Positions 1 to 64,000 of a DNA stretch of 64,000 nucleotides are shown here, in pieces. Position numbers and translations under genes: made by a program. Source of the stretch: Solimonas terrae (GTDB lineage Bacteria > Pseudomonadota > Gammaproteobacteria > Nevskiales > Nevskiaceae); the NCBI RefSeq assembly GCF_011067135.1, contig NZ_JAAMOW010000002.1, forward strand, positions 248,001 to 312,000, in the 5' to 3' direction. A model generated the notes under the pieces. It made no database searches, had not been told where the DNA came from, and saw only the letters and a program-made list of their open reading frames with translations. Each line of letters begins with the position of its first letter. Position 1 is the stretch's first letter.

Positions 1-1
1 C

Positions 2-1552
2 CTGACCAGCGCCGCACTGCTGTCGGACATCGGCTGGAAAGTCGCCGTGCTCGAACAGCACTACACGGCCGGCGGCTACACGCACAGCTACGAGCGCAAC
101 GGCTACGAGTGGGACGTGGGCGTGCATTACATCGGCGACATGGGCGGCCCGACGATGGCGCGCAAGCTGATGGACTACCTGACGTCGAAGCAGCTCGACT
201 GGGCGCCGATGGACAAGGCCTACGACCGCTTCTTCCTCGGCGACGAGGTCTACGACGCCGTCGCCGGCAAGCAGGAATTCCGCGCGCAGCTCATCGAATA
301 CTTCCCGGACGAAGCGACGGCGATCGACCGCTATCTGAAGCTGCTCGCGCAGGTCGGCAAGAACATGAGCCTGTTCACCGTCGCGCGCCTGCTCAAGCCC
401 TGGCAGCTGAAGCTGGCGATGCCGCTGCTGATGCGCCTGATGCCGAAGACCTTCCGCCGCAGCACGCGCGAGGTGCTCAGCGAGCTGACCCAGAACGAAA
501 AGCTCATCGCCGTGCTGACCGGGCAGTGGGGGGATCTCGGCCTGCCGCCGGCGCAGTCGTCATTCATCATTCACGCGCTGATCGCGCGTCACTATCTGCA
601 CGGCGGCTACTACCCGGTTGGCGGCAGCTGGCGCATTGCGCAGACCATCATTCCGAAAATCCAGGCGGCCGGCGGCGAAGTCTTCACCTACGCCCGCGTC
701 AAGGAGATCCTCGTCGAGAACGGCAAGGCCTGCGGCGTGCTGATGGAAGACGGTCATCGCATCGAGGCGCCGTGCGTGATTTCCTCGGCCGGTGTCATGA
801 ACACCTTCCAGCGCCTGCTGCCGGAACCGGTGGTACGCGCCAGCGGCTACGACCTCCTGCTGAAAACCGTGAAGCCGAGCAGCGCGCATCTCGGCCTGTA
901 TATCGGCCTCAAGGGCACGGCCGAGGAACTGGGCTTGCCGCGCACCAATTTCTGGATCTACCCGAGCGCCGACTACGAAGGCGACATCGCCCGCTTCGAA
1001 CAGGACCGCAAGGCGCCGCTGCCGGTGGTCTACGTGTCGTTCCCGTCCGCCAAGGACCCGGACTACGCGCGCCGCCATCCCGGCACCGCGACGATCGAAG
1101 TCGTGGCGCCGGCGCCGTTCGCGTGGTTCGAACAATGGAGCGGCAGCGTCTGGGGCAAGCGCGGCGACGACTACGAAGCGCTCAAGGCCGAGCTCGGCGA
1201 GCGCATGCTCGAAGCGATGTACGAGAAGCTGCCGCAGCTGCGCGGCAAGATCGACTACTACGAAGTGTCCACGCCGCTGTCCACGCAATACTTCAACGCC
1301 TACGAACGCGGCGAGCTGTACGGCATCGACCACGATCCCAAGCGCTTCGCACAAAGCTGGCTGACCCCGCGCACCAAAATTCCCGGCCTCTGGCTGACCG
1401 GGCAGGACATCGTCTCCTGCGGCGTCGTCGGCGCCATGATGGGCGGCGTCGTCACCGCCCAGGCGATCGGCGGGCTCAAGGTGCTCGGTGTGCTGAAGCG
1501 GGTGATGAAGGGGGAAGGGCAGGCAGCGAAGCTGGAGGCTATGACGGCGTAA
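2..1552 (+). CDS. FAD-dependent phytoene desaturase / retinol saturase-like oxidoreductase (5' partial)
   Basis: The reading frame is already open at the window edge, so the start codon and the N-terminal GxGxxG FAD-binding loop lie outside. The visible 516 residues begin inside the Rossmann fold (LTSAALLSDIGWKVAVLEQH, where the Glu would bind the FAD ribose) and continue with GGYTHSYERNGYEWDVGVHY, typical of CrtI-like and all-trans-retinol 13,14-reductase-like flavoproteins. The C-terminal LWLTGQDIVSCGVVGAMMGG is the second FAD-contacting segment of this superfamily. Such enzymes saturate or desaturate polyene or isoprenoid chains. The substrate cannot be told from sequence, and no carotenoid genes lie in the window. 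Family call sure; specificity unknown. Confidence 0.85.
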   Translation: MTSAALLSDIGWKVAVLEQHYTAGGYTHSYERNGYEWDVGVHYIGDMGGPTMARKLMDYLTSKQLDWAPMDKAYDRFFLGDEVYDAVAGKQEFRAQLIEYFPDEATAIDRYLKLLAQVGKNMSLFTVARLLKPWQLKLAMPLLMRLMPKTFRRSTREVLSELTQNEKLIAVLTGQWGDLGLPPAQSSFIIHALIARHYLHGGYYPVGGSWRIAQTIIPKIQAAGGEVFTYARVKEILVENGKACGVLMEDGHRIEAPCVISSAGVMNTFQRLLPEPVVRASGYDLLLKTVKPSSAHLGLYIGLKGTAEELGLPRTNFWIYPSADYEGDIARFEQDRKAPLPVVYVSFPSAKDPDYARRHPGTATIEVVAPAPFAWFEQWSGSVWGKRGDDYEALKAELGERMLEAMYEKLPQLRGKIDYYEVSTPLSTQYFNAYERGELYGIDHDPKRFAQSWLTPRTKIPGLWLTGQDIVSCGVVGAMMGGVVTAQAIGGLKVLGVLKRVMKGEGQAAKLEAMTA

Positions 1553-1647
1553 GATCGGATAAGCGCACCAGCGTGCCAAGGCTCTGCTTGTGCCGCCATG
1601 AGCGTTTGTGGTGAATCGGGCGTCGCCGATTGCGCGCAGAGTGGTGC

Positions 1648-2055
1648 CTACTTGGCCTCCGGTGTGATCAGCGGCACCGTCGGATAGTAGTTTTTGTAAC
1701 GCCGTGCGTCGCGGGTCAGGATGCCGCAGCCGGCAATGGCGGCGTGCGCGCCGATGAAGAAGTCGGCAAGGACGCTGGTTCGCTGGCCGCCGCTGCGGCG
1801 GTACTTCACGAAGGCCCGCCCCGCGAGGAACAGGGCAGGGCGTGGTAGCTCGTGAAGTTCGAGTCCCATGCCGTCGACGACCTGGTCCAGCGCCTCGATC
1901 GAATCGAATGTCAGTGACAGCTCCGAATAGATCACCGGATTGATGAGCAGCTCGTGGACCTGGGCTTGCGCGCGGAGCTGGCGAATCGACCAGTCCGCCC
2001 AGATAGGATCGTCTTCGACGACGTCGATCAGCACGTTGGTATCGACCAGAATCAT
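1648..2055 (-). CDS. vapC: VapC-type PIN-domain ribonuclease toxin
   Basis: This 135-residue protein is the usual length for a single PIN domain. It opens with MILVDTNVLID, carrying the first metal-binding Asp (D5). Further acidic residues sit at about E45, D98 (LADFFIGAHA) and D116 (TRDARRY), the four-acid Mg-binding set of VapC RNases. It lies 10 bp downstream of a MazE/AbrB-type antitoxin gene on the same strand, the normal antitoxin-first order. As a family, VapC toxins cleave tRNA or rRNA when the antitoxin is degraded; the target here cannot be read. All catalytic acids are present, so it appears intact. Confidence 0.9.
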   Translation of the reverse strand: MILVDTNVLIDVVEDDPIWADWSIRQLRAQAQVHELLINPVIYSELSLTFDSIEALDQVVDGMGLELHELPRPALFLAGRAFVKYRRSGGQRTSVLADFFIGAHAAIAGCGILTRDARRYKNYYPTVPLITPEAK

Positions 2056-2065
2056 CTGGACGCGC

Positions 2066-2305
2066 TCAGTCAGGCGCGCGCAGCAAGGCCATCAATTCAT
2101 CCGTACGCCACTTGATCTGCGCCTTGCCGCGCGCCGCATCGAAGCGATCGAGTTTGTCGGCGGCCTTGGTTTTCGCCTTGTGCACGACGACGTGCCCGTC
2201 CGCGTTGACGGCGAAGTCGACGGCATCGCCGGGCGACAGCTGCAGCGCATCGCGCACCTTTTTCGGGATGGTGACCTGCCCCTTTACCGTCATGTTCGTG
2301 GCCAT
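2066..2305 (-). CDS. vapB: AbrB/MazE-fold (SpoVT-AbrB) antitoxin
   Basis: A 79-residue protein with the swapped-hairpin AbrB signature: MTVKGQVTIPKKVRDALQL, then LSPGDAVDFAVNADGHVVV. The C-terminal half (KLDRFDAARGKAQIKWRTDE) is charged and would be the part that wraps and inhibits the toxin. It precedes the PIN-domain toxin gene with a 10-bp gap, so the two should be cotranscribed. Antitoxins of this fold bind their own promoter, so autoregulation from the region around 2306-2365 is expected but not seen directly. M5 (2293) is an alternative start that would keep the DNA-binding fold intact. Confidence 0.88.
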   Translation of the reverse strand: MATNMTVKGQVTIPKKVRDALQLSPGDAVDFAVNADGHVVVHKAKTKAADKLDRFDAARGKAQIKWRTDELMALLRAPD

Positions 2306-2365
2306 GCCTGTCTCCGAGTAATACTCAACTGATCAATAGTATTACGATCGTGCCGGGGCCGCTAC

Positions 2366-3148
2366 CTAGCGCCCTGTCCACGCCGGCTTGCGCTTCTCGG
2401 CGAAGGCGCGCGGGCCTTCCTGGGCGTCGTGGCTGGTGTAGGTCAGCTCGTGTGCGGCGCGGGCGGCCTGCAGTGCCGCGCCGCGGCCCATCTCGGTGGC
2501 GAGCATGACGGTCTCGCGGCCGGCCTTCACTGACAGCGGTGCGCCTTCGAGGATTTCCTTCGCCAGTTCGATGGCCGTGTCCATCAGCGCGGCCGGTTCG
2601 GCGATGCGATTGACGAGGCCGATCTCGTAGGCGCGCTGCGCGGTGATCGGTTTTCCGGTGAGGATGATCTCCATCATGATCCGCTGCGGAATCATGTGGA
2701 TCAGCGGCGCTGCCCACGGCGAGCCGCGTCCGACCTTCACTTCGGTGATCGCGAACTTCGCAGCGGTGCTGGCGACGCAGAGGTCGCAGGCCTGCGCGAT
2801 CATCCAGCCGCCGGCGAAGGCCACGCCGTTGACGGCGGCGATGGTCGGCTTGCTCAGCTCGATGTTGTCGTACGGCAGCGGGAACATGTCGCGCGGCGGT
2901 ACCTTGAGGCCGCGTTCGACCATTTCCTTGAGATCGCCGCCGGCACAGAAAGCTTTCTCGCCACTGCCGGTGAGGATGGCAACGCGCAGCGCATCGTCTT
3001 GCTCGAAACGCTGCCATGCCTCGCGCAGACCGTCGCGGACCTCGCGGCTCAGGCAGTTGCGCGTGTCGGGGCGATCGATCGTGATGACGGCGATGCCGTC
3101 GGGGCGGGCGTCGAAGCGGACGGCGGGCTTGGTGGTGTCTTGGGTCAT
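2366..3148 (-). CDS. Enoyl-CoA hydratase/isomerase (crotonase) family protein
   Basis: 260 residues, normal for a single crotonase domain. The oxyanion-hole segments are visible: AFCAGGDLKEM near residue 70 and NGVAFAGGWMIAQACD near residue 108, followed by VGRGSPWAAPLIHMIPQR and the helix GKPITAQRAYEIGLVNRI. The start MTQDTTKPAVRFDARPDG is chosen because upstream in-frame residues derive from the palindromic repeat at 3213-3305. Such proteins hydrate or isomerise enoyl-CoA, or cleave ring acyl-CoAs. The segment normally holding a catalytic Glu reads RGSPWAAP, so simple hydration is not assured. It is followed by the VapBC genes and preceded by the CoA-transferase/lyase pair, all on the minus strand. 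Confidence 0.85.
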   Translation of the reverse strand: MTQDTTKPAVRFDARPDGIAVITIDRPDTRNCLSREVRDGLREAWQRFEQDDALRVAILTGSGEKAFCAGGDLKEMVERGLKVPPRDMFPLPYDNIELSKPTIAAVNGVAFAGGWMIAQACDLCVASTAAKFAITEVKVGRGSPWAAPLIHMIPQRIMMEIILTGKPITAQRAYEIGLVNRIAEPAALMDTAIELAKEILEGAPLSVKAGRETVMLATEMGRGAALQAARAAHELTYTSHDAQEGPRAFAEKRKPAWTGR

Positions 3149-3212
3149 GGCGTTCGTCTTTGGTGTTTGTGCGGCGCGTCGATAGCGGCGCGTGAGGAAC
3201 CGCGAAGTCCTT

Positions 3213-3305
3213 CCGTCATTGCGAGCGCAGCGAAGCAATCCAGTGCGTCACGCGATCCGGCCGTGCAACTGGATTGCCTCGTCGCTGCGCTCCTCGCAAT
3301 GACGG
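3213..3305. repeat. Palindromic intergenic repeat
   Basis: A large imperfect inverted repeat between two minus-strand genes. The left arm begins CCGTCATTGCGAGCGCAGCG and the right arm ends TCCTCGCAATGACGG, its reverse complement with two 3-base indels. The arms are about 32 and 39 bases around a short GC-rich spacer. Motifs of the form GTCATTGCGAGCG..GCAATCCAG occur as dispersed intergenic palindromes in many bacteria. In RNA it would form a long hairpin 3' of the CoA-transferase gene, so it may also end or stabilise that transcript. Confidence 0.75.
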
Positions 3306-3310
3306 ATGCA

Positions 3311-4579
3311 CTAGAACCCGCGCTGCCGGATCGTGTGCGCAGCGCGGTCGAGTTCTTCGCGGAAGTCCGGGTGCGCGATCGCGATCATGCGGCGCGCGCG
3401 TTCGGCCAGGGTCTGGCCCTTGAGTTCGGCGGCGCCGAATTCGGTGACGATGACGTCGACGTCGCTGCGCGCGGTGGTGACCGGGCCGGAGAGTTCCGTG
3501 ACGATCTTGCTCAGCGCGCCGCCCTTGGCGGTGGCCGACAAGGCAATGATCGAACGGCCGCCCTTGCTGCGCGCACCGGCACGCACGAAGTCGACCTGAC
3601 CGCCGGTGCCGCCGAGGTACGCGCTGCCGCTCTGCTCGGCATTGACCTGGCCCGTGAGGTCGACTTCCAGCGCCGAGTTGATCGTGACGAGCTGATCGAG
3701 CTGCGCAAGCACGGCAGCGTCATGCGTGTACGTCGTCGCGCACATGCGCATCGCAGGGTTGCGATGCGCCCACTGGTAGAGCTTGCGGGTGCCGATCAGG
3801 GCGCCGTTGATCGACACGCCGGTATCGATCTTCTTGCGCGCGTTGGTGATGACGCCGGCTTCGACCAGTTCGACGAGGCCATCGCCGAGCATGCCGGAGT
3901 GCACGCCGAGATCCTTGCGATCGCGCAGCAGGCGCAGGATCGCGTCGGGCACGGCGCCGACGCCGGTCTGCAGCACGCTGCCGTCGGCAATGTACTGCGC
4001 GGCGCATTTAGCGATCACCTCGTCGGTCTCGCCGATCTTCGCGGCGCCGACTTCGACCGGCGGTCGTGAGACCTCGATGGCGACGTCGATTTCGGACGCG
4101 GCGATCGTCTCGCCGAACGTGAACGGAATCTGCTCATTGATCTCGGCAATGACGACACGCGCCTTGGCGACGGCCGCGCGCACGTAGTCGCTGATCAGGC
4201 CGCAGCTGTGCCGGCCGTTTTCGTCGGCCGGCGAGAGCTGCACGAAGGCGACGTCGCAGCCGATCAGGCCCTGTTCGATGTACGGACCGACCTGGCTGAC
4301 GTGGCAGGGGATGACCTGCAGCTGGCCGGCCTTGGTCAGCGTGCGCAGCGTGCCGATTGCGCCCATGCTCGACAGCGTGAAGCCGGCGACGGCCTCCGGC
4401 GTCAGCAGTGACGAAAAGCTGGTGGCGGTGAAGGCCGACAGCTCGCCGATCGTGGCGGCCTGACGGATCAAGGTTTCGATCAGCGTCGTCGGTTCACCGC
4501 AGGCCTGGCCCCAGACGATGCGGTCGCCGCGCTTGAGATATTTCGCCAGATCGAGCTGGCCCGCCTCGACCACCTGCAT
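3311..4579 (-). CDS. Acetyl-CoA hydrolase/transferase family (4-hydroxybutyrate CoA-transferase / RipA-like)
   Basis: 422 residues from MQVVEAGQLDLAKYLKRGDR. Family features include GRIVWGQACGEPTTL-type N-terminus (read here as DRIVWGQACGEPTTL), LQTGVGAVPDAILRLL near residue 200 and a C-terminus with VTEFGAAELKGQTLAERARR, as in Cat1-type CoA-transferases that move CoA between carboxylates. The start overlaps the stop of the upstream CitE-like gene in an ATGA (4577-4580 region), implying translational coupling. A Cat1-type transferase paired with a CitE-type lyase resembles ripA/ripC of the Yersinia itaconate pathway, where itaconate is activated to itaconyl-CoA. The hydratase RipB is not adjacent, so the substrate is uncertain. 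Confidence 0.88.
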   Translation of the reverse strand: MQVVEAGQLDLAKYLKRGDRIVWGQACGEPTTLIETLIRQAATIGELSAFTATSFSSLLTPEAVAGFTLSSMGAIGTLRTLTKAGQLQVIPCHVSQVGPYIEQGLIGCDVAFVQLSPADENGRHSCGLISDYVRAAVAKARVVIAEINEQIPFTFGETIAASEIDVAIEVSRPPVEVGAAKIGETDEVIAKCAAQYIADGSVLQTGVGAVPDAILRLLRDRKDLGVHSGMLGDGLVELVEAGVITNARKKIDTGVSINGALIGTRKLYQWAHRNPAMRMCATTYTHDAAVLAQLDQLVTINSALEVDLTGQVNAEQSGSAYLGGTGGQVDFVRAGARSKGGRSIIALSATAKGGALSKIVTELSGPVTTARSDVDVIVTEFGAAELKGQTLAERARRMIAIAHPDFREELDRAAHTIRQRGF

Positions 4580-5469
4580 CACGCACGCCCCGCGAGCTTG
4601 AGCAGCAGTTGCGCGCGGGCCAGATACGGCCGGTCGAGCATGCCACCCTTGTAGCCGATCGCGCCGAGCCCCGGATTCGCCGCGAACAGATCGACGATCT
4701 CCTGCGCCTGCGCGATTTCCTCGGCGCTCGGCATGAAGGCTTCGTTGATGACGTCGACCTGCGCTGGGTGAATTGCGAGCATGCCGCGAAAGCCCGCGCG
4801 GCGGCAGGCCGTCGCGCGCTTGCGCAGGCCGTCGAGGTCCTTGTAGTCGCCCTGGATGGTGTCGATCGCTGCGACGCCGGCGGCGCCGGCCCCGCACAGG
4901 CACAGCGAACGTGCGAGTTCGTAGGTGAAGCCGTAGCTGCCGTCCGGGTTCTTGTTCTCGCTGGCCCCGAGTGCATCGGCGAGATCCTCGGCGCCCCAGG
5001 TCAGCGCGACGAGACGCGGCGCGCCTTTGTAGGTGCCGGTCGTGAACATGCCTTCGGCGGTCTCGGTGATCAGCGGAAACACCTTGGTGCTGCCGATCGC
5101 GATGCCGTTGGCCGCTTCGAGTGCGGACAGGTAGTGATCGAGCACGACGAGGTCATGGCCGCCCTGCGCCTTCGGCAGCATGATGCCGCCCGGTTTGCCC
5201 GGCATCACCGCCGCGAGGTCGTGCAGGGCGTACTCGCTGTCGAGCGGATTGATGCGCACCCAGAGCCGCGAGGTGTCAGGCTGCGCTTTCAGGAACGCGG
5301 CGGTCAGTGCCCGCGCATTGGCTTTCTCGCTCGTGGCGACGGCGTCCTCGAGATCGATCAGCGCGATGTCGGCGTTGCTGGCAGCGGCCTTCGCCATCTT
5401 CTTTTCGCTGTCGCCGGGCGCGAACAGCCAGGAGCGGGCGCTGAACATTTCGCTTGCCTTGGTCATCAC
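4579..5469 (-). CDS. CitE-like HpcH/HpaI-family lyase (citramalyl/malyl-CoA lyase type)
   Basis: 296 residues, usual for CitE-like TIM barrels. Motifs: SWLFAPGDSEKKMAKAAASN at the N-terminus, ALIDLEDAV with the Mg-binding acids, LWVRINPLDSEYALHDL, LTWGAEDLADALG and MLAIHPAQVDVINEAF near the C-terminus. Members cleave or hydrolyse beta-hydroxyacyl-CoAs such as citramalyl-CoA or malyl-CoA. The stop TGA shares bases with the ATG of the CoA-transferase gene, so the two are almost certainly one functional pair. Two adjacent Met codons (5469, 5466) could start it. A citramalyl-CoA lyase role is inferred from the pairing rather than proven by a motif. Confidence 0.87.
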   Translation of the reverse strand: MMTKASEMFSARSWLFAPGDSEKKMAKAAASNADIALIDLEDAVATSEKANARALTAAFLKAQPDTSRLWVRINPLDSEYALHDLAAVMPGKPGGIMLPKAQGGHDLVVLDHYLSALEAANGIAIGSTKVFPLITETAEGMFTTGTYKGAPRLVALTWGAEDLADALGASENKNPDGSYGFTYELARSLCLCGAGAAGVAAIDTIQGDYKDLDGLRKRATACRRAGFRGMLAIHPAQVDVINEAFMPSAEEIAQAQEIVDLFAANPGLGAIGYKGGMLDRPYLARAQLLLKLAGRA

Positions 5470-5588
5470 GTTTCTCGTTTCGGGTCTGCTTTTTCGGGGT
5501 CGACAATCGTGCGCGATATCGGGCGCGACTGCATAGAGGATTTGCGGGGGGATTCGCCGCGCCGTGCCACGCGCTCGGGCGGCGCCGC

Positions 5589-6755
5589 TCAGTACGACTT
5601 CGGTAGTTCCAGCACTTTTTCCGCGAGGAAGTTGAGGATCATGTGCGGACTGACTGGCGCGGTGCGCGGAATCAGCACTTCGCGCAGCAGGCGTTCGACG
5701 TGGTACTCCTGCGCGTAGCCCATGCCGCCCAGCGTCAGCATCGCGGTGTGGCAGGCCTCGAACGCGAACTCGGCAGCGAGGTATTTACCCGCGTTGGCCT
5801 CGACGCCGCAGTCCGTGTGCTGGTCGAACAGCGTCGCGGCTTTCATGACCATCAGGTTGGCGGCTTCGAGCTGCGCCCAGCACTTGGCGAGTGGATGGGC
5901 GATGCCCTGGTTCTGGCCGATCGGCCTTCCGAACACGACGCGTTCGCGCGCGTAACGCGCGGCGCGGTTGATCGCGGCGCGACCGATGCCGACCGATTCG
6001 GCGCCGAGCAGCACGCGCTCCGGGTTGAGGCCGTGCAGGATGATCCTGAAGCCCTGACCGACTTCGCCGATGACGTGTGCGTCGGGAATGAACAGGTCTT
6101 CGATGAACAGCATGTTCGAGTCGACCGCGTGGCGACCCATCTTGTGGATCAGCCGCACTTCGATCTTGCTGCGGTCGAGATCGGTGTAGAACAGCGTCAG
6201 GCCATCGGTCTTGCGCTTGACCTGATCGAGGGGCGTGGTGCGCGCCAGCAGCAGCATCTTGTTGGCGACCTGCGCGGTCGAGATCCAGATCTTCTCGCCG
6301 TTGACCTTGAAGCCGCCGGGCACCCTGTCGGCGCGCGTCTTCAGTTCCGTGGTGTTGAGGCCGGCGTTCGGCTCGGTAACAGCGAAGCAGACCTTGTCCT
6401 CGCCGGCGACGATCGGCGGCAGGAAGGTCTGCTTCTGTTCTTCGGTGCCGAACAGGTTGACCGGCTGCAGGCCGAATACCGGCAGATGGATGGTCGAGGC
6501 GCCGGTCATGCCGGCGCCGGATTCGGCCACGGCCTGCATCATCACCGCGGCTTCGGTGATGCCGAGTCCGGAGCCGCCGTATTCAGTCGGCATGGCGATG
6601 CCGATCCAGCCGGCTTCGGCCATCGAATCGAAGAAATCCTGCGGGAAGGTTCCTTCGCGATCCTTCTCCAGCCAGTACTCGGCGGAGAACTGCGAGCAGT
6701 GCTTGAGCACCGCGTCGCGGATGTTCTGTTGGTCTTCGGTCAGCGAGAAATCCAT
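5589..6755 (-). CDS. Acyl-CoA dehydrogenase
   Basis: 388 residues with the full ACAD architecture: N-terminal helical domain (MDFSLTEDQQNIRDAVLKHC), middle beta domain with CFAVTEPNAGLNTTELKTRA and KIWISTAQVANKMLLLARTT, and C-terminal helices with FGRPIGQNQGIAHPLAKCWA. The C-terminus reads LIPRTAPVSPHMILNFLAEK, lacking the YEGT catalytic Glu of MCAD-type enzymes. A Glu in NPERVLLGAESVGIG lies where LCAD/IVD-type enzymes keep their base. It oxidises an acyl-CoA to the 2-enoyl-CoA with FAD. It lies on the same strand upstream of the lyase/transferase pair with a 119-bp gap, and its 5' end faces the divergent CoA-transferase at 6936. Confidence 0.92.
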   Translation of the reverse strand: MDFSLTEDQQNIRDAVLKHCSQFSAEYWLEKDREGTFPQDFFDSMAEAGWIGIAMPTEYGGSGLGITEAAVMMQAVAESGAGMTGASTIHLPVFGLQPVNLFGTEEQKQTFLPPIVAGEDKVCFAVTEPNAGLNTTELKTRADRVPGGFKVNGEKIWISTAQVANKMLLLARTTPLDQVKRKTDGLTLFYTDLDRSKIEVRLIHKMGRHAVDSNMLFIEDLFIPDAHVIGEVGQGFRIILHGLNPERVLLGAESVGIGRAAINRAARYARERVVFGRPIGQNQGIAHPLAKCWAQLEAANLMVMKAATLFDQHTDCGVEANAGKYLAAEFAFEACHTAMLTLGGMGYAQEYHVERLLREVLIPRTAPVSPHMILNFLAEKVLELPKSY

Positions 6756-6935
6756 GGCCTGAAATCCGTGCGAAGCAAGTGGTGGGGCCGGGCCCGGTCA
6801 TTTTCGGCGACGCGGTCGGCAATGGACAGCACGATGGCGGTCCGGAAGAGTGTGCCGATATTAACCCAATGGACTGGAATGTGTACGGCTTCCGTGAAAG
6901 AATGGGCGCGCTAGAACCGCGCTGGAGGATGAGTC

Positions 6936-8126
6936 ATGGTGAACCGCACGAAGGGCACAGGCCCGCTTGCCGGTGTTCGTGTGGTCGATCTGACGAGCAT
7001 GGTCATGGGGCCGTACGCGACCCAGATCATGGCCGACATGGGCGCCGACGTGATCAAGGTCGAGCCGCCGGAAGGTGACAACACGCGTTACATTTCGGTC
7101 GGTCCGGCACCGGATCTGGCCGGCGTGTTCGTCAACGTCAATCGCGGCAAGCGCAGCGTCGTGCTCGATCTGCGCAGCGACGAGGGCAAGGCCGCGCTGC
7201 GCACACTGGTGGCCGGCGCCGACGTGTTCATCCACTCCATGCGTTCCAGGGCCATCGCCCGACTCGGCTTCAGCTACGAGGCGGTGGCGGCGATCAATCC
7301 GCGCATCGTCTACAGCAACGCCTACGGCTACAGCCGGCGCGGCCCGGACCGCGACCGTCCGGCCTATGACGACACCATCCAGGCCGAGTGCGGACTGCCG
7401 CACGTACAGCGGCTGATGACCGGCAAGGCCGACTTCGTCGGCACGATCATGGCCGACAAGGTCGCCGGCCTGACCGTGCTGTACGCGACGATGATGGCGC
7501 TGTTCCATCGCGAGCGGACCGGCGAAGGGCAGGAAGTCGAAGTCGGCATGTTCGAGACCATGGCCTCGTTCATGCTCGTCGAGCATGCCAACGGTGCGAT
7601 GTTCGATCCGCCGCTGTCGAAGGCGCACTATCCGCGCGCGGTGGCGCCGAACCGGCGGCCGTACAGGACCCGCGACGGCTACGTCGCGGCGCTGATCTAC
7701 AACGACAAGCACTGGAACCTGTTCGTCGACGCGGTGCAGCCTGCGTGGGCCGGTCCCGAGCTGGCGACACTGGCGCAGCGCGCCAAGCGCATCGACGAGG
7801 TCTACGGCCTGCTCGGCGACACCTTCCTGCAGCGCACGACGCAGGAATGGCTCGATCTGCTCACCGGGCTGGGCATTCCCGCCGCGCCGCTGCGCACGAC
7901 CGACGAGCTGTTCGACAACGCGCACCTGAACGCGGTCGGTTTCTTCGAAACCGTCGATTCGCCGCAGGGGCCGGTGCGCTTTCCCGGCGTTCCGACCTGG
8001 TTCTCGCGGACGCCGGGCAAGGTCGCCGGGCCGACGCCGAGGCTGGGCGCGCATACCCGCGAAGTGCTGGATGAACTCGGCTTCGCGCCGCCGGTCGTTG
8101 CACTGGCGGCCGACGGCAGCGTCTAG
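6936..8126 (+). CDS. CaiB/BaiF (type III) CoA-transferase
   Basis: 396 residues, normal for family III CoA-transferases. The N-terminus carries GVRVVDLTSMVMGPYATQIM and DMGADVIKVEPPEGDNTRY; the catalytic-Asp region appears around residue 160 (KADFVGTIMADKVAGLTVLY). The C-terminus (GPVRFPGVPTWFSRTPGK) is typical. Enzymes of this family move CoA from a CoA thioester to a free carboxylate by a ternary-complex mechanism. It diverges from the acyl-CoA dehydrogenase at 5589-6755 across about 180 bp, so activation of an acid followed by alpha,beta-dehydrogenation is a plausible shared job. The start ATG has GAGGATGAG just upstream. Substrate unknown. Confidence 0.9.
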   Translation: MVNRTKGTGPLAGVRVVDLTSMVMGPYATQIMADMGADVIKVEPPEGDNTRYISVGPAPDLAGVFVNVNRGKRSVVLDLRSDEGKAALRTLVAGADVFIHSMRSRAIARLGFSYEAVAAINPRIVYSNAYGYSRRGPDRDRPAYDDTIQAECGLPHVQRLMTGKADFVGTIMADKVAGLTVLYATMMALFHRERTGEGQEVEVGMFETMASFMLVEHANGAMFDPPLSKAHYPRAVAPNRRPYRTRDGYVAALIYNDKHWNLFVDAVQPAWAGPELATLAQRAKRIDEVYGLLGDTFLQRTTQEWLDLLTGLGIPAAPLRTTDELFDNAHLNAVGFFETVDSPQGPVRFPGVPTWFSRTPGKVAGPTPRLGAHTREVLDELGFAPPVVALAADGSV

Positions 8127-8237
8127 CTGCGCGTCGCTGGTCCGGGCCGTTCGCGACAGGGAATGCCCGCATCGCGCGGGACGGCAGCAGTGGCGACGTC
8201 GGAGGCCAAGCCGAAGCGCGATGGCGACGGCGTTTCG

Positions 8238-9032
8238 CTAGGCGCGCGGCTTGCGGTAGCCGAGCGTCGCGGAGATCGCGACGACTTCACTGCGGACGAG
8301 CTCGGCGAGTTCCTTGCGCCGGCCCTCGAAGCGTGAACTCGGCGCCGCGACGATCAATGCGCCGAGCACGGTGCCGGCCGCATCGTGAATGACGCCGGCG
8401 GTGCCGGCGACGCCGTCCGATGCCTGGTCGACGGTCTGCGCGACGCCCCTGAGCTGCGCTTCGGCAATCGCCGACGCCAGCCTGCGCCGGTCGGTTTCGG
8501 TGCTGCCGGTCAGCTGCTGCGGCTTGAGGCCGCGCAGATAGCGTCGCCGTTCGTCGTCGCTCGCTGCGGCCAGCAGTGCCCGCCCGCCGGCCGTGCAGTA
8601 CAACGGCCGGCGATCGCCGATCGACACCGCGAAGCGCAGGGTGTTGCGGCTTTCGATGACGTCGACATAGGTCAGCATGCTGCCGTCGCGGTCGCGGACC
8701 GCGAACAGCACGGTCTCCCTGGAGCGATCGGCGAGCCGACGCATGCCTTCGCGCACGAGGTCCGGCGATTGCAGGCGCCGGCGTGCTTCGAGCAGTGCAC
8801 TGCCGAGGCCGAATGCGGCCGGCCCGAGGCGATAGACGCTGTCCGTCGACACCACGAAGTCGGCGTCCGCGAGTCCGCGCAGCAGCGCGGCGAGGCTGCT
8901 TTTCGGCGCGTCGAGCACGCGGCTGAGCTGCGCGAGGCTGACCGGTTTTTCGCTCGCGCACAGGGCTTCGAGAATCCGGATCACCCGTGTCACGGACTGC
9001 GGCGAATTCAAGGGGCGATCGTCGCTGGGCAT
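8238..9032 (-). CDS. IclR-family transcriptional regulator
   Basis: 264 residues: an N-terminal winged helix (QSVTRVIRILEALCASEKPV then LAQLSRVLDAPKSSLAALLR) and the IclR effector domain (LGSALLEARRRLQSPDLVRE, LYCTAGGRALLAAASDDERR near residue 150). IclR proteins bind aromatic or short-chain acids and usually control nearby catabolic operons. It is convergent with the CoA-transferase (112-bp gap) and just upstream, on the same strand, of nothing but the flavin monooxygenase gene whose stop lies at 9077; the order is monooxygenase first, regulator second. Targets are not evident; the palindrome at 12869-12886 is one candidate site. Confidence 0.92.
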   Translation of the reverse strand: MPSDDRPLNSPQSVTRVIRILEALCASEKPVSLAQLSRVLDAPKSSLAALLRGLADADFVVSTDSVYRLGPAAFGLGSALLEARRRLQSPDLVREGMRRLADRSRETVLFAVRDRDGSMLTYVDVIESRNTLRFAVSIGDRRPLYCTAGGRALLAAASDDERRRYLRGLKPQQLTGSTETDRRRLASAIAEAQLRGVAQTVDQASDGVAGTAGVIHDAAGTVLGALIVAAPSSRFEGRRKELAELVRSEVVAISATLGYRKPRA

Positions 9033-9076
9033 GGAAGGTCGGGTGCGTGACGGAGGCGGACGCCTCGCAGCCTATC

Positions 9077-10093
9077 TCAACGGAACGCCGGCATCACGTC
9101 GTTCGCGAACACTTCGGCGTACGGCCGGAACCTTGCGGGTGGCAGGCCCGGTGGCAGCATCATCATGAAGTGCTCGACCGGTGCCTTTGCCAGCATGCTC
9201 CCGAGCATCGCGATCGCCTGATCCGGCGTCAGGATGCTGAGGATGCCACTGGCCTTGAAAGCGTCCAGCGACATCGGCTTGAGCAGGCCGCCGTCGCCGA
9301 TGCCGGTCGCCGCCTTGTCTTCGTTGAGCCATTCGCCGTACGTGTTGTTGACGTGCAGGAAGTACGGCGCGAGTTCGTCCATCGCCCGGGCCGGATCACG
9401 AGCGACCACCGTGAACAGGCCCTGGATGCGGATGCGCGCGCAGCTCGCGTCCTTGCCGGCTGCGCGCAGCTTTTCCAGATACAGATCGACGATATCGAGA
9501 TTGCCGAAGTAGCCGTCGCCGTATTTCGCGGTGCGTGCGATCGCCTTCTCGTTGAAGCCGCCGACATACAGCGGAATGCGTCCGCGTGTCGGCGCCTGCA
9601 CGATGCTGGCGTCCTTGAGGTCGAAGTGCCGGCCGGCGAACGTCACCGTCTCGCCTTTCCAGAGGCGCGTGACGATTTCGAGGAACTCGTCGGTGCGGCC
9701 GCCGCGCTTCGTGAAGTCGACGCCATAGGCTTCCGCTTCGCGGCGCCGGTAGCCGATCGCGATCGCCATCTCCAGCCGGCCGTTCGACAGATGGTCGAGT
9801 ACCGCGCATTCCTCGGCGAAGCGCACCGGGTGATAGAGCGGCGCCAGCGCGATCGCCGAGCCGAGCTTGATCGTCTTCGTGCGCGCGGCCAGTGCCGCCA
9901 GCGCAATCATCGGCGTCGGCATGTAGCCGTCATCGGCGCCGTGATGTTCCGGCACCCAGGCGCCATCGAAGCCGAGTGTTTCGGTGTACGCGGCGAAGTC
10001 GATGATCTCCGCGTACAGCTCCGCCCAGGGCCTGCGCCACTGCAGCGGATTGCGGAAGTCGTAGAGGTAGCCGAAGGTGAGCTGGGTCATCAC
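9077..10093 (-). CDS. LLM-class (luciferase-like) flavin-dependent monooxygenase
   Basis: 338 residues forming a bacterial-luciferase-like TIM barrel. Markers include YTETLGFDGAWVPEHHGADD, LGSAIALAPLYHPVRFAEEC and LSNGRLEMAIAIGYRRREAE, with GRIPLYVGGFNEKAIARTAK in the C-terminal half. Members use FMN or F420 to oxygenate or oxidise organic substrates; flavin type cannot be decided from sequence alone. It sits 44 bp upstream of the IclR gene on the same strand, so the regulator may be cotranscribed with it. Two Met codons are adjacent (10093, 10090). No dedicated flavin reductase gene is nearby. Confidence 0.88.
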   Translation of the reverse strand: MMTQLTFGYLYDFRNPLQWRRPWAELYAEIIDFAAYTETLGFDGAWVPEHHGADDGYMPTPMIALAALAARTKTIKLGSAIALAPLYHPVRFAEECAVLDHLSNGRLEMAIAIGYRRREAEAYGVDFTKRGGRTDEFLEIVTRLWKGETVTFAGRHFDLKDASIVQAPTRGRIPLYVGGFNEKAIARTAKYGDGYFGNLDIVDLYLEKLRAAGKDASCARIRIQGLFTVVARDPARAMDELAPYFLHVNNTYGEWLNEDKAATGIGDGGLLKPMSLDAFKASGILSILTPDQAIAMLGSMLAKAPVEHFMMMLPPGLPPARFRPYAEVFANDVMPAFR

Positions 10094-10113
10094 GTCCCTC
10101 TGTTCGAACGATT

Positions 10114-10230
10114 CCCTCTCCCCGCCTGCGGGGAGAGGGTTGGGGTGAGGGGCGCTTGATCGGACTTTGCTGCGCGATGCTGCCCCTCACCCCGATCCTC
10201 TCCCCATCGCTGCGCGACAGGGAGAGGGAG
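10114..10230. repeat. Paired CCCTCTCCCC-type palindromic repeat (BIME-like)
   Basis: Two hairpin units lie head-to-head between minus-strand genes. The first is CCCTCTCCCCGCCTGCGGGG running into AGAGGGTTGGGGTGAGGGG; the second is the inverted version, CCCCTCACCCCGATCCTCTC followed by its own small stem. A closely similar pair lies at 14719-14840. Such units are common REP/BIME-like intergenic elements in GC-rich proteobacteria, and the paired arrangement is their typical mobile form. It separates the acyl-CoA dehydrogenase at 10286 from the monooxygenase at 9077. Confidence 0.8.
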
Positions 10231-10285
10231 TTACAGCGGCTGACCGCGCCCGTGGGGTGCTCCTGCAGAAGATTTTGCGGGTGCT

Positions 10286-11413
10286 TCAGCGCGGTCCGCG
10301 CGGCAGGCCCAGCAGACGTTCGCCGATGATATTGCGCTGGATTTCCGCGGTGCCGCCGGCAATGGTTTCGGAGAACACGTCGAGATAGTCGTGACCCCAG
10401 CCATGCATGCCGACCACCTGCGGCGCATCGATGCCGTACAGGTCGATGGCGGCGGCAGCGACGCGCTGCGTGAACTCGGCGAACGACAGGCGGATCAGCG
10501 AGCCGCTGGCGTCGGGTACCGAATTCTCGAGATCCAGTGCGAGCTTGTAGTTGGCCGCGCGGATCGAGGCGCCTTCGGCGCGCAGGCGGGCGATGCGCAG
10601 GCGCAGTTCGGGGCGACTTTGCGGGCAGTCGGCGAGCAGTTCCTCGACCTTGAGCACGTAGCCGATCAGCAGGGCCAGCGCCGCCGTGCCGCGCTCGAAG
10701 CTGAGCGTGGCGTTGGCCGTGGCCCAGCCGTTGTGCAGTCCGCCGACCACATTGGCCAGCGGCACGCGCACGTTGTCGTAGAACACTTCGCAGTACTTTT
10801 GCGGGCCGGCCATGGTGCGGATCGGCCGTACCGTGATGCCGGGTGCGTCCATCGGGCAGATGATCCAGCTCATCGCCCTGGACGTGGAGGCGCCCGGATT
10901 GGTGCGGATCAGCAGCTCCTGCCACTCCGCCACGTCGGCAAAGCTCGACCAGATCTTGGTGCCGTTGATGACGAGGTCGTCGCCATCCACTTCTCCGCGG
11001 CACTTCAGGCTGCCGAGGTCGGAACCCGAACCCGGCTCGGAGAATCCCTGACACCACAGCACGTCGCCATTGAGGATCTTCGGCAGGTGATAGGCCTTCT
11101 GCTCCTCGGTGCCGCAGGCCATCACGGTCGGGCCGGCGTGATTGAGCATCACGAAGCTGGCATTGAGCGGCGACGGCGCCTTGGCACGCGCGTACTCCTC
11201 GAACCAGACGATCTGTTCGAGCACGGAAAGGCCGCGGCCGCCGTGTTCCTTGGGCCAGGCGATGCCGGCCCAGCCGCCGCGCGCCTGCGTCTTCTGCCAG
11301 GCCAGCACGTACTCGCGCGAAGCGGGACCGTCTTCCGGCGACGGCTCGCTCGGCACATTGGCTTCGAGCCAGCTGCGCGCCTCGCGTCTGAAATCGGCGA
11401 TCGAACCGCTCAT
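10286..11413 (-). CDS. Acyl-CoA dehydrogenase (steroid/terpenoid-type, FadE-like)
   Basis: 375 residues. It has the N-terminal helix set (FRREARSWLEANVPSE), WAGIAWPKEHGGRGLSVLEQ, the middle domain with GFSEPGSGSDLGSLKCRGE and TKIWSSFADVAEWQELLIRT, and a C-terminus FSETIAGGTAEIQRNIIGER. The MCAD-type Glu is replaced by Gly (AGGT), but SFERGTAALALLIG offers a Glu at the alternative position. This subfamily is common in steroid and terpenoid side-chain degradation. It ends a minus-strand run after the CoA-transferase at 11481 (67-bp gap). The divergent short ACAD at 12950 may be its partner, since related enzymes form heteromers of one long and one short subunit. Confidence 0.9.
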   Translation of the reverse strand: MSGSIADFRREARSWLEANVPSEPSPEDGPASREYVLAWQKTQARGGWAGIAWPKEHGGRGLSVLEQIVWFEEYARAKAPSPLNASFVMLNHAGPTVMACGTEEQKAYHLPKILNGDVLWCQGFSEPGSGSDLGSLKCRGEVDGDDLVINGTKIWSSFADVAEWQELLIRTNPGASTSRAMSWIICPMDAPGITVRPIRTMAGPQKYCEVFYDNVRVPLANVVGGLHNGWATANATLSFERGTAALALLIGYVLKVEELLADCPQSRPELRLRIARLRAEGASIRAANYKLALDLENSVPDASGSLIRLSFAEFTQRVAAAAIDLYGIDAPQVVGMHGWGHDYLDVFSETIAGGTAEIQRNIIGERLLGLPRGPR

Positions 11414-11480
11414 GGCCTGTTGCTCCCCGTCATGCCCGCCTTTCCATCATGTGTCTTGCGTGATGCGAACGTGGCCATGC

Positions 11481-12710
11481 TCAGACGATACCGGTCTCGT
11501 GCAGGCGCGCGATTTCTTCGGCCGGCAGATCGAGCAGGTCGTGCAGGACTTCGTCGGTATGCTGGCCGATCGTCGGCGGCGCAGCGTATTGCATTGGCGA
11601 GCCGGACATGAACGCCAGCGGGCTGGCGATCAGTGAGACCTCGCCGGACACCGGATGCGGAATCGTGACCTTCAACCGGCGGTGCCGGACCTGTTCGTCC
11701 TCCCAGACTTCGGGAAGATTGTTGTAGCGCGCCGCCGGGACGCCGAGCTGGTCGAGACTCGCCAGCAGATCGGCGGTCTTCCAGTGCTTGCTCCACTCGA
11801 TGATGATCGCGACCAGTTCGTTGCGGTTGCGGCCACGCTTGGGATTGGTATCGAAGCGCGGATCGGCGAACAGGTCGGGGCGCTTCATCAACTCGCACAG
11901 CAGGCGCCAGTGCTCGTCGGTGCCGGCGGAGATGTAGATGATGCCGTCGGCGCAATTGATCAGGTCGGCGGGGCCGCCGCCATTGCCGCCGTTGCCAAGG
12001 CGCGGCGGGGCGACGCCCGAGACCAGGTAGTCCTGCATGATGTGCGAGACCATCGCGATCGAACAGTCCAGCAGGGCGACGTCGATGTACTGACCCTTGC
12101 CGGTTTGATGACGCTGGTTGAGCGCGCCGAGAACGGCGATCGCGGCGTTGTGACCGGTGAAGACGTCGACGAGGCTCGGGCCGGCCTTCAGCGGGCCGGC
12201 GCCGGGCTGGCCATCGGGAATGCCGGTGACCGCCATCAGGCCGCCGGTGGTCTGGAACAGGCCGTCGTAGCCGGGACGCTCGGCCATCGGGCCGGTCTGG
12301 CCGTAGCCGGTGATCGAGCAGTAAACCAGTCCCGGGTTCACCTGCTTCAGGCTGTCGTAATCGAGCCCGTAGCGCTTCAGATTGCCGACCTTGTAGTTCT
12401 CGATCAGCACATCGCATTCGGCCGCCAGACGGCGAATCAGCGCCTGGCCTTCCGGCTTGGAGATGTTGACGGTGACCGACTTCTTGTTGCGGTTGGCGGT
12501 CAGATAAAACGCCGACTCCCGGGTCGCCTTGCCCTCGCGGTCCTTGAGTTGCGAGAACCCGTACATGCGTCCGTCGTCGCCGACGCCGGGGCGCTCGATC
12601 TTGATGACCTCGGCACCGAGATCGCCGAGGATCTGGCCGCAGAACGGGCCCGCCAGAACCCGGGTCAAATCCAGCACCCTGACGCCTCGCAATGCTCGGG
12701 AATCGGTCAT
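11481..12710 (-). CDS. CaiB/BaiF (type III) CoA-transferase
   Basis: 409 residues from MTDSRALRGVRVLDLTRVLA; this start is chosen because the preceding in-frame residues are basic, non-homologous sequence. Family III motifs are clear: AGPFCGQILGDLGAEVIKIE, LIRRLAAECDVLIENYKVGN, LVYCSITGYGQTGPMAERPG, YDGLFQTTGGLMAVTG and the catalytic-Asp region VDVFTGHNAAIAVLGALNQR. It resembles succinyl-CoA or formyl-CoA-type transferases. It lies 67 bp upstream of the acyl-CoA dehydrogenase at 10286 and diverges from the short ACAD at 12950 over a 239-bp promoter region that carries a palindrome. Confidence 0.92.
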   Translation of the reverse strand: MTDSRALRGVRVLDLTRVLAGPFCGQILGDLGAEVIKIERPGVGDDGRMYGFSQLKDREGKATRESAFYLTANRNKKSVTVNISKPEGQALIRRLAAECDVLIENYKVGNLKRYGLDYDSLKQVNPGLVYCSITGYGQTGPMAERPGYDGLFQTTGGLMAVTGIPDGQPGAGPLKAGPSLVDVFTGHNAAIAVLGALNQRHQTGKGQYIDVALLDCSIAMVSHIMQDYLVSGVAPPRLGNGGNGGGPADLINCADGIIYISAGTDEHWRLLCELMKRPDLFADPRFDTNPKRGRNRNELVAIIIEWSKHWKTADLLASLDQLGVPAARYNNLPEVWEDEQVRHRRLKVTIPHPVSGEVSLIASPLAFMSGSPMQYAAPPTIGQHTDEVLHDLLDLPAEEIARLHETGIV

Positions 12711-12868
12711 CTGTTTTTCCGTCTTGGTTGCAGCGTGCCGGCGTCGGATCAAGGACATCGGCACCGTGAAATATGGGGCCGCGATGATACCAAGCAGCGC
12801 TCATCGCGGCGGCAAATTGCATCAGGACCACTCGGCAGAAATGCCGGCGCGCCGAGCCCGCCAAGGAT

Positions 12869-12886
12869 ATCAACAACTGTGTTGAT
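12869..12886. promoter_or_regulatory. Perfect palindrome in divergent promoter region (candidate operator)
   Basis: ATCAACA-ACTG-TGTTGAT: two perfect 7-bp arms around a 4-bp centre, in the 239-bp space between the divergent CoA-transferase (start 12710) and short ACAD (start 12950). A TAGAAT/TATACT-like -10 follows at about 12907-12917 on the plus strand. Size and symmetry suit a dimeric repressor such as an IclR, GntR or TetR protein. The IclR regulator at 8238-9032 is the nearest candidate, but that link is a guess. Confidence 0.5.
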
Positions 12887-12949
12887 GAGTAATGCGGCAG
12901 GCGCGGTAGAATATACTGACAGGACAATGACAGGCGAGGCAGAACCGCT

Positions 12950-13903
12950 GTGGAGCAAGACACCCGCTATCACCCCAGTGCCGATCAGGTGGCGCTTGCG
13001 GACGCGATGGACGACACCCTGGTCGAACTGCTGCCGCTGGCGCGCCTGCATGCTGCCCACGACGAGAGCGCCGACACCTGGTCGCATCTCGATCAGGCTG
13101 GCGTGTTCGGCATTTGTGCCAGCGAAGCGGCGGGTGGCAGCGGACTGGGTGCAACCGAAGAGGCACTGATCGCGATCGGCCTCGGTCGCCGTCTGGCCTC
13201 GCCGGCGGTGCTGGCGACGCTCGGCGCCGTGCATGGCCCGGCCACGAATCTTGCCGGACAGCGCATCGCCGCCGGCTACCGCAGCGGTGATCGCGCGATC
13301 GTCGTCGACAGCCCCGGGGCGAGGGGCCTGTTGTTGCGCGATACCGATGGCGCCTCGCTGCATGCATTCGAGTCTGCACAGGCAAAGCCGCTGGACGGCC
13401 GGCTGTGGCTGGCCGATCTTGCCGAACTGCAGCATGTCGGTGCGCCGCTGGCACAGTTCGATGCGAGTGGTCTGTTGCGGCTGCGTCTGATCGATGCGGC
13501 GGCCCTGGCCGGCGTCGCGCAGACGGCGCTGCAGATGGGCGTCGACTATGCGGGCCTGCGCGAACAGTTCGGTCGGCCGATCGGCTCGTTCCAGGCGGTC
13601 AAGCATCACTGCGCGAACATGGCGATTGCGGCGCGCTGCGCGCGCGATCAGGTCAGCTTCGCGGCCGTCGCGCTCGACGAGGGCCGTGCCGATGCGGCGC
13701 TGCAGGTCGAATCGGCATTGTTTGTCGCCGGCACGGCGGCGATCGAGAATGCCGGCAAGAACATCCAGATTCATGGCGGCATCGGCTTCAGCGATGAAGC
13801 GGACCCGCATCTGTTGCTGAAGCGGGCACGAGTCCTGATCGCCATCGCCGGTGGTCTCGAAGCGGCGAACGCGCGCATTGCCAATATCAAGACGGAGTGG
13901 TGA
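12950..13903 (+). CDS. Short acyl-CoA dehydrogenase-like subunit, likely non-catalytic partner
   Basis: 317 residues from a GTG start (VEQDTRYHPSADQVALADAM); the upstream ATG at 12927 is out of frame. It is shorter than a full ACAD (about 380) and has a weak middle domain. The C-terminal half is recognisable: FGRPIGSFQAVKHHCANMAI, and the family motif QIHGGIGFSDEADPHLLLKR. The final segment reads RVLIAIAGGLEAANARIANI, with no YEGT-type Glu and no obvious alternative base. Short, base-less ACADs are known as one half of alpha2beta2 enzymes in mycobacterial cholesterol side-chain degradation (ChsE1 type). The gene is followed after one base by an SDR gene. Partner assignment to 10286-11413 is inference. 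Confidence 0.83.
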   Translation: MEQDTRYHPSADQVALADAMDDTLVELLPLARLHAAHDESADTWSHLDQAGVFGICASEAAGGSGLGATEEALIAIGLGRRLASPAVLATLGAVHGPATNLAGQRIAAGYRSGDRAIVVDSPGARGLLLRDTDGASLHAFESAQAKPLDGRLWLADLAELQHVGAPLAQFDASGLLRLRLIDAAALAGVAQTALQMGVDYAGLREQFGRPIGSFQAVKHHCANMAIAARCARDQVSFAAVALDEGRADAALQVESALFVAGTAAIENAGKNIQIHGGIGFSDEADPHLLLKRARVLIAIAGGLEAANARIANIKTEW

Positions 13904-13904
13904 C

Positions 13905-14684
13905 ATGCAGGTAGCCATCATCACCGGTGCCAGCAGCGGCATCGGCTTCGGCACGGCCGTCAAACTGGCCGAATCCGGCATCGCCGTGCTCGGCGTCGGC
14001 CGTGACGCGAACAAGCTCGCCGAACTCGAAAAGGCGATCGCGAAGCCCGAGTTGATCGAGACGCTGGCGGTCGATGTCACCGAAGACGAAGCACCGCAGC
14101 GCATCGTCAAGGCAGCGCTCGCGCGCTGGAATCGCATCGACTTCCTGATCAACAACGCCGGTGCCGGCAGTCCGAAGCCGCTGCATGAAACCGACGATGC
14201 CATGCTCGACGGCTTTCTCGATCTGATGCTGCGCGCGCCGTTCCGCCTGGCGCGCGATGTCGTGCCGCACATGAAGCCGGGTTCGGCGATCATCAACGTG
14301 ACCTCAACTTTCGCCGTGATCGGCGGTCGTCGCGGCGGCGCGTACACCGCGGCCAAGGGCGGCCTCAATGCGCTGACCTCGCATATCGCCTGTCAGTACG
14401 GCGCGCTCGGCATCCGCTGCAACAATGTCGCGCCGGGCGTGACGGTGACGCCGATGGTGCAGGGGCGGCTCGACGATCCGCTGTTCAAGCGCATCAATGT
14501 CGAAATGACGCCGAACACGCGTCTCGGCGAGATCGAGGACGTTGCCAGCACGATCGCCTTCCTGTGCTCGAAGGGTGGCAGTTTCATCAACGGCCAGACC
14601 ATCGTCGTCGACGGTGGCTGGAGTTCCACCAAGTATCTGTCCGAGTTTGCGCTGACGTCGACGTGGACGCCGGCCGCGAAGTAG
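13905..14684 (+). CDS. SDR-family NAD(P)-dependent oxidoreductase
   Basis: 259 residues, classical short-chain dehydrogenase. Cofactor loop TGASSGIG at residues 7-14, NNAG near residue 84, catalytic Ser in IINVTSTFAV and YTAAKGG (Tyr/Lys) near residue 147, and the C-terminal INGQTIVVDGGWS. Its ATG follows the stop of the short ACAD by one base, so the two are cotranscribed and probably act in one pathway, with ACAD-type oxidation and hydroxyacyl or hydroxysteroid oxidation both plausible. Direction and substrate are not readable. A repeat pair separates it from the next ACAD gene. Confidence 0.92.
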   Translation: MQVAIITGASSGIGFGTAVKLAESGIAVLGVGRDANKLAELEKAIAKPELIETLAVDVTEDEAPQRIVKAALARWNRIDFLINNAGAGSPKPLHETDDAMLDGFLDLMLRAPFRLARDVVPHMKPGSAIINVTSTFAVIGGRRGGAYTAAKGGLNALTSHIACQYGALGIRCNNVAPGVTVTPMVQGRLDDPLFKRINVEMTPNTRLGEIEDVASTIAFLCSKGGSFINGQTIVVDGGWSSTKYLSEFALTSTWTPAAK

Positions 14685-14718
14685 AAAGGCCGGGTAGAGA
14701 AATGCGGAAATTTTGACT

Positions 14719-14840
14719 CCCTCGCCCCTCGAAGAGGGGAGAGGGATGGGGTGAGGGGTTGTCAGATCGAGCGGTGCGGCGAGCCAGCGCCCCCTCACCC
14801 TAACCCTCTCCCCCGTCGCACTGCGACGGGGGAGAGGGGA
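14719..14840. repeat. Paired CCCTCTCCCC-type palindromic repeat (second copy)
   Basis: Two head-to-head hairpin units between plus-strand genes. The first contains CCCCTCGAAGAGGGGAGAGG then ATGGGGTGAGGGG. The second contains CCCCTCACCCTAACCCTCTC then a CGTCGCACTGCGACG stem ending GGGGGAGAGGGG. Layout matches the copy at 10114-10230 with diverged loops, as expected for REP-like doublets. It occupies most of the 205-bp gap between the SDR gene and the ACAD at 14890. Confidence 0.8.
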
Positions 14841-14889
14841 TTCGTTTCGATGGATGTTTCAAGTCGTCCCAACAACACCTTAGATCCAG

Positions 14890-16017
14890 ATGATCCTCAA
14901 CGAAACCCAGCAGGCCATCCGCGACGCGGTTCGCGACTTCGCGCAGGAGCGCATCCGTCCGCACAGCGCCGCGTTCGAGGACGCCAAGGGCTATCCGAAG
15001 CAACTGTTCGAAGATCTCGCCGGTCTTGGCGTGATGGGCATGACGGCCCCCGAGGAATTCGGCGGCGCCGGCGCCGACTACGTCTCGTACGCGCTGGCGC
15101 TGATGGAAATCGCCGCTGCCGACGGCGCACTGTCGACCATCGTCAGCATCCAGAACAGCCTGATCGTTTCGAGCCTGATCAAGGACGGCACGTCGGCGCA
15201 GCAGCAGCGCTATCTGCCCGAGCTGATCGCCGGCCGCATGATCGGCGCGTTCGCGCTGACCGAGACCGACGCCGGCTCCGACGCCGCCGCGCTGCGCACG
15301 CGCGCCGTGAAGGTCGACGGTGGTTACAGGCTCAACGGCAGCAAGCAGTTCATCTCCAACGCGAAGATCGGCGGTATCGCCATCGTCTATGCGATCACCG
15401 ATCCCGCGGCCGGCAAGAAGGGCATGACCGGCTTCATCGTGCCGACCGATTCGCCCGGCTACCGGGTCGACAAGGTCGAGCACAAGCTCGGGCAGAATGC
15501 GTCGGACACCTGTGCGATCCGTTTCGACGACGTGTTCGTGCCGGACGAACTGCGCCTCGGTCGCGAGGGCGGCGGCTATGGCATCGCGCTCGCCAATCTC
15601 GAGATCGGCCGCATCGGCATCGCGTCGCAGTGCATCGGCATGGCACAGGCCGCGCTCGACATTGCGGTCGCGTATGCGAAGGAGCGCAAGAGCTTCGGCA
15701 AGCCGATCATCGAGCATCAGGCCGTGGGCTTCCGCCTCGCCGATCTCGCGGCGAAGCTGGAGGCGGCGCGCCAGCTGGTGCTGCACGCGGCGGCAACCAA
15801 GGACGCCGGGCTGCCGAGCCTCAAGGAAGCGTCGATGGCCAAGCTGGTGGCATCGGAAACCGCCGAAGCGGTGGTGTCCGGTGCGATCCAGACGCTGGGT
15901 GGCTACGGCTACCTCGAAGAGTTCGGTGTCGCCAAGATCTATCGCGACGTGCGCGTCTGCCAGATCTATGAAGGCACATCGGACATCCAGCGCATGGTGA
16001 TCGCGCGCGCGCTGTAG
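14890..16017 (+). CDS. Acyl-CoA dehydrogenase (short/branched-chain type)
   Basis: 375 residues with every ACAD feature intact: MILNETQQAIRDAVRDFAQE, GMTAPEEFGGAGADYVSYAL, the FAD/substrate motif GAFALTETDAGSDAAALRTR, NGSKQFISNAKIGGIAIVYA, RKSFGKPIIEHQAVGFRLAD and QTLGGYGYLEEFGVAKIYRD. The catalytic Glu is present in CQIYEGTSDIQRMVI near the C-terminus, unlike the other ACADs of this window. It resembles butyryl- or 2-methylbutyryl-CoA dehydrogenases. An SDR of HSD17B10 type follows (85-bp gap), which would suit two steps of branched short-chain acyl-CoA oxidation. Electrons would pass to ETF, not encoded here. Confidence 0.94.
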   Translation: MILNETQQAIRDAVRDFAQERIRPHSAAFEDAKGYPKQLFEDLAGLGVMGMTAPEEFGGAGADYVSYALALMEIAAADGALSTIVSIQNSLIVSSLIKDGTSAQQQRYLPELIAGRMIGAFALTETDAGSDAAALRTRAVKVDGGYRLNGSKQFISNAKIGGIAIVYAITDPAAGKKGMTGFIVPTDSPGYRVDKVEHKLGQNASDTCAIRFDDVFVPDELRLGREGGGYGIALANLEIGRIGIASQCIGMAQAALDIAVAYAKERKSFGKPIIEHQAVGFRLADLAAKLEAARQLVLHAAATKDAGLPSLKEASMAKLVASETAEAVVSGAIQTLGGYGYLEEFGVAKIYRDVRVCQIYEGTSDIQRMVIARAL

Positions 16018-16102
16018 ATTACGCACCCGCGCGACGCAGCTTGCGGCGCGCATTTCAAAGACCGTGAACGAATATCGGGGTCTGGCCCCGGAAGGACTGT
16101 GA

Positions 16103-17841
<1,739 letters not shown>

Positions 17842-17869
17842 AGCGGCTGGCGACGCCCCGGCGGACAGC

Positions 17870-17909
17870 ACGGCCGGCGTACCCGTCTTCCGGGGTGCGC
17901 CGGCCGTTT
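17870..17909 (+). terminator. Hairpin terminator after the nitronate monooxygenase-like gene
   Basis: ACGGCCGGCG (17870-17879) pairs perfectly with CGCCGGCCGT (17898-17907). An inner CCC/GGG extends the stem around a short loop. Only three T residues follow, so termination may be weak or Rho-assisted. It closes the run of genes from 14890. Confidence 0.6.
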
Positions 17910-17949
17910 CCGTATCAGACGCGTAAAGGTTCATGCTGGGACTATTGAC

Positions 17950-17974
17950 CACCACTGCTGTACAACAAGTGGTG
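17950..17974. promoter_or_regulatory. Inverted repeat upstream of the Rieske oxygenase gene
   Basis: CACCACT (17950-17956) and AGTGGTG (17968-17974) are perfect 7-bp arms around an 11-bp centre that contains TGTACA. It sits about 160 bp before the Rieske alpha-subunit start in the 293-bp gap 17842-18134; the rest of the gap is the hairpin above and unremarkable sequence. A TTGACC hexamer overlaps the left arm. It is a candidate operator; the binding protein is unknown. Confidence 0.4.
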
Positions 17975-18134
17975 TTTCTCGCTTGAAATGCGCGACGGCT
18001 TCGGCGTAGATTGGAACGTCGCGGGCCACGGCAATTCCACCGCAGATGATTGCAGCTGACCGACCCACGCAGGCCGGCATTCGGGCAACGCAGGGAACGG
18101 ACGTTCCGCGTCGGCCCCATACAGGAGAAAGCAC

Positions 18135-19565
18135 ATGAACGATCTGGCGCAGCGCGCGGCGCTCAAGAAATCATCGGACGGTGGTTCGAGCTGGCCGCCG
18201 AGCTGGGAGACGATGCCGCACGGCATTCGTGTCGGCCGCTATACCGATCCGGCCTTCGCGGCGCTGGAGCATGAAAAGCTCTGGGGCAAGGTCTGGCAGG
18301 CGGCGGCGCGGCTCGACGAGATTCCGCAGGTGGGCGATTTCACGGTCTACAACATCGGCGATCAGTCGGTGATGATCGTCCGCGCCGACGAGCAGACCAT
18401 CAAGGCCTATCATAACGTCTGCCCGCATCGCGGCACGTCGCTTGCCGATGTGCCGCAGGGGTGCTTCGAGAACCGCCACGTCATCTGTCCGTTCCACGGC
18501 TGGCGCTGGGATCTGCACGGCAACAACGAGTTCGTGCTGGAGCGTCAGGAGTTCCGCGACGGCAAGTTGCAGAACAGCGATGTCGGTCTGCGCGAGGTTC
18601 ATCACGTTGTCTTCGCGGGCTTCATCTTCATCAATCTGGATCGCAATCCGGAGCCTTTCGACGATTACATCGCGCCGGTGCGCGAGATGCTGGAAAACCT
18701 CGCGATCGGCGAGATGCGCAATTACTGGTGGAAGGCGCTGCCGATTCCATCGAACTGGAAGGTTGCGCAGGAAGCGTTCTTCGAGGGCTACCACGTTCCC
18801 GCGACGCATCCCCAGCTGGAACCGCATTCGGCCGACTTCATCTACAAGCCGACGCCGGACGCCAAGCCCGACTTCAATCACTGGAACGTGGCGTACGAAA
18901 CATGGCCGCGCGGGCACGGCCGCTTCTACGGCAAGAAGACGCCGATGAAGGGCGATGTGCGCACGAGCGTGGTCGGCAAGGCAACGACCGACGACATGAT
19001 CGAGGCGATGGCGGCGCGCCTGAACCTGCTGGCAGTCGGCATGGATGCGCAGGTGCTGGCCGAAGACGTCGAGGTGGTGCGCTCGCTGAAGGGCAAGTCG
19101 ATTCCGGAAGGCTCCAATCTCGGTGCCGAATACGTCAAGGCGCTGTACGCGCGCGCCGCCGAACAGCAGCGGCCGATGCCGAAGCCGATGCCGGAAGTGC
19201 TGGGCATGTGGGGCGGCGAGATTTTCGTGTTTCCGAACCTGATGATCCTGCCGCAGGCCGGCAACGCGATGATCTATCGCGTGCGGCCGGACGGCAATGA
19301 TCCCGACAAGTGCATCTTCGAGATCATGTCGACCAAGACCTATCCGGCCGCCACGCCGGTCCCCCGCGCGGTCGTGCAGACCGTGACCGACCTGAGCGAC
19401 CCGGAGCAGGTACTGCAGATCCCCCGACAGGACCTCGGCAACATCCCGCGCATGCAGAAGGGTCTGCATTCGAAAGGCATCCGCCAGACCTGGCTGGCCG
19501 TCGAACAGGAAAAGATCATCCTCAACATGCACCGCGAACTCGATCGCTATCTGCTCGCGGAATAG
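18135..19565 (+). CDS. Rieske non-heme iron oxygenase, alpha (catalytic) subunit
   Basis: 476 residues. The Rieske [2Fe-2S] ligands are visible as CPHRG (C96, H98) and CPFHGW (C118, H121). The mononuclear iron motif is in the catalytic domain: FFEGYHVPATHP with H220 and H225; the third, acidic ligand should be further C-terminal. The long C-terminal domain (PEVLGMWGGEIFVFPNLMI) is the SRPBCC-type catalytic fold. It would hydroxylate an aromatic or alicyclic ring using electrons from a ferredoxin. No beta subunit, ferredoxin or reductase gene is adjacent, so it is probably an alpha-only oxygenase fed from elsewhere. ATG preceded by AGGAG-like ACAGGAGAAAG. Confidence 0.93.
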   Translation: MNDLAQRAALKKSSDGGSSWPPSWETMPHGIRVGRYTDPAFAALEHEKLWGKVWQAAARLDEIPQVGDFTVYNIGDQSVMIVRADEQTIKAYHNVCPHRGTSLADVPQGCFENRHVICPFHGWRWDLHGNNEFVLERQEFRDGKLQNSDVGLREVHHVVFAGFIFINLDRNPEPFDDYIAPVREMLENLAIGEMRNYWWKALPIPSNWKVAQEAFFEGYHVPATHPQLEPHSADFIYKPTPDAKPDFNHWNVAYETWPRGHGRFYGKKTPMKGDVRTSVVGKATTDDMIEAMAARLNLLAVGMDAQVLAEDVEVVRSLKGKSIPEGSNLGAEYVKALYARAAEQQRPMPKPMPEVLGMWGGEIFVFPNLMILPQAGNAMIYRVRPDGNDPDKCIFEIMSTKTYPAATPVPRAVVQTVTDLSDPEQVLQIPRQDLGNIPRMQKGLHSKGIRQTWLAVEQEKIILNMHRELDRYLLAE

Positions 19566-19667
19566 CGGAACGGAGAGGGCATCGCCGGTGGCATCCGGCA
19601 CGACGACGATCTTGGAGGCCGCCTGCCGCCGTGCCACACTCGACGCGTCATCCTGGGAGGGCGCGTC

Positions 19668-20228
19668 ATGATTTCGATCATTCAGTTGTGGCTGCCGATA
19701 CTGGTGTCCGCGGTCGGTGTGTTCGTGGCCAGCAGTCTGGTGCACATGGTCTTCAAGTGGCATAACGCCGACTACCTGAAGCTGACGAACGAAGACGAAG
19801 TTGCAGCGGCCCTGCGAAAGTCCGGTGCGCCGCCCGGTCAGTACGTGATTCCGCATTGCCTGGACATGAAGGACCTGCAGACGCAGGACATGCAGCAGAA
19901 ATTCCAGGAGGGCCCGGTCGGCTACATCAACCTGCGGCCCAACGGCATGCCGAACATGGGCAAGTCGCTGGGCCAGTGGTTTGCCCTGAGCGTGCTCATT
20001 TCCTTGCTTGCCGCGATCGTTGCCGGCGCGGCACTGCCGATCGGCGCCGTGCGATGCAGCGCGTTCATCATGACCGGTCTGCTCGCGTTCGCCGCCTACG
20101 GCTGCGGCAGCATCAGCGGCGGCATCTGGAAGGGCCAGACCTGGATCAGCGTGTTCCGCGATCTGCTCGACGCGGTGATCTACGGCGCCGTCACCGGCGG
20201 TGTGTTCGCCTGGCTGTGGCCGCACTGA
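19668..20228 (+). CDS. Conserved membrane protein of unknown function
   Basis: 186 residues. A membrane helix at residues 3-30 (IQLWLPILVSAVGVFVASSL) is followed by a roughly 75-residue soluble loop rich in charged residues (KLTNEDEVAAALRKSGAPPG). Two further helices follow (FALSVLISLLAAIVAGAALP, AFIMTGLLAFAAYGCGSISG) and a last one near the C-terminus (AVIYGAVTGGVFAWLWPH). The start is supported by GGGAGGGCGTC upstream. I do not recognise a catalytic motif. It stands alone between the Rieske oxygenase and the next gene, so context gives no function. Confidence 0.75.
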   Translation: MISIIQLWLPILVSAVGVFVASSLVHMVFKWHNADYLKLTNEDEVAAALRKSGAPPGQYVIPHCLDMKDLQTQDMQQKFQEGPVGYINLRPNGMPNMGKSLGQWFALSVLISLLAAIVAGAALPIGAVRCSAFIMTGLLAFAAYGCGSISGGIWKGQTWISVFRDLLDAVIYGAVTGGVFAWLWPH

Positions 20229-20328
20229 GCCGAAGCGCGGGCGCCCCGGCCGCCGGATCGAAGCGCCGGCCCGGTCGAACGCATGACGGAATGCGCCTGC
20301 GCGCTGACATCAACAAGGAACGTCGACA

Positions 20329-21168
20329 GTGATCATCTCGGTCGTCAATCGCGCCCGGAGCCTGCACGACGAAGACGTGCTGCGAGCGATCCGGGCGATC
20401 AACCGGCAGCTGCATGAAGACTTCGCGCCTTACTGGAGTCTGGCCGCGACACTGCGCCTCGAGGCGGCGATCGGCAAAACGGCCGACCAGCGAAAGCTGC
20501 CGGAGTTGCGTGGCGATGCGGTGCTCTATCTGTGCGACGGTGTCGGCGCCAGGGACGCACTGGCCTACCACTGTGCGAACTTCCGCGGTATTCCGTACGG
20601 CTTCGTGTTCACCGGCTTGTGCAAGCAGCTCGGCGACAGCTGGACGGCCGCGCTGTCGCACGAGGCGCTCGAGCTGCTGGCCGATGCCCGCGCCAACCTG
20701 CTGGTGCGCGGACCGCATCCGGTCGAGCCCAGGCACCAGGTCTTCCACTGGTTCGAGCTTTGCGATCCGGTGCAGACGCAGCATTACGAGATCGATGGCG
20801 TCGAGGTCTGCAATTTCGTCCTGCCCCTGTACTTCACGCCGAAGGAGGAGGCGGGCGGTCGCAACGATTTCCTCGGGCGCCTGAGCCGTGGCAAGGGCCT
20901 GAAGTCGTTCGGGGTCAGCCCCGGCGGCTATATCGGATTCTTCGATCCGCGCAAGCAGGCCAACGACACCTGGTTCGCGCCCGGCGACCGCAGGGCGAAA
21001 AAGCGCATCGAACTGAAGGCGCGGGCGCGCGTAGGCCGCGGGTTCGTGCGCAGGAACAGCGACGGCGTCGCCGCCCGCGAAGACGAACACCTTCAGGTCC
21101 TGACTGCTGCAGACCGGCCGGACGGTCACCGAAAGGTTGCGGTCACCAGCAAGAAAAGGCGGGCCTGA
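20329..21168 (+). CDS. Conserved hypothetical protein with an HExxE metallopeptidase-like motif
   Basis: 279 residues. The core 60-180 is well ordered: RGDAVLYLCDGVGARDALAY, PYGFVFTGLCKQLGDSW, then SHEALELLADARANLL with H111-E112 and E115, then VFHWFELCDPVQTQHYEIDG and VCNFVLPLYFTPK. This matches my memory of an uncharacterised bacterial family with a conserved SHE.LE signature followed by a DPV/Y-I-DG-V-NF block. An HExx(E) helix plus distal acidic residues suggests a zinc-binding site, but this is inference. The C-terminal 70 residues are basic and low-complexity (KKRIELKARARVG, SKKRRA), perhaps nucleic-acid or envelope binding. Confidence 0.7.
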   Translation: MIISVVNRARSLHDEDVLRAIRAINRQLHEDFAPYWSLAATLRLEAAIGKTADQRKLPELRGDAVLYLCDGVGARDALAYHCANFRGIPYGFVFTGLCKQLGDSWTAALSHEALELLADARANLLVRGPHPVEPRHQVFHWFELCDPVQTQHYEIDGVEVCNFVLPLYFTPKEEAGGRNDFLGRLSRGKGLKSFGVSPGGYIGFFDPRKQANDTWFAPGDRRAKKRIELKARARVGRGFVRRNSDGVAAREDEHLQVLTAADRPDGHRKVAVTSKKRRA

Positions 21169-21305
21169 GTCGCGATGCGGCGTGTCCGCCATCAGCCGAG
21201 ACGAAAGCGGCTTGGCGTCCGCGGACATTTGTGATCCGCAGCACGGTGCCGGGAACGGCGTCCCGCTATCGTTCCGCCATTGCGGCAATGATCGGAGCGG
21301 TGCGC

Positions 21306-21497
21306 ATGGGGACCATGGACGTCGGTGAAGAAGCGTTTCCGGTGGCGGTTACGGCAACGGATGCCTTGCGCTCGTTCGGGCAGATCGTGCTGCGCATACA
21401 GGACGAGGCCGGGCAGGAGAAGATTTTCTGCCTGCCGCCGATACGCGCCGCCTGGCTGATCGCGCAGCTCGAAACGGCGATGCGGCTGCCGGATTGA
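21306..21497 (+). CDS. Small hypothetical protein
   Basis: 63 residues (MGTMDVGEEAFPVAVTATDA at the start, PPIRAAWLIAQLETAMRLPD at the end). A GGAG at 21294-21297 sits at good spacing before the ATG, which supports this start over an in-frame ATG at 21288. The composition is ordinary coding (mixed hydrophobic and acidic), predicted soluble. I recognise no family. It could be a real small gene or a chance open frame; the ribosome-binding site is the main support. Confidence 0.4.
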   Translation: MGTMDVGEEAFPVAVTATDALRSFGQIVLRIQDEAGQEKIFCLPPIRAAWLIAQLETAMRLPD

Positions 21498-21689
21498 ACC
21501 CCGCTCGCGAACCGCACATGCTCCCTTCGGGCGCAATGTGTCGACCGCCTTCCATGCCCGCCGGTCGCGTCCCATCCGAGCTTCGTAACCGTTTGTAACG
21601 GGTGGGCTTTCCTTCAGGGCGAATTCAGTTGGCCGGGATAGCTTGATGCTCGTAGATCGGCATCCTGTCCGATCGTTTCGGAGCATTCC

Positions 21690-22253
21690 ATGTACAAGTC
21701 GCTGCTGGTTGCCGGTCTGAGCGCCGGCCTGTTGACTGGCCCGGCGTTCGCCGGCGGCTACGGTTACGGCGATCGGGACTACCGCGGTGACGGCTACGAC
21801 GCGCCCGAATACGCGCGTGTGGTCAACACGCAGCCCGTGTACGAGAGCGTGCGCGTCGACGAACCCCGTCAGGAATGCTGGAACGAGCGCGTCGCGTATC
21901 GCGATACGCGCTATGACGCGAATGTCACGGCCGGCGGCCTGATCGGCGCGGTGGCCGGCGGTGTCATCGGCCACCAGTTCGGCGGTGGCGGCGGCCGCGT
22001 CCTGGCCACGGCCCTCGGTGCCGTCGTCGGCGCCAACGTCGGTGCCAGCACGGCGGCGGCGAACACGCCGTACACGGAGCGCAGCGGTTACCAGCAGCGC
22101 TGCCGCCAGGTCTCGGATACGCATTACGAGGACCGCGTCGCAGCCTATGACGTCACCTATCGCTATGGCGGCCGCGACTACACGACGCGCATGCCCTACG
22201 ACCCGGGCGACCGCATTGCCGTCGACGTGAACGTGCAACCCCGCAGCTACTGA
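21690..22253 (+). CDS. Glycine-zipper 2TM-domain envelope protein
   Basis: 187 residues with a signal peptide (MYKSLLVAGLSAGLLTGPAF, cleavage after AFA). The mature start is rich in Gly, Tyr and Asp. The centre holds a glycine zipper (AGGLIGAVAGGVIGHQFGGG, then LGAVVGANVGAS), as in Rickettsia 17-kDa surface-antigen-like proteins. Two Cys at about 69 and 138 (QECWNER, QQRCRQV) could pair. The C-terminus (VTYRYGGRDYTTRMPYDPGD) is the standard tail of this family. It is probably a periplasmic or outer-membrane-associated structural or stress protein. The gene stands alone; a GC hairpin follows it. Confidence 0.88.
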   Translation: MYKSLLVAGLSAGLLTGPAFAGGYGYGDRDYRGDGYDAPEYARVVNTQPVYESVRVDEPRQECWNERVAYRDTRYDANVTAGGLIGAVAGGVIGHQFGGGGGRVLATALGAVVGANVGASTAAANTPYTERSGYQQRCRQVSDTHYEDRVAAYDVTYRYGGRDYTTRMPYDPGDRIAVDVNVQPRSY

Positions 22254-22260
22254 GCCGGAC

Positions 22261-22296
22261 GCACGCGGGCCGGGCATCCTGCCCGCGCTCGCGTGC
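22261..22296. terminator. Two-part GC hairpin between convergent genes
   Basis: GCACGCG (22261-22267) pairs with CGCGTGC (22290-22296), and inside it GCGGGC (22265-22270) can pair alternatively with GCCCGC (22281-22286). It lies between the convergent envelope-protein gene and the D-aminopeptidase-like gene. No T-tract follows, so it may be a bidirectional or Rho-assisted terminator. Confidence 0.45.
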
Positions 22297-22346
22297 AGGT
22301 TCGCCGGGCGCGGTTCGCCTGCAGCCGAAGCCGATCGCGCATTTCG

Positions 22347-23996
22347 TCAGCAGCGCTCGAAGCGCAGCCTGCGCATGCGGTCCATGTTGAGCCAGAAGCC
22401 GCGGACCTCGCCGTCGCGGCGATCCAGCGTCAGCGTCGCCGGCAAGGGCAGGGGAAATTCCGGAATCGCACGGAATCGCCCGCAGCCGAAGACATCATCG
22501 GCAAACGCTTCCAGTTCCCAGTGCGCACCGCCGCTCATGGGCAGAAGGTCGAGCACCAGCCTGCCATCGTCGAGGCGGATTTCGACTTCCTTGGCGAACT
22601 CCGCGTGGCGATAGCGCCCGCAAGGGTTCGTGGCCAGTTCGGCGATCGCCGGTGGTATGGCGGGCAGACGCTCGAATCGTTCGAGTTCGCCGCAGATGTG
22701 CACATCGAGAACCGGTGGTGGCGCGCCATCGGTGGGCGGTTTGCGAATCTCGACGGAACTCGAAGCACCGGCCGGTCGCGCCAGCCCTGTACCGCTGGCG
22801 CGAAGCGCACCGGCCGGTGCGTGATGCACGGAAAGCAGCAGCGTTTCGGCCTGCTGCGGCTGCGGTCGCACGGCCTCGATCGACAGCAGGGTCTGCGATT
22901 CGCGGCTGAACCAGCGACCGGCCAGTGCCGGGTGATCGGCAGCCGCCGCCGGCGCGGTTTCGGCTGCGAGTCCTTCCTCGCCCAGGACGGCTTCCATTGC
23001 CTGAAGTGCAAGCACCTGCGCAGCGGCGTCCATCCGGTTGCTCATGATCACGATGTCGAGTTCGTGTGCGGGCGCGATGAGCATCTGCGATTGCGCGCCC
23101 ATCGTCGCGCCGGCGTGATGGATGATGTCGACACCGCGTAGCTGCTCGCGCATGAGGCCGAGCCCGTATCCGATCGTGGTGCCGTTGGCAAAACGCTGCG
23201 GCTCGAGCAGGCGTTTCCGGATCTCGTTGCCGAAGATGCTTTCGTCGGTGCCGCGCAGATGCGCCGTCCAGCGCAGCATGTCGTCGACGGTCGACACCAG
23301 CCCGCCGGCGCCGAGCAGATCGTCCGAAAAGAAGATGCCGCGCCGCCAGGTGTCGCCGACGGCGAGGTGCAGCGTTGCCATGCCGCGCACGATGTCGAGA
23401 TCGCTGCGCACCAGCATGGTGTTCGTCATGCCGAGCGGCGCGAGCAGGCGACGCGTCACGAAGTCGTTCCACGACAGCCCGCCGAGGCGTTCGATGATCA
23501 GCGACAGCAGTGTGTAGCCGTCGTTGTTGTAGGCCAGACGCGTACCGGGTACGAAGTTGAGACTGCGGAATTTGCGGAGAATCTGGATCGCCCCGCCCGG
23601 CGGCGTATGGCCGAAATAGCCGCCGTTTGCGAGCAGCGCCGCTGCCGACGTATCGGGCAGACCGCCGGTGTGATGCATCAGCTGCAGCAGCGTCGGCTCG
23701 CCGCAGCAATTGTCCAGCTCCGGCAGATAGGTCCGCACCGGATGGCTGATGTCGAGCTTGCCGTCCTGTTCCAGCAGCAGGATGGCCAGGCAGGTGAAGT
23801 GCTTGGTCGTCGAGCCGATGCGCATCAGCGTCGCCGGCGTGTTTGCCACCGAATGCTCGATGCTCGCGAGGCCGAAGCCGCGCCGGTAGATCAGGGCCCC
23901 GCGATGGCGAACGCCGACCACGAGTCCGGGTGCGTCGCTGCGATTGTATGGTTCGAACAGCGTGTCGAGACGCTGGCGGACGGATGGTGTGTTCAT
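22347..23996 (-). CDS. D-aminopeptidase-like serine hydrolase (S12 / class C beta-lactamase fold)
   Basis: 549 residues. The catalytic domain has MRIGSTTKHFTC with S62 and K65 (SxxK), LAYNNDG with Y156 (YxN), and IIHHAGA with H294 in place of the KTG motif. The same Ser/Lys numbering, Tyr at about 153 and HxG at about 287 are what I recall for Ochrobactrum D-aminopeptidase. A further roughly 200 C-terminal residues form antiparallel beta-barrel-like domains (DDGRLVLDLLPMSGGAHWEL, RFRAIPEFPLPLPATLTLDR), as in that enzyme. No signal peptide is seen, so it is likely cytoplasmic. It would release N-terminal D-amino acids or act on related esters or amides. It diverges from the TetR gene over twin operators. 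Esterase activity is the main alternative. Confidence 0.85.
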   Translation of the reverse strand: MNTPSVRQRLDTLFEPYNRSDAPGLVVGVRHRGALIYRRGFGLASIEHSVANTPATLMRIGSTTKHFTCLAILLLEQDGKLDISHPVRTYLPELDNCCGEPTLLQLMHHTGGLPDTSAAALLANGGYFGHTPPGGAIQILRKFRSLNFVPGTRLAYNNDGYTLLSLIIERLGGLSWNDFVTRRLLAPLGMTNTMLVRSDLDIVRGMATLHLAVGDTWRRGIFFSDDLLGAGGLVSTVDDMLRWTAHLRGTDESIFGNEIRKRLLEPQRFANGTTIGYGLGLMREQLRGVDIIHHAGATMGAQSQMLIAPAHELDIVIMSNRMDAAAQVLALQAMEAVLGEEGLAAETAPAAAADHPALAGRWFSRESQTLLSIEAVRPQPQQAETLLLSVHHAPAGALRASGTGLARPAGASSSVEIRKPPTDGAPPPVLDVHICGELERFERLPAIPPAIAELATNPCGRYRHAEFAKEVEIRLDDGRLVLDLLPMSGGAHWELEAFADDVFGCGRFRAIPEFPLPLPATLTLDRRDGEVRGFWLNMDRMRRLRFERC

Positions 23997-24020
23997 GAGG
24001 GATAGTCGGTCTTGCCGGTT

Positions 24021-24063
24021 TATGACCAGTTGGTTATATTTAGTTTACGACCAATAGGTCATA
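24021..24063. promoter_or_regulatory. Twin TetR-type operators in the divergent promoter
   Basis: Two matching 18-bp imperfect palindromes, TATGACCAGTTGGTTATA (24021-24038) and TACGACCAATAGGTCATA (24046-24063), each with GACC-N4-GGTC/T arms, 25 bp centre to centre. They fill the AT-rich gap between the D-aminopeptidase-like gene (start 23996) and the TetR gene (start 24085). They should be where that TetR protein binds, controlling itself, the receptor operon and the hydrolase. Confidence 0.75.
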
Positions 24064-24084
24064 TACGTAAACCAGGGGGCGGAA

Positions 24085-24744
24085 ATGCCGGCAGGACGGA
24101 CGGTTTCAAGCGGGTCTGCAGCACGAGCTCAGGGCGGCCGGCCACGGAAGATCGCCGAAGGCGCGCTCGTGGCGGCGGCATTGCGGGTGATGGAGCGCGA
24201 GGGATATTCGGCGCTGACCATACGTGCGCTCGCGCAGGAGCTGGGGATCAGCCATTCGACGCTCTACAACTATGTCGAGCGGATCGAAGACATCGAGGCC
24301 CAGGCGCTGCAGCAACTGACTGCGCAATTGCCGCTGCCGACCGCAACGACGGCACCCGCCCTTCGCGCGGAGTTGCTGTCCTATCTGCAGGCAGCGCTGC
24401 GCCTGTTGATGCAGCACCCGGGGGTCCTGTTTCCGCCGATCGGCACGGTCTCCTGGAAAACGCTGCATGCGATCGGCGAGCGATGGGTGCATGCGCTGAT
24501 TCCGTACGCTGCGGACGAGAAGACCACGCGTCTGGCGGTCGGCGCTCTGGTCGCGAGCGTCGTCGTCCAGGCCGAGCGCGTGCGCGTCTACGGGCCGACC
24601 GGCGTGGCGAAGCAGCTCAAGACGCTGGAAGCGCAGGGGCTGGCTTCGCTCGAGGACATTCTGGATTCGATGATGGATCTGGTCCTGCCGGCGCTGAGAC
24701 CGAGCACAGAAAACAAGCCAGGACATACGAAGGACAAGCCGTGA
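24085..24744 (+). CDS. TetR-family transcriptional regulator
   Basis: 219 residues. The N-terminal HTH spans roughly residues 20-68: GRPRKIAEGALVAAALRVME, YSALTIRALAQELGISHSTL, YNYVERIEDIEAQALQ. The C-terminal helical ligand domain is less conserved (LRAELLSYLQAALRLLMQHP). It starts behind GGGGGCGG and is preceded by two palindromic operators. Its stop overlaps the ATG of the TonB receptor gene (TGATG at 24742-24746), so repressor and receptor are made together. It most likely represses both divergent transcripts until an import-derived ligand appears. The ligand is unknown. Confidence 0.92.
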   Translation: MPAGRTVSSGSAARAQGGRPRKIAEGALVAAALRVMEREGYSALTIRALAQELGISHSTLYNYVERIEDIEAQALQQLTAQLPLPTATTAPALRAELLSYLQAALRLLMQHPGVLFPPIGTVSWKTLHAIGERWVHALIPYAADEKTTRLAVGALVASVVVQAERVRVYGPTGVAKQLKTLEAQGLASLEDILDSMMDLVLPALRPSTENKPGHTKDKP

Positions 24745-27194
24745 TGATCGAAACCCGCAAGCCACATCTGCCCGCAGCGCTGCTCGCGATCCTGCTGTTC
24801 GTTGCGCCGGCCGCGGCGCGTGCCCAGGACGCGCACGCGACGGCGGCATCGAATCCGACCACGGAGACGAGTCCGACCACGGAGTCCACCGGGACGTCGG
24901 CGGCGCCATCGGTCCAGCAGACGGATCAAGCGGCCGATCAGGCGGCCGAGCCGTCGCCGGCCGCGACCGCGGGCGACGAGCCGCTGCCGGTGATCGCGCT
25001 GCCGGCTGATCCGCCGCCTGCGGTCGCGTCGACAAGCAGCGACGCGCCTCAGCCGATCGCCGAAGTGATCGTCACCGCGACCAAGCGTGCCGAACCGGTC
25101 CGCAACATTCCGGCGACGATCGCCGTCCTGAAGGGCGCGGATCTGGAGCGCGAAGGCGTGCAGGACATCGACCAGATCGTCACGCGCGTGCCGGGCGTGA
25201 ACCTCACGGACGACGGGCAGGGGCAGGCCAAGCGCGTGACGATCCGCGGCATTTCCGCCGACGTCAATGCGAACTTCACGACCGGCACGCTGCTCGGCGA
25301 CATTCCGTTCTCCGATCCGTTCGTGCCGAAGGTGCAACTCGATCCCAATCCGTTCGACATGGCGACGGTGGAAGTGCTGAAAGGGCCGCAGGGCACGCTG
25401 TTCGGCGGTTCCGGCCTGAACGGGCTCATTCGCTATGTGCCGGAAGCGCCGCAGTTCGACGGCTTTCACGCGAAGTACTACACCCAGTACAGCGCGTATC
25501 CCGGCAATGGCGGTGACGGCTGGAGCTACGGCGCCATGGTGAACGCGCCGTTCGCCGACGACACGGCAGCTGTACGCCTGATGGGCTTTCACCGCCAGGC
25601 GCCGGGCTTCATCGACAACAGCTTCACCGGCGAGCGCGATGTCAACAGCCTGACGCAGTACGGCTTGCGCGGCATCGTCGCATGGAAGCCGAGCGAGGAT
25701 TGGAAGATCTCCCTGCTCGGGACCACGCAGAAGACGACGCAGGACGATGTTGCGTTTGCGGACAACCGCGATGGCAAGCTGCAGCGCGGCAACACGCCGC
25801 GACCGAGTCCGTCGGAGAGCATCTACAGCCTGGGCAATATCGCTGTCGAGGGCAGTCTTCCCTGGGCTGATCTCGTCTCGCAAACCTCGGTCTTCAAAAA
25901 GCAGTTCGATGTGTTCATCGACTCTTCGCGCATCGCGCTGGGCGGTCATGTGCCGCTGCTTTCTGCGGTCGACCACAGTCAGAGTCACGGTTTTTCGCAG
26001 GAGCTGCGGCTGCTGTCGGCGCCGAGCGACTCGCCCTGGAAGTGGCTGGTGGGTGCGTTCTACTTCGACACGCGTCTGAAGGATTGCGCCGAAGCGGGGG
26101 CCGCCGAGGACCTGCCCGGTCTGCCGGTTCCGTCGGTGCTTGAAGGCCTGCTCGCGAATCCTTGCCCCGGCAACGCAAACAAGCTGCAGGGCTCTCTCGA
26201 CATCGCGCAGTTGCTGGGCGATGTGGATGTACGGGAAGAAGCGCTGTTCGGTGAGCTGACGCGGGCCTTGGGCGATGACTGGGACGTGACTGTCGGCGCG
26301 CGCGGTTACCGCACGAAGTCCGGCGGCACGGTTTCGACGGCGGGGCTGCTCTATTCGGCACAGAACGCCGGCTTCCCGGCGCATCACGATGCCGACGTGT
26401 CGGAAAACGGGCTGAGCCCCAAGGCGTCGGTCGTGTTCCATCCGACGCGGGACTTCCGCACGTATTTCACGGTGTCTCGAGGCTTCCGCTTCGGCGGCCC
26501 GCAGCTGGGGGCGTCGACGCCGACGACGAATGTTCCGGCCGTCTACAAATCCGACTCGCTGTGGAACTACGAACTCGGTTTGCGCAGCGACTGGCTGGAC
26601 CGGAGCCTGCGCCTCGACGCATCGGCCTATTTCATCGACTGGAAGAATCCGCAGGTTGCGCAGATATCGAACGACAGCCTGGTCACGTTCATCGACAACG
26701 TCGGCGGCGTGAAGGGTCGCGGCGTGGATCTGAGTTTGCGCTACGCGCCGCCGTTCCTGCGTGGCCTGAGTCTCGAAACGATGGTCGCCTTCAATCGCAC
26801 CGAGACGACGGCGTCGTTCGACTCGGCATCCGGGCAGACCATTCCGCCAGGTTCTCGCTGGCCGCTGTCGCCGCACTGGCAGACTTCGACGACGCTGGCC
26901 TATGCGTTTCCCGTCGACGACTGGCTGCTGGGTGCTTCACTGCGACACACCTATATCAGCAAGGCCTGCAACACGATCGAATGCACGGCTCAGGTGTTCG
27001 GCTATCGCACGCTCGATCTGAATCTGTTCGTGAACGGCCCCGACGGCAGCTTCTGGCCGCAGCTGAGCCTGTCGCTCAACAACCTGACCGACGAACGCGG
27101 CTACAGCAACATCACGATCAGCCCGACCCTCGGTGAATCCGTGAACTACATTGCGCCGCGCGCCATCGTGCTGCGACTCGGCGGCAACTTCTGA
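24744..27194 (+). CDS. TonB-dependent outer-membrane receptor (copy 1)
   Basis: 816 residues. A signal peptide ends near AARAQ (about residue 28), followed by an Ala/Pro/Thr/Ser-rich stretch of about 80 residues before the plug, which starts near IAEVIVTATKRAEPVRNIPA. Plug motifs: ILKGADLEREG-type helix (VLKGADLEREGVQDIDQI), VPGVNLTDDGQGQAKRVTIR and VEVLKGPQGTLFGGSGLNGL. The 22-strand barrel ends in VLRLGGNF with a terminal Phe. It imports a bulky substrate by TonB energy. ATG overlaps the TetR stop; an alpha/beta hydrolase follows 11 bp downstream. It is a clear paralogue of the receptors at 48944 and 59467. The substrate may be a D-amino-acid peptide, inferred from the operon. Confidence 0.93.
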   Translation: MIETRKPHLPAALLAILLFVAPAAARAQDAHATAASNPTTETSPTTESTGTSAAPSVQQTDQAADQAAEPSPAATAGDEPLPVIALPADPPPAVASTSSDAPQPIAEVIVTATKRAEPVRNIPATIAVLKGADLEREGVQDIDQIVTRVPGVNLTDDGQGQAKRVTIRGISADVNANFTTGTLLGDIPFSDPFVPKVQLDPNPFDMATVEVLKGPQGTLFGGSGLNGLIRYVPEAPQFDGFHAKYYTQYSAYPGNGGDGWSYGAMVNAPFADDTAAVRLMGFHRQAPGFIDNSFTGERDVNSLTQYGLRGIVAWKPSEDWKISLLGTTQKTTQDDVAFADNRDGKLQRGNTPRPSPSESIYSLGNIAVEGSLPWADLVSQTSVFKKQFDVFIDSSRIALGGHVPLLSAVDHSQSHGFSQELRLLSAPSDSPWKWLVGAFYFDTRLKDCAEAGAAEDLPGLPVPSVLEGLLANPCPGNANKLQGSLDIAQLLGDVDVREEALFGELTRALGDDWDVTVGARGYRTKSGGTVSTAGLLYSAQNAGFPAHHDADVSENGLSPKASVVFHPTRDFRTYFTVSRGFRFGGPQLGASTPTTNVPAVYKSDSLWNYELGLRSDWLDRSLRLDASAYFIDWKNPQVAQISNDSLVTFIDNVGGVKGRGVDLSLRYAPPFLRGLSLETMVAFNRTETTASFDSASGQTIPPGSRWPLSPHWQTSTTLAYAFPVDDWLLGASLRHTYISKACNTIECTAQVFGYRTLDLNLFVNGPDGSFWPQLSLSLNNLTDERGYSNITISPTLGESVNYIAPRAIVLRLGGNF

Positions 27195-27205
27195 TCGAGA
27201 TCGAC

Positions 27206-28102
27206 ATGCAAGAAACCAAGATACGCGAAGGTGTCGCCGACGTGCCGGGTGCACGGCTTCGATACCGGCTTGCCGGCACGCCAGGCGCGCCGCTGCTGGT
27301 GTTCGAGAACGGCTGGGGCGCATCGTATGAAATGTGGACCTGGATAGAGCGCGAGCTGGCGCCGCATGCGCAGCTGCTGTTCTACAACCGGGCCGGCATC
27401 GGCGGCAGCGAATTGCGGGCGCCGCAGACCGTAGCCGGCCTGAGTGCGCAGTTCGCGGCATTGCCGGCCGTACTCGGGCTGCAGGGCCCCGTGATCGCGG
27501 TGGGACAGTCGTACGGCGGCCTGATGTGTTCGCTGCACGCCGCGCAGATTCCTGCGGTGCTGGAATCGGTGATCGAAATCGATCCGACCCCCGAGCGAGC
27601 GCATCCGCATGTCGATGCCGGGCTGCGCCAGATTCACAGGATCGTCGCGGTGTTGAAGCTGTGTCTGCGACTGGGTTTGCCGAACGTCGTGTTTGGTCCG
27701 GCGATGAAGAAGAGTCTGCCGGCAGCCGAAGCCGCGACGCTGCTGCGCGTGTCGCTCGGCAACGGCGCTTCGCTGGATGCGGCGCGCGAGGAGCTGGGTC
27801 TGCTGGACGACATCCGCGCGGCAATTGCGGCGGCACGGCCAGGCGATTTTCAGCGTCTGCTGATCGGCGCCGGAACGGTGTCGGAGCCGGATGGTGTCCT
27901 CGGCCGGCTTCTGGTCAACTCCGGCCTCGCGCGCAAGACGTTCGAGACCAATCAGGCGCTGCAGCGCGAGCGTACGCAGCAGGACCCGGGCTGTCGCTAC
28001 ATGAGCCTGCCGTACGACCACGGCGGGCTGGTATTCGGACACGACGGCGCACGCGCGACGGCGGCAGCGGTGCTGGCGTATCTGCGCGGCCCCCGGGCTT
28101 GA
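27206..28102 (+). CDS. Alpha/beta hydrolase (S33-like)
   Basis: 298 residues. Nucleophile elbow GQSYGG (Ser at about residue 107) and an ENGWG oxyanion segment in place of the usual HGxG (LLVFENGWGASYEMW). The likely acid is in EIDPTPERAHPH, and the His is in SLPYDHGGLVFGHDG near the C-terminus. No signal peptide. It follows the receptor gene by 11 bp and precedes the M81 peptidase gene by 27 bp, so it belongs to the TetR-led operon. Members include prolyl aminopeptidases and esterases; a role in cutting the imported compound is inferred. Confidence 0.88.
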   Translation: MQETKIREGVADVPGARLRYRLAGTPGAPLLVFENGWGASYEMWTWIERELAPHAQLLFYNRAGIGGSELRAPQTVAGLSAQFAALPAVLGLQGPVIAVGQSYGGLMCSLHAAQIPAVLESVIEIDPTPERAHPHVDAGLRQIHRIVAVLKLCLRLGLPNVVFGPAMKKSLPAAEAATLLRVSLGNGASLDAAREELGLLDDIRAAIAAARPGDFQRLLIGAGTVSEPDGVLGRLLVNSGLARKTFETNQALQRERTQQDPGCRYMSLPYDHGGLVFGHDGARATAAAVLAYLRGPRA

Positions 28103-28129
28103 AATGAAGACGCTGCGCAAGCCGGCGGA

Positions 28130-29629
28130 ATGCCGGCGATGAGGATCTACTGCGCCTTGCTGTCGTCGGAAACCAATACGGCGGCGGTGGTTCCGACCGG
28201 CGCCGCCGATTTCGAGCGCATGGACGTCCATCGTGGCGATGCGAGCGGGCGAGATCCGGCCGGGGTGGGTTCCTTCCATGCCGAGCTGAAGCGCCTCGCC
28301 GCAGCCGACGGGCATGCGGTGATCGAAGGATTGAGCGCCTACGCGCAGCCTGCCGGGCCGACGATCGCTTCGGTCTACGAACGCTATCGAGACTGGATCA
28401 TCGAGGACCTTGAGGCCGCGCTGCCGATCGACGCGGTCGTGCTGTTCCTGCACGGCGCGATGGTTGCCGACGGCTGCGACGACTGCGAGGGCGATCTGAT
28501 CGAACGCGTTCGCGGCGTGGTCGGGCCCGCCACGCCGATCGGCGTCGAGCTCGATCTGCATTGCCACCTGAGCGAGCGCATGTGTGCGCATGCGGATGTC
28601 GTCGTCTGCTACAAGGCGTATCCGCACACCGATACCCTCGAACGGCTGCAGGAGGTCTACCGGCTGATCACGAGGCAGGCGGCCGGCATGATCCGGCCGG
28701 TTGCCGCCGTGCATGATTTGCGCATGATCGGGCTGTGGCACACCACGAGCGAACCGATGGCGTCGTTCGTGAAACGCATGCAGTCGTTCGAAGGCAGCGA
28801 TGGCATCCTGTCCGTATCGCTGGGGCACGGATTTCCCTGGGGCGATGTGCCGGACTGCGGCGCCAAGCTGTGGGTGATCGCCGACGGCGACCGGGCGAAG
28901 GCGGAAAGGCTGGCACGGCAGCTGGGCGAAGAATTCTGGGCGCTGCGCTCGCAAACATCCCGGGCGCCGGTGTCGATCGACGACGCGCTGCAGCAGGCGC
29001 GAGCGGCAACTTCAGGGCCGATCGTGTTCGCCGATGTTGCCGACAACGCCGGCGGCGGTGCGATGAGTGACAGCACGTTCATCCTGCAGGCCATGCTGGA
29101 CGCCGGCATCACCGATGCCGTCATCGGCACCTTCTGGGACCTGGGCGCGGTCGCGCTGTGCCAGAGCGCAGGGGTCGGTGCCAGGCTCCAGCTGCGCATC
29201 GGCGGCAAGTGCGGCCCGCTGTCAGGGCAGCCGGTCGATGTTGCGGTCACCGTGAAATCGATCGTCCCCGATCATGCGCAGCATGCGCTCAACATGCGCT
29301 GGTTGCTCGGCACCGGCGTCTGGGTGCAGACCGACAGCGGCATCGACATCGCACTGAATACGGTGCGCTCGCAAGTCCTGTCGCGGGAGGTCTTCGAAGG
29401 CCTCGGCATCGCGTTGACGACGCGCAAGCTGATCGTCGTCAAATCCGCGCAGCACTTCCACGCCGCGTTCAGTCCGATCGCCACGCGCGTCGTCTATGTC
29501 GGCGCGCCCGGATCGGTGAGTCAGGACTTCGCCGCCATGCACTTCGTCAATCGTGACAACCGGTTCTGGCCGCGCGTGGAATTCCCGCGCGGCAGGCCCG
29601 ACGCCGCCGTTGGCGTCGACAGGTCCTAG
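28130..29629 (+). CDS. M81-family metallopeptidase (MlrC-like)
   Basis: 499 residues, the usual two-domain M81/DUF1485 architecture. The N-terminal domain carries LLSSETNTAAVVPTGAADFE, GHAVIEGLSAYAQPAGPT and the metal-binding GVELDLHCHLSERM, then VVCYKAYPHTDTLERLQEVY. The C-terminal MlrC domain has VFADVADNAGGGAMSDSTFI and AIGTFWDLGAV-like VIGTFWDLGAVALCQSAG. Zinc-dependent MlrC cleaves the Adda-D-Glu bond in linear microcystin products; most relatives are uncharacterised. The gene lies in the receptor operon directly before dgcN and dgcA, which handle D-glutamate. Start could also be the ATG at 28139. No signal peptide, so it should act in the cytoplasm. Confidence 0.9.
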   Translation: MPAMRIYCALLSSETNTAAVVPTGAADFERMDVHRGDASGRDPAGVGSFHAELKRLAAADGHAVIEGLSAYAQPAGPTIASVYERYRDWIIEDLEAALPIDAVVLFLHGAMVADGCDDCEGDLIERVRGVVGPATPIGVELDLHCHLSERMCAHADVVVCYKAYPHTDTLERLQEVYRLITRQAAGMIRPVAAVHDLRMIGLWHTTSEPMASFVKRMQSFEGSDGILSVSLGHGFPWGDVPDCGAKLWVIADGDRAKAERLARQLGEEFWALRSQTSRAPVSIDDALQQARAATSGPIVFADVADNAGGGAMSDSTFILQAMLDAGITDAVIGTFWDLGAVALCQSAGVGARLQLRIGGKCGPLSGQPVDVAVTVKSIVPDHAQHALNMRWLLGTGVWVQTDSGIDIALNTVRSQVLSREVFEGLGIALTTRKLIVVKSAQHFHAAFSPIATRVVYVGAPGSVSQDFAAMHFVNRDNRFWPRVEFPRGRPDAAVGVDRS

Positions 29630-29714
29630 TCGCGAGAACCGTTCGGTCCACCGCCATCAAGCGATCCTTCCCGGCGCAAGCCTGCAACAAGCCTTCCCCG
29701 TGAGCCATCAGACC

Positions 29715-30761
29715 ATGACCTCGTCCGCCGTCCAAGCACCCGTCGCCCGGCTCGTCCTGCGCGCGCCCTATCTGATCTTCCTCGCCGACATCCGGGAAAC
29801 AGGCTTCGCCAAGACCGGACTCGGCATTGCGCAGTGGTGTCCGGAAAAATGCGTCGGCCAGTTGCGTCTGCCGGGCTGTGCCGTCGATGCGCGGTTGCCG
29901 GACTTGGACATCGCCGCGGCCAGGGCGGCCGGTGCCAGGAGCCTGATCCTCGGTGCAGCGCCGATCGGCGGCGACATCAAGCCGAACTGGGTCGAAACGC
30001 TGTGCCGCGCGGCAGAGGCCGGTCTCGACATTGTCTCGGGTCTGCACCGGCCGTTGTCACGCATTCCCGGGCTTGCGGACGCCGCCGCCCGCGGTGGTGG
30101 CCGGCTCGTCGAAGTGCGCGTGCCGCCGCCCGACATTCCGATCGCATCCGGCCGAAAGCGCAGCGGTCTTCGGCTGCTGGCCGTCGGCACCGATTGCGCG
30201 GTCGGCAAGAAATACAGTGCGCTGTCGATTGCCCGCGAGCTTCAGCGGCGCGGCTTGCCGGCGACGTTTCGGGCGACCGGCCAGACCGGCATCATGATCG
30301 CCGGCGAAGGCATGCCGATCGACGCGGTGGTCTGCGACTTCACCGCGGGCGCGGCGGAAATCCTGTCGCCCGACAATGCGGCCGACCACTGGGACGTCAT
30401 CGAAGGGCAGGGGTCGCTGTTCCATCCGGCCTATGCCGGCGTCAGCCTTGGTCTGCTGCATGGCTCGCAAGCGGACGCCATCGTGGTCTGCCACGAAGCG
30501 GAGCGCGAGCAGATGGCGGGTTACGCCGGCTATCCGGTTCCGGATCTGCAGGATTGCATCGATCTGCATCTGCAGATGGGACGGCGGACCAATCCTTCGA
30601 TTCGCTGCGTCGGTGTCAGCATCAACACGGCGCGCTTGCCGGCCGACCGGCGGCGCGCCTATCTCGAACAATGCGCGCGGCGCACCGGCATGCCGTGCGT
30701 GGACCCGCTGGTCGAAGGTCCTGCGGCTATCGTCGATCGGATGCTCGGGGTCTGCGCATGA
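29715..30761 (+). CDS. dgcN: DgcN-type N-acetyltransferase (DUF1611)
   Basis: 348 residues. The DUF1611 hallmarks are present: an N-terminal Rossmann-like part (LLGAAPIGGDIKP-type, here LILGAAPIGGDIKPNWVETL), a central LLAVGTDCAVGKKYSALSIA P-loop-like motif, ATGQTGIMIAGEGMPIDAVV, and WDVIEGQGSLFHPAYAGVSL. The DgcN group acetylates D-glutamate in marine D-amino-acid users. GTG at 29700 is an alternative start. It follows the M81 gene by 85 bp, and its TGA overlaps the ATG of dgcA (ATGA at 30758). The dgcN-dgcA pairing supports the naming; the enzyme reaction itself is inferred from that family. Confidence 0.85.
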   Translation: MTSSAVQAPVARLVLRAPYLIFLADIRETGFAKTGLGIAQWCPEKCVGQLRLPGCAVDARLPDLDIAAARAAGARSLILGAAPIGGDIKPNWVETLCRAAEAGLDIVSGLHRPLSRIPGLADAAARGGGRLVEVRVPPPDIPIASGRKRSGLRLLAVGTDCAVGKKYSALSIARELQRRGLPATFRATGQTGIMIAGEGMPIDAVVCDFTAGAAEILSPDNAADHWDVIEGQGSLFHPAYAGVSLGLLHGSQADAIVVCHEAEREQMAGYAGYPVPDLQDCIDLHLQMGRRTNPSIRCVGVSINTARLPADRRRAYLEQCARRTGMPCVDPLVEGPAAIVDRMLGVCA

Positions 30762-31750
30762 AGCGCGAGCTGGTGCTTGGTGTCGAACGCTGGCCATGCC
30801 GGCAACCGTTCCGCATTTCCGGACAGACCTGGACGGATGCCGAAGTCGTCGTCTGCGAGATTCGCGAAGCCGGCATCAGCGGCCGCGGCGAAGCCGCCGG
30901 TGTCTACTATCGCGGCGAAGATGCGGCATCGCTGTGCTCGCAGATCGAGGCGATCGGAACGCAGATCCGCGACGGTGTCGAGCGGCAGGCCCTGCTCGAG
31001 TTGCTGCCGTCCGGCGGCGCGCGCAATGCGGTCGACTGCGCTTTGTGGGATCTGCAGGCCAGGCGCACGGCGCGCTCGGTTCGCGACCGGCTCGGCATTG
31101 CCGATGCCGGCGTCAGCACGGTCTTCACGATCGGCCTGGAAAGCACGCCGCAGGCGATGGCCGACAAGGCCGGCGCCGCGTCCGATCGGCCGAATCTGAA
31201 GATCAAGCTGGACGCGGACCGACCGGTCGAGCGCGTCGCGGCGATCCGCGCGGCGCGCCCCGATGCGCGCCTGATCGCCGACGTCAACGGTGGCTGGTCG
31301 TTCCAGCAGCTCAAGGCCTGGGCGCCGGCGTTGAGCGAGCTCGGGCTGTCGCTGCTCGAACAGCCGCTGCCGCGAGGCGGCGATGCGGAGTTGGAAGGCT
31401 ACGACGCCCCGCTGCCCTTGTTTGCCGACGAATCGTGCCTCGACCTGTCGGAACTGCCGCTGGCCGCCGAACGCTACGATGGTCTGGTCATCAAGCTCGA
31501 CAAGGCCGGCGGCCTGACGGCGGCACTGGCGCTGGCCGCGCAGGCCAGGGCCCGTCGGATGCAGCTGATGGTCGGCTGCATGGTCGCGACCTCGCTGGCG
31601 ATGGCACCGGCGCATGTGCTGGCGTCGCTGTGCGACTTCGTCGACATCGACGGTCCCCTGTTGCTGGCCAGCGATCGCGCCATTGGCCTGCGCTACGACG
31701 GCGCCAGCGTCACGGTTCCGCATTCCGGGTGCTGGGGCACTGCGGACTAG
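30758..31750 (+). CDS. dgcA: DgcA-type enolase-superfamily epimerase/racemase
   Basis: 330 residues, enolase superfamily (dipeptide-epimerase subgroup). Catalytic lysines are at K150 (LKIKLD) and K246 (VIKLDKAGG); Mg ligands D175 (IADVNGGW), E201 (LLEQPLP) and D224 (FADESCLD) are all present, so it looks active. DgcA proteins racemise N-acetyl-D-glutamate made by DgcN; L-Ala-D/L-Glu epimerase is the close alternative. It ends the TetR-led operon. Its TAG stop shares its last two bases with the first bases of a MITE-like element. Confidence 0.87.
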   Translation: MKRELVLGVERWPCRQPFRISGQTWTDAEVVVCEIREAGISGRGEAAGVYYRGEDAASLCSQIEAIGTQIRDGVERQALLELLPSGGARNAVDCALWDLQARRTARSVRDRLGIADAGVSTVFTIGLESTPQAMADKAGAASDRPNLKIKLDADRPVERVAAIRAARPDARLIADVNGGWSFQQLKAWAPALSELGLSLLEQPLPRGGDAELEGYDAPLPLFADESCLDLSELPLAAERYDGLVIKLDKAGGLTAALALAAQARARRMQLMVGCMVATSLAMAPAHVLASLCDFVDIDGPLLLASDRAIGLRYDGASVTVPHSGCWGTAD

Positions 31751-32016
31751 GGTCTGTCAACGCTAATGGCGTCACTGTGGCCGAGCTTGTCTTGCCGCAG
31801 CGCAAGGAACGGGGAGAGCGATGTACTTGATGTACATGAGCGACGAGAGACGCCGCGCTGCGGCAAAACGGCCCGGCCCCTTCGGGGTGGCGCCTGGCAA
31901 GCCGCCGTGCGGCGTTGCGAGCCGCTTCCCGGGGATTGCCCAAGTGCGCGTCTCGCGCCTTGCCTGGTGACTTGCCAAGCACCACCACAGCGACACCATT
32001 CGCGTTGACGGGCCCT
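31749..32016. mobile_element. MITE-like repeat element, copy 1 (about 268 bp)
   Basis: Terminal inverted repeats of 32 bp match at 27 positions by eye: AGGGTCTGTCAACGCTAATG at the left, and the reverse complement of the right end, AGGGCCCGTCAACGCGAATG. A second copy, with the same ends and much of the same interior (GCCGCAGCGCAAGGAACG, GATGTACTTGATGT, AAGTGCGCG, CGCGCCTTGCCTGG), is at 52280-52554. It encodes no transposase. The gap between dgcA and the Lrp gene (31751-32079) is almost entirely this element. Short open frames inside it are repeat by-products. Confidence 0.82.
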
Positions 32017-32079
32017 GGCGCAGCGGCGCGATGTCCGCGGTGCCTGCGGTCGACGGGCACCGATGCTGCGGGCTGCGGC

Positions 32080-35061
<2,982 letters not shown>

Positions 35062-35066
35062 GCGTC

Positions 35067-36296
35067 ATGGGTCAGTACCTGTTCAAGCTGCCGGACGTCG
35101 GCGAAGGCATTGCCGAATCGGAAATCGCGACCTGGCGGGTGGCTGTCGGCGACGTGGTCGGCGAGGACCAGCCGCTGGTCGACATGCTGACCGAAAAGGC
35201 CGCGGTCGAGATTCCGTCGCCGGTCGACGGTCGCATCGTCGAACTGCGCGGCAACGCCGGCGATCGCATCGCGGTCGGCGCCGTGCTCGTCGTCATCGAC
35301 ACCGACACGGCTGCTGCGGCCGTCGCCGATGGTGGTGTGGCGGCAAGCCCGCCTTCGACATCGGCGCCACCCGTCGCCGCTGCTGAAAGACCGGCAGCGA
35401 CGGTCGCGGCACCGGCTGTTGCCGCTCGCGGCAAGTCGCAGACCTCGCCGGCGATCCGCAAGCTGGCACGCGAACTCGGCATCGACCTGCAGCAGATCAA
35501 GGGCAGCGGTCCGCGCGGCCGCGTGATGCGCGAGGACGTCCGGGCTGCGGTGGCGGCACCGACACCGACATCGGCGCGTGCCGAGCCGGATGTGCCGGCC
35601 GGGATCGAGTCGATTCCGGTCATCGGCATGCGACGGCGGATCGCCGAAGCGATGCAGCGATCGACGCAGCGCATTCCCCATTTCTCGTATGTCGAGGAAG
35701 TCGACGTCACCGAGCTCGAAGCACTGCGCGTGCATCTCAACGAGACGCAAGGCGGTGCGCGCGGCAAGCTGACGCTGCTGCCGTTCCTGATGAAGGCCAT
35801 CATCAAGCTGCGGCCGCGCTTCCCGCAGATCAATGCCAACTACGACGACGAGGCCGCCGTGCTGCATCGCCACGCGGCGGTGCACGTCGGCATCGCCACG
35901 CAGACGCCGCAGGGTCTGATGGTGCCGGTCGTGCGCAATGCGCAGACACTCGATCTCTGGGCGTCGGGCGCGGCGATCCGCCGGCTGGCCGACGCCGCGC
36001 GCAGCGGCAAGGCAAAGCGCGAGGAACTGAGCGGTTCGACCATCACCATCACCAGCCTTGGTGCGATGGGCGGCATTGCGTCGACGCCGATCATCAACGC
36101 GCCCGAAGTGGCGATCGTCGGCGTCAACAAGATGCTGCAGCGGCCGATGCTCCGCGGTGGCTCGGTCGTGCTGCGGCAGATGATGAATCTGTCGTCGTCC
36201 TTCGATCACCGCATCGTCGACGGCTATGACGCGGCCGAGTTCATACAGGCGATCAAGGGCCTGCTCGAGCATCCCGCCACGCTGTTTCTGGACTGA
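35067..36296 (+). CDS. bkdB: Branched-chain 2-oxoacid dehydrogenase E2 (dihydrolipoamide acyltransferase)
   Basis: 409 residues, three-part E2. The lipoyl domain (residues 1-75) has DVGEGIAESEIATWRV and the lipoylated Lys in MLTEKAAVEI; an Ala/Pro/Thr linker follows; the peripheral-subunit-binding domain is SPAIRKLARELGIDLQQIKG through SGPRGRVMREDV. The catalytic domain includes VIGMRRRIAEAMQRSTQRIP and the C-terminal active site SSSFDHRIVDGYDAAEF. It transfers the branched acyl group to CoA. The E3 gene (lpd) that usually completes this operon does not follow; a small LuxR gene does, so E3 must be supplied from elsewhere. Confidence 0.95.
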   Translation: MGQYLFKLPDVGEGIAESEIATWRVAVGDVVGEDQPLVDMLTEKAAVEIPSPVDGRIVELRGNAGDRIAVGAVLVVIDTDTAAAAVADGGVAASPPSTSAPPVAAAERPAATVAAPAVAARGKSQTSPAIRKLARELGIDLQQIKGSGPRGRVMREDVRAAVAAPTPTSARAEPDVPAGIESIPVIGMRRRIAEAMQRSTQRIPHFSYVEEVDVTELEALRVHLNETQGGARGKLTLLPFLMKAIIKLRPRFPQINANYDDEAAVLHRHAAVHVGIATQTPQGLMVPVVRNAQTLDLWASGAAIRRLADAARSGKAKREELSGSTITITSLGAMGGIASTPIINAPEVAIVGVNKMLQRPMLRGGSVVLRQMMNLSSSFDHRIVDGYDAAEFIQAIKGLLEHPATLFLD

Positions 36297-36302
36297 GCGC
36301 GC

Positions 36303-36665
36303 ATGGACAGCATGAAAGCTTTCAGGGACGGCGCCGGTCGCGGCGATGCCGAGGCCGTCGATCCACCGTCCGCGTCGGGGCTTGAAGGATACGACCGCTC
36401 GGAGGACCCGGCGGCGGCGCTGCGCCTGTTGTCGCGGCGCGAGCTCGAGACCTTCGATCTGGTCGTCAACGGCCGCACCACGAAGGAGATTTCCACCGTG
36501 CTCGGGATCTCCAGACATACCGCCGATCATTACCGGCGTCGGGTGTACGAGAAGCTCGGCGTGCAAGGGGTTGTCGGCATCGTCCGCTATGCCGCGCGCG
36601 CCGGCTGGTTCCGCTGCGGTCTGGAAGCCCCGTCGCGACGCGACGCGACTCACCGCGCAGTCTGA
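36303..36665 (+). CDS. HTH-only LuxR-family regulator (copy 1)
   Basis: 120 residues. The LuxR HTH occupies residues 42-107: LLSRRELETFDLVVNGRTTK, EISTVLGISRHTADHYRRRV, YEKLGVQGVVGIVRYAARAG. The N-terminal 40 residues are short, Gly/Asp-rich and have no recognisable receiver or ligand domain. It starts 6 bp after the E2 stop. A paralogue with the same VRYAAR.GW end is at 38807-39070. Such orphan HTH proteins may act as DNA-binding accessories or need a partner. Confidence 0.85.
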   Translation: MDSMKAFRDGAGRGDAEAVDPPSASGLEGYDRSEDPAAALRLLSRRELETFDLVVNGRTTKEISTVLGISRHTADHYRRRVYEKLGVQGVVGIVRYAARAGWFRCGLEAPSRRDATHRAV

Positions 36666-36810
36666 GAGGCGCCGACGCAGAGCGGACGCTTTCCGTTTCC
36701 GGGTGCGCGAGTGCGGCATCCGCAGGCCGCCCGCACGAAGCGGATGACAGGCGCGCCGCCTGCCCTGTTCCTGGCGCGTGGCCGTCGGCGGTGCCGCGCG
36801 GCGGCATTCG

Positions 36811-38691
36811 TCACGCGGCCGCGTCGGCGCCCCTTCGTGACGCGGCAAGCCGGCGCAGCAGTTGTTCGGGACAGCTGCGCCGCTGGCCGACACGGCGGGC
36901 GATGGCAGCCAGCAACAAGCACCATGGCGGCATGGAGCCGCCGCCGGACTCGCCGCCGAACTCGGTGCTGCCATCCGCCGCTGCCGCTTTCGGTGCAATC
37001 GTCGGCAGATCGACATACGAGCCGTTCTGTCCGACTGCGACATTGACCATGCCGAGTGGCGCGTCCGGTGCGGCATCCGGAACATCGCCGCTCGACAGTG
37101 AAATACGAATCGAATGGCCCTTGAGAAAGCGCCAATGCATCGGCCAGATGTGCACCTGCATTGCGTACGCCGTGCCCGGCGTGATCGTCTCGAGGTGATC
37201 GTTGCCGCGGTAGTGGCTGGCCTTGAGCCAGCCGGTGGCGACCTGATTGACGGTTCCGTCCGGCAGGACATCCATGATGCGCGCAACCAGATTGCCGTCG
37301 GTGGCCGAGAAGCTGACGTTCAGATGCACCTCCGTGGCGCCGGCAATGACCGTGTCTTCGGCCAGCGGCAGGCTCGTGAAGGCGAGTCGATAGGGTGCGG
37401 CGTCGGCCAGCGCCTGGTTGACGCCGCCGGGTGCGGTCCCGCTTGCCGGGTCCGAGCCGACATCCAGGGGATTCACCACCCAGGCGAGCTTGCCGCTGTC
37501 CGCGGATGTTTCGGCCGTCAGCGAGCGGTCGGCGGTGAAGTACCAGCGCGTGGTCTTTACCGCCGGTGGCGGCCAGTCCGTGAACTGCTGCCAGCCGCTG
37601 CTGTCGGCGTCATCCGGCATCTCGAAACTGGTGATCTTGCGGCGCGGCAGCGGCGCCGACGGCAGATGCTTGAGCCAGTGGTCGTACCAGGCCAGCTGAT
37701 GGGCAGTCGGCGCGAGCGTGCCGACGGCGCTGCTGCCGTCGTAGGCCGCATGTCCCCAGGGGCCCAGCAGCAGCCAGACATTGTCCTTGCGCGCCATGTA
37801 GTTTTTCGTGGTGCCGTCCTTGTAGCGATCGTTCCAGCCGTCCACGATCAGGGCCGGCACCGTGAACCGGTCCCAGCGCGGCATGACGCTGCGGTCCATC
37901 CAGAACTGGTCGTACAGCGGATGTGCGCTGTAGTCGATCAGCGTGTTGTCGAGATTGCCGATCAGTCCGCCCAGCGGATTGCTGCCGCCGATGCCGGTCA
38001 CGCCGACCGCCAGCGGCTGGTAGAGGATCGACAGATTGCGGATGCCGCCGTGGTAGATCGTCTGCTCATACCAGTCCGCGAACGACGAGTCCGGCACGAT
38101 CGCCTTGAGATGCGGCGGATGGTACGACGCGACCATGTTGGTCGTGTGCCCGCCATAGCTCGCGCCCTGCTGGCCGATGTTGCCGTCCGAAAACGCCTGC
38201 GCCGCAAACCATTCGATCAGATCGTAGTTCGCCTGCGTGGAGATCGGCCCGAACTGATCGACAGTGCCGGGCGAACTGCCGGCGCCGGGCGGATCGCAGA
38301 CGGCGACGTTGTAGCCGTGCTCCGGGAAGAAATCGTATCCGCCCTGCGCCTCGGTGACGACGTTGAGCAGGTGATAGACCTGGTAGTCGATGACGATGCC
38401 GGGAAATCTTCCGTCGACCGCGACCCCTCCGACCGCCGGCCGGAACAGCGTGCAGACGATATAGCTGTCGGCACCGCCCGGCACATGGACGGGCACATGG
38501 ACGTCTGCGGTGCGGGCCACCGAGTCGTAGTCCGCGGGGCGCTGATACGAGAAGAACGGATCGTCCAGCGCCTGTGGTGCCGCGCGGACGGAAGCCGTCA
38601 CCAACAGCAGCGCCGCGCAGCACGGCCATCCCGTTCGGCGCGGCAACCCGGCGCCGAACCTGGCCGGGACAAACCTGGCAAGCGTGGACAT
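36811..38691 (-). CDS. Secreted CocE/NonD-family hydrolase (S15-like)
   Basis: 626 residues. A signal peptide is likely (MSTLARFVPARFGAGLPRR, then CCAALLLVTASVRAAPQ). The alpha/beta domain carries VCDPPGAGSSPGTVDQFGPI, the nucleophile in GQQGASYGGHTTNMVAS (GxSYGG), VPALIVDGWNDRYKDGTTKN and LLLGPWGHAAYDGS, followed by a C-terminal jelly-roll domain (EVHLNVSFSATDGNLVARIM, WRFLKGHSIRISLSSGD). CocE-type enzymes cleave esters or X-Pro bonds. The tail (ESGGGSMPPWCLLLAAIARR) looks like a sorting segment. SD GGGGGGAG supports this start; 38712 is an alternative. It is flanked by two HTH-only LuxR genes. Confidence 0.85.
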   Translation of the reverse strand: MSTLARFVPARFGAGLPRRTGWPCCAALLLVTASVRAAPQALDDPFFSYQRPADYDSVARTADVHVPVHVPGGADSYIVCTLFRPAVGGVAVDGRFPGIVIDYQVYHLLNVVTEAQGGYDFFPEHGYNVAVCDPPGAGSSPGTVDQFGPISTQANYDLIEWFAAQAFSDGNIGQQGASYGGHTTNMVASYHPPHLKAIVPDSSFADWYEQTIYHGGIRNLSILYQPLAVGVTGIGGSNPLGGLIGNLDNTLIDYSAHPLYDQFWMDRSVMPRWDRFTVPALIVDGWNDRYKDGTTKNYMARKDNVWLLLGPWGHAAYDGSSAVGTLAPTAHQLAWYDHWLKHLPSAPLPRRKITSFEMPDDADSSGWQQFTDWPPPAVKTTRWYFTADRSLTAETSADSGKLAWVVNPLDVGSDPASGTAPGGVNQALADAAPYRLAFTSLPLAEDTVIAGATEVHLNVSFSATDGNLVARIMDVLPDGTVNQVATGWLKASHYRGNDHLETITPGTAYAMQVHIWPMHWRFLKGHSIRISLSSGDVPDAAPDAPLGMVNVAVGQNGSYVDLPTIAPKAAAADGSTEFGGESGGGSMPPWCLLLAAIARRVGQRRSCPEQLLRRLAASRRGADAAA

Positions 38692-38806
38692 TGCTTCGCT
38701 CTCCCCCCGCATCGACGCCTCTTTCATGAACTGCGTATCGCGATGCCATCCTGCACCCTGAACCGGCGCGCGGTCGCGGTCCGGACCCGGTCCGAGGATT
38801 GTCCTT

Positions 38807-39070
38807 TCATATCCAGCCGATCCTCGCGGCATAACGGACGAGCGCGACGATGCCCTTGAGTTCGAGTTTCTCGTGGACCTTGCGGCGCAGATGCTCGGCG
38901 GTTCTGGCACTGATGCCCAGCGCTGCGGCAACCTCGTTGGTGGTCAGGCCGCGCACCAGCAGATCGAAGGCCTGCACTTCGCGGCGGGACAGCGAAAGCA
39001 GGCGATCGGTCGAGATCTCGGATGACCGCCTCGCGGTCAGTTGATGCGCTGATAGGCCGTGACGACACAT
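38807..39070 (-). CDS. HTH-only LuxR-family regulator (copy 2), overlapping the thiolase gene
   Basis: 87 residues: MCRHGLSAHQLTARRSSEIS, then the LuxR HTH (LSLSRREVQAFDLLVRGLTT, NEVAAALGISARTAEHLRRK, VHEKLELKGIVALVRYAARI) to the C-terminus. It overlaps the end of the thiolase gene by 34 bp in another frame, so translation is likely coupled. Close to the 36303-36665 protein in sequence and in lacking a sensor domain. The start is the only ATG in frame that keeps the HTH whole; a start inside the HTH is excluded. Confidence 0.8.
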   Translation of the reverse strand: MCRHGLSAHQLTARRSSEISTDRLLSLSRREVQAFDLLVRGLTTNEVAAALGISARTAEHLRRKVHEKLELKGIVALVRYAARIGWI

Positions 39071-40224
39071 GCTCCACCCAGTCCGAGATTGTGTTGCAGC
39101 GCCAGCTGCGCCTTGTCGACCTGACGCGGTCCGGCCTTGCCGCGCAGCTGCTGGACCAGCTCCGTGCATTGCGCGAGGCCGGTCGCGCCCAGCGGATGTC
39201 CCTTCGACAGCAGGCCGCCGGACGGATTGGTGACGATGCTGCCGCCGTAGGTGTTGTCGCCGTCCTCGACGAATTTCTCGGCGCCGCCGACCGGGCACAG
39301 GCCGAGCGATTCGTAGCTGAGCAACTCGTTGTGCGCGAAGCAGTCGTGCAGTTCGACGACATCGAAGTCCGAGGGGCCGACGCCGGCCGCTTCGTAAACC
39401 TGCGTGGCGGCGTTGCGCGCCATGCTGAAGCCGACCAGCTCGCGCATGTCACGCTTCCCGAAAGTCACGTCGGTATCGGTGGTCATTGCCTGCGCGATGA
39501 TCTGCACGTCCGCCGACAGACCGTGCCGGCGCGCATGGCGTTCCGAGCAGAGCACGGCGGCGGCGGCGCCGCAGGTCGGCGGACAGGCCATCAGACGCGT
39601 CATCACGCCCGGCCACATGATCGGCGAATTCATCACGTCGTCTTCGCTGACGACCTTGCGGAACAGCGCCATCGGATTGTGCTCGGCGTGACGGCTGGCC
39701 TTCGCGCGGATCTTGGCGAAGGTTTCCAGACGCGTGCCGTATTCCTGCATGTGCGCGAGCCCCGCGCCGCCGAAGTAGCGCAGTGCCAGCGGAATCTCCG
39801 GCTGACCGACCAGCTCGTTGGCGAGCGTGTCGAACGGGTCGAAGGGACTCGGCCGATCGGTGAACTGGCTGGCCAGCGCGCCGGGCTGCATCTGCTCGAA
39901 ACCCAGGGCCAGCACGCAATCGACCGCGCCGCTGGCGATGGCCTGGCGGGCCAGGAACAACGCCGAGGAGCCGGTCGAGCAATTGTTGTTGACGTTGACG
40001 ACCGGAATGCCGGACATGCCCACTTCATAGAGCGCGCGCTGTCCACAGGTGGAGTCGCCGTAGACGTAGCCGACATAGGCCTGCTGAATCTGCGGGTAGT
40101 CGACACCGGCGTCCTGCAAGGCCAGCCGGGTCGCGGTCGCCCCCATCGCGAAATAGCTTTCCGAGGCGCCCGGCTTGAGGAAGGGGATCATTCCGACGCC
40201 GGCGACACAGACTTTCTGTTGCAT
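39037..40224 (-). CDS. Thiolase family protein (SCP2/lipid-transfer type)
   Basis: 395 residues. The nucleophilic Cys lies in VVNVNNNCSTGSSALFLARQ (near residue 81), with VELHDCFAHNELLSYESLGL and LLSKGHPLGATGLAQCTELV at the C-terminus as in SCPx-type thiolases. It would cleave a 3-ketoacyl-CoA, often a branched or steroid side chain, to release propionyl- or acetyl-CoA. The DUF35 partner found with Ltp2-type aldolases is absent here. It is the downstream gene of the minus-strand run beginning at 44177, and ends inside the LuxR gene. 38 bp separates it from the racemase gene. Confidence 0.92.
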   Translation of the reverse strand: MQQKVCVAGVGMIPFLKPGASESYFAMGATATRLALQDAGVDYPQIQQAYVGYVYGDSTCGQRALYEVGMSGIPVVNVNNNCSTGSSALFLARQAIASGAVDCVLALGFEQMQPGALASQFTDRPSPFDPFDTLANELVGQPEIPLALRYFGGAGLAHMQEYGTRLETFAKIRAKASRHAEHNPMALFRKVVSEDDVMNSPIMWPGVMTRLMACPPTCGAAAAVLCSERHARRHGLSADVQIIAQAMTTDTDVTFGKRDMRELVGFSMARNAATQVYEAAGVGPSDFDVVELHDCFAHNELLSYESLGLCPVGGAEKFVEDGDNTYGGSIVTNPSGGLLSKGHPLGATGLAQCTELVQQLRGKAGPRQVDKAQLALQHNLGLGGACVVTAYQRIN

Positions 40225-40262
40225 GAGATGACTCCGTCAGAGGTGAAAGACAGGGGCGGTGC

Positions 40263-41303
40263 TCAGTGCGCGCTTTCGCGCAGTGGCAGGAATGTCGGTG
40301 CGCTGCGCGCCTGCAGGCTGCCGTCGTCTGCGGTGCTGTAGAGATCGCGCGCGCGGTTGTGGGGATGCTGCGCCGCTTCGGCGATGCCGAGCACCGGCGC
40401 AAAGCACACGTCGCTGCCTTCCAGCAGCTCGCACCAGTGCGCGCGCGGCTGGCTGCGGAAGCGTTCGGCGAAGCGCGCCTTCAGCTGTGGCCACGCGCTC
40501 CGGTCGTATTGGCCGGCCGGGTCGACGTCGTTCAGCGACAGCTTCTGCAGCAGCAGCGCGTAGAACTGCGGTTCCAGTGCGCCGATCGTGATGTGACCGC
40601 CATCGGCACAGCTGTAGACATCGTAGAACGGCGAGTCGTGGAACGGGCTCGGCTGCGGTCCGTCGAGTTGGCCGCTGGCGCGGATGCCGAGCGCCAGCGA
40701 CCCGAGCATCGCCACCACATCGATGATGGCGCCGTCGACCACGCGACCGCAGCCGCTCGCGCGTGCGGCCAGCAGGGCGCTGACCATGCCGAAGGCCAGA
40801 CCCAGCGCACCGCAGCCGTCGCCCATGACCGTCGGTGCCGAAATCGGCGCCTGTCCACGATGTGCGGACAGCGACAGCACGCCGGTCAGCGCCACGTAGT
40901 TCAGATCGTGACCGGCCGCGGATGCCAGCGGCCCGTGCTGGCCCCAGCCGGTCATGCGGCCATAGACCAGCTTCGGGTTGCGTGTCGCGCAATCGGCCGG
41001 ACCCAGGCCGAGGCGTTCCATCACGCCCGGCCGGTTGCCTTCGATCAGCGCGTCGGCGCCGGCGATCAGATCCATCGCTTCGGCGACTGCCGCCGCCTGC
41101 TTGAGGTCGAGCGCAAGGGTCTGCTTGCCGCGCTGCAGGGGATTGGCCTCCGCAATGCCCAGCTGTTGCTGCACCGCGCCGATTTGCGGCCGCGTGACGA
41201 CGATCAGCTCGGCGCCCATGTCGGCCAGCATGCGTCCGGTCAGCGGACCGGGGCCGAGGCTTTCGAACTCGATGACCCGCAGACCTGACAGCGGTGGTGT
41301 CAC
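40263..41303 (-). CDS. Alpha-methylacyl-CoA racemase-like CaiB/BaiF protein
   Basis: 346 residues from a GTG start (VTPPLSGLRVIEFESLGPGP) that overlaps the stop of the upstream acyl-CoA dehydrogenase in GTGA. AMACR-type family III features: LGPGPLTGRMLADMGAELIV, LKQAAAVAEAMDLIAGADAL, IEGNRPGVMERLGLGPADC, LVYGRMTGWGQHGPLASAAG, HDLNYVALTGVLSLSAHRGQ. The His/Asp pair used in 2-methylacyl-CoA racemases falls in this last segment and in the AGHDLNY region. It would invert C2 methyl stereochemistry so that a branched chain can be dehydrogenated. Product of the next steps would go to the adjacent ACAD and thiolase. Confidence 0.88.
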   Translation of the reverse strand: MTPPLSGLRVIEFESLGPGPLTGRMLADMGAELIVVTRPQIGAVQQQLGIAEANPLQRGKQTLALDLKQAAAVAEAMDLIAGADALIEGNRPGVMERLGLGPADCATRNPKLVYGRMTGWGQHGPLASAAGHDLNYVALTGVLSLSAHRGQAPISAPTVMGDGCGALGLAFGMVSALLAARASGCGRVVDGAIIDVVAMLGSLALGIRASGQLDGPQPSPFHDSPFYDVYSCADGGHITIGALEPQFYALLLQKLSLNDVDPAGQYDRSAWPQLKARFAERFRSQPRAHWCELLEGSDVCFAPVLGIAEAAQHPHNRARDLYSTADDGSLQARSAPTFLPLRESAH

Positions 41304-42451
41304 GAGAACAGGGTCCTCGCGATCAGGTCCTTCATGATCTCGGTCGTGCCACCGTAGATGCGCTGTACCCGTGCGTCCGCGTACAGCCGCGCGATCGGAT
41401 ATTCGATCATGTAGCCGTAGCCGCCGAACATCTGCAGGCACTCGTCGACGACCTTGCACTGCTGCTCGGAGCACCACCACTTGGCCATGTAGGCAGCGTC
41501 GTCATCGAAGTTGCCGTCGACCAGGCGCTGGATGCAGTCGTTGACGAAGCAGCGCGCGACATGCGCCTGCGTCGCGCACTCGGCGAGCTTGAAACGCGTG
41601 TTCTGGAAATCGGCGATCGACTGGCCGAAAGCCTTGCGTGCGCGCGCGTAGTCGACGGTGATCGCGACCGCGCGTTCCATGATCGCGACCGCCGGCACCG
41701 CCAGCATCAGGCGCTCGTACGGCAACTGGCTCATCAGCTGCACGAAGCCGTGGCCTTCCTCGCCGCCGATCAGATGTGCGGCCGGCACGCGCACACCGTC
41801 GAACGAAAGCTCGGCGGTATCGGAAGCGTGCTGGCCGAGCTTCTCGAGACGACGGCCGACGCGGAAGCCCTGGAGGTTTTCGGTTTCCAGCACGATCAGC
41901 GACACGCCGCGGCTGCCCGCGGCACCGGTGCGTACCGCGACCACCAGCAGGCTCGCGGTGTAGCCGTTGGTGATGAAGGTCTTGGCGCCGTCGATGATGT
42001 AGTCGTCACCGTCACGCCGGGCGCTGGTGCGCAGCGCCTTCAGGTCCGAGCCGCAACCGGGTTCGGTGAGGGCGATGCCGGCCAGCATCTCGCCGCTGAC
42101 CAGCTTCGGCAACCAGCGCTGCTTCTGCGCTTCGGTGCCGTAGTCGAGGATGTAGTGCGTGGCGATCGAATGCACGGCGGTATTCGCCGGAATCTCGGCG
42201 CGCGCAAGCTCGTCCTGCACCATCAGCTGGTACGACAGCGGTGCGCCGGCGCCGCCGTAGCGCTCGTCGAGTTCCGGCAGCAGGAAACCCATTTCCCCGA
42301 ACGGTCGCCAGACCTCGCGCGGGATGTAGCCCTGTCGGCGCCAGCCCTCGAGATGCGGCGACAGCTCGCGGGCGATGTAACGACGGACCTGCTCGCGGAA
42401 CGACTCGATCTCCGCGTTCATCCACTGATGCTGATACGGTGCGGGCAACAT
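41300..42451 (-). CDS. Acyl-CoA dehydrogenase (LCAD/IVD type)
   Basis: 383 residues. Complete ACAD: IESFREQVRRYIARELSPHL, LLPELDERYGGAGAPLSYQL, GIALTEPGCGSDLKALRTSA, AKTFITNGYTASLLVVAVRT and LGQHASDTAELSFDGVRVPA. The C-terminus is IYGGTTEIMKDLIARTLFS, with the LCAD/IVD-type GGT instead of EGT, and the catalytic Glu is expected in QLPYERLMLAVPAVAIMER. Start MLPAPYQHQWMNAEIESF is two bases after the SDR stop; the ATG at 42421 is an alternative. It overlaps the racemase start. It would oxidise a 2-methyl or long acyl-CoA. Confidence 0.94.
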   Translation of the reverse strand: MLPAPYQHQWMNAEIESFREQVRRYIARELSPHLEGWRRQGYIPREVWRPFGEMGFLLPELDERYGGAGAPLSYQLMVQDELARAEIPANTAVHSIATHYILDYGTEAQKQRWLPKLVSGEMLAGIALTEPGCGSDLKALRTSARRDGDDYIIDGAKTFITNGYTASLLVVAVRTGAAGSRGVSLIVLETENLQGFRVGRRLEKLGQHASDTAELSFDGVRVPAAHLIGGEEGHGFVQLMSQLPYERLMLAVPAVAIMERAVAITVDYARARKAFGQSIADFQNTRFKLAECATQAHVARCFVNDCIQRLVDGNFDDDAAYMAKWWCSEQQCKVVDECLQMFGGYGYMIEYPIARLYADARVQRIYGGTTEIMKDLIARTLFS

Positions 42452-42453
42452 GC

Positions 42454-43287
42454 TCAGATGCCGGTCAGGCCGCCGCTGCACATCAGGGTCTGGCCGCTGA
42501 CGTAGTCGGATTCCGGCGTGCAGAACAGATAGACCGAGCCGGCCGCTTCGTCGGTGGTGCCGGCGCGGCCGAGCGGAATGCTCTTCTCGAGCACCTGCAG
42601 CAGTTCCTTGCTGACGCCGATCCTGATCTCGCGGCCTTCGATGTTTGCCGTCGCGCCGGCGCCGGCGCTGGCCGCCGTCAGACGCGTCTCGATGAAGCCG
42701 AACGCCACGCAGTTGACCGTGGTGTTGAGGCGGCCCCATTCCTTGGCCAGTGTCATCGTCATGCCGATGATGCCGGCCTTGCCCGCAGAGTAGTTGGTCT
42801 GGCCGGGATTGCCGAACATGCCGGCCACCGACGAGATGTTGACGACCTTGCGCACGACGCGCTGGCCGGCGTCGGTCTCTGCCTTCACCAGCTTGCGAAT
42901 CACCGGCTGCGCGGCGCGCAGGATGCGGAAGGGTGCGGTCAGATGGCAGTCCATCATCGCGTACCACTGTTCGTCCGACATCTTCTGGATGACGTTGTCC
43001 CAGGTGTAGCCGGCATTGTTGATGAGAATGTCCAGGCCCTGGTACTGCTGTACCGCAGTGCCGATGAAACGGTCGGCGAAGTCGGGAGCGGTGACGCTGC
43101 CGATGCAGGCGACGGCGTCGCCGCCCATTGCCTTGATCTCGGCGACCACTTCGTTGGCCGGCCCGGCATCGAGATCGTTGACGACGATGCGCGCACCTTC
43201 GGCGGCGAGCTTGAGCGCGGTGGCGCGGCCGATGCCGCGGCCCGAGCCGGTGATCAGGGCAATCTTTCCATCCAGTCTTGCTTTCAC
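42454..43287 (-). CDS. SDR-family dehydrogenase (FabG/HSD17B4-like)
   Basis: 277 residues. ALITGSGRGIGRATALKLAA at the cofactor site, VNDLDAGPANEVVAEIKAMG, ILINNAGYTWDNVIQKMSDE, catalytic VVNISSVAGMFGNPGQTN followed by YSAGKAGIIGMTMTLAKEWG. It ends SGQTLMCSGGLTGI. It resembles the 3-hydroxyacyl-CoA dehydrogenase part of peroxisomal-type multifunctional enzymes, so it probably oxidises the 3-hydroxyacyl-CoA made by the neighbouring MaoC hydratase. It sits between the MaoC pair and the ACAD in a tightly packed minus-strand operon. Confidence 0.92.
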   Translation of the reverse strand: MKARLDGKIALITGSGRGIGRATALKLAAEGARIVVNDLDAGPANEVVAEIKAMGGDAVACIGSVTAPDFADRFIGTAVQQYQGLDILINNAGYTWDNVIQKMSDEQWYAMMDCHLTAPFRILRAAQPVIRKLVKAETDAGQRVVRKVVNISSVAGMFGNPGQTNYSAGKAGIIGMTMTLAKEWGRLNTTVNCVAFGFIETRLTAASAGAGATANIEGREIRIGVSKELLQVLEKSIPLGRAGTTDEAAGSVYLFCTPESDYVSGQTLMCSGGLTGI

Positions 43288-43305
43288 TTGCGACGGTTCC
43301 TTGGT

Positions 43306-43728
43306 CTACGAATTCGGTAGTGCGACGATGGCTTCGCCGGCGATCTTGGTTTCACCGTACTGATTGACGCTGCGCAGCAGCAGCTTCACGCGCGGCTCGC
43401 CGTCGACGGTCAGGGTCTCCGTCACCTGCGCGCTGCAGGTGATCGCGTTGCCGAGGTGGGTGATGCCCTGGAAACGTGCAGTGAACTGGCGCAATTGCGC
43501 CTGCGGCTGCCACTGCGTGAGCAGTCGGCCGAGCCAGGCCATGACCAGCATGCCCTGCGAGAACACGTCCGGCATGCCGGCGGCGCGGGCAAAGTCGAGG
43601 TCGATATGGATCGGGTTGTGATCGCCGGAAGCACCGGCGAACAGGGCCAGCGTCCGGCGATCGACCGGCGGCAGCTTGAGTGCCGGCAATTCGGTGCCGG
43701 CGGCAATCGGTGTGACAGAAGTCATCAC
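43306..43728 (-). CDS. MaoC-family hydratase, single hot-dog domain
   Basis: 140 residues, one hot-dog fold. The catalytic motif is DHNPIHIDLDFARAAGMPDV (Asp and His of hydratase 2), after LFAGASG. The second-half strand is ITHLGNAITCSAQVTETL. Hydratases of this fold hydrate trans-2-enoyl-CoA to the (R)-3-hydroxyacyl-CoA. It lies 8 bp after a second hot-dog gene, and together the two likely form one heterodimer, as ChsH1/ChsH2-type enzymes do. Two Met codons lie at the start (43728, 43725). Confidence 0.9.
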   Translation of the reverse strand: MMTSVTPIAAGTELPALKLPPVDRRTLALFAGASGDHNPIHIDLDFARAAGMPDVFSQGMLVMAWLGRLLTQWQPQAQLRQFTARFQGITHLGNAITCSAQVTETLTVDGEPRVKLLLRSVNQYGETKIAGEAIVALPNS

Positions 43729-43736
43729 GGGCGTCC

Positions 43737-44177
43737 TCAGTGGCGAATGACGAGCACGGCGCGCAGCTCGGCGACCAGCTCGTCGCGCTGATTGGTGGCG
43801 CGCGACTGCTTGACGACGAACTCCAGGGCGCCGCCCTTCTTGTCGTAGATGTCGGTGATCGTCGAACGCACCGTGATGCAGTCGCCGGCGTACGCCATGC
43901 GGTGATAGGTGAATTCCTGTTCGCCGTGCAGCAGCTTGCGCAGATCGAGCTTCAGCAGCTGCATCAGCTTCTCCAGCCCGCCGCTGTCCAGTTCGGCGCC
44001 GAACAGGAAGGTTGGCGGCACCGGCAGATCCGGATGTCCGGCGGCACGCGCTGCGGCCTCGTCGAAGTAGATGGCGTCGGTTTCGCCGATCGCCTTGGCG
44101 AAGAACTTCAGGCGGCCGCGTTCCATGAGCATGGTCGACGCCGTCAGTTCGTGGTTCACCAGACTGCGGTCAATCAT
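43737..44177 (-). CDS. MaoC-like N-terminal (FAS1-type) hot-dog dehydratase domain protein
   Basis: 146 residues, the FAS1-like dehydratase (MaoC_dehydrat_N) half: LMERGRLKFFAKAIGETDAI, YFDEAAARAAGHPDLPVPPT, FLFGAELDSGGLEKLMQLLK, and LLHGEQEFTYHRMAYAGDCI. It lacks the DHNPIH motif, so it is probably the structural partner of the hot-dog protein encoded 8 bp downstream. It is the first gene of the minus-strand operon 44177 to 38807; a hairpin lies upstream at 44234-44252. Confidence 0.87.
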   Translation of the reverse strand: MIDRSLVNHELTASTMLMERGRLKFFAKAIGETDAIYFDEAAARAAGHPDLPVPPTFLFGAELDSGGLEKLMQLLKLDLRKLLHGEQEFTYHRMAYAGDCITVRSTITDIYDKKGGALEFVVKQSRATNQRDELVAELRAVLVIRH

Positions 44178-44233
44178 CGTGTGTCACTCCGTCATCAGAG
44201 CGGCAACACTAAGGCGATCGTCACTCCGGAAGT

Positions 44234-44252
44234 CCCTCCCAAGATGGGAGGG
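44234..44252. repeat. Perfect hairpin upstream of the MaoC operon
   Basis: CCCTCCCAAGATGGGAGGG: 8-bp arms around AGA, between the MalT-like gene end (44352) and the MaoC operon start (44177), both on the minus strand. It could end the MalT-like transcript, although no T-tract follows. A related, imperfect CCCCCCAACTTGGAGAGGGG lies at about 47214-47235 on the other side of the MalT-like gene. The pair may be a small repeat family. Confidence 0.45.
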
Positions 44253-44351
44253 AAAGGCGGCGGGGACCGCTTCGCCAATACGGGAAACAAGCAGGCTCGG
44301 CGGCGAACCGCCCCGGTGCACGCCGCAGGCGCTGCCGGCCTCGGCTGCCGG

Positions 44352-47078
44352 TCACGCCAGGATGCGCAGCTTGCGCGCACGCGCGAGCGCGTCTTCCTTG
44401 GAGTAGGCGTTGAGCTTCGCGTAGAGATTCTTGACGTGCCACTTGACCGTGCCGGCCGAGACATTCAGGTCGCGCGCGATGCTTTTGACGGACAGGCCCT
44501 GGCCGAGCAACGCGAGGATTTCACCTTCGCGGGCCGACAGCGGATTGCCGGGCGCCCGCGCCGTCGTCGGCCGCGATTCCGCCTTCGCTGCCGGCGTGCC
44601 CGGCGCGGACGGGCGGAGTTCGTCGGCAGCCGACTTCAGCAGTTCCCTGGCGGCGCCGTCCGCCTCGCTCTTGAGCAGGCGCTCGATCAGCGGCAGGGCG
44701 GCGCTGCCCAGATCGGGCAGTACGCGCCGCATGTTCGTTTCGCAGGCGACGCCGAGCAGCTCCCGAGCCAGTCGCTGTGCTTCAGCGGCCTTGCCGCTGC
44801 GCAGCATCACGATCGCCCGCATCAGGCCGAGCTGGGTGGACAGCAGCCGGCGGCGATTGCGCGTGGCGGCCTCCCGTGCCGCATCGATCGTGGCCAGGCA
44901 GACCGCGACATCGTCTTCGCGGGCCAGCGCGACGGCAGCATGGGCGATCAGCGCGGCGAGCCCGATTTCGCTCCAGGCGCAGTTCTGCGCGTCACCGTGG
45001 CGGGCCGCCAGCCGGTCGAGCTGCGCCAGCAGATCGCGCACCGGCGCGCTTTGCGATTCGCCGATGGCGAGCGCCAGCTGTTCGAACAGGCTCCAGGCGA
45101 CGATGCGGTCGAGCCGTTTCCGGTAGCCGATCTCTTCGAGATGCAGCAGCGTTTCGCGGGCGGCGCGGGCATCGCCTGCCAGCCGCTGCAGACGTGCGCG
45201 CACGCGATAGGCGAACAGCACGCCGTCGGAAAAGCCGACGGCCTCGATCAGTTCGAGATAGCGATCGATGAAGTCCTGTGCCTGGTCGATGGCGCCGGTC
45301 TGGTAGAGCGCCTCCAGCAGGTAGCCCGCATAGCCGCCGGCGGCGTCGACGCCGTAGGACGTGCGCGTCAGGGCATGTTCGATGTAGTCGCTCAGCGAGT
45401 CCGTCGCCAGTTGCACGTTGCCCTGCTGCAGATGGCTGAAGCCGTTGACGATGTCGACCATCGGCCGCGGATAGTCCGGCCGTTCGCGCGTCTCGATCTG
45501 ATGGCGTTGCCGAGCCAGTTCGCGCGCGCGCTCGAAGTCGTTGGTGTACACCCTCGACAGGCTCGCCAGCTGGTTGAGCATGAACGAGTTGAAGGTGTTG
45601 ACCGGCGGGTGCCCGTGCAGCATCGGTTCGAGCATGGCAAGGCAGGCGCTGGTGTCGTCCTGTCGCAGCAGATGAAAGGCGCGCAGCAGCTGCACTTCGG
45701 TCGCCGCTTCGGCCGCGCGGGATTCGTTGTTGGCGTCGATGGCCGCGAGGTTGCGTTCGAAGTCCTCGATGCGGCTGCAGGCGAGCTGTGCCCAGGCCAG
45801 GCACAGGCTGATGTTGAGGCGTTTCTGCAGGCTTTCCGCCGGCACCGCATCGCACCACTTCAGCAGTTCCACGAAATTGGCGCCGTTGATCATGCGTCGC
45901 GCCGCGCGGTCGATCAGTTCGACGACGAAATCGACGTCGTTCGCCAGCGTTGCGTGACGCATTGCCTCCACGTGCAGCTTCTGCCCGGCAAACCAGCGGC
46001 TCGCCCGATGGTGGATGGCGCGCAGCTCCTGTTCGTCCCGCCTTTGCAGACGGCGATTGAGGAATTCGGCAAACAGCCGGTGAAAGCGATACCAGGGTTC
46101 CGCGTCGCCGGTGTCGATCGCGATCAGGAACAGGTTTTCGTTCTCGAAGCGCGCCAGATGCTCCGCCGTGCGTGTATCGCCGGTGAGCAGTTCACAGAGC
46201 TCGCGATTGAAGCGGCGGCATGCCGACACGCGAACCAGGAAATCGAGTTCCGCATCGGACAGGTGCTCGACGACGGTGGTTTCGAGATAGCGTTCCAGCG
46301 CGTCCGCACGCGACAGTGACTGCTTGCCCTCGCGTGCGAGGAACTGCTCCGGGTCCTTTTCCTTGCGCAAGGTGAAGGCCATCAGCTGCAGGCCGGCGGC
46401 CCAGCCATCGGTGATGTCGTGCAGGGTCTGTTCCTGGCTCGCGCCCAGTTGCAGGCCCTGACCTTGCAGAAAGCGATGCGTCTCGTCGCGGCTGAAACGC
46501 AACTCGGAGAATTCCAGTTCGGTGATCTCGTCGGCCGCGCGCAGGCGCGCAGTCTGCAGCGGCGGCCGCGTGCGCGAGCTGAGCACCAGATGAAAATGTC
46601 CGGGTGCGATCGCCAGCCAGCGGTCGAGCAGCTTCAGGGTGCCGAACGATGCAATGTGATGCAGATCGTCGATGACCAGATAGATCTCGTCGTCCTGGCT
46701 GCAGACGTCGTCGATCAGCGAGGCAATCAAGGGCCGCCAAGCCTTGGCGCCGGAACGCAGATAGACGTGCAGCGCTTCCTTGTCGATCGTCACGCCGGCC
46801 TGCAGCAGGCTCTCGACCAGATAGCAGGCGGCCAGGGTGTCGTTGTCGTCGACGCCGGCGTTGTACCAGCCGACCTTCGCGCCCTGCGCCAGCAGCCGGT
46901 GTCGCCATTGCGTCAGCAGCATGGTCTTGCCGCATCCGGCCGGACCCTGTACCAGCACCAGTCTGCGGCTGCGGCCGTCGTCGAGCCGCTGCAGCATGGC
47001 ATCGCGGCTCACCGGCGCATTGCCGACACGCGGGGGTGCCAGCTTGGTGCGGATCAGTGGCAGATCGCCGGTGCTCAT
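44352..47078 (-). CDS. MalT/AlkS-like LuxR-family regulator with STAND ATPase
   Basis: 908 residues. N-terminal NTPase: Walker A GPAGCGKT at residues 45-52, Walker B-like IYLVIDDLHHIASFG, then a helical arm and TPR-like repeats through the middle, and a C-terminal LuxR HTH (LSAREGEILALLGQGLSVKS, IARDLNVSAGTVKWHVKNLY). MalT and the alkane regulator AlkS share this layout; both are ATP-dependent activators triggered by a small ligand. It diverges from an acyl-CoA synthetase gene across 212 bp, with the TonB receptor next, so it probably activates that operon. The ligand is not readable. Confidence 0.93.
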   Translation of the reverse strand: MSTGDLPLIRTKLAPPRVGNAPVSRDAMLQRLDDGRSRRLVLVQGPAGCGKTMLLTQWRHRLLAQGAKVGWYNAGVDDNDTLAACYLVESLLQAGVTIDKEALHVYLRSGAKAWRPLIASLIDDVCSQDDEIYLVIDDLHHIASFGTLKLLDRWLAIAPGHFHLVLSSRTRPPLQTARLRAADEITELEFSELRFSRDETHRFLQGQGLQLGASQEQTLHDITDGWAAGLQLMAFTLRKEKDPEQFLAREGKQSLSRADALERYLETTVVEHLSDAELDFLVRVSACRRFNRELCELLTGDTRTAEHLARFENENLFLIAIDTGDAEPWYRFHRLFAEFLNRRLQRRDEQELRAIHHRASRWFAGQKLHVEAMRHATLANDVDFVVELIDRAARRMINGANFVELLKWCDAVPAESLQKRLNISLCLAWAQLACSRIEDFERNLAAIDANNESRAAEAATEVQLLRAFHLLRQDDTSACLAMLEPMLHGHPPVNTFNSFMLNQLASLSRVYTNDFERARELARQRHQIETRERPDYPRPMVDIVNGFSHLQQGNVQLATDSLSDYIEHALTRTSYGVDAAGGYAGYLLEALYQTGAIDQAQDFIDRYLELIEAVGFSDGVLFAYRVRARLQRLAGDARAARETLLHLEEIGYRKRLDRIVAWSLFEQLALAIGESQSAPVRDLLAQLDRLAARHGDAQNCAWSEIGLAALIAHAAVALAREDDVAVCLATIDAAREAATRNRRRLLSTQLGLMRAIVMLRSGKAAEAQRLARELLGVACETNMRRVLPDLGSAALPLIERLLKSEADGAARELLKSAADELRPSAPGTPAAKAESRPTTARAPGNPLSAREGEILALLGQGLSVKSIARDLNVSAGTVKWHVKNLYAKLNAYSKEDALARARKLRILA

Positions 47079-47290
47079 TGCAGCGTCGGGCCTCGCATGC
47101 CTTCAGGTTCTCCGGGACGCGGCCCGCTCTGTTGCGCGGCGGCTGCCGCGGCGGGTTCGTCGTTCGCGACGAGGATAGCTTTCCGCGCGGCGTCGCGGGC
47201 ACGGGTCGGTGACGCCCCCCCAACTTGGAGAGGGGTGGTTCACGCCGCGGGCTCTGTAGTCTGGCCGCCACGCCGCATCGACGAGACGCC

Positions 47291-48847
47291 ATGGCAACGA
47301 CATACCTCACGCAGGCGATACACCGCGCACGCACCCTGCATCCCGAACGGCCGGCAACGGTGTTCGGCGATCGCCGCCGAAGCTACGGCGAGCTTGCCGA
47401 ACGCGTGCCACGGCTCGCCGCCGGCCTGCGGCAACTGGGTCTGAAGCCCGGTGACCGGGTCGGCATTCTTGCGCTGAATTCGGACCGCTATCTCGAACTG
47501 TATTACGCCGTCTGGTGGGCCGGCGGTATCGTCAATCCGATCAACACGCGCTGGAGCGTACGCGAAATGGCGTACTCGCTGGACGACTGCCGGACGCAGA
47601 TCGTGTTCATCGACGACGCATTTGCGGTGCGCGCCGAGGAGCTGTCGCAGCGCTCGACCTCGCTGCAGACGATCGTTCACTGCGGCGACGGTGCCGCGCC
47701 CGGCGGCATGCACGACTACGAGCAATTGATTGCGGACCACGCGCCGGTCGATGACGCGATGCGCTGCAACGACGATCTGGCCGGCGTTTTCTATACCGGC
47801 GGCACCACCGGGTTTCCGAAGGGCGTGATGCTGTCGCATGCCAACCTGTGGAGCAGCGTGATGACGGTGATGGAGCACATCGCGCCACCGTACGCGGTCG
47901 GCCTGCATGTGGCGCCGATGTTCCATCTCGCCGACGGCATGTTCCTGATGGCGATGACCCTGCGCGCCTGCACGCAGGTGATCGTGCCGGCGTTCGAGCC
48001 TGCTGCGGTGACCGAGGTCATTCGCCGTGAGCGGGTCGGTGCCGTGCTGATGGTGCCGACCATGATCCAGATGATGGTGGATCATCCGGATTTCGACGCG
48101 GCGGCGGTCAGCTCGCTGCGGCATATCGCCTACGGCGCGTCGCCGATCAGCGAGGCGCTGCTGGAACGTGCGATGGAACGCATGCCCGATGCCCGCTTCC
48201 TGCAAGCCTACGGGCTGACGGAAATGTCGCCGGTGGTCAGCTTCCTGTTGCCGGAGCAGCATCATCGGGGCAGCAGCAAGCAGCGCTCGGCCGGCACCCC
48301 GGCGCCCTGCGTCGAAGTGCGGATCGTCGACGCCGATGGCCGTCAGCTGCCGGCCGGCAGTGTCGGCGAAATCGCTGCGCGCGGGCCCGGCGTCATGCAG
48401 GGCTACTGGGGAAAGCCCGAACTCAGCGCGTCGGTGCTGCGCGACGGCTGGCTGTACACCGGCGACGGCGCCTATCTCGACAGGGACGGCTTTCTGTTCA
48501 TCGTCGATCGCGTCAAGGACATGATCGTCAGCGGCGGCGAAAACGTGTTTTCGGCCGAGGTCGAGAACGCCGTTGCCCAGCATCCGGCAGTCGCGGCCTG
48601 CGCGGTGATCGGCATTCCGGACGCGCGCTGGGGCGAATCGGTTCACGCGGTCATCGTTTGCCGGGCCGGTGTACCCGCGCCGACCTTCGAGGAAATCCGC
48701 GAGCACTGCCGCGCGCTGATCGCCGGCTACAAGTGCCCCAACAGCATCGAAATGCGCGACACCTTGCCGCTGTCAGGCGCCGGCAAGGTGCTGAAGACGG
48801 CGCTGCGCGAACCGTACTGGCAGGACCGGCAACGTCGCGTCGGTTGA
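47291..48847 (+). CDS. AMP-dependent acyl-CoA synthetase/ligase
   Basis: 518 residues, ANL superfamily. P-loop GVFYTGGTTGFPKGVMLSHA, A5 motif QAYGLTEMSPVVSF, A7-A8 region GWLYTGDGAYLDRDGFLFIV followed by DRVKDMIVSGGENVFSAEVE, and the C-terminal catalytic Lys in LSGAGKVLKTALREP. It activates a carboxylic acid to its CoA ester. Start MATTYLTQAIHRARTLHPER. It leads the plus-strand run to the TonB receptor (96-bp gap) and faces the MalT/AlkS-like gene. It resembles the fatty-acid or AlkK group. Confidence 0.94.
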   Translation: MATTYLTQAIHRARTLHPERPATVFGDRRRSYGELAERVPRLAAGLRQLGLKPGDRVGILALNSDRYLELYYAVWWAGGIVNPINTRWSVREMAYSLDDCRTQIVFIDDAFAVRAEELSQRSTSLQTIVHCGDGAAPGGMHDYEQLIADHAPVDDAMRCNDDLAGVFYTGGTTGFPKGVMLSHANLWSSVMTVMEHIAPPYAVGLHVAPMFHLADGMFLMAMTLRACTQVIVPAFEPAAVTEVIRRERVGAVLMVPTMIQMMVDHPDFDAAAVSSLRHIAYGASPISEALLERAMERMPDARFLQAYGLTEMSPVVSFLLPEQHHRGSSKQRSAGTPAPCVEVRIVDADGRQLPAGSVGEIAARGPGVMQGYWGKPELSASVLRDGWLYTGDGAYLDRDGFLFIVDRVKDMIVSGGENVFSAEVENAVAQHPAVAACAVIGIPDARWGESVHAVIVCRAGVPAPTFEEIREHCRALIAGYKCPNSIEMRDTLPLSGAGKVLKTALREPYWQDRQRRVG

Positions 48848-48943
48848 CGCACGAACACGCGACATCGCCGATCGATGCGATGTCGTGACAAGACAATCAA
48901 GCCGGCGGGCCATGGCTCACAGCCGGCGACGAGGAGAGAACGA

Positions 48944-51442
48944 ATGCGCGTCCACATGGCGGCAGCTGCGATCCTGATGCTGGCGACCGGCATTGCGCGG
49001 GCTCAGGACGAATCGGCCGGCGTCGCCGGATCTGCAGCGGCAGATCAGTCTTCAGGCAGCACGGATGCGGGCCCCGCAGATTCATCTTCCCTGTCGTCGA
49101 CCTCGACGGCGGCCGATGCGGCGGATGCGTCCGGTGGCGACGCGGTGCCGGCCGATGCTCGTGCCGACGCGAACCCGACACCGCCGTCACCGCCGGGCGA
49201 GGCGGCGGCCGACGCGCCGACGAGCGCGCCGCCATCCGTCGTGGCGACGATTCCCGTGCCGCAGAATCCGCCGCCGGTGCCGCCTGGCGGAAGCGCCGCG
49301 GCACCACAGCAGATTGCCGAGATCGTCGTCACGGCAACCAAGCGCGAACAGTCGCTGCGTCAGATTCCCGCAAGCATCACCGCGCTTGGCGGCGCGGATC
49401 TGGAACGTCGCGGCGCCCAGGGTGTCGAGGACATCGCGCGGCTAGTGCCGGGCGTGAACTTCACCGCCGATTCGGTCAATGCCTCGCAGGTGACGATTCG
49501 CGGCATTTCGACGACGACGCTCGGCAATCCGACCACCGGTGTGCTGTTCGGCGACGTGTCGTTCACCGATGCCTATCTGCCGCGTGTCACGCTCGATCCC
49601 AATCCCTTCGACATGAAGTCGGTCGAAGTGCTGAAGGGGCCGCAGGGAACGCTGTTCGGTTCCGCGGCGCTCAATGGCGCGATCCGCTACGTGCCCGAGC
49701 CGCCGAAGTTCGGTGAATACGAGACGCGCTGGTTCGCGCAGTACAGCATGGTCGATGGCGGTGGCGAAGCCCCGACCTACGGCGCCGCCGTCAATCTGCC
49801 GTTCGGCGATGAGCTGGCGCTGCGCATGATGGCCTTCAAGCGCAAGTCGCCGGGCTGGATCGACAATACGCACACCGGCGAGCACGACATCAACAGCGTC
49901 GGGCAGGAAGGCGCGCGCGGCATCCTCGGCTGGCGCCCCGGCGACAATCTGGATGTGCATCTCAGCTATGTCTGGCAGCAGACCAATGTGCGTGATTCGC
50001 CATACGCGGAAGACCGCAGCGGCGAGCTGACGCGCGACACCACGAGCAGACCGAGCCCGGTCGACAGTCAGTACCGGCTCGCCGATCTGGTCGCGCGCTA
50101 CTCGTTCGAAAGCATGGACCTGGTGTCCGATACGGCCTGGGTCGACAAGTCCGCGCACAAGGCACTGGATGCGTCCACCGATCTGACCGGCAGCACGTTT
50201 CCATACGTGCTGCTCGACGATGTCGATGGCTCCGACACCTACAGCCAGGAACTGCGTCTGGTGTCGACCGACACCAGCTCGCCGTGGCGCTGGGTGACCG
50301 GCGTGTTCGGCATGCATCAGTCCCTGAATTTCGTGCCGGAGTATTCCGTTGCGCTGACGCCGGGGTTCGATCTTCAGGCGCTGGCCGGCGCGCTCGATCT
50401 GCCGATCCAGGGCCTGCTGGCGCAGGGCGACTCGGTCAATCTTCTGCGGGTACGCACGCAGGCGACGATCGAGGAGCTGGCGCTGTTCGGCGATGTCACG
50501 CGTCGCCTGGGCGATTCGGTGGAGCTGAGCATCGGCGGCCGCCTGTATCACTCACGGTCAGGTGGCAGCGTGCTGCAGGATGGCGCGCTGGTGCTGCTCA
50601 CGGGTGCACTGCAGAACGACAACCGGGGCGTCATCAAGGCGTCCGGCTTCAATCCCAAGGCCTCCGCGCTCTGGCACATCACCCACGACGTGCTGGTCTA
50701 CACGGCGGTGTCGAAAGGCTTTCGCAACGGTGGCCTGCAGCCCGGCTTCACGACGCCGCTGTCGGCCAAGCAGGCGCCGGATCGCTTTACCGCGGACACG
50801 CTGTGGAACTACGAGGCCGGCACACGCACGCAGTGGCTGGACAATACGCTGCATGTCGACGCGACCGCGTTCTACGTCGACTGGAAGAACCCGCAGATCC
50901 TGCTCGGCGATTCCGTGCTTCATCTTCCGTATCTGGACAATGCCGGTCGCGTGAAGAGCGTCGGTATCGAAACGGCCGTGCAGTGGTTGCCGGCGTGGGC
51001 GCCGGGCCTGTCGATCAATGCATCGGCCGCCTGGACTCGCACGGAAACTGCCGAGGCCTTCGAGGGGCAGACCGGCGCGACGTTGCCGAAGGGCACGCCA
51101 TGGCCGTACGCGGCGCGCTGGCAGACCGCCACGACCGTCTCCTACGCGCACGAGTTCGGCGACTGGACCGCGGAAGCCGGCGTGACGCACAGCTGGCTCA
51201 GCAAGGCCTGGGCCGATCTCGAACAGACCGAGCCGGTCTTCGACTATCAGCAATGGGACGCGCAGCTGAATCTGTCCAATGCGGCGATCCGCTGGCTGCC
51301 CGAGATCGGCGTCACCGTGAGCAACCTCGCCAACGAACGCGGCATTGCCAACGTCATCGTCGGCGGTGTGGTGACGCGGGTCGACAAAGTCACCTACATC
51401 CAGCCGCGCGCAGTGCTGCTGCGGCTCAGCGGGAGTTTCTGA
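48944..51442 (+). CDS. TonB-dependent outer-membrane receptor (copy 2)
   Basis: 832 residues. Signal peptide MRVHMAAAAILMLATGIARA, then a very long Ser/Ala/Pro/Asp-rich linker of roughly 100 residues before the plug (IAEIVVTATKREQSLRQIPA). Plug: LGGADLERRGAQGVEDIARL, VPGVNFTADSVNASQVTIRG and EVLKGPQGTLFGSAALNGAI. The barrel ends AVLLRLSGSF. GAGGAGAG precedes the ATG. Its stop overlaps the hydrolase start (TGATG at 51440-51444). Clearly paralogous to copies 1 and 3, including the ELRLVST barrel strands (QELRLVSTDTSSPWRWVTGV). The substrate is unknown; the operon suggests an ester or acyl compound. Confidence 0.93.
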   Translation: MRVHMAAAAILMLATGIARAQDESAGVAGSAAADQSSGSTDAGPADSSSLSSTSTAADAADASGGDAVPADARADANPTPPSPPGEAAADAPTSAPPSVVATIPVPQNPPPVPPGGSAAAPQQIAEIVVTATKREQSLRQIPASITALGGADLERRGAQGVEDIARLVPGVNFTADSVNASQVTIRGISTTTLGNPTTGVLFGDVSFTDAYLPRVTLDPNPFDMKSVEVLKGPQGTLFGSAALNGAIRYVPEPPKFGEYETRWFAQYSMVDGGGEAPTYGAAVNLPFGDELALRMMAFKRKSPGWIDNTHTGEHDINSVGQEGARGILGWRPGDNLDVHLSYVWQQTNVRDSPYAEDRSGELTRDTTSRPSPVDSQYRLADLVARYSFESMDLVSDTAWVDKSAHKALDASTDLTGSTFPYVLLDDVDGSDTYSQELRLVSTDTSSPWRWVTGVFGMHQSLNFVPEYSVALTPGFDLQALAGALDLPIQGLLAQGDSVNLLRVRTQATIEELALFGDVTRRLGDSVELSIGGRLYHSRSGGSVLQDGALVLLTGALQNDNRGVIKASGFNPKASALWHITHDVLVYTAVSKGFRNGGLQPGFTTPLSAKQAPDRFTADTLWNYEAGTRTQWLDNTLHVDATAFYVDWKNPQILLGDSVLHLPYLDNAGRVKSVGIETAVQWLPAWAPGLSINASAAWTRTETAEAFEGQTGATLPKGTPWPYAARWQTATTVSYAHEFGDWTAEAGVTHSWLSKAWADLEQTEPVFDYQQWDAQLNLSNAAIRWLPEIGVTVSNLANERGIANVIVGGVVTRVDKVTYIQPRAVLLRLSGSF

Positions 51443-52281
51443 TGGCAACGATATCGACGCCGAACTATCCGGACAGCTTGCCCTTGCCCGAGGTCTACGA
51501 GGGTGGGGCGGGCACGCCGCTGGTGCTGATTCACGGCTTTGGCGGCAACTGGCGCATGTGGAAGCCGGTGCTGCCGATCCTCGAGCGGCATCATCGCGTG
51601 ATCGTGCCGACGCTGCCGGGCCACTCCGGCGGCGTGCGTCTGCGCAGGCGGGCGACGCCGGCCAGCATCGCCGACGCGCTGGCGGAACAACTGCGTGCAC
51701 GAGGGCTCGATCAGGCGCATGTCGTCGGTCAGTCGCTCGGCGGTTACATGGCCGTGGAAATGGCGCGGCGCGGCGTCGCCAGGTCGGTGCTGGGCATCTC
51801 GCCGGGCGGTGCCTGGAAGACCGACGCCGATCAGAAGGCGCTACTCGGCCGGATCCGCAAGAGCTTCAGGCTGATGCCCTATCTGCGGCCGCTGTTGTCG
51901 CCGCTGCTGCAAATCCGCTCGCTGCGCAAGCGGGTGCTGCGTGATGAAATGGAACACGGCGACAAGATGTCGCCCGCCGAAGTGCGCGGCATGCTGCACC
52001 ACGCCCTGAACTGTCCCATCGCCCGGGAATTCCTTGACGAGGGCATCGCGCAGATCGAGGCGCTGCCCGCCGATAACCGGGTGCCGGTGCGCATCGTCTG
52101 GTGCGGCAATGACCGCGTGCTCACCTTCAGGGAATTCGGTCAGCCGTTCCTCGATCGTCTCGGCCTGAAAACCCACGGCGTGCTGCGCGGCTGCGGACAC
52201 AATCCGATGTACGACGATCCCGAGGCGGTCGCCGGCGCCATTCTCGATTTCATCGGTTCGGTCGAACGTGAAACGGACTAG
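51442..52281 (+). CDS. Alpha/beta hydrolase coupled to TonB receptor 2
   Basis: 279 residues. Oxyanion VLIHGFGGNWRMWKPVLPIL, nucleophile VVGQSLGGYMAVEMARRG, late Asp in RIVWCGNDRVLTFREFG and His in LRGCGHNPMYDDPEAV. Long cap region (SFRLMPYLRPLLSPLLQIRS). It is a clear paralogue of the 57746-58609 hydrolase (same WxxW-PVL, ISPxGAW, MEHG motifs). Its ATG overlaps the receptor's TGA. Substrate unknown; ester or lactone hydrolysis expected. Its TAG stop shares two bases with a MITE-like element. Confidence 0.9.
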   Translation: MATISTPNYPDSLPLPEVYEGGAGTPLVLIHGFGGNWRMWKPVLPILERHHRVIVPTLPGHSGGVRLRRRATPASIADALAEQLRARGLDQAHVVGQSLGGYMAVEMARRGVARSVLGISPGGAWKTDADQKALLGRIRKSFRLMPYLRPLLSPLLQIRSLRKRVLRDEMEHGDKMSPAEVRGMLHHALNCPIAREFLDEGIAQIEALPADNRVPVRIVWCGNDRVLTFREFGQPFLDRLGLKTHGVLRGCGHNPMYDDPEAVAGAILDFIGSVERETD

Positions 52282-52554
52282 GGCCTGTCAACACTCATCA
52301 CATCGCTGTGGCCGAGTCCGTTTTGCCGCAGCGCAAGGAACGAGGAGCGCCATGTACTTGATGTCCATGAGCGACGAGGCCGTTCGCAAAGCGAACGGCC
52401 CGCGATGCGGCAATCATCGTTTCAAGGGGGCCGGTCCCTTCGGGATGCCGTGTGGCGAGCCGCTTCTTGGGAATCAGCCAAGTGCGCGTTTCGCGCCTTG
52501 CCTGGCGGCTTGCCATGCACCACCACAGCGACGCGATTAGCGTTAACAGGCCCT
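52280..52554. mobile_element. MITE-like repeat element, copy 2 (about 275 bp)
   Basis: The same element as 31749-32016. Left end AGGGCCTGTCAACACTCATC; reverse complement of the right end AGGGCCTGTTAACGCTAATC; 32-bp ends agree at 27 positions by eye. The interior shares GCCGCAGCGCAAGGAACG, TGTACTTGATGT and CGCGCCTTGCCTGGCGGCTT, and carries a GGCCGTTCGCAAAGCGAACG hairpin at about 52379-52401 not seen in copy 1. No transposase. The gap 52282-52599 is this element plus about 45 bp before the tannase-family gene. Confidence 0.82.
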
Positions 52555-52599
52555 GGTGTCCGCATGCGGCCTTCATTCGATTTTCCGGGAGATGCGAGG

Positions 52600-54219
52600 A
52601 TGCGACGCTTGCTGTGCCTGCCTTTGCTGGCTGCCATGCCTTGGTTTGCCGCCTGCTCGTCCGCCGAAACCGCCAGCTGCGGGAAGCTCGCCAGCGTGCC
52701 GATCGACCACGGCGAGATCGTCGCGGCCGAACGCGTGCGCGGTGGTTTTCATTTCAACTGGCGGACTGCGCTGATCGGCATTCCCGGCTTCCGCTTGCCA
52801 GCGTCCTGCCGCGTCGAGCTGCGTCTGCATCCTTCGCCGGAATCGGATATTCATGTCCGCGTCTGGCTGCCGGAGGCGCAGCGCTGGAACGGGCGCTTCC
52901 AGGGCATCGGCAACGGCGGCTTTGCCGGTTCGATCGACACCATGAGCATGACCGTCGCGCTGGGTGCGGGCTACGCGGTGGCGGCAACCGATACCGGACA
53001 TGAAGGCAAGGACACCGATGGCAGCTGGGCGCTGCATCGACCGGATCTGATCGAGGATTTCGGCTATCGCGCCATTCACGAAACGGCGGACGTCGGGCAA
53101 AGGCTGGTCGCGGCGTATTACGGGCGCGACGCGCAGCACCGCTATTTCAGCAGCGGTTCCAATGGCGGCCGCGAAGCCCTGATGGAAGCGCAGCGTTTTC
53201 CGGACGACTATGACGGCATTCTCGCGGGTTGCCCGGCAGCAGACGGTACCGCCTTGCTGGCAACGCATGCCTGGATACAGCAGACGCAACTCAAGGACCC
53301 GGCCGCCTGGATTCCACCGGCGAAGCTGCACGCGATCGCGGCGGCCATGCTCGCGGCCTGCGACACGCTCGACGGCGTCAAGGACGGGTTGATCGAGGAC
53401 CCGCGTCGCTGCGACTTCAAACCCGAGTCGATGCAGTGCAAGGGCAAGGATGGCGACGACTGCCTGACCGCCGCGCAGGTGCATTCCCTGGAGGCGATAC
53501 AGTCCGGGCCCGGTCAGGTCGGCGATCGCCTGCTGCCGGGGTTCGAGCCCGGCGGCGAGAACAGCGATCTGTACAAGCAGTGGATCACCGGGTCCAGGCC
53601 GCGCACCTCCACGGGCTACATCTACTCGCTGGAGTTCAACCGCTACCTGATTCGCCAGGACCCGGGCTGGCGGCTTGAACAATTCGATGTGGCCCGCGAT
53701 CTTGCCTTTGCCGATCACGGCATCATGGGACAGGTCTATAACGCCACCAGTCCCGATCTCGCGCGCTTTGCCGCTCACGGCGGCAAGCTGATCCTCTACC
53801 ACGGCTGGAACGATCCGGCGCTGCCGCCGCAGAAGACCATCCAGTACTACCAGAGCGTGCAGGCGCGTCTCGGTACGGACGCGGTGCAGGGCTTCGTGAG
53901 GTTGTACATGGTGCCGGGCATGGAGCATTGCTTCGGCGGCCCCGGACCGAACTCGCTGGGCCAGGTCCCGGGCGGCGGCGACGATCGGCCGGGAAGCGAC
54001 GTGAATGCGGCGCTGCATCGCTGGGTGGAGCAGGGTGTCGCGCCGGGCGCGATCATCGCCGCGAAATATCCGGGCGACTTGAAGCCATTGCTGGCCCCGA
54101 GCCGGAGCAAGCCGGAGATGACGCGGCCGCTGTGTCCGTACCCGCAATTCGCGAAGTGGTCCGGTCACGGCAGCCCCGACGACGCAGGCAATTTCCATTG
54201 CGAGTTGCCGCAGAACTGA
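52600..54219 (+). CDS. Tannase/feruloyl esterase-family lipoprotein
   Basis: 539 residues with a lipoprotein signal (MRRLLCLPLLAAMPWFAACS; lipobox FAAC). Serine elbow SSGSNGGREALMEAQRFPDD, GCPAADGTALLATHAWIQQT, LILYHGWNDPALPPQKTIQY with the Asp, and the His-Cys pair in MEHCFGGPGP. Family members carry a Cys immediately before the Ser that bonds the HC Cys; here the residue before Ser is Gly (GSNGG), so this disulfide may be missing. GAGG precedes the ATG. It would cleave aromatic esters in the periplasm. Substrate unproven. Confidence 0.9.
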   Translation: MRRLLCLPLLAAMPWFAACSSAETASCGKLASVPIDHGEIVAAERVRGGFHFNWRTALIGIPGFRLPASCRVELRLHPSPESDIHVRVWLPEAQRWNGRFQGIGNGGFAGSIDTMSMTVALGAGYAVAATDTGHEGKDTDGSWALHRPDLIEDFGYRAIHETADVGQRLVAAYYGRDAQHRYFSSGSNGGREALMEAQRFPDDYDGILAGCPAADGTALLATHAWIQQTQLKDPAAWIPPAKLHAIAAAMLAACDTLDGVKDGLIEDPRRCDFKPESMQCKGKDGDDCLTAAQVHSLEAIQSGPGQVGDRLLPGFEPGGENSDLYKQWITGSRPRTSTGYIYSLEFNRYLIRQDPGWRLEQFDVARDLAFADHGIMGQVYNATSPDLARFAAHGGKLILYHGWNDPALPPQKTIQYYQSVQARLGTDAVQGFVRLYMVPGMEHCFGGPGPNSLGQVPGGGDDRPGSDVNAALHRWVEQGVAPGAIIAAKYPGDLKPLLAPSRSKPEMTRPLCPYPQFAKWSGHGSPDDAGNFHCELPQN

Positions 54220-54361
54220 AGTGCGGCCACGCTCGATGTGGTGCTGCGCGCGGCGTCCGAAGCGGCTGCCGTGCCGCGCTGCAGCCGTGCAACAATGACG
54301 GCGCCTGATCGCCGATGAAAATGCCGGCGACACTTGCCGATTCCGCAACCCGATCGATGAC

Positions 54362-55855
54362 ATGAAGCCCTTACTCCGCAACAACGGGCTCGCGCAATTG
54401 CGCGAGTTGCGCGTCGATGGCGCTCCGGCCGAACTGCCGGGCTACGAGCGCCGGCTGCGCAAGCGCATCTGCCATATCGGCGTCGGCGCGTTCCATCGCG
54501 CGCACCAGGCCTGGTATCTGCATCGACTGCTGCAACAGGGCGAGGGCGAGGGCTGGGGACTGTGCGGCATCGGCCTGCGTGCCGCCGACCGTGCGACGCT
54601 CGACGCGCTGGGTGAACAGGACGGGCTGTATTCGCTGTGGGAGATCGACGAAAGCGGACGGCGTGTCACCGTCGTCGGCTCGATCATGGACCAGCTCGAT
54701 GCCAGCAGCGACTGCAGCGCCGCCATCGCACGGCTGGCCGATGCCGACACGCATATCGTCTCGCTGACCGTGACCGAGGCCGGTTACTGCCTGAACGGCG
54801 AAACGCTGGACGTGCATCATCCGGACGTCGTTCACGACCTCGCCGATCCGGCGCAGCCGCGCAGCGCGCCGGGGCTGCTGGTTGCCGCGCTGGCGCAGCG
54901 GCGCGCGAACGGCCTGCCGCCGTTCACCGCGATGTCCTGCGACAACCTCGTCAAGAACGGCGAGCGCCTGCGCAGTGCGGTGCTGGCGTTCGCCCGCCTC
55001 GTCGATCCGGCACTCGCGCAGTGGATCGAAAGCCGGGGATGCTTTCCGTGTTCGATGGTCGACCGCATCACGCCGGCAATGGACGCCGCGCGACGCGAAC
55101 GCCTCTGTGAAGACTGGGGCGTCGATGATCGTGTCCCGGTCATTTGCGAGCCCTGGCAGCAGTGGATCATCGAAGATCATTTTGTTTGCGGACGTCCGGC
55201 GTTCGAGCGTGTCGGCGTGGTGTTCTCCGACGACGTGACGCGCTACGAGGACATGAAGGTCGGCCTGCTCAACGGCGGCCACAGCGCAATCTCGCACCTG
55301 GGTCTGCTGCTCGGCTACGAGAGCGTGCACGAGGCCCTGGCCGATCCCGTGATTCGCGCCTGGCACGCCGGCTACATGCGCGAGGTATCGGCCACGCTGT
55401 CGCCGCTGCCGGATGTCGACTACGCCGAATACGAGCGCGCGCTGACGCGGCGGTTCTCCAACGCCGCGATCCAGGATCGCCTGCTGCGTCTGGCGATGGA
55501 CAGCTCGACGAAATTTCCGCAGGTGCTTCTGCCGCCCGTGCTGCGCCGGCTCGATGCGGGTCTGAGCGTCGATTTCCTCGCGACCGCGATCGCCCTGTGG
55601 CTGGTCTATCTCGACGGTCTCGGCCGCGACGACAAGGCCCGCTCCGCCTATGTCGATCACGATGTTGCCGGTCTGATCGCGCTGGCCAGCGCCGCGGTGG
55701 CCGAGCAGCAGCCCGGCCCGTTTCTCGCCGCCAGACTGCCGATCACGGACGCGCGCGCCGCGCGGTTCGAAGCGAGCGTGAGCCGCCAGCTGGCGTCACT
55801 GCGCGATGCCGGTGCCAGAGCGCATGTCGAGCGGCTGCTGGCTCCGTCTCACTGA
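54362..55855 (+). CDS. Mannitol dehydrogenase-family (polyol/uronate) oxidoreductase
   Basis: 497 residues, long-chain polyol dehydrogenase family. N-terminal NAD fold: ICHIGVGAFHRAHQAWYLHR, DGLYSLWEIDESGRRVTVVG, SLTVTEAGYCLNGETLDVHH. Catalytic region: SCDNLVKNGERLRSAVLAFA, CMVDRITPAMDAAR-type (SMVDRITPAMDAARRERLCE), and YEDMKVGLLNGGHSAISHLG with the active-site Lys and His. Mannitol 2-dehydrogenase or fructuronate reductase are the usual reactions; which one cannot be told. It stands 142 bp after the tannase-family gene. No other sugar genes lie nearby. Confidence 0.92.
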   Translation: MKPLLRNNGLAQLRELRVDGAPAELPGYERRLRKRICHIGVGAFHRAHQAWYLHRLLQQGEGEGWGLCGIGLRAADRATLDALGEQDGLYSLWEIDESGRRVTVVGSIMDQLDASSDCSAAIARLADADTHIVSLTVTEAGYCLNGETLDVHHPDVVHDLADPAQPRSAPGLLVAALAQRRANGLPPFTAMSCDNLVKNGERLRSAVLAFARLVDPALAQWIESRGCFPCSMVDRITPAMDAARRERLCEDWGVDDRVPVICEPWQQWIIEDHFVCGRPAFERVGVVFSDDVTRYEDMKVGLLNGGHSAISHLGLLLGYESVHEALADPVIRAWHAGYMREVSATLSPLPDVDYAEYERALTRRFSNAAIQDRLLRLAMDSSTKFPQVLLPPVLRRLDAGLSVDFLATAIALWLVYLDGLGRDDKARSAYVDHDVAGLIALASAAVAEQQPGPFLAARLPITDARAARFEASVSRQLASLRDAGARAHVERLLAPSH

Positions 55856-56035
55856 GATGGAACGCGCATCGACGGTGGCACGCATGTCCGGCGGCGACCG
55901 CCCACGCGGCACGCGCTGCAAAATTGATCTTCACCGCGGACACCGTGTAAACAGTCCGCTCGACCGGGCTGGTCCCGACGATGCGATCCCGAACCCATCA
56001 AAACGCCGTGACGCGCGTAACCGGATGACAGACCC

Positions 56036-56941
56036 ATGTTGAAGATGATCAAGGTCAAACTGATGCGCAGCCTCGGGCGCCTGCTGATCGCCTACAAATG
56101 GCGCGGGAAGGTGCCCCGGGATCTGGTCGTCACCAACGAGACGATGCCGGTCGATGGCGGCGCGATCGGCGTTCGCATCTACACGCCGCGCGGCAGGGGT
56201 CCGTTTCCGGTCCTGCATTTCTTTCACGGCGGTGGCTGGGTCGGCGGCGATCTCGAGACGCATGACGCCCTGTGTCGCGACCTCTGTATCCAGTCGCAGC
56301 ATCTGGTGGTCGCGTTCGACTATCGCCTCGCGCCCGAGCATCCGTTCCCGATTCCGATCAACGACTGCCTGGCGTCGCTGGCCTGGATCAAGGCCAATGC
56401 CGCACGCCTGTCCGGCGATGTCGATCGCATCGTTCTGTGCGGCGACAGCGCCGGCGGCAATCTCGTCGCCGTCAGTGCGCAGCAGGCGCGCAGCCGTCAT
56501 CCGGGCCTGATCAAGGGCCAGGTCCTGATCTATCCGGTCACCGACCATTGCGGCTTCGCGAACTGGTCTTCGTACCGGACGCACGGCGGCAGCAAATTCA
56601 ATCTGACGCACGCCGGCATGACCGAGTTGTGGGCGTTCTATCTGACCGACAGCCCGCTGTGGGTGCCGGGCGCCACGTCACATGAACTCGCCACGCCTCT
56701 GCATGTCGAGGACCTGCGCGATCTTCCGCCCGCGTTCTTCGTCATCGCCGACGAGGATCTGCTGCGCGACGAAGCGGCCGAATATGGCCGGCGCATGGAA
56801 CTCGCCGGCAATCGCGTTCGCATCAAGCACTATCCGGGTCAGCAGCACGGCTTCGTCGGGCTGGAGCCATCGCCGGCGCACAAGGAAGCGGTGGCCGATG
56901 TTGCGCAGTGGTTGAAGACGCTGACTACTGCAGACGCCTGA
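56036..56941 (+). CDS. Hormone-sensitive-lipase-type esterase
   Basis: 301 residues. HGGG oxyanion motif in HFFHGGGWVGGDLETHDALC, DYRLAPEHPFPIPINDCLAS and the nucleophile elbow LCGDSAGGNLVAVSAQQAR. Asp in FVIADEDLLRDEAAEYG and His in YPGQQHGFVGLEPSP complete the triad. No signal peptide is evident. These cytoplasmic esterases cleave short acyl esters. Its 3' end overlaps the convergent dienelactone hydrolase-type gene by 17 bp. The 180-bp gap before it shows no gene. Confidence 0.92.
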   Translation: MLKMIKVKLMRSLGRLLIAYKWRGKVPRDLVVTNETMPVDGGAIGVRIYTPRGRGPFPVLHFFHGGGWVGGDLETHDALCRDLCIQSQHLVVAFDYRLAPEHPFPIPINDCLASLAWIKANAARLSGDVDRIVLCGDSAGGNLVAVSAQQARSRHPGLIKGQVLIYPVTDHCGFANWSSYRTHGGSKFNLTHAGMTELWAFYLTDSPLWVPGATSHELATPLHVEDLRDLPPAFFVIADEDLLRDEAAEYGRRMELAGNRVRIKHYPGQQHGFVGLEPSPAHKEAVADVAQWLKTLTTADA

Positions 56942-57749
56942 CGAAGAACGCGATGATGTCGTCGACCGCCTGACGCGTCGGCTCGCCGGCCTTGTCGATC
57001 AGGTGCTGCGTGACCACGCTGTGCGGATTCGACGCCGCGCCGGGTGCCGCACTGGCATCGTCGAGCACGACGGGAATGAAACGATCGCCGAGCGCTGCCT
57101 GATAGGCGTCGAAGCGCGCAGCCTTGCAAAAGGCGTCGCCGGAAAAGCGGTACGCCAGCACGCTCAGATCTTCGGCGTCCATGCGCGCTTTCACGGCCTG
57201 CAGTTCTTCCGGCGCGATGTGCAGCCCGGCCGGATCGTTGACCGGCAGCGAAGGCTGCGACAGCACCGGTGCCAGTACCGCCGGCTCCAGCATCATCGAC
57301 AGCGCGAAGTTGCCGGTGAAGCACATGCCGATCGCGCCGACACCTTTGCCACCCGATTCGGCAAACGCCACACGCGCGAGCGCGCGCAGCCACTGTGCGA
57401 TCGGCCCCGAGGAGTTGGCGCGGAACGCATGAAACTCGCGGCTGATGCAGGCTTTGACGATCACGCCCAGGCTGTACAGGCCAGCGAGCGCCATGATCGG
57501 CCGGCCCGGGTCGCCGAACAGGACCGGCATGTAGACCGTGAAGCCGGCATCGCGCACCCAGCGCGCGAAACGGGCCACCTCCGGCGAGATGCCGGGCATT
57601 TCCGCCATCACGATCACGGCCGGGCCTTTTCCGGAAACAAGCACGACCTTGCAGTTGCCTTCGAACGCGAAGTCTCGTGCGACGAAGTCCTGCAGCGCGT
57701 CGCGCTCCCTTGCCTGGAATTCCTCCATCGATTCGACGCCCTCTCTCAT
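56925..57749 (-). CDS. Dienelactone hydrolase-family protein
   Basis: 274 residues. The Cys nucleophile sits in GAIGMCFTGNFALSMMLEPA (GxCxxG). N-terminal strand VVLVSGKGPAVIVMAEMPGI; MPVLFGDPGRPI; C-terminal His in SNPHSVVTQHLIDKAGE, Asp likely in the VLAYRFSGDAF segment. DLH-type enzymes open lactones or hydrolyse esters. ATG overlaps the stop of the upstream alpha/beta hydrolase by four bases (ATGA at 57746-57749), so the two are coupled. The tail overlaps the convergent esterase gene by 17 bp. Confidence 0.87.
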   Translation of the reverse strand: MREGVESMEEFQARERDALQDFVARDFAFEGNCKVVLVSGKGPAVIVMAEMPGISPEVARFARWVRDAGFTVYMPVLFGDPGRPIMALAGLYSLGVIVKACISREFHAFRANSSGPIAQWLRALARVAFAESGGKGVGAIGMCFTGNFALSMMLEPAVLAPVLSQPSLPVNDPAGLHIAPEELQAVKARMDAEDLSVLAYRFSGDAFCKAARFDAYQAALGDRFIPVVLDDASAAPGAASNPHSVVTQHLIDKAGEPTRQAVDDIIAFFVRRLQ

Positions 57750-58609
57750 TGAAATCGACCTCCGTCACGCGTCGCGCCGTCGATGCGACGGGTCACGTCG
57801 AGAATGGTGCCGACAACAAGTTCGGGATCGTCCCACATCGGCACGTGGCCGACGCCGGCGATCGCCACGTGTTCGTGTCCGGCGATCCGATCGAGAAACG
57901 GCCGCCCGTAGTTCTCGAAAGGAATGACACGATCGAATTCGCACCAGGCGACACGGATCGGCACCGCGCCCGCAGCCAGCGGCTGCACCGGTCCGTCGCT
58001 CGCAACCTGATCGAGCAGGGCCGGCAGCATCCGGCACTGCCGGGCGCTGCGCAGCAGCATCTTGAACTCGGCTTTCGTCACGCGCTCGCCGTGTTCCATC
58101 GTGTCGGCGAAAAACAGCTTGCGCACACGGGCGATGCCCATGAACGGCCAGAGCAGCGCGTAGATCAGCGGCAGGAGGCGGGCACCGATGCGGGCAGCCC
58201 TGCGCAGCTTGTCGCGATCTTCGAGGCGGCGCCAGGCGCCGGCCGGCGAGATCGCCGTCACCGAGCGCGCGAAGCCGCGCCGCGCCAGTTCGACGGCGAT
58301 CCAGCCGCCGAGCGAATTGCCGGCAACATGCGCGCTGTCGACGCCGAGTGCCCGCAACTGCGCGAGCAGCGTGTCGGCGAGATTCGCGATGCTGACAGTG
58401 CCGGCAATCGCCGCGGCATCGGCATGGCCGGGCATGGTGATCGCGATGACGCGATGTCTCGCCTCGAGCTGTTTCAGCACCGGCTGCCAGTTCCGCCATG
58501 TGCCGCCGAGGCCGTGCAGCAGCACCAGCGGCGTGCCGGCGCCGCCGATGTGCAGCCACTCGCGTGTCTCGGGCGCCGGTCCTGCGCGGCTGGTGGTGTT
58601 CGCCGACAT
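57746..58609 (-). CDS. Alpha/beta hydrolase (paralogue of the 51442 gene)
   Basis: 287 residues from MSANTTSRAGPAPETREWLH. VLLHGLGGTWRNWQPVLKQL, VAGNSLGGWIAVELARRGFA with the Ser, RVAWCEFDRVIPFENYGRP, and GVGHVPMWDDPELVVG with the His. The core region ISPAGAWRRL, LLWPFMGIARVRKLFFADTM and MEHGERVTKAEF matches the receptor-2 hydrolase closely. It lies between a TetR gene (58714) and the DLH-like gene, both minus strand, and probably belongs to the third receptor module. Confidence 0.9.
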   Translation of the reverse strand: MSANTTSRAGPAPETREWLHIGGAGTPLVLLHGLGGTWRNWQPVLKQLEARHRVIAITMPGHADAAAIAGTVSIANLADTLLAQLRALGVDSAHVAGNSLGGWIAVELARRGFARSVTAISPAGAWRRLEDRDKLRRAARIGARLLPLIYALLWPFMGIARVRKLFFADTMEHGERVTKAEFKMLLRSARQCRMLPALLDQVASDGPVQPLAAGAVPIRVAWCEFDRVIPFENYGRPFLDRIAGHEHVAIAGVGHVPMWDDPELVVGTILDVTRRIDGATRDGGRFQ

Positions 58610-58713
58610 CGTCGCGTCTCCCCGGAAATGTGTGATGACGTGATCGCGGCCGGCCGATTCGCGCCGACCCGGATCGCCGGGGCAGGCGGGACGCGTCGCG
58701 ATTCGATCGGCGC

Positions 58714-59370
58714 TCAGCGCGCCGGCTTGCTGGTGATCGACATGCAAACGAACAGATCGAGCAGGTCGTCCGCCTTCATGTAGTTCTTGCCGGTCTGGAA
58801 GTGCAGCAGCGACAGGCCATTGATGTGCGCGATCAGATGCGCTGCGATCTCCTCCGGCTTGCCGCGCAGGCGGTCCTTTCCTTCGAGACGGCTTGCCTTG
58901 ATTGCCGCCGCGAGCTGGTCAAGCACGGTCTCGTGCATTTTCTTGGCGCGCGCGGCGAGGTCCTCGCGCCCCAGCGCGATCGTCTGGACGACGAAGAACA
59001 GGCCGCGATCCTGGAGGATGGCGCCCTGCCGGCCACGTTCGGCGCCGAGGTCGGCCGTACGCTTGAGATTGGCGCGCAGCGTCGCGCCGGGTTCGAACAC
59101 GACCTGCACCGAGTCGATCAGTTCGAGGAACATGCGCGCCCACAATTCGAAGAACAGGGTCTGCTTGTCGCCGAACAGGGTGTAGACCGGCTTGCGCGAG
59201 TAGCCCGCGAATTCGGCAACCTGATCGATGGTGATGGCGTCGTAGCCGCGCTCGCAGAACAACTCCCAGGCGGCGTCCAGCAACTCGCTGGTTCGCGATT
59301 GCCGCTGCTCGCTGCGATTGAGCCGGAGCTTGCGGACCTTGGTCGTCATCGTCGTCATCGTGGCACTCAT
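58714..59370 (-). CDS. TetR-family transcriptional regulator
   Basis: 218 residues from MSATMTTMTTKVRKLRLNRS. HTH region: QSRTSELLDAAWELFCERGY, DAITIDQVAEFAGYSRKPVY, TLFGDKQTLFFELWARMFL. The C-terminal domain is helical, ending FQTGKNYMKADDLLDLFVCM. Several nearby Met codons (59388, 59370, 59358, 59349) make the start uncertain; SD evidence is weak. It diverges from the third TonB receptor across 96 bp holding two GAACA palindromes, so it should repress itself and the receptor gene. Confidence 0.9.
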   Translation of the reverse strand: MSATMTTMTTKVRKLRLNRSEQRQSRTSELLDAAWELFCERGYDAITIDQVAEFAGYSRKPVYTLFGDKQTLFFELWARMFLELIDSVQVVFEPGATLRANLKRTADLGAERGRQGAILQDRGLFFVVQTIALGREDLAARAKKMHETVLDQLAAAIKASRLEGKDRLRGKPEEIAAHLIAHINGLSLLHFQTGKNYMKADDLLDLFVCMSITSKPAR

Positions 59371-59414
59371 GGCGGCACAGGATTGCATTTCCTTTCCGGC
59401 GGCGGCAATAATGA

Positions 59415-59444
59415 GAACATAGTGTTCCCAAGAACACAACGTTC
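59415..59444. promoter_or_regulatory. Twin palindromes in the third TetR-TonB divergent promoter
   Basis: GAACATAGTGTTC (59415-59427) and GAACACAACGTTC (59432-59444), with GAACA-N3-TGTTC-type arms, 17 bp centre to centre. They lie between the TetR gene and the TonB receptor start at 59467, which has GGAGGAG before its ATG. They are the likely binding sites of that TetR protein. Confidence 0.7.
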
Positions 59445-59466
59445 CATAACGATCGGAGGAGTCGAG

Positions 59467-61809
59467 ATGAAGGGATATCCACGAGGTGGCCTGCCGCCTT
59501 TGCTGCGGATGCTGATCGTCTTGTGTGCCGCCGCGTCGCTGCAGCCCGCCTTCGCGCAGGACGACGCCCAGCCCGCGGAACTGAACACGATTCCGGTCAG
59601 CCAGCCGGCGCCGGAAGTTCCGAAGTCGAGCGAGGCCCAGCCGGCGCCGGCCGAGCCGATCGAGGAGATCATCGTCACTGCGACCAAGCGTGCTGAAAAT
59701 CCGCGAGACCTGCCGGGCACCGTGACGGCGCTCAGCGGTGCCGACATCGAAAAGCACGGCTATCAGGGGCAGGAGGACTTCCTCAAGCTCGTGCCGGGCG
59801 TGACCTTTGCCAATGACTCCACCAACGCCAATCGCATCACCGTGCGTGGCATCGGTGCCGATCTCAACACCAGCAACACCACCGGCGTGTTCTTCGGCGA
59901 CGTGCCGTTCGACGATCCGATCCTGCCGCGCGTGACCCTGGACCCGAACCCCTTCGATCTGGCCCGCATCGAAGTGCTGAAGGGGCCGCAGGGCACGCTG
60001 TTCGGCGGCTCCGCGCTCAACGGCGCGGTGCGCTACATCCCCGAGGAGCCGAAGCTGCAGACCTGGCAGACCAAGGCTTTCGTGCAGGAGGAGGATGTGC
60101 ACGAAGGGGCAACCGGCCCGACCTACGGACTCGCGCAGAACATTCCCCTGGGCGACACGCTCGCGTTCCGCGTCGTCGGCTTCAATCGCCGCTCGCCGGG
60201 TTGGGTCGACGATCTCGAGCGCGATCTGCATGACGTCAACCAGACCAAGCAGTGGGGCGGGCGCGTCATGGGGCTCTGGCAGCCGGGCGAGGTCTGGAAG
60301 ATTTCCGGCATGGTGATGGCGCAGGACACCAGGATCCGCGACTCCTCGCTTACCGACAACACCGATGGCAATCTGACCCGCTCCGACACGCCGCAGGCCA
60401 GCCCCGGCCACACCCGCTACGACCTCGAAACCCTGGGTGTGCAGTATTCCTTCGCGACCTTCGATGCACTCTCGCAGACGACGCGCACCGGCAAGCGCTA
60501 CAAGGCCTTTGCCGACGCGTCACGCATCGGCAATCTGGTGCCGGAGCCACCGCCGAGCGTGTCGATCATCGGCGACAACCGGTCCGAAAGCTTCATGCAG
60601 GAACTGCGGCTGACCTCGAATCCGGATTTCGATCCGGACTGGAAATGGCTGGTCGGCGCGTTCTACCGGCACTACCGGATGACGGAAGACGACGACATTC
60701 TCGCCAGCAACGCGACACTGCCGATTCCCGACGCTGCGCTGCAGCTGCTGGACCGGTTGATTCCCGGCTTCGACGGCATCATCACCGACGAAGGCAAGCT
60801 CGACCTTGCGCACAGCAGTGCCGATCCGATCATCGTCAAGGAGACCGCGCTGTTCGGCGAGGTCACCGCGACCTTCTGGGATTCGCTGGAGGCGACGCTC
60901 GGACTGCGCGCTTTCCTCACGCAGTCCGACAGCCGCGTGGTGTTCTCGGGCGTGCTGGCGGCGTCGCAGACCGTCACGCACGGCGGGCTCGAATACGCCA
61001 ATGTCGGCAGCCTGACCGAGCACGGCATCAATCCCAAGTTCGCGCTGAAGTACACCTTCAACAAGCACGTCGCCGCCTATGGCTCGGCGAGCCGCGGCTT
61101 CCGCTTCGGTGGCCCGCAGGTCCTGATCGGCACGCTGACCTCGACCGCGCCGAGCACGTACAAGTCCGACACGGTGTGGGCCTACGAGTTCGGCCTGCGC
61201 ACACAGTGGCTGGACAACAAGCTGCTGGCCGACGTCACGCCGTTCCAGATCGACTGGACCGATCCGCAGTTGCAGCAGGCCGACGCCACCGGACTCGGCT
61301 CGTACTTCGACAACGTCGGCGGTTCGCGCGTCCGCGGTGTCGAAGTGGCGCTGCGCTATCGCACACCGTTGCCGGGGCTGACGTTCGCGTTCTCCGGCTC
61401 GTATGTCGACAACGTCACGACCAAGCCGTTCACCACCAGTTCCGGCGTCAAGACCGAGCCGGGAACGCAGTGGCCGCTGTCGGCGAAGTGGCAGTCGGCG
61501 ACCACGCTGAGCTATCTCAATCACCTGTTCGGCAACTGGGACGGCGGCGGCTCGCTGACTTACACGACCATCAGTCACGCCCCCAACACGCTCGCCTATC
61601 TCGATACCGTGTTCGGATACCAGACGCTGGACGTGATGCTCAACATCGGCAACTCGGCGATGGCCGGCGCGCCGGAGTTCTCGCTGTCGCTGCTCAATGC
61701 CACCGACGAGCGCGGAATCCTCAGTGGCGTCAACAACCCGCAGTTCCCGAAGGACCACAACTACATCCGGCCGCGGACCCTGGTCGGGCGGCTGGCTTTC
61801 ACGTTCTAG
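59467..61809 (+). CDS. TonB-dependent outer-membrane receptor (copy 3)
   Basis: 780 residues. Signal peptide LLRMLIVLCAAASLQPAFAQ with cleavage near AFA; shorter acidic/Pro linker than copies 1 and 2. Plug: EEIIVTATKRAENPRDLPGT, LSGADIEKHGYQGQEDFLKL, VPGVTFANDSTNANRITVRG, EVLKGPQGTLFGGSALNGAV. Barrel end LVGRLAFTF with terminal Phe. Start has GGAGGAG and a divergent TetR. A two-lobed esterase gene follows by 7 bp. The shared DPNPFDLARIEVLKGPQGTL block shows it to be a close paralogue of the other two. Substrate unknown. Confidence 0.93.
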   Translation: MKGYPRGGLPPLLRMLIVLCAAASLQPAFAQDDAQPAELNTIPVSQPAPEVPKSSEAQPAPAEPIEEIIVTATKRAENPRDLPGTVTALSGADIEKHGYQGQEDFLKLVPGVTFANDSTNANRITVRGIGADLNTSNTTGVFFGDVPFDDPILPRVTLDPNPFDLARIEVLKGPQGTLFGGSALNGAVRYIPEEPKLQTWQTKAFVQEEDVHEGATGPTYGLAQNIPLGDTLAFRVVGFNRRSPGWVDDLERDLHDVNQTKQWGGRVMGLWQPGEVWKISGMVMAQDTRIRDSSLTDNTDGNLTRSDTPQASPGHTRYDLETLGVQYSFATFDALSQTTRTGKRYKAFADASRIGNLVPEPPPSVSIIGDNRSESFMQELRLTSNPDFDPDWKWLVGAFYRHYRMTEDDDILASNATLPIPDAALQLLDRLIPGFDGIITDEGKLDLAHSSADPIIVKETALFGEVTATFWDSLEATLGLRAFLTQSDSRVVFSGVLAASQTVTHGGLEYANVGSLTEHGINPKFALKYTFNKHVAAYGSASRGFRFGGPQVLIGTLTSTAPSTYKSDTVWAYEFGLRTQWLDNKLLADVTPFQIDWTDPQLQQADATGLGSYFDNVGGSRVRGVEVALRYRTPLPGLTFAFSGSYVDNVTTKPFTTSSGVKTEPGTQWPLSAKWQSATTLSYLNHLFGNWDGGGSLTYTTISHAPNTLAYLDTVFGYQTLDVMLNIGNSAMAGAPEFSLSLLNATDERGILSGVNNPQFPKDHNYIRPRTLVGRLAFTF

Positions 61810-61816
61810 GTCGGCA

Positions 61817-63478
61817 ATGCAGAAAGACCATGCAGCACTTGTGTCGGAGCGGCCGGCCGGATCCACGCGGCCCTGTGCCCACATCATCGGCACGGCGGAT
61901 TCGGTGCGGCTGCGCCTGCCCGGAATCAAGCCGGCTGCGCTGCCGGCGCGCAACGAAGCGCAATCGCTGCGGGTGACGGTCGCCTTGCCGGCGTCCTACG
62001 AGAAAGCGAGGCGTCGGCGCTATCCGCTGATCGTGCTCACGGACGCGCGCGAACTGTTCGGCAGCGCCGTCGAAATGTGCCGGGCGGTCGCGGCGGCGCG
62101 CGAGACCCGCGAATGCATCATCGTCCGTCACGATGAAGCCTGGCTGGCACCCGAGGATGCCGCCGCCGAGGCCGCGCATCTCGAGCAGATCATCGCCTGG
62201 TGCCGTCGCGCCTATCGCGTGCAGCGCGGCGAGGTCGCGTTGTTCGTCAGCGGCGGCGGCGTGCCCTGCGCCAGGACACTGCACGACCGCCGATCGAAGG
62301 CGGTCGACCGCTGGATCGTCGTCGCGCAAACGCCATCCGATACGCCGTCGGCCTGGTGTCAGCCGCCAGCTCGTCGCGCCGGTCGCCGGCCGCGCGTCGC
62401 CTGGACCGGCACGGCGTCGGTGCCGGTCGCTTTCGATGCAAGCGTGAGCGTCAAGACGCTGCCGGAAGCAACGCCGGCCGGGCAGGTCGTCACCGCCCTG
62501 CTGCACGGGCTGCGCGCGCTGTGGGGAACGGGACACGACTACGGCAGCGAGGTGATGCCGCTCGGCAAGCCGCTGGTTGCAGCGCTGCTGCGTGGCGCGA
62601 TGCCGATCATCCGCCGCCTGCGGCAGTCGGCGAAGGCTCCGCCGGCCAACGAAAGCCGGTACCGGTTCCGCTCCGAGCTCATGGATCGGGATTTCGAAAT
62701 CTTCGTGTCGCTGCCGCCGCGTGCGCGCGAACGCCGCCAGGCCTATCCCGCGGTCGTCACGCTCGACGGCAGCGCCACCTGGTCGACCTGTTCGGAGATC
62801 GCATTGCGCATGGCGGCGGCCGGCGAGATCGAGGATGTCGTGATGATCGGCATCGGCGTGCCGCACGAAGAAGGCGAGGCCGCATTCGGGCTGCGGCGCT
62901 TCGAGGAGTTTTCGCCGCCGGCCGGCGATGCCGCGTTCACGGGCGGACTCGGCCGCATCTTCGAATCGATCTTCGCGCTATTCGGTCAGGATGTACGTCG
63001 GCACTTCGGACGTGCGCCCGATTTTCACCGCTTCATCGTCGACGAACTGATGCCGGAACTGTTGCGCGTGCTGCCGCTCGATCCGCAGCGTCTGTGCATC
63101 GCCGGGCACTCGGCCGGCGGCACCTTCATCGGTTTCGAGCGCGCGCAGGCCGATTCGCCGTTCTCGCGCTTCGCGGTGTCGAGCCCGGGCGTGTCGATCT
63201 CGGACAACTGGATGCTGAAGGCCGATGGCGGCCTGCGGCCCGGCCTCGCCCGCGGCCGCAGGACCATCGTCACGATGGGCGGCGAAGAACGACACAATGC
63301 GTTCAATGCGCTGGCGGGCATTCCCTTGTCGGCGCACTATGCGCGGCAGCTTGAAGTGCTCGACGCCGGCGAGGTCGAGTTCCTCTGTCTTGACGGTGAT
63401 TCGCACACGACGGTCTTCCCGCGCGCCTTTGCGCTGGCCATGTCCCGACTATTCGCAAGCGAGGTTCGCGGTGCTTAG
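61817..63478 (+). CDS. Two-lobed alpha/beta esterase with degenerate N-terminal lobe
   Basis: 553 residues. The C-terminal half (about 290-553) is a full esterase: RFRSELMDRDFEIFVSLPPR, YPAVVTLDGSATWSTCS, elbow LCIAGHSAGGTFIGFERAQA and DGDSHTTVFPRAFALAMSRL with the His. The N-terminal half looks like the same fold (LPASYEKARRRRYPLIVLTD, DARELFGSAVEM) but its elbow reads LFVSGGGVPCARTL, without a nucleophile Ser-x-Gly. This could be an ancient duplication in which one lobe is structural. It follows receptor 3 by 7 bp; the elbow resembles Fes/IroE-type esterases that act on large cargo. Its stop precedes the SGNH gene start. Confidence 0.87.
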   Translation: MQKDHAALVSERPAGSTRPCAHIIGTADSVRLRLPGIKPAALPARNEAQSLRVTVALPASYEKARRRRYPLIVLTDARELFGSAVEMCRAVAAARETRECIIVRHDEAWLAPEDAAAEAAHLEQIIAWCRRAYRVQRGEVALFVSGGGVPCARTLHDRRSKAVDRWIVVAQTPSDTPSAWCQPPARRAGRRPRVAWTGTASVPVAFDASVSVKTLPEATPAGQVVTALLHGLRALWGTGHDYGSEVMPLGKPLVAALLRGAMPIIRRLRQSAKAPPANESRYRFRSELMDRDFEIFVSLPPRARERRQAYPAVVTLDGSATWSTCSEIALRMAAAGEIEDVVMIGIGVPHEEGEAAFGLRRFEEFSPPAGDAAFTGGLGRIFESIFALFGQDVRRHFGRAPDFHRFIVDELMPELLRVLPLDPQRLCIAGHSAGGTFIGFERAQADSPFSRFAVSSPGVSISDNWMLKADGGLRPGLARGRRTIVTMGGEERHNAFNALAGIPLSAHYARQLEVLDAGEVEFLCLDGDSHTTVFPRAFALAMSRLFASEVRGA

Positions 63479-63485
63479 GAAACTG

Positions 63486-64000
63486 ATGCGCGGTCTGGGC
63501 TGGACGCTCGCCATCCTGCTGGCCGTGGTGCTGGTGCTGATCGCCTGGATTCATCACGAGGGCCGGCCGCCGCATGGCCGGGCGCAGTACGTCGCGATGG
63601 GCAGCTCGTTCGCCGCCGGTCCGGCGATCACCACGCGCGCTGCCGACAGTCCCTGGTTCTGCGCGCGCTCGCAGGACAATTACGCGCATCAGCTCGCGCG
63701 GCTGCGCCAGCTGTCGCTGGTCGATGTCAGCTGCGGCGGTGCGACGACGCGGCACATCCTCGGCGGCGGCTTCCTGATGCTGCCGCCGCAGCTCGACGCG
63801 GTGACGAGCGACACCGAACTGGTCACGATCACGATCGGCGGCAACGACATCGACTACATCGGCAACATGATGGCGCTGGGCTGCGACGCGAGCACGCCCT
63901 GGTACCTGCGCCGGGTCGGCGCCTGCCGCAGTCGCAGCGTCGGCCGCATGGAACAGGATCTGCGCGACACCGCGCTGCGGATGGGCCGCATCGTCGACGA
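63486..64000 (+). CDS. SGNH/GDSL hydrolase, membrane-anchored (3' partial)
   Basis: The frame runs open to the window edge. An N-terminal signal anchor (RGLGWTLAILLAVVLVLIAW) precedes block I MGSSFAAGPAI (Ser nucleophile), block II CGGATTRHIL and block III VTITIGGNDIDYIGN. It would be a periplasm-facing esterase or lipase. The ATG at 63486 has TTAGGA upstream at good spacing; a GTG at 63471 that overlaps the esterase stop is the alternative. It should be part of the receptor-3 operon. Confidence 0.85.
   Translation, partial: MRGLGWTLAILLAVVLVLIAWIHHEGRPPHGRAQYVAMGSSFAAGPAITTRAADSPWFCARSQDNYAHQLARLRQLSLVDVSCGGATTRHILGGGFLMLPPQLDAVTSDTELVTITIGGNDIDYIGNMMALGCDASTPWYLRRVGACRSRSVGRMEQDLRDTALRMGRIVD

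Follow-up and report, generated by a model that had tools for sequence, protein, structure and literature searches.

A candidate TetR-controlled locus for the salvage of D-amino-acid peptides in Solimonas terrae

A compact seven-gene locus of Solimonas terrae, at positions 22347-31750 of the window (the whole stretch of 64,000 nucleotides that was analysed), is probably a TetR-controlled salvage unit for D-amino-acid peptides, D-glutamate above all; to this reading, which rests on sequence comparison, we assign a probability of roughly two in three. On the same reading it would be a cousin of the gene cluster for microcystin degradation (mlr), from which it differs in lacking MlrA. The initial annotation had proposed the import and salvage of such peptides. 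Catabolism of D-amino-acid peptides is well supported by neighbourhoods in other genera, where a DauA-like dehydrogenase, RidA, DgcN/DgcA, a POT permease, an M19 dipeptidase and further S12 genes are found, and the rest of that proposal stands as a candidate.

Layout and control region

The features of the locus, and of the adjacent branched-chain 2-oxo acid dehydrogenase (BCKDH) genes that are a possible part of it, are as follows:

22347-23996, minus strand: S12 serine hydrolase, D-aminopeptidase/MlrB-like (Beta-lactamase PF00144, 205.9 bits)
24021-24038, no strand: palindrome TATGACCAGTTGGTTATA, presumed operator copy 1 (one of two zero-mismatch genome matches)
24046-24063, no strand: palindrome TACGACCAATAGGTCATA, presumed operator copy 2 (the other zero-mismatch genome match)
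24085-24744, plus strand: TetR-family regulator, presumed local repressor (TetR_N PF00440, 37.5 bits)
24744-27194, plus strand: TonB-dependent outer-membrane receptor (TonB barrel PF00593, 100.7 bits; Plug PF07715, 62.1 bits)
27206-28102, plus strand: alpha/beta hydrolase (Abhydrolase_1 PF00561, 33.0 bits)
28130 (or 28139)-29629, plus strand: M81 metallopeptidase, MlrC-like (DUF1485/M81 PF07364, 283.6 bits; MlrC_C, 159.5)
29715-30761, plus strand: DgcN-like protein, presumed D-Glu N-acetyltransferase (DUF1611, 234.5 bits; NF041892, 452.6 bits)
30758-31750, plus strand: DgcA-like enolase-superfamily racemase/epimerase (MR_MLE_C, 83.9; NF042940, 387.1 bits)
32080-32580, minus strand: Lrp/AsnC regulator by the BCKDH genes, possible part (PF01037, 75.6 bits)
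32819-34051, plus strand: BCKDH E1 alpha, second genome copy, possible part (PF00676)
34057-35061, plus strand: BCKDH E1 beta, possible part (PF02779, PF02780)
35061-36296, plus strand: BCKDH E2 acyltransferase, start not fixed, possible part (PF00198, 266.1 bits)

All seven locus genes are intact, with open frames free of internal stops; six lie on the plus strand behind two 18-bp palindromes, and the S12 hydrolase gene diverges on the minus strand. The TetR and TonB receptor genes overlap by 1 base and the DgcN and DgcA genes by 4 bases, while the gaps following the TonB receptor gene measure 11, 27 and 85 bases. The tight packing described initially is thus borne out, and the two palindromic sites placed in a shared promoter region are both present, inside the 88-bp gap that separates the S12 and TetR genes, their operator role being presumed. 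In the 4.42-Mb genome, the only zero-mismatch matches to the pattern TANGACCNNNNGGTNATA are these two palindromes; since the pattern was derived from them, the search proves uniqueness and not function. When one mismatch was allowed, the genome scan gave 7 rows, whereas reversing the pattern as a control gave 8; the pattern was absent from all 122 comparison loci scanned. A promoter-like TTGCCG-17-TATATT at 24012-24040 overlaps palindrome copy 1.

Enzymes and receptor

The S12 hydrolase carries the SxxK, YxN and H motifs of S12 peptidases (beta-lactamase fold) as S62/K65, Y156/N158 and H294, residues that are invariant between the S. terrae protein and the eight relatives aligned. They correspond to S62, K65, Y153, N155 and H287 of the Ochrobactrum D-aminopeptidase (1EI5), which confirms the near-identical numbering noted initially for S62/K65, Y156 and H294, and to S77, K80, Y171, N173 and H307 of an MlrB. 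The S12 tree places the enzyme with MlrB and 1EI5 (support 98/97), in a topology with long branches and with 1EI5 occupying 47% of the columns. Its best PDB match is another S12-fold protein, Pyrococcus Pab87 (2QMI), for which degradation of D-amino-acid peptides has been reported. The likeness to the Ochrobactrum enzyme is nevertheless bounded by the D-aminopeptidase model PRK13128, on which the protein reaches 169.6 bits against a cut-off of 443 (aligned 19-538 of 549), and the label D-aminopeptidase was rejected on this score. Inspection by eye revealed no signal peptide.

The M81 peptidase aligns with microcystinase C (7YLQ) at 305.6 bits, both its domains (DUF1485 and MlrC_C) score above cut-off, as expected of peptidase family M81, and its zinc residues are complete, E14, H108, D142, H144 and H166 matching the MlrC zinc site. 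Its 320.8 bits on the MlrC model NF041767 fall far below the cut-off of 999, so the label MlrC was likewise rejected. It has no evident signal peptide. The TonB receptor does have one by eye, and three of its eight plasmid matches listed adjoin an S12 match or sit in a DgcN cluster. The alpha/beta hydrolase has only weak PDB matches.

The two terminal genes had been labelled DgcN and DgcA. Both families are recognised; the labels were slightly too firm, as both proteins lie just below the NCBI cut-offs (NF041892, full-length match, curated cut-off 480; NF042940, curated cut-off 400) and the S. terrae DgcN falls in a different clade from the solved DgcN-family structure 7XRJ. In the DgcA-like protein, alignment to 1JPD shows that K148, K150, D175, E201, D224 and K246 are kept, supplying the KxK, D/E/D metal and second-lysine motifs that we take to mark the enolase superfamily. 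An alternative role for the locus is the scavenging of peptidoglycan stem peptides (L-Ala-gamma-D-Glu-...), with DgcA as an L-Ala-D/L-Glu epimerase, an explanation that we consider improbable. The cell wall does contain D-Glu and D-Ala, and the protein scores 270.8 bits on the epimerase model, although below its cut-off of 343, and 238.6 bits against E. coli AEE. Counting against the D-Glu salvage reading, the E. coli epimerase is nested inside the classical DgcA group and the S. terrae DgcA lies outside it (modest support), so the substrate may be a dipeptide. Against stem-peptide scavenging, a dipeptide epimerase would need no DgcN acetyltransferase, Pfam detected no amidase, LD-carboxypeptidase, NlpC/P60 or MpaA-type protein among the seven locus genes, and kin clusters contain a general D-amino-acid-dehydrogenase-like (DAO) enzyme.

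Related loci and known systems

The adjacency of both families with overlapping genes recalls the D-glutamate pathway of DgcN and DgcA, as PMC10845958 and PMC11747546 describe it; the difference lies in surroundings and ancestry. In the drawn genomes, a TonB receptor plus S12 within 10 kb adjoins 5 of 10 below-cut-off DgcN genes (all 10 places found, the S. terrae locus excluded) but none of the 40 above-cut-off genes examined among 70 found, which occupy other branches of the DgcN tree. All 10 below-cut-off places join the S. terrae DgcN clade; in the remaining 5 members TonB and S12 are not nearby, and the label takes 7 changes along the tree. Near two of the above-cut-off DgcN genes (L154 and L164) there is a distant S12 gene but no TonB receptor gene. 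An RpiR label for the neighbour of about 286 residues found beside many above-cut-off DgcA genes was rejected, its first residues resembling, by eye, a D-amino-acid aminotransferase.

The M81 gene gives a second view of the neighbourhood. Of the 13 loci whose M81 is at least 54% identical, 11 have S12 nearby, 11 have DAO and 5 have DgcN; the corresponding counts for the 74 loci with less similar M81 are 3, 12 and 0 (Fisher 9e-10, 3e-6 and 3e-5, respectively), in a set chosen by similarity to the S. terrae locus, with many members cut by contig ends and with the DAO marker drawn from loci within the set. The 87 loci comprise the best 80 of the scan and 8 fetched stretches, minus one duplicate (L031 = L027). 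The counts are of tblastn matches (E <= 1e-8), because the gene finder had chosen shadow frames in a number of GC-rich loci, and they include distant S12 proteins (26-28% in L023 and L028). L039, with M81 just below 54%, belongs to the lower group, yet has S12, TonB and DgcA. M81 alone was rejected as a marker of D-Glu loci: 71 of the 74 less similar loci have no S12 match and none has a DgcN match. According to the initial annotation, its proposal would fall if M81 and the dgc pair never accompanied a TonB receptor; three loci (L025, L032 and L058) hold all of them within a stretch of about 20 kb, an outcome in favour of the proposal.

Gene content varies considerably among these relatives. 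In L023, S12 (another, distant type in the S12 tree) and a weak TetR-type frame diverge from TonB, alpha/beta hydrolase and M81, and DAO and RidA are present while DgcN/DgcA are absent. The L023 DAO, the one DAO compared with solved structures, is closest to the Pseudomonas aeruginosa D-arginine dehydrogenase DauA (327 bits). RidA adjoins M81 in L023, L028 and L106. In L023 and in L028, from the same genus, M81 is accompanied by a DauA-like enzyme as well as RidA, which recalls D-amino-acid dehydrogenation of the DauA/RidA type; in contrast, the Pfam scan found no DAO among the S. terrae locus genes, and the L023 query found no close relative in the S. terrae genome (best E 5e-5). Sphingomonadales plasmids show the order S12-DgcA-POT-TonB-DgcN-membrane-like protein-S12, with POT missing in one of three and an M19 dipeptidase in one of three. 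The name YkvI-like was given by eye to a protein with no Pfam match. An MFS or POT permease gene is present in several of the related clusters. Such clusters are also found in Stenotrophobium and Mitsuaria, in a Paucibacter sp. and in a MAG that bears the name Paucibacter toxinivorans (the last two being L032 and L039). In the literature searched, outside which most subscription journals lie, no title or abstract opening describes such a cluster.

The recurrence of S12, M81, DgcN/DgcA, DauA-like DAO and RidA together in other genera argues against an operon that degrades an ester, a lactone or another small molecule as part of the surrounding acyl-CoA/oxygenase catabolic region, with S12 as an esterase and unrelated roles for M81, DgcN and DgcA. 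This explanation is very doubtful, although acyl-CoA dehydrogenase, thiolase, Rieske oxygenase and tannase-like esterase genes do surround the locus and PDB matches place esterases, as well as lactamases, within the S12 fold.

Among the closest known systems is mlrCADBEF of Sphingomonadaceae, which shares M81 (MlrC) and S12 (MlrB) peptidases with identical catalytic residues and, in two mlr loci, a TonB receptor near the cluster and a TetR-like gene (by eye). These common elements, together with the Paucibacter clusters, are what speaks for catabolism of one cyclic or lipo-peptide natural product (microcystin- or nodularin-like, with gamma-linked D-Glu), in which ring opening would fall not to MlrA but to the alpha/beta hydrolase or to some enzyme from outside the locus; Paucibacter toxinivorans degrades microcystins without mlr genes, as stated in PMC8068134. 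We nevertheless consider this unlikely. An mlr cluster unites MlrA with MlrB, MlrC and MlrD, whereas the Pfam-scanned genes in and around the S. terrae locus include no MlrA or POT type, nor does the locus have the M19 dipeptidase and D-aminoacylase genes (mlrE and mlrF in published accounts encode a dipeptidase and a D-aminoacylase). Conversely, its DgcN and DgcA have no tblastn match within the two mlr stretches. Identity reaches only 36-37% for M81 and about 31% for S12, MlrB is listed as periplasmic while the S. terrae S12 has no visible signal peptide, and nothing ties the S. terrae genome to cyanobacteria.

Proposed role and significance

As a D-peptide salvage unit, the locus could work as follows. 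TetR, bound to both palindromes, would repress both directions until peptide or product appears. The TonB receptor would carry the peptide into the periplasm, and a permease encoded elsewhere (the Pfam scan found no inner-membrane permease among the locus genes) would move it to the cytoplasm. There the S12 hydrolase and the zinc M81 peptidase would, judging by their families, cleave at D-residues, and the alpha/beta hydrolase may open or trim an ester, lactone or amide. By the reactions of their families, DgcN would acetylate the freed D-Glu and DgcA would invert the product to N-acetyl-L-Glu. Branched 2-oxo acids from other residues could possibly pass to the second BCKDH next door, which may belong to the locus: its E1 alpha forms a clade with that of G004 (support 100/99). 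Of 11 members of the genus, 2 have a second E1 alpha; they are the two with an M81 of about 45% or more, and in each the two genes are neighbours. In G004, the genes for M81, RidA, E1a and E1b follow on one strand with 5-base gaps. Against the salvage reading stand the scores of DgcN, DgcA, S12 and M81, all below the NCBI equivalog or exception cut-offs, the absence of permease and DAO matches among the locus genes, the esterases and lactamases of the S12 fold, the 5 DgcN clade members with no TonB and S12 nearby, and the choice of compared loci partly by likeness to the S. terrae locus.

More tentatively, and at somewhat less than an even chance, the locus may represent a class of D-peptide salvage loci, so far undescribed, that are fed by a TonB receptor and have been widely shuffled in alpha-, beta- and gammaproteobacteria. 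Such loci would end in either of two exchangeable modules, DgcN/DgcA or RidA with a DauA-like dehydrogenase, and would be marked by a DgcN clade of their own and by S12 and M81 peptidases located in the cytoplasm. The mlr cluster would then be a specialised offshoot to which MlrA was added, and the missing mlr-independent route would be that of the Paucibacter clusters.

D-amino-acid peptides are a slowly degraded form of nitrogen in soil and water, and to our knowledge little is known of their uptake by Gram-negative bacteria. Their slow degradation as a nitrogen source is also a theme of PMC11747546. The comparison yields a gene set that can be recognised elsewhere and, in the separate DgcN clade, a marker for it; peptidases of the MlrB and MlrC types may have had an everyday origin in such loci. 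For Paucibacter, which according to PMC8068134 lacks mlr genes, the comparison also names candidates for the genes that break down microcystin.

Gene content and control region

All seven genes named in the initial annotation are real and intact, lying within 22347-31750 as follows:

minus strand, leftmost gene: S12 serine hydrolase
plus strand, rightwards in this order: TetR regulator; TonB receptor; alpha/beta hydrolase; M81 peptidase; DgcN-like protein; DgcA-like protein

TetR and the TonB receptor overlap by 1 base and DgcN and DgcA by 4 bases. The 88-bp gap between S12 and TetR holds two palindromes of the form TAYGACCNNNNGGTYATA, whose starts are 25 bp apart, and a promoter-like site overlaps the first copy. 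The 4.42-Mb source genome contains no further zero-mismatch copies, and this uniqueness is consistent with a local regulator. In the same genome, searches with the MlrC_C domain and with DgcN each returned one copy. By eye, the TonB receptor carries a signal peptide, and none was seen in S12, M81, DgcN or DgcA; the locus contains no permease.

The catalytic residues are retained. M81 keeps E14, H108, D142, H144 and H166, which in an alignment with an MlrC match the zinc-site residues listed in a passage of PMC12474180. S12 keeps S62, K65, Y156, N158 and H294; these residues align with their counterparts in 1EI5, the Ochrobactrum D-aminopeptidase, and in an MlrB, for which the same paper names S77 and K80. 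The best solved relative of this S12 is Pab87, described in part of PMC2651629 as degrading D-amino-acid peptides. DgcA retains the enolase-superfamily lysines and metal ligands.

Conservation of the DgcN and M81 neighbourhoods

Sampling 369 genomes of the class and 398 of the phylum gave DgcN in 12 and 68, respectively, with the window's genome included in both, and the surroundings of DgcN were fetched at 50 places outside the window. In the resulting 61-row tree, one 20-row group (97/89) contains all 11 rows, including the window, that have a TonB receptor and an S12 within 10 kb; there are none among the remaining 40 rows, to which the solved structure 7XRJ belongs, nor in the single row L145. 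Of the places drawn, those in this group coincide with the 10 that score below the NCBI cut-off of 480 bits, and both partners were near in 5 of these 10 versus 0 of the 40 others (p = 1.2e-4). Since the label requires 7 changes on the tree, TonB and S12 company is a tendency of the window's DgcN clade and not a strict trait. The DgcA tree, with modest support, is less clear: the E. coli L-Ala-D/L-Glu epimerase lies within the classical group and the window DgcA outside it.

Two DgcN-DgcA clusters of one genome (L120 and L122), both with TonB and S12, show no M81 in the fetched stretch; one of them also carries S15 peptidase, aminotransferase and beta-keto acid cleavage enzyme genes. Three Sphingomonadales plasmids encode S12, DgcA, a POT permease (missing in one of the three), TonB, DgcN, a membrane-like protein without a Pfam match and a further S12, with an M19 dipeptidase in one.

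An M81 protein search of 61 genomes (the window's own and 60 relatives) gave matches in 10, and the best 80 loci were taken from a search of genome contigs. Among the matches listed, the 13 loci of at least 54% identity had S12 in 11, a D-amino-acid-dehydrogenase-like FAD enzyme (DAO) in 11, TonB in 7, DgcN in 5 and DgcA in 5, versus 3, 12, 3, 0 and 2, respectively, in the remaining 74; Fisher tests of the two groups gave 9e-10 for S12, 3e-6 for DAO and 3e-5 for DgcN. In one locus (L023) the window layout recurs, with DAO and RidA present and DgcN and DgcA lacking; the S12 there belongs to another type, and the TetR-type frame falls below the Pfam cut-off. The closest solved structure to the L023 DAO is the P. 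aeruginosa D-arginine dehydrogenase DauA (327 bits), of which the window's genome has no close counterpart. Two further loci (L024 and L025) begin with an M17 aminopeptidase and DAO on the minus strand, followed by an MFS permease, M81, a threonine-dehydratase-like enzyme, DgcN, DgcA, S12, a second beta-lactamase-fold gene and another S12; L024, and not L025, has an asparaginase-like gene between DgcA and the first S12. Stenotrophobium rhamnosiphilum (Nevskiaceae, Gammaproteobacteria; assigned by the search tool to the same family as the window) carries two copies each of M81 and S12 and two DgcN-DgcA pairs, plus a serine dehydratase, an amidohydrolase, MFS and DAO. Separately, L029 (G007:C6), G014:C1 and G025:C64 each hold 3-5 distant M81-like genes in close rows, 27-30% identical to the window M81.

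A second BCKDH and the surrounding region

A second, divergent BCKDH copy (E1a, E1b, E2) occupies 32819-36296. Among 11 genus members, only the window's genome and G004 have the second E1-alpha, and only these two have an M81 at or above about 45% (Fisher 0.018); in both, the second E1-alpha neighbours the M81 region. M81, RidA, E1a and E1b of G004 lie on the same strand with 5-base gaps, a run that connects the pathway of that genome with branched 2-oxo acids. In the window, M81 is separated from the BCKDH genes by DgcN, DgcA and an Lrp-type regulator, and possible participation of this BCKDH is a lead.

An S15/CocE-like hydrolase (36811-38601) adjoins the BCKDH genes, and in L120, too, an S15 gene lies directly beside DgcN. 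Positions 1-22300 and 38000-64000 form a large catabolic region with, by Pfam, acyl-CoA dehydrogenase, thiolase, AMP-ligase, Rieske oxygenase, a tannase-like esterase, two more TonB receptors and a MalT-like LuxR regulator (44352-47078); further CoA-type genes were judged by eye.

Proposed function and relation to the mlr cluster

Gene content, residues and neighbourhood conservation of the locus are established. The initial annotation proposed uptake and catabolism of D-Glu peptides; its gene set stands, the broader reading as D-amino-acid peptide salvage is likely, and D-Glu, the narrow reading, is a probable substrate. TetR would repress the locus, the TonB receptor would import D-peptides, S12 and M81 would cut them in the cytoplasm, and DgcN and DgcA would invert D-Glu; the D-Glu steps are those named in PMC11747546 and PMC10845958. 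These parts and reactions are already known; the literature searched yielded no published description of this cluster class.

The window locus has S12, M81 and TonB in common with the mlr microcystin-degradation cluster, whose POT and M19 recur in the plasmid relatives of the locus. The MlrC model cut-off was passed in 2 of 397 genomes of one family (that of G621). By tblastn, both mlr stretches encode a POT permease (44-45% to its plasmid counterpart), an M19 dipeptidase (43-44%), an S12 at the MlrB position and a TonB receptor; MlrA-, D-aminoacylase- and TetR-like genes were named by eye and from the printed order mlrCADBEF, given in part of PMC6256522 with mlrE as dipeptidase and mlrF as D-aminoacylase. 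MlrB proteins score higher against window-type S12 than against plasmid S12, and an S12 tree with long branches joins window-type S12, MlrB and 1EI5 at 98/97. TonB, MFS, S12, M81 and DgcA also occur together in a Paucibacter sp. (L032), in Mitsuaria (L058) and in a MAG named Paucibacter toxinivorans (L039), with DgcN found in the first two; these three clusters are candidates for mlr-independent microcystin breakdown.
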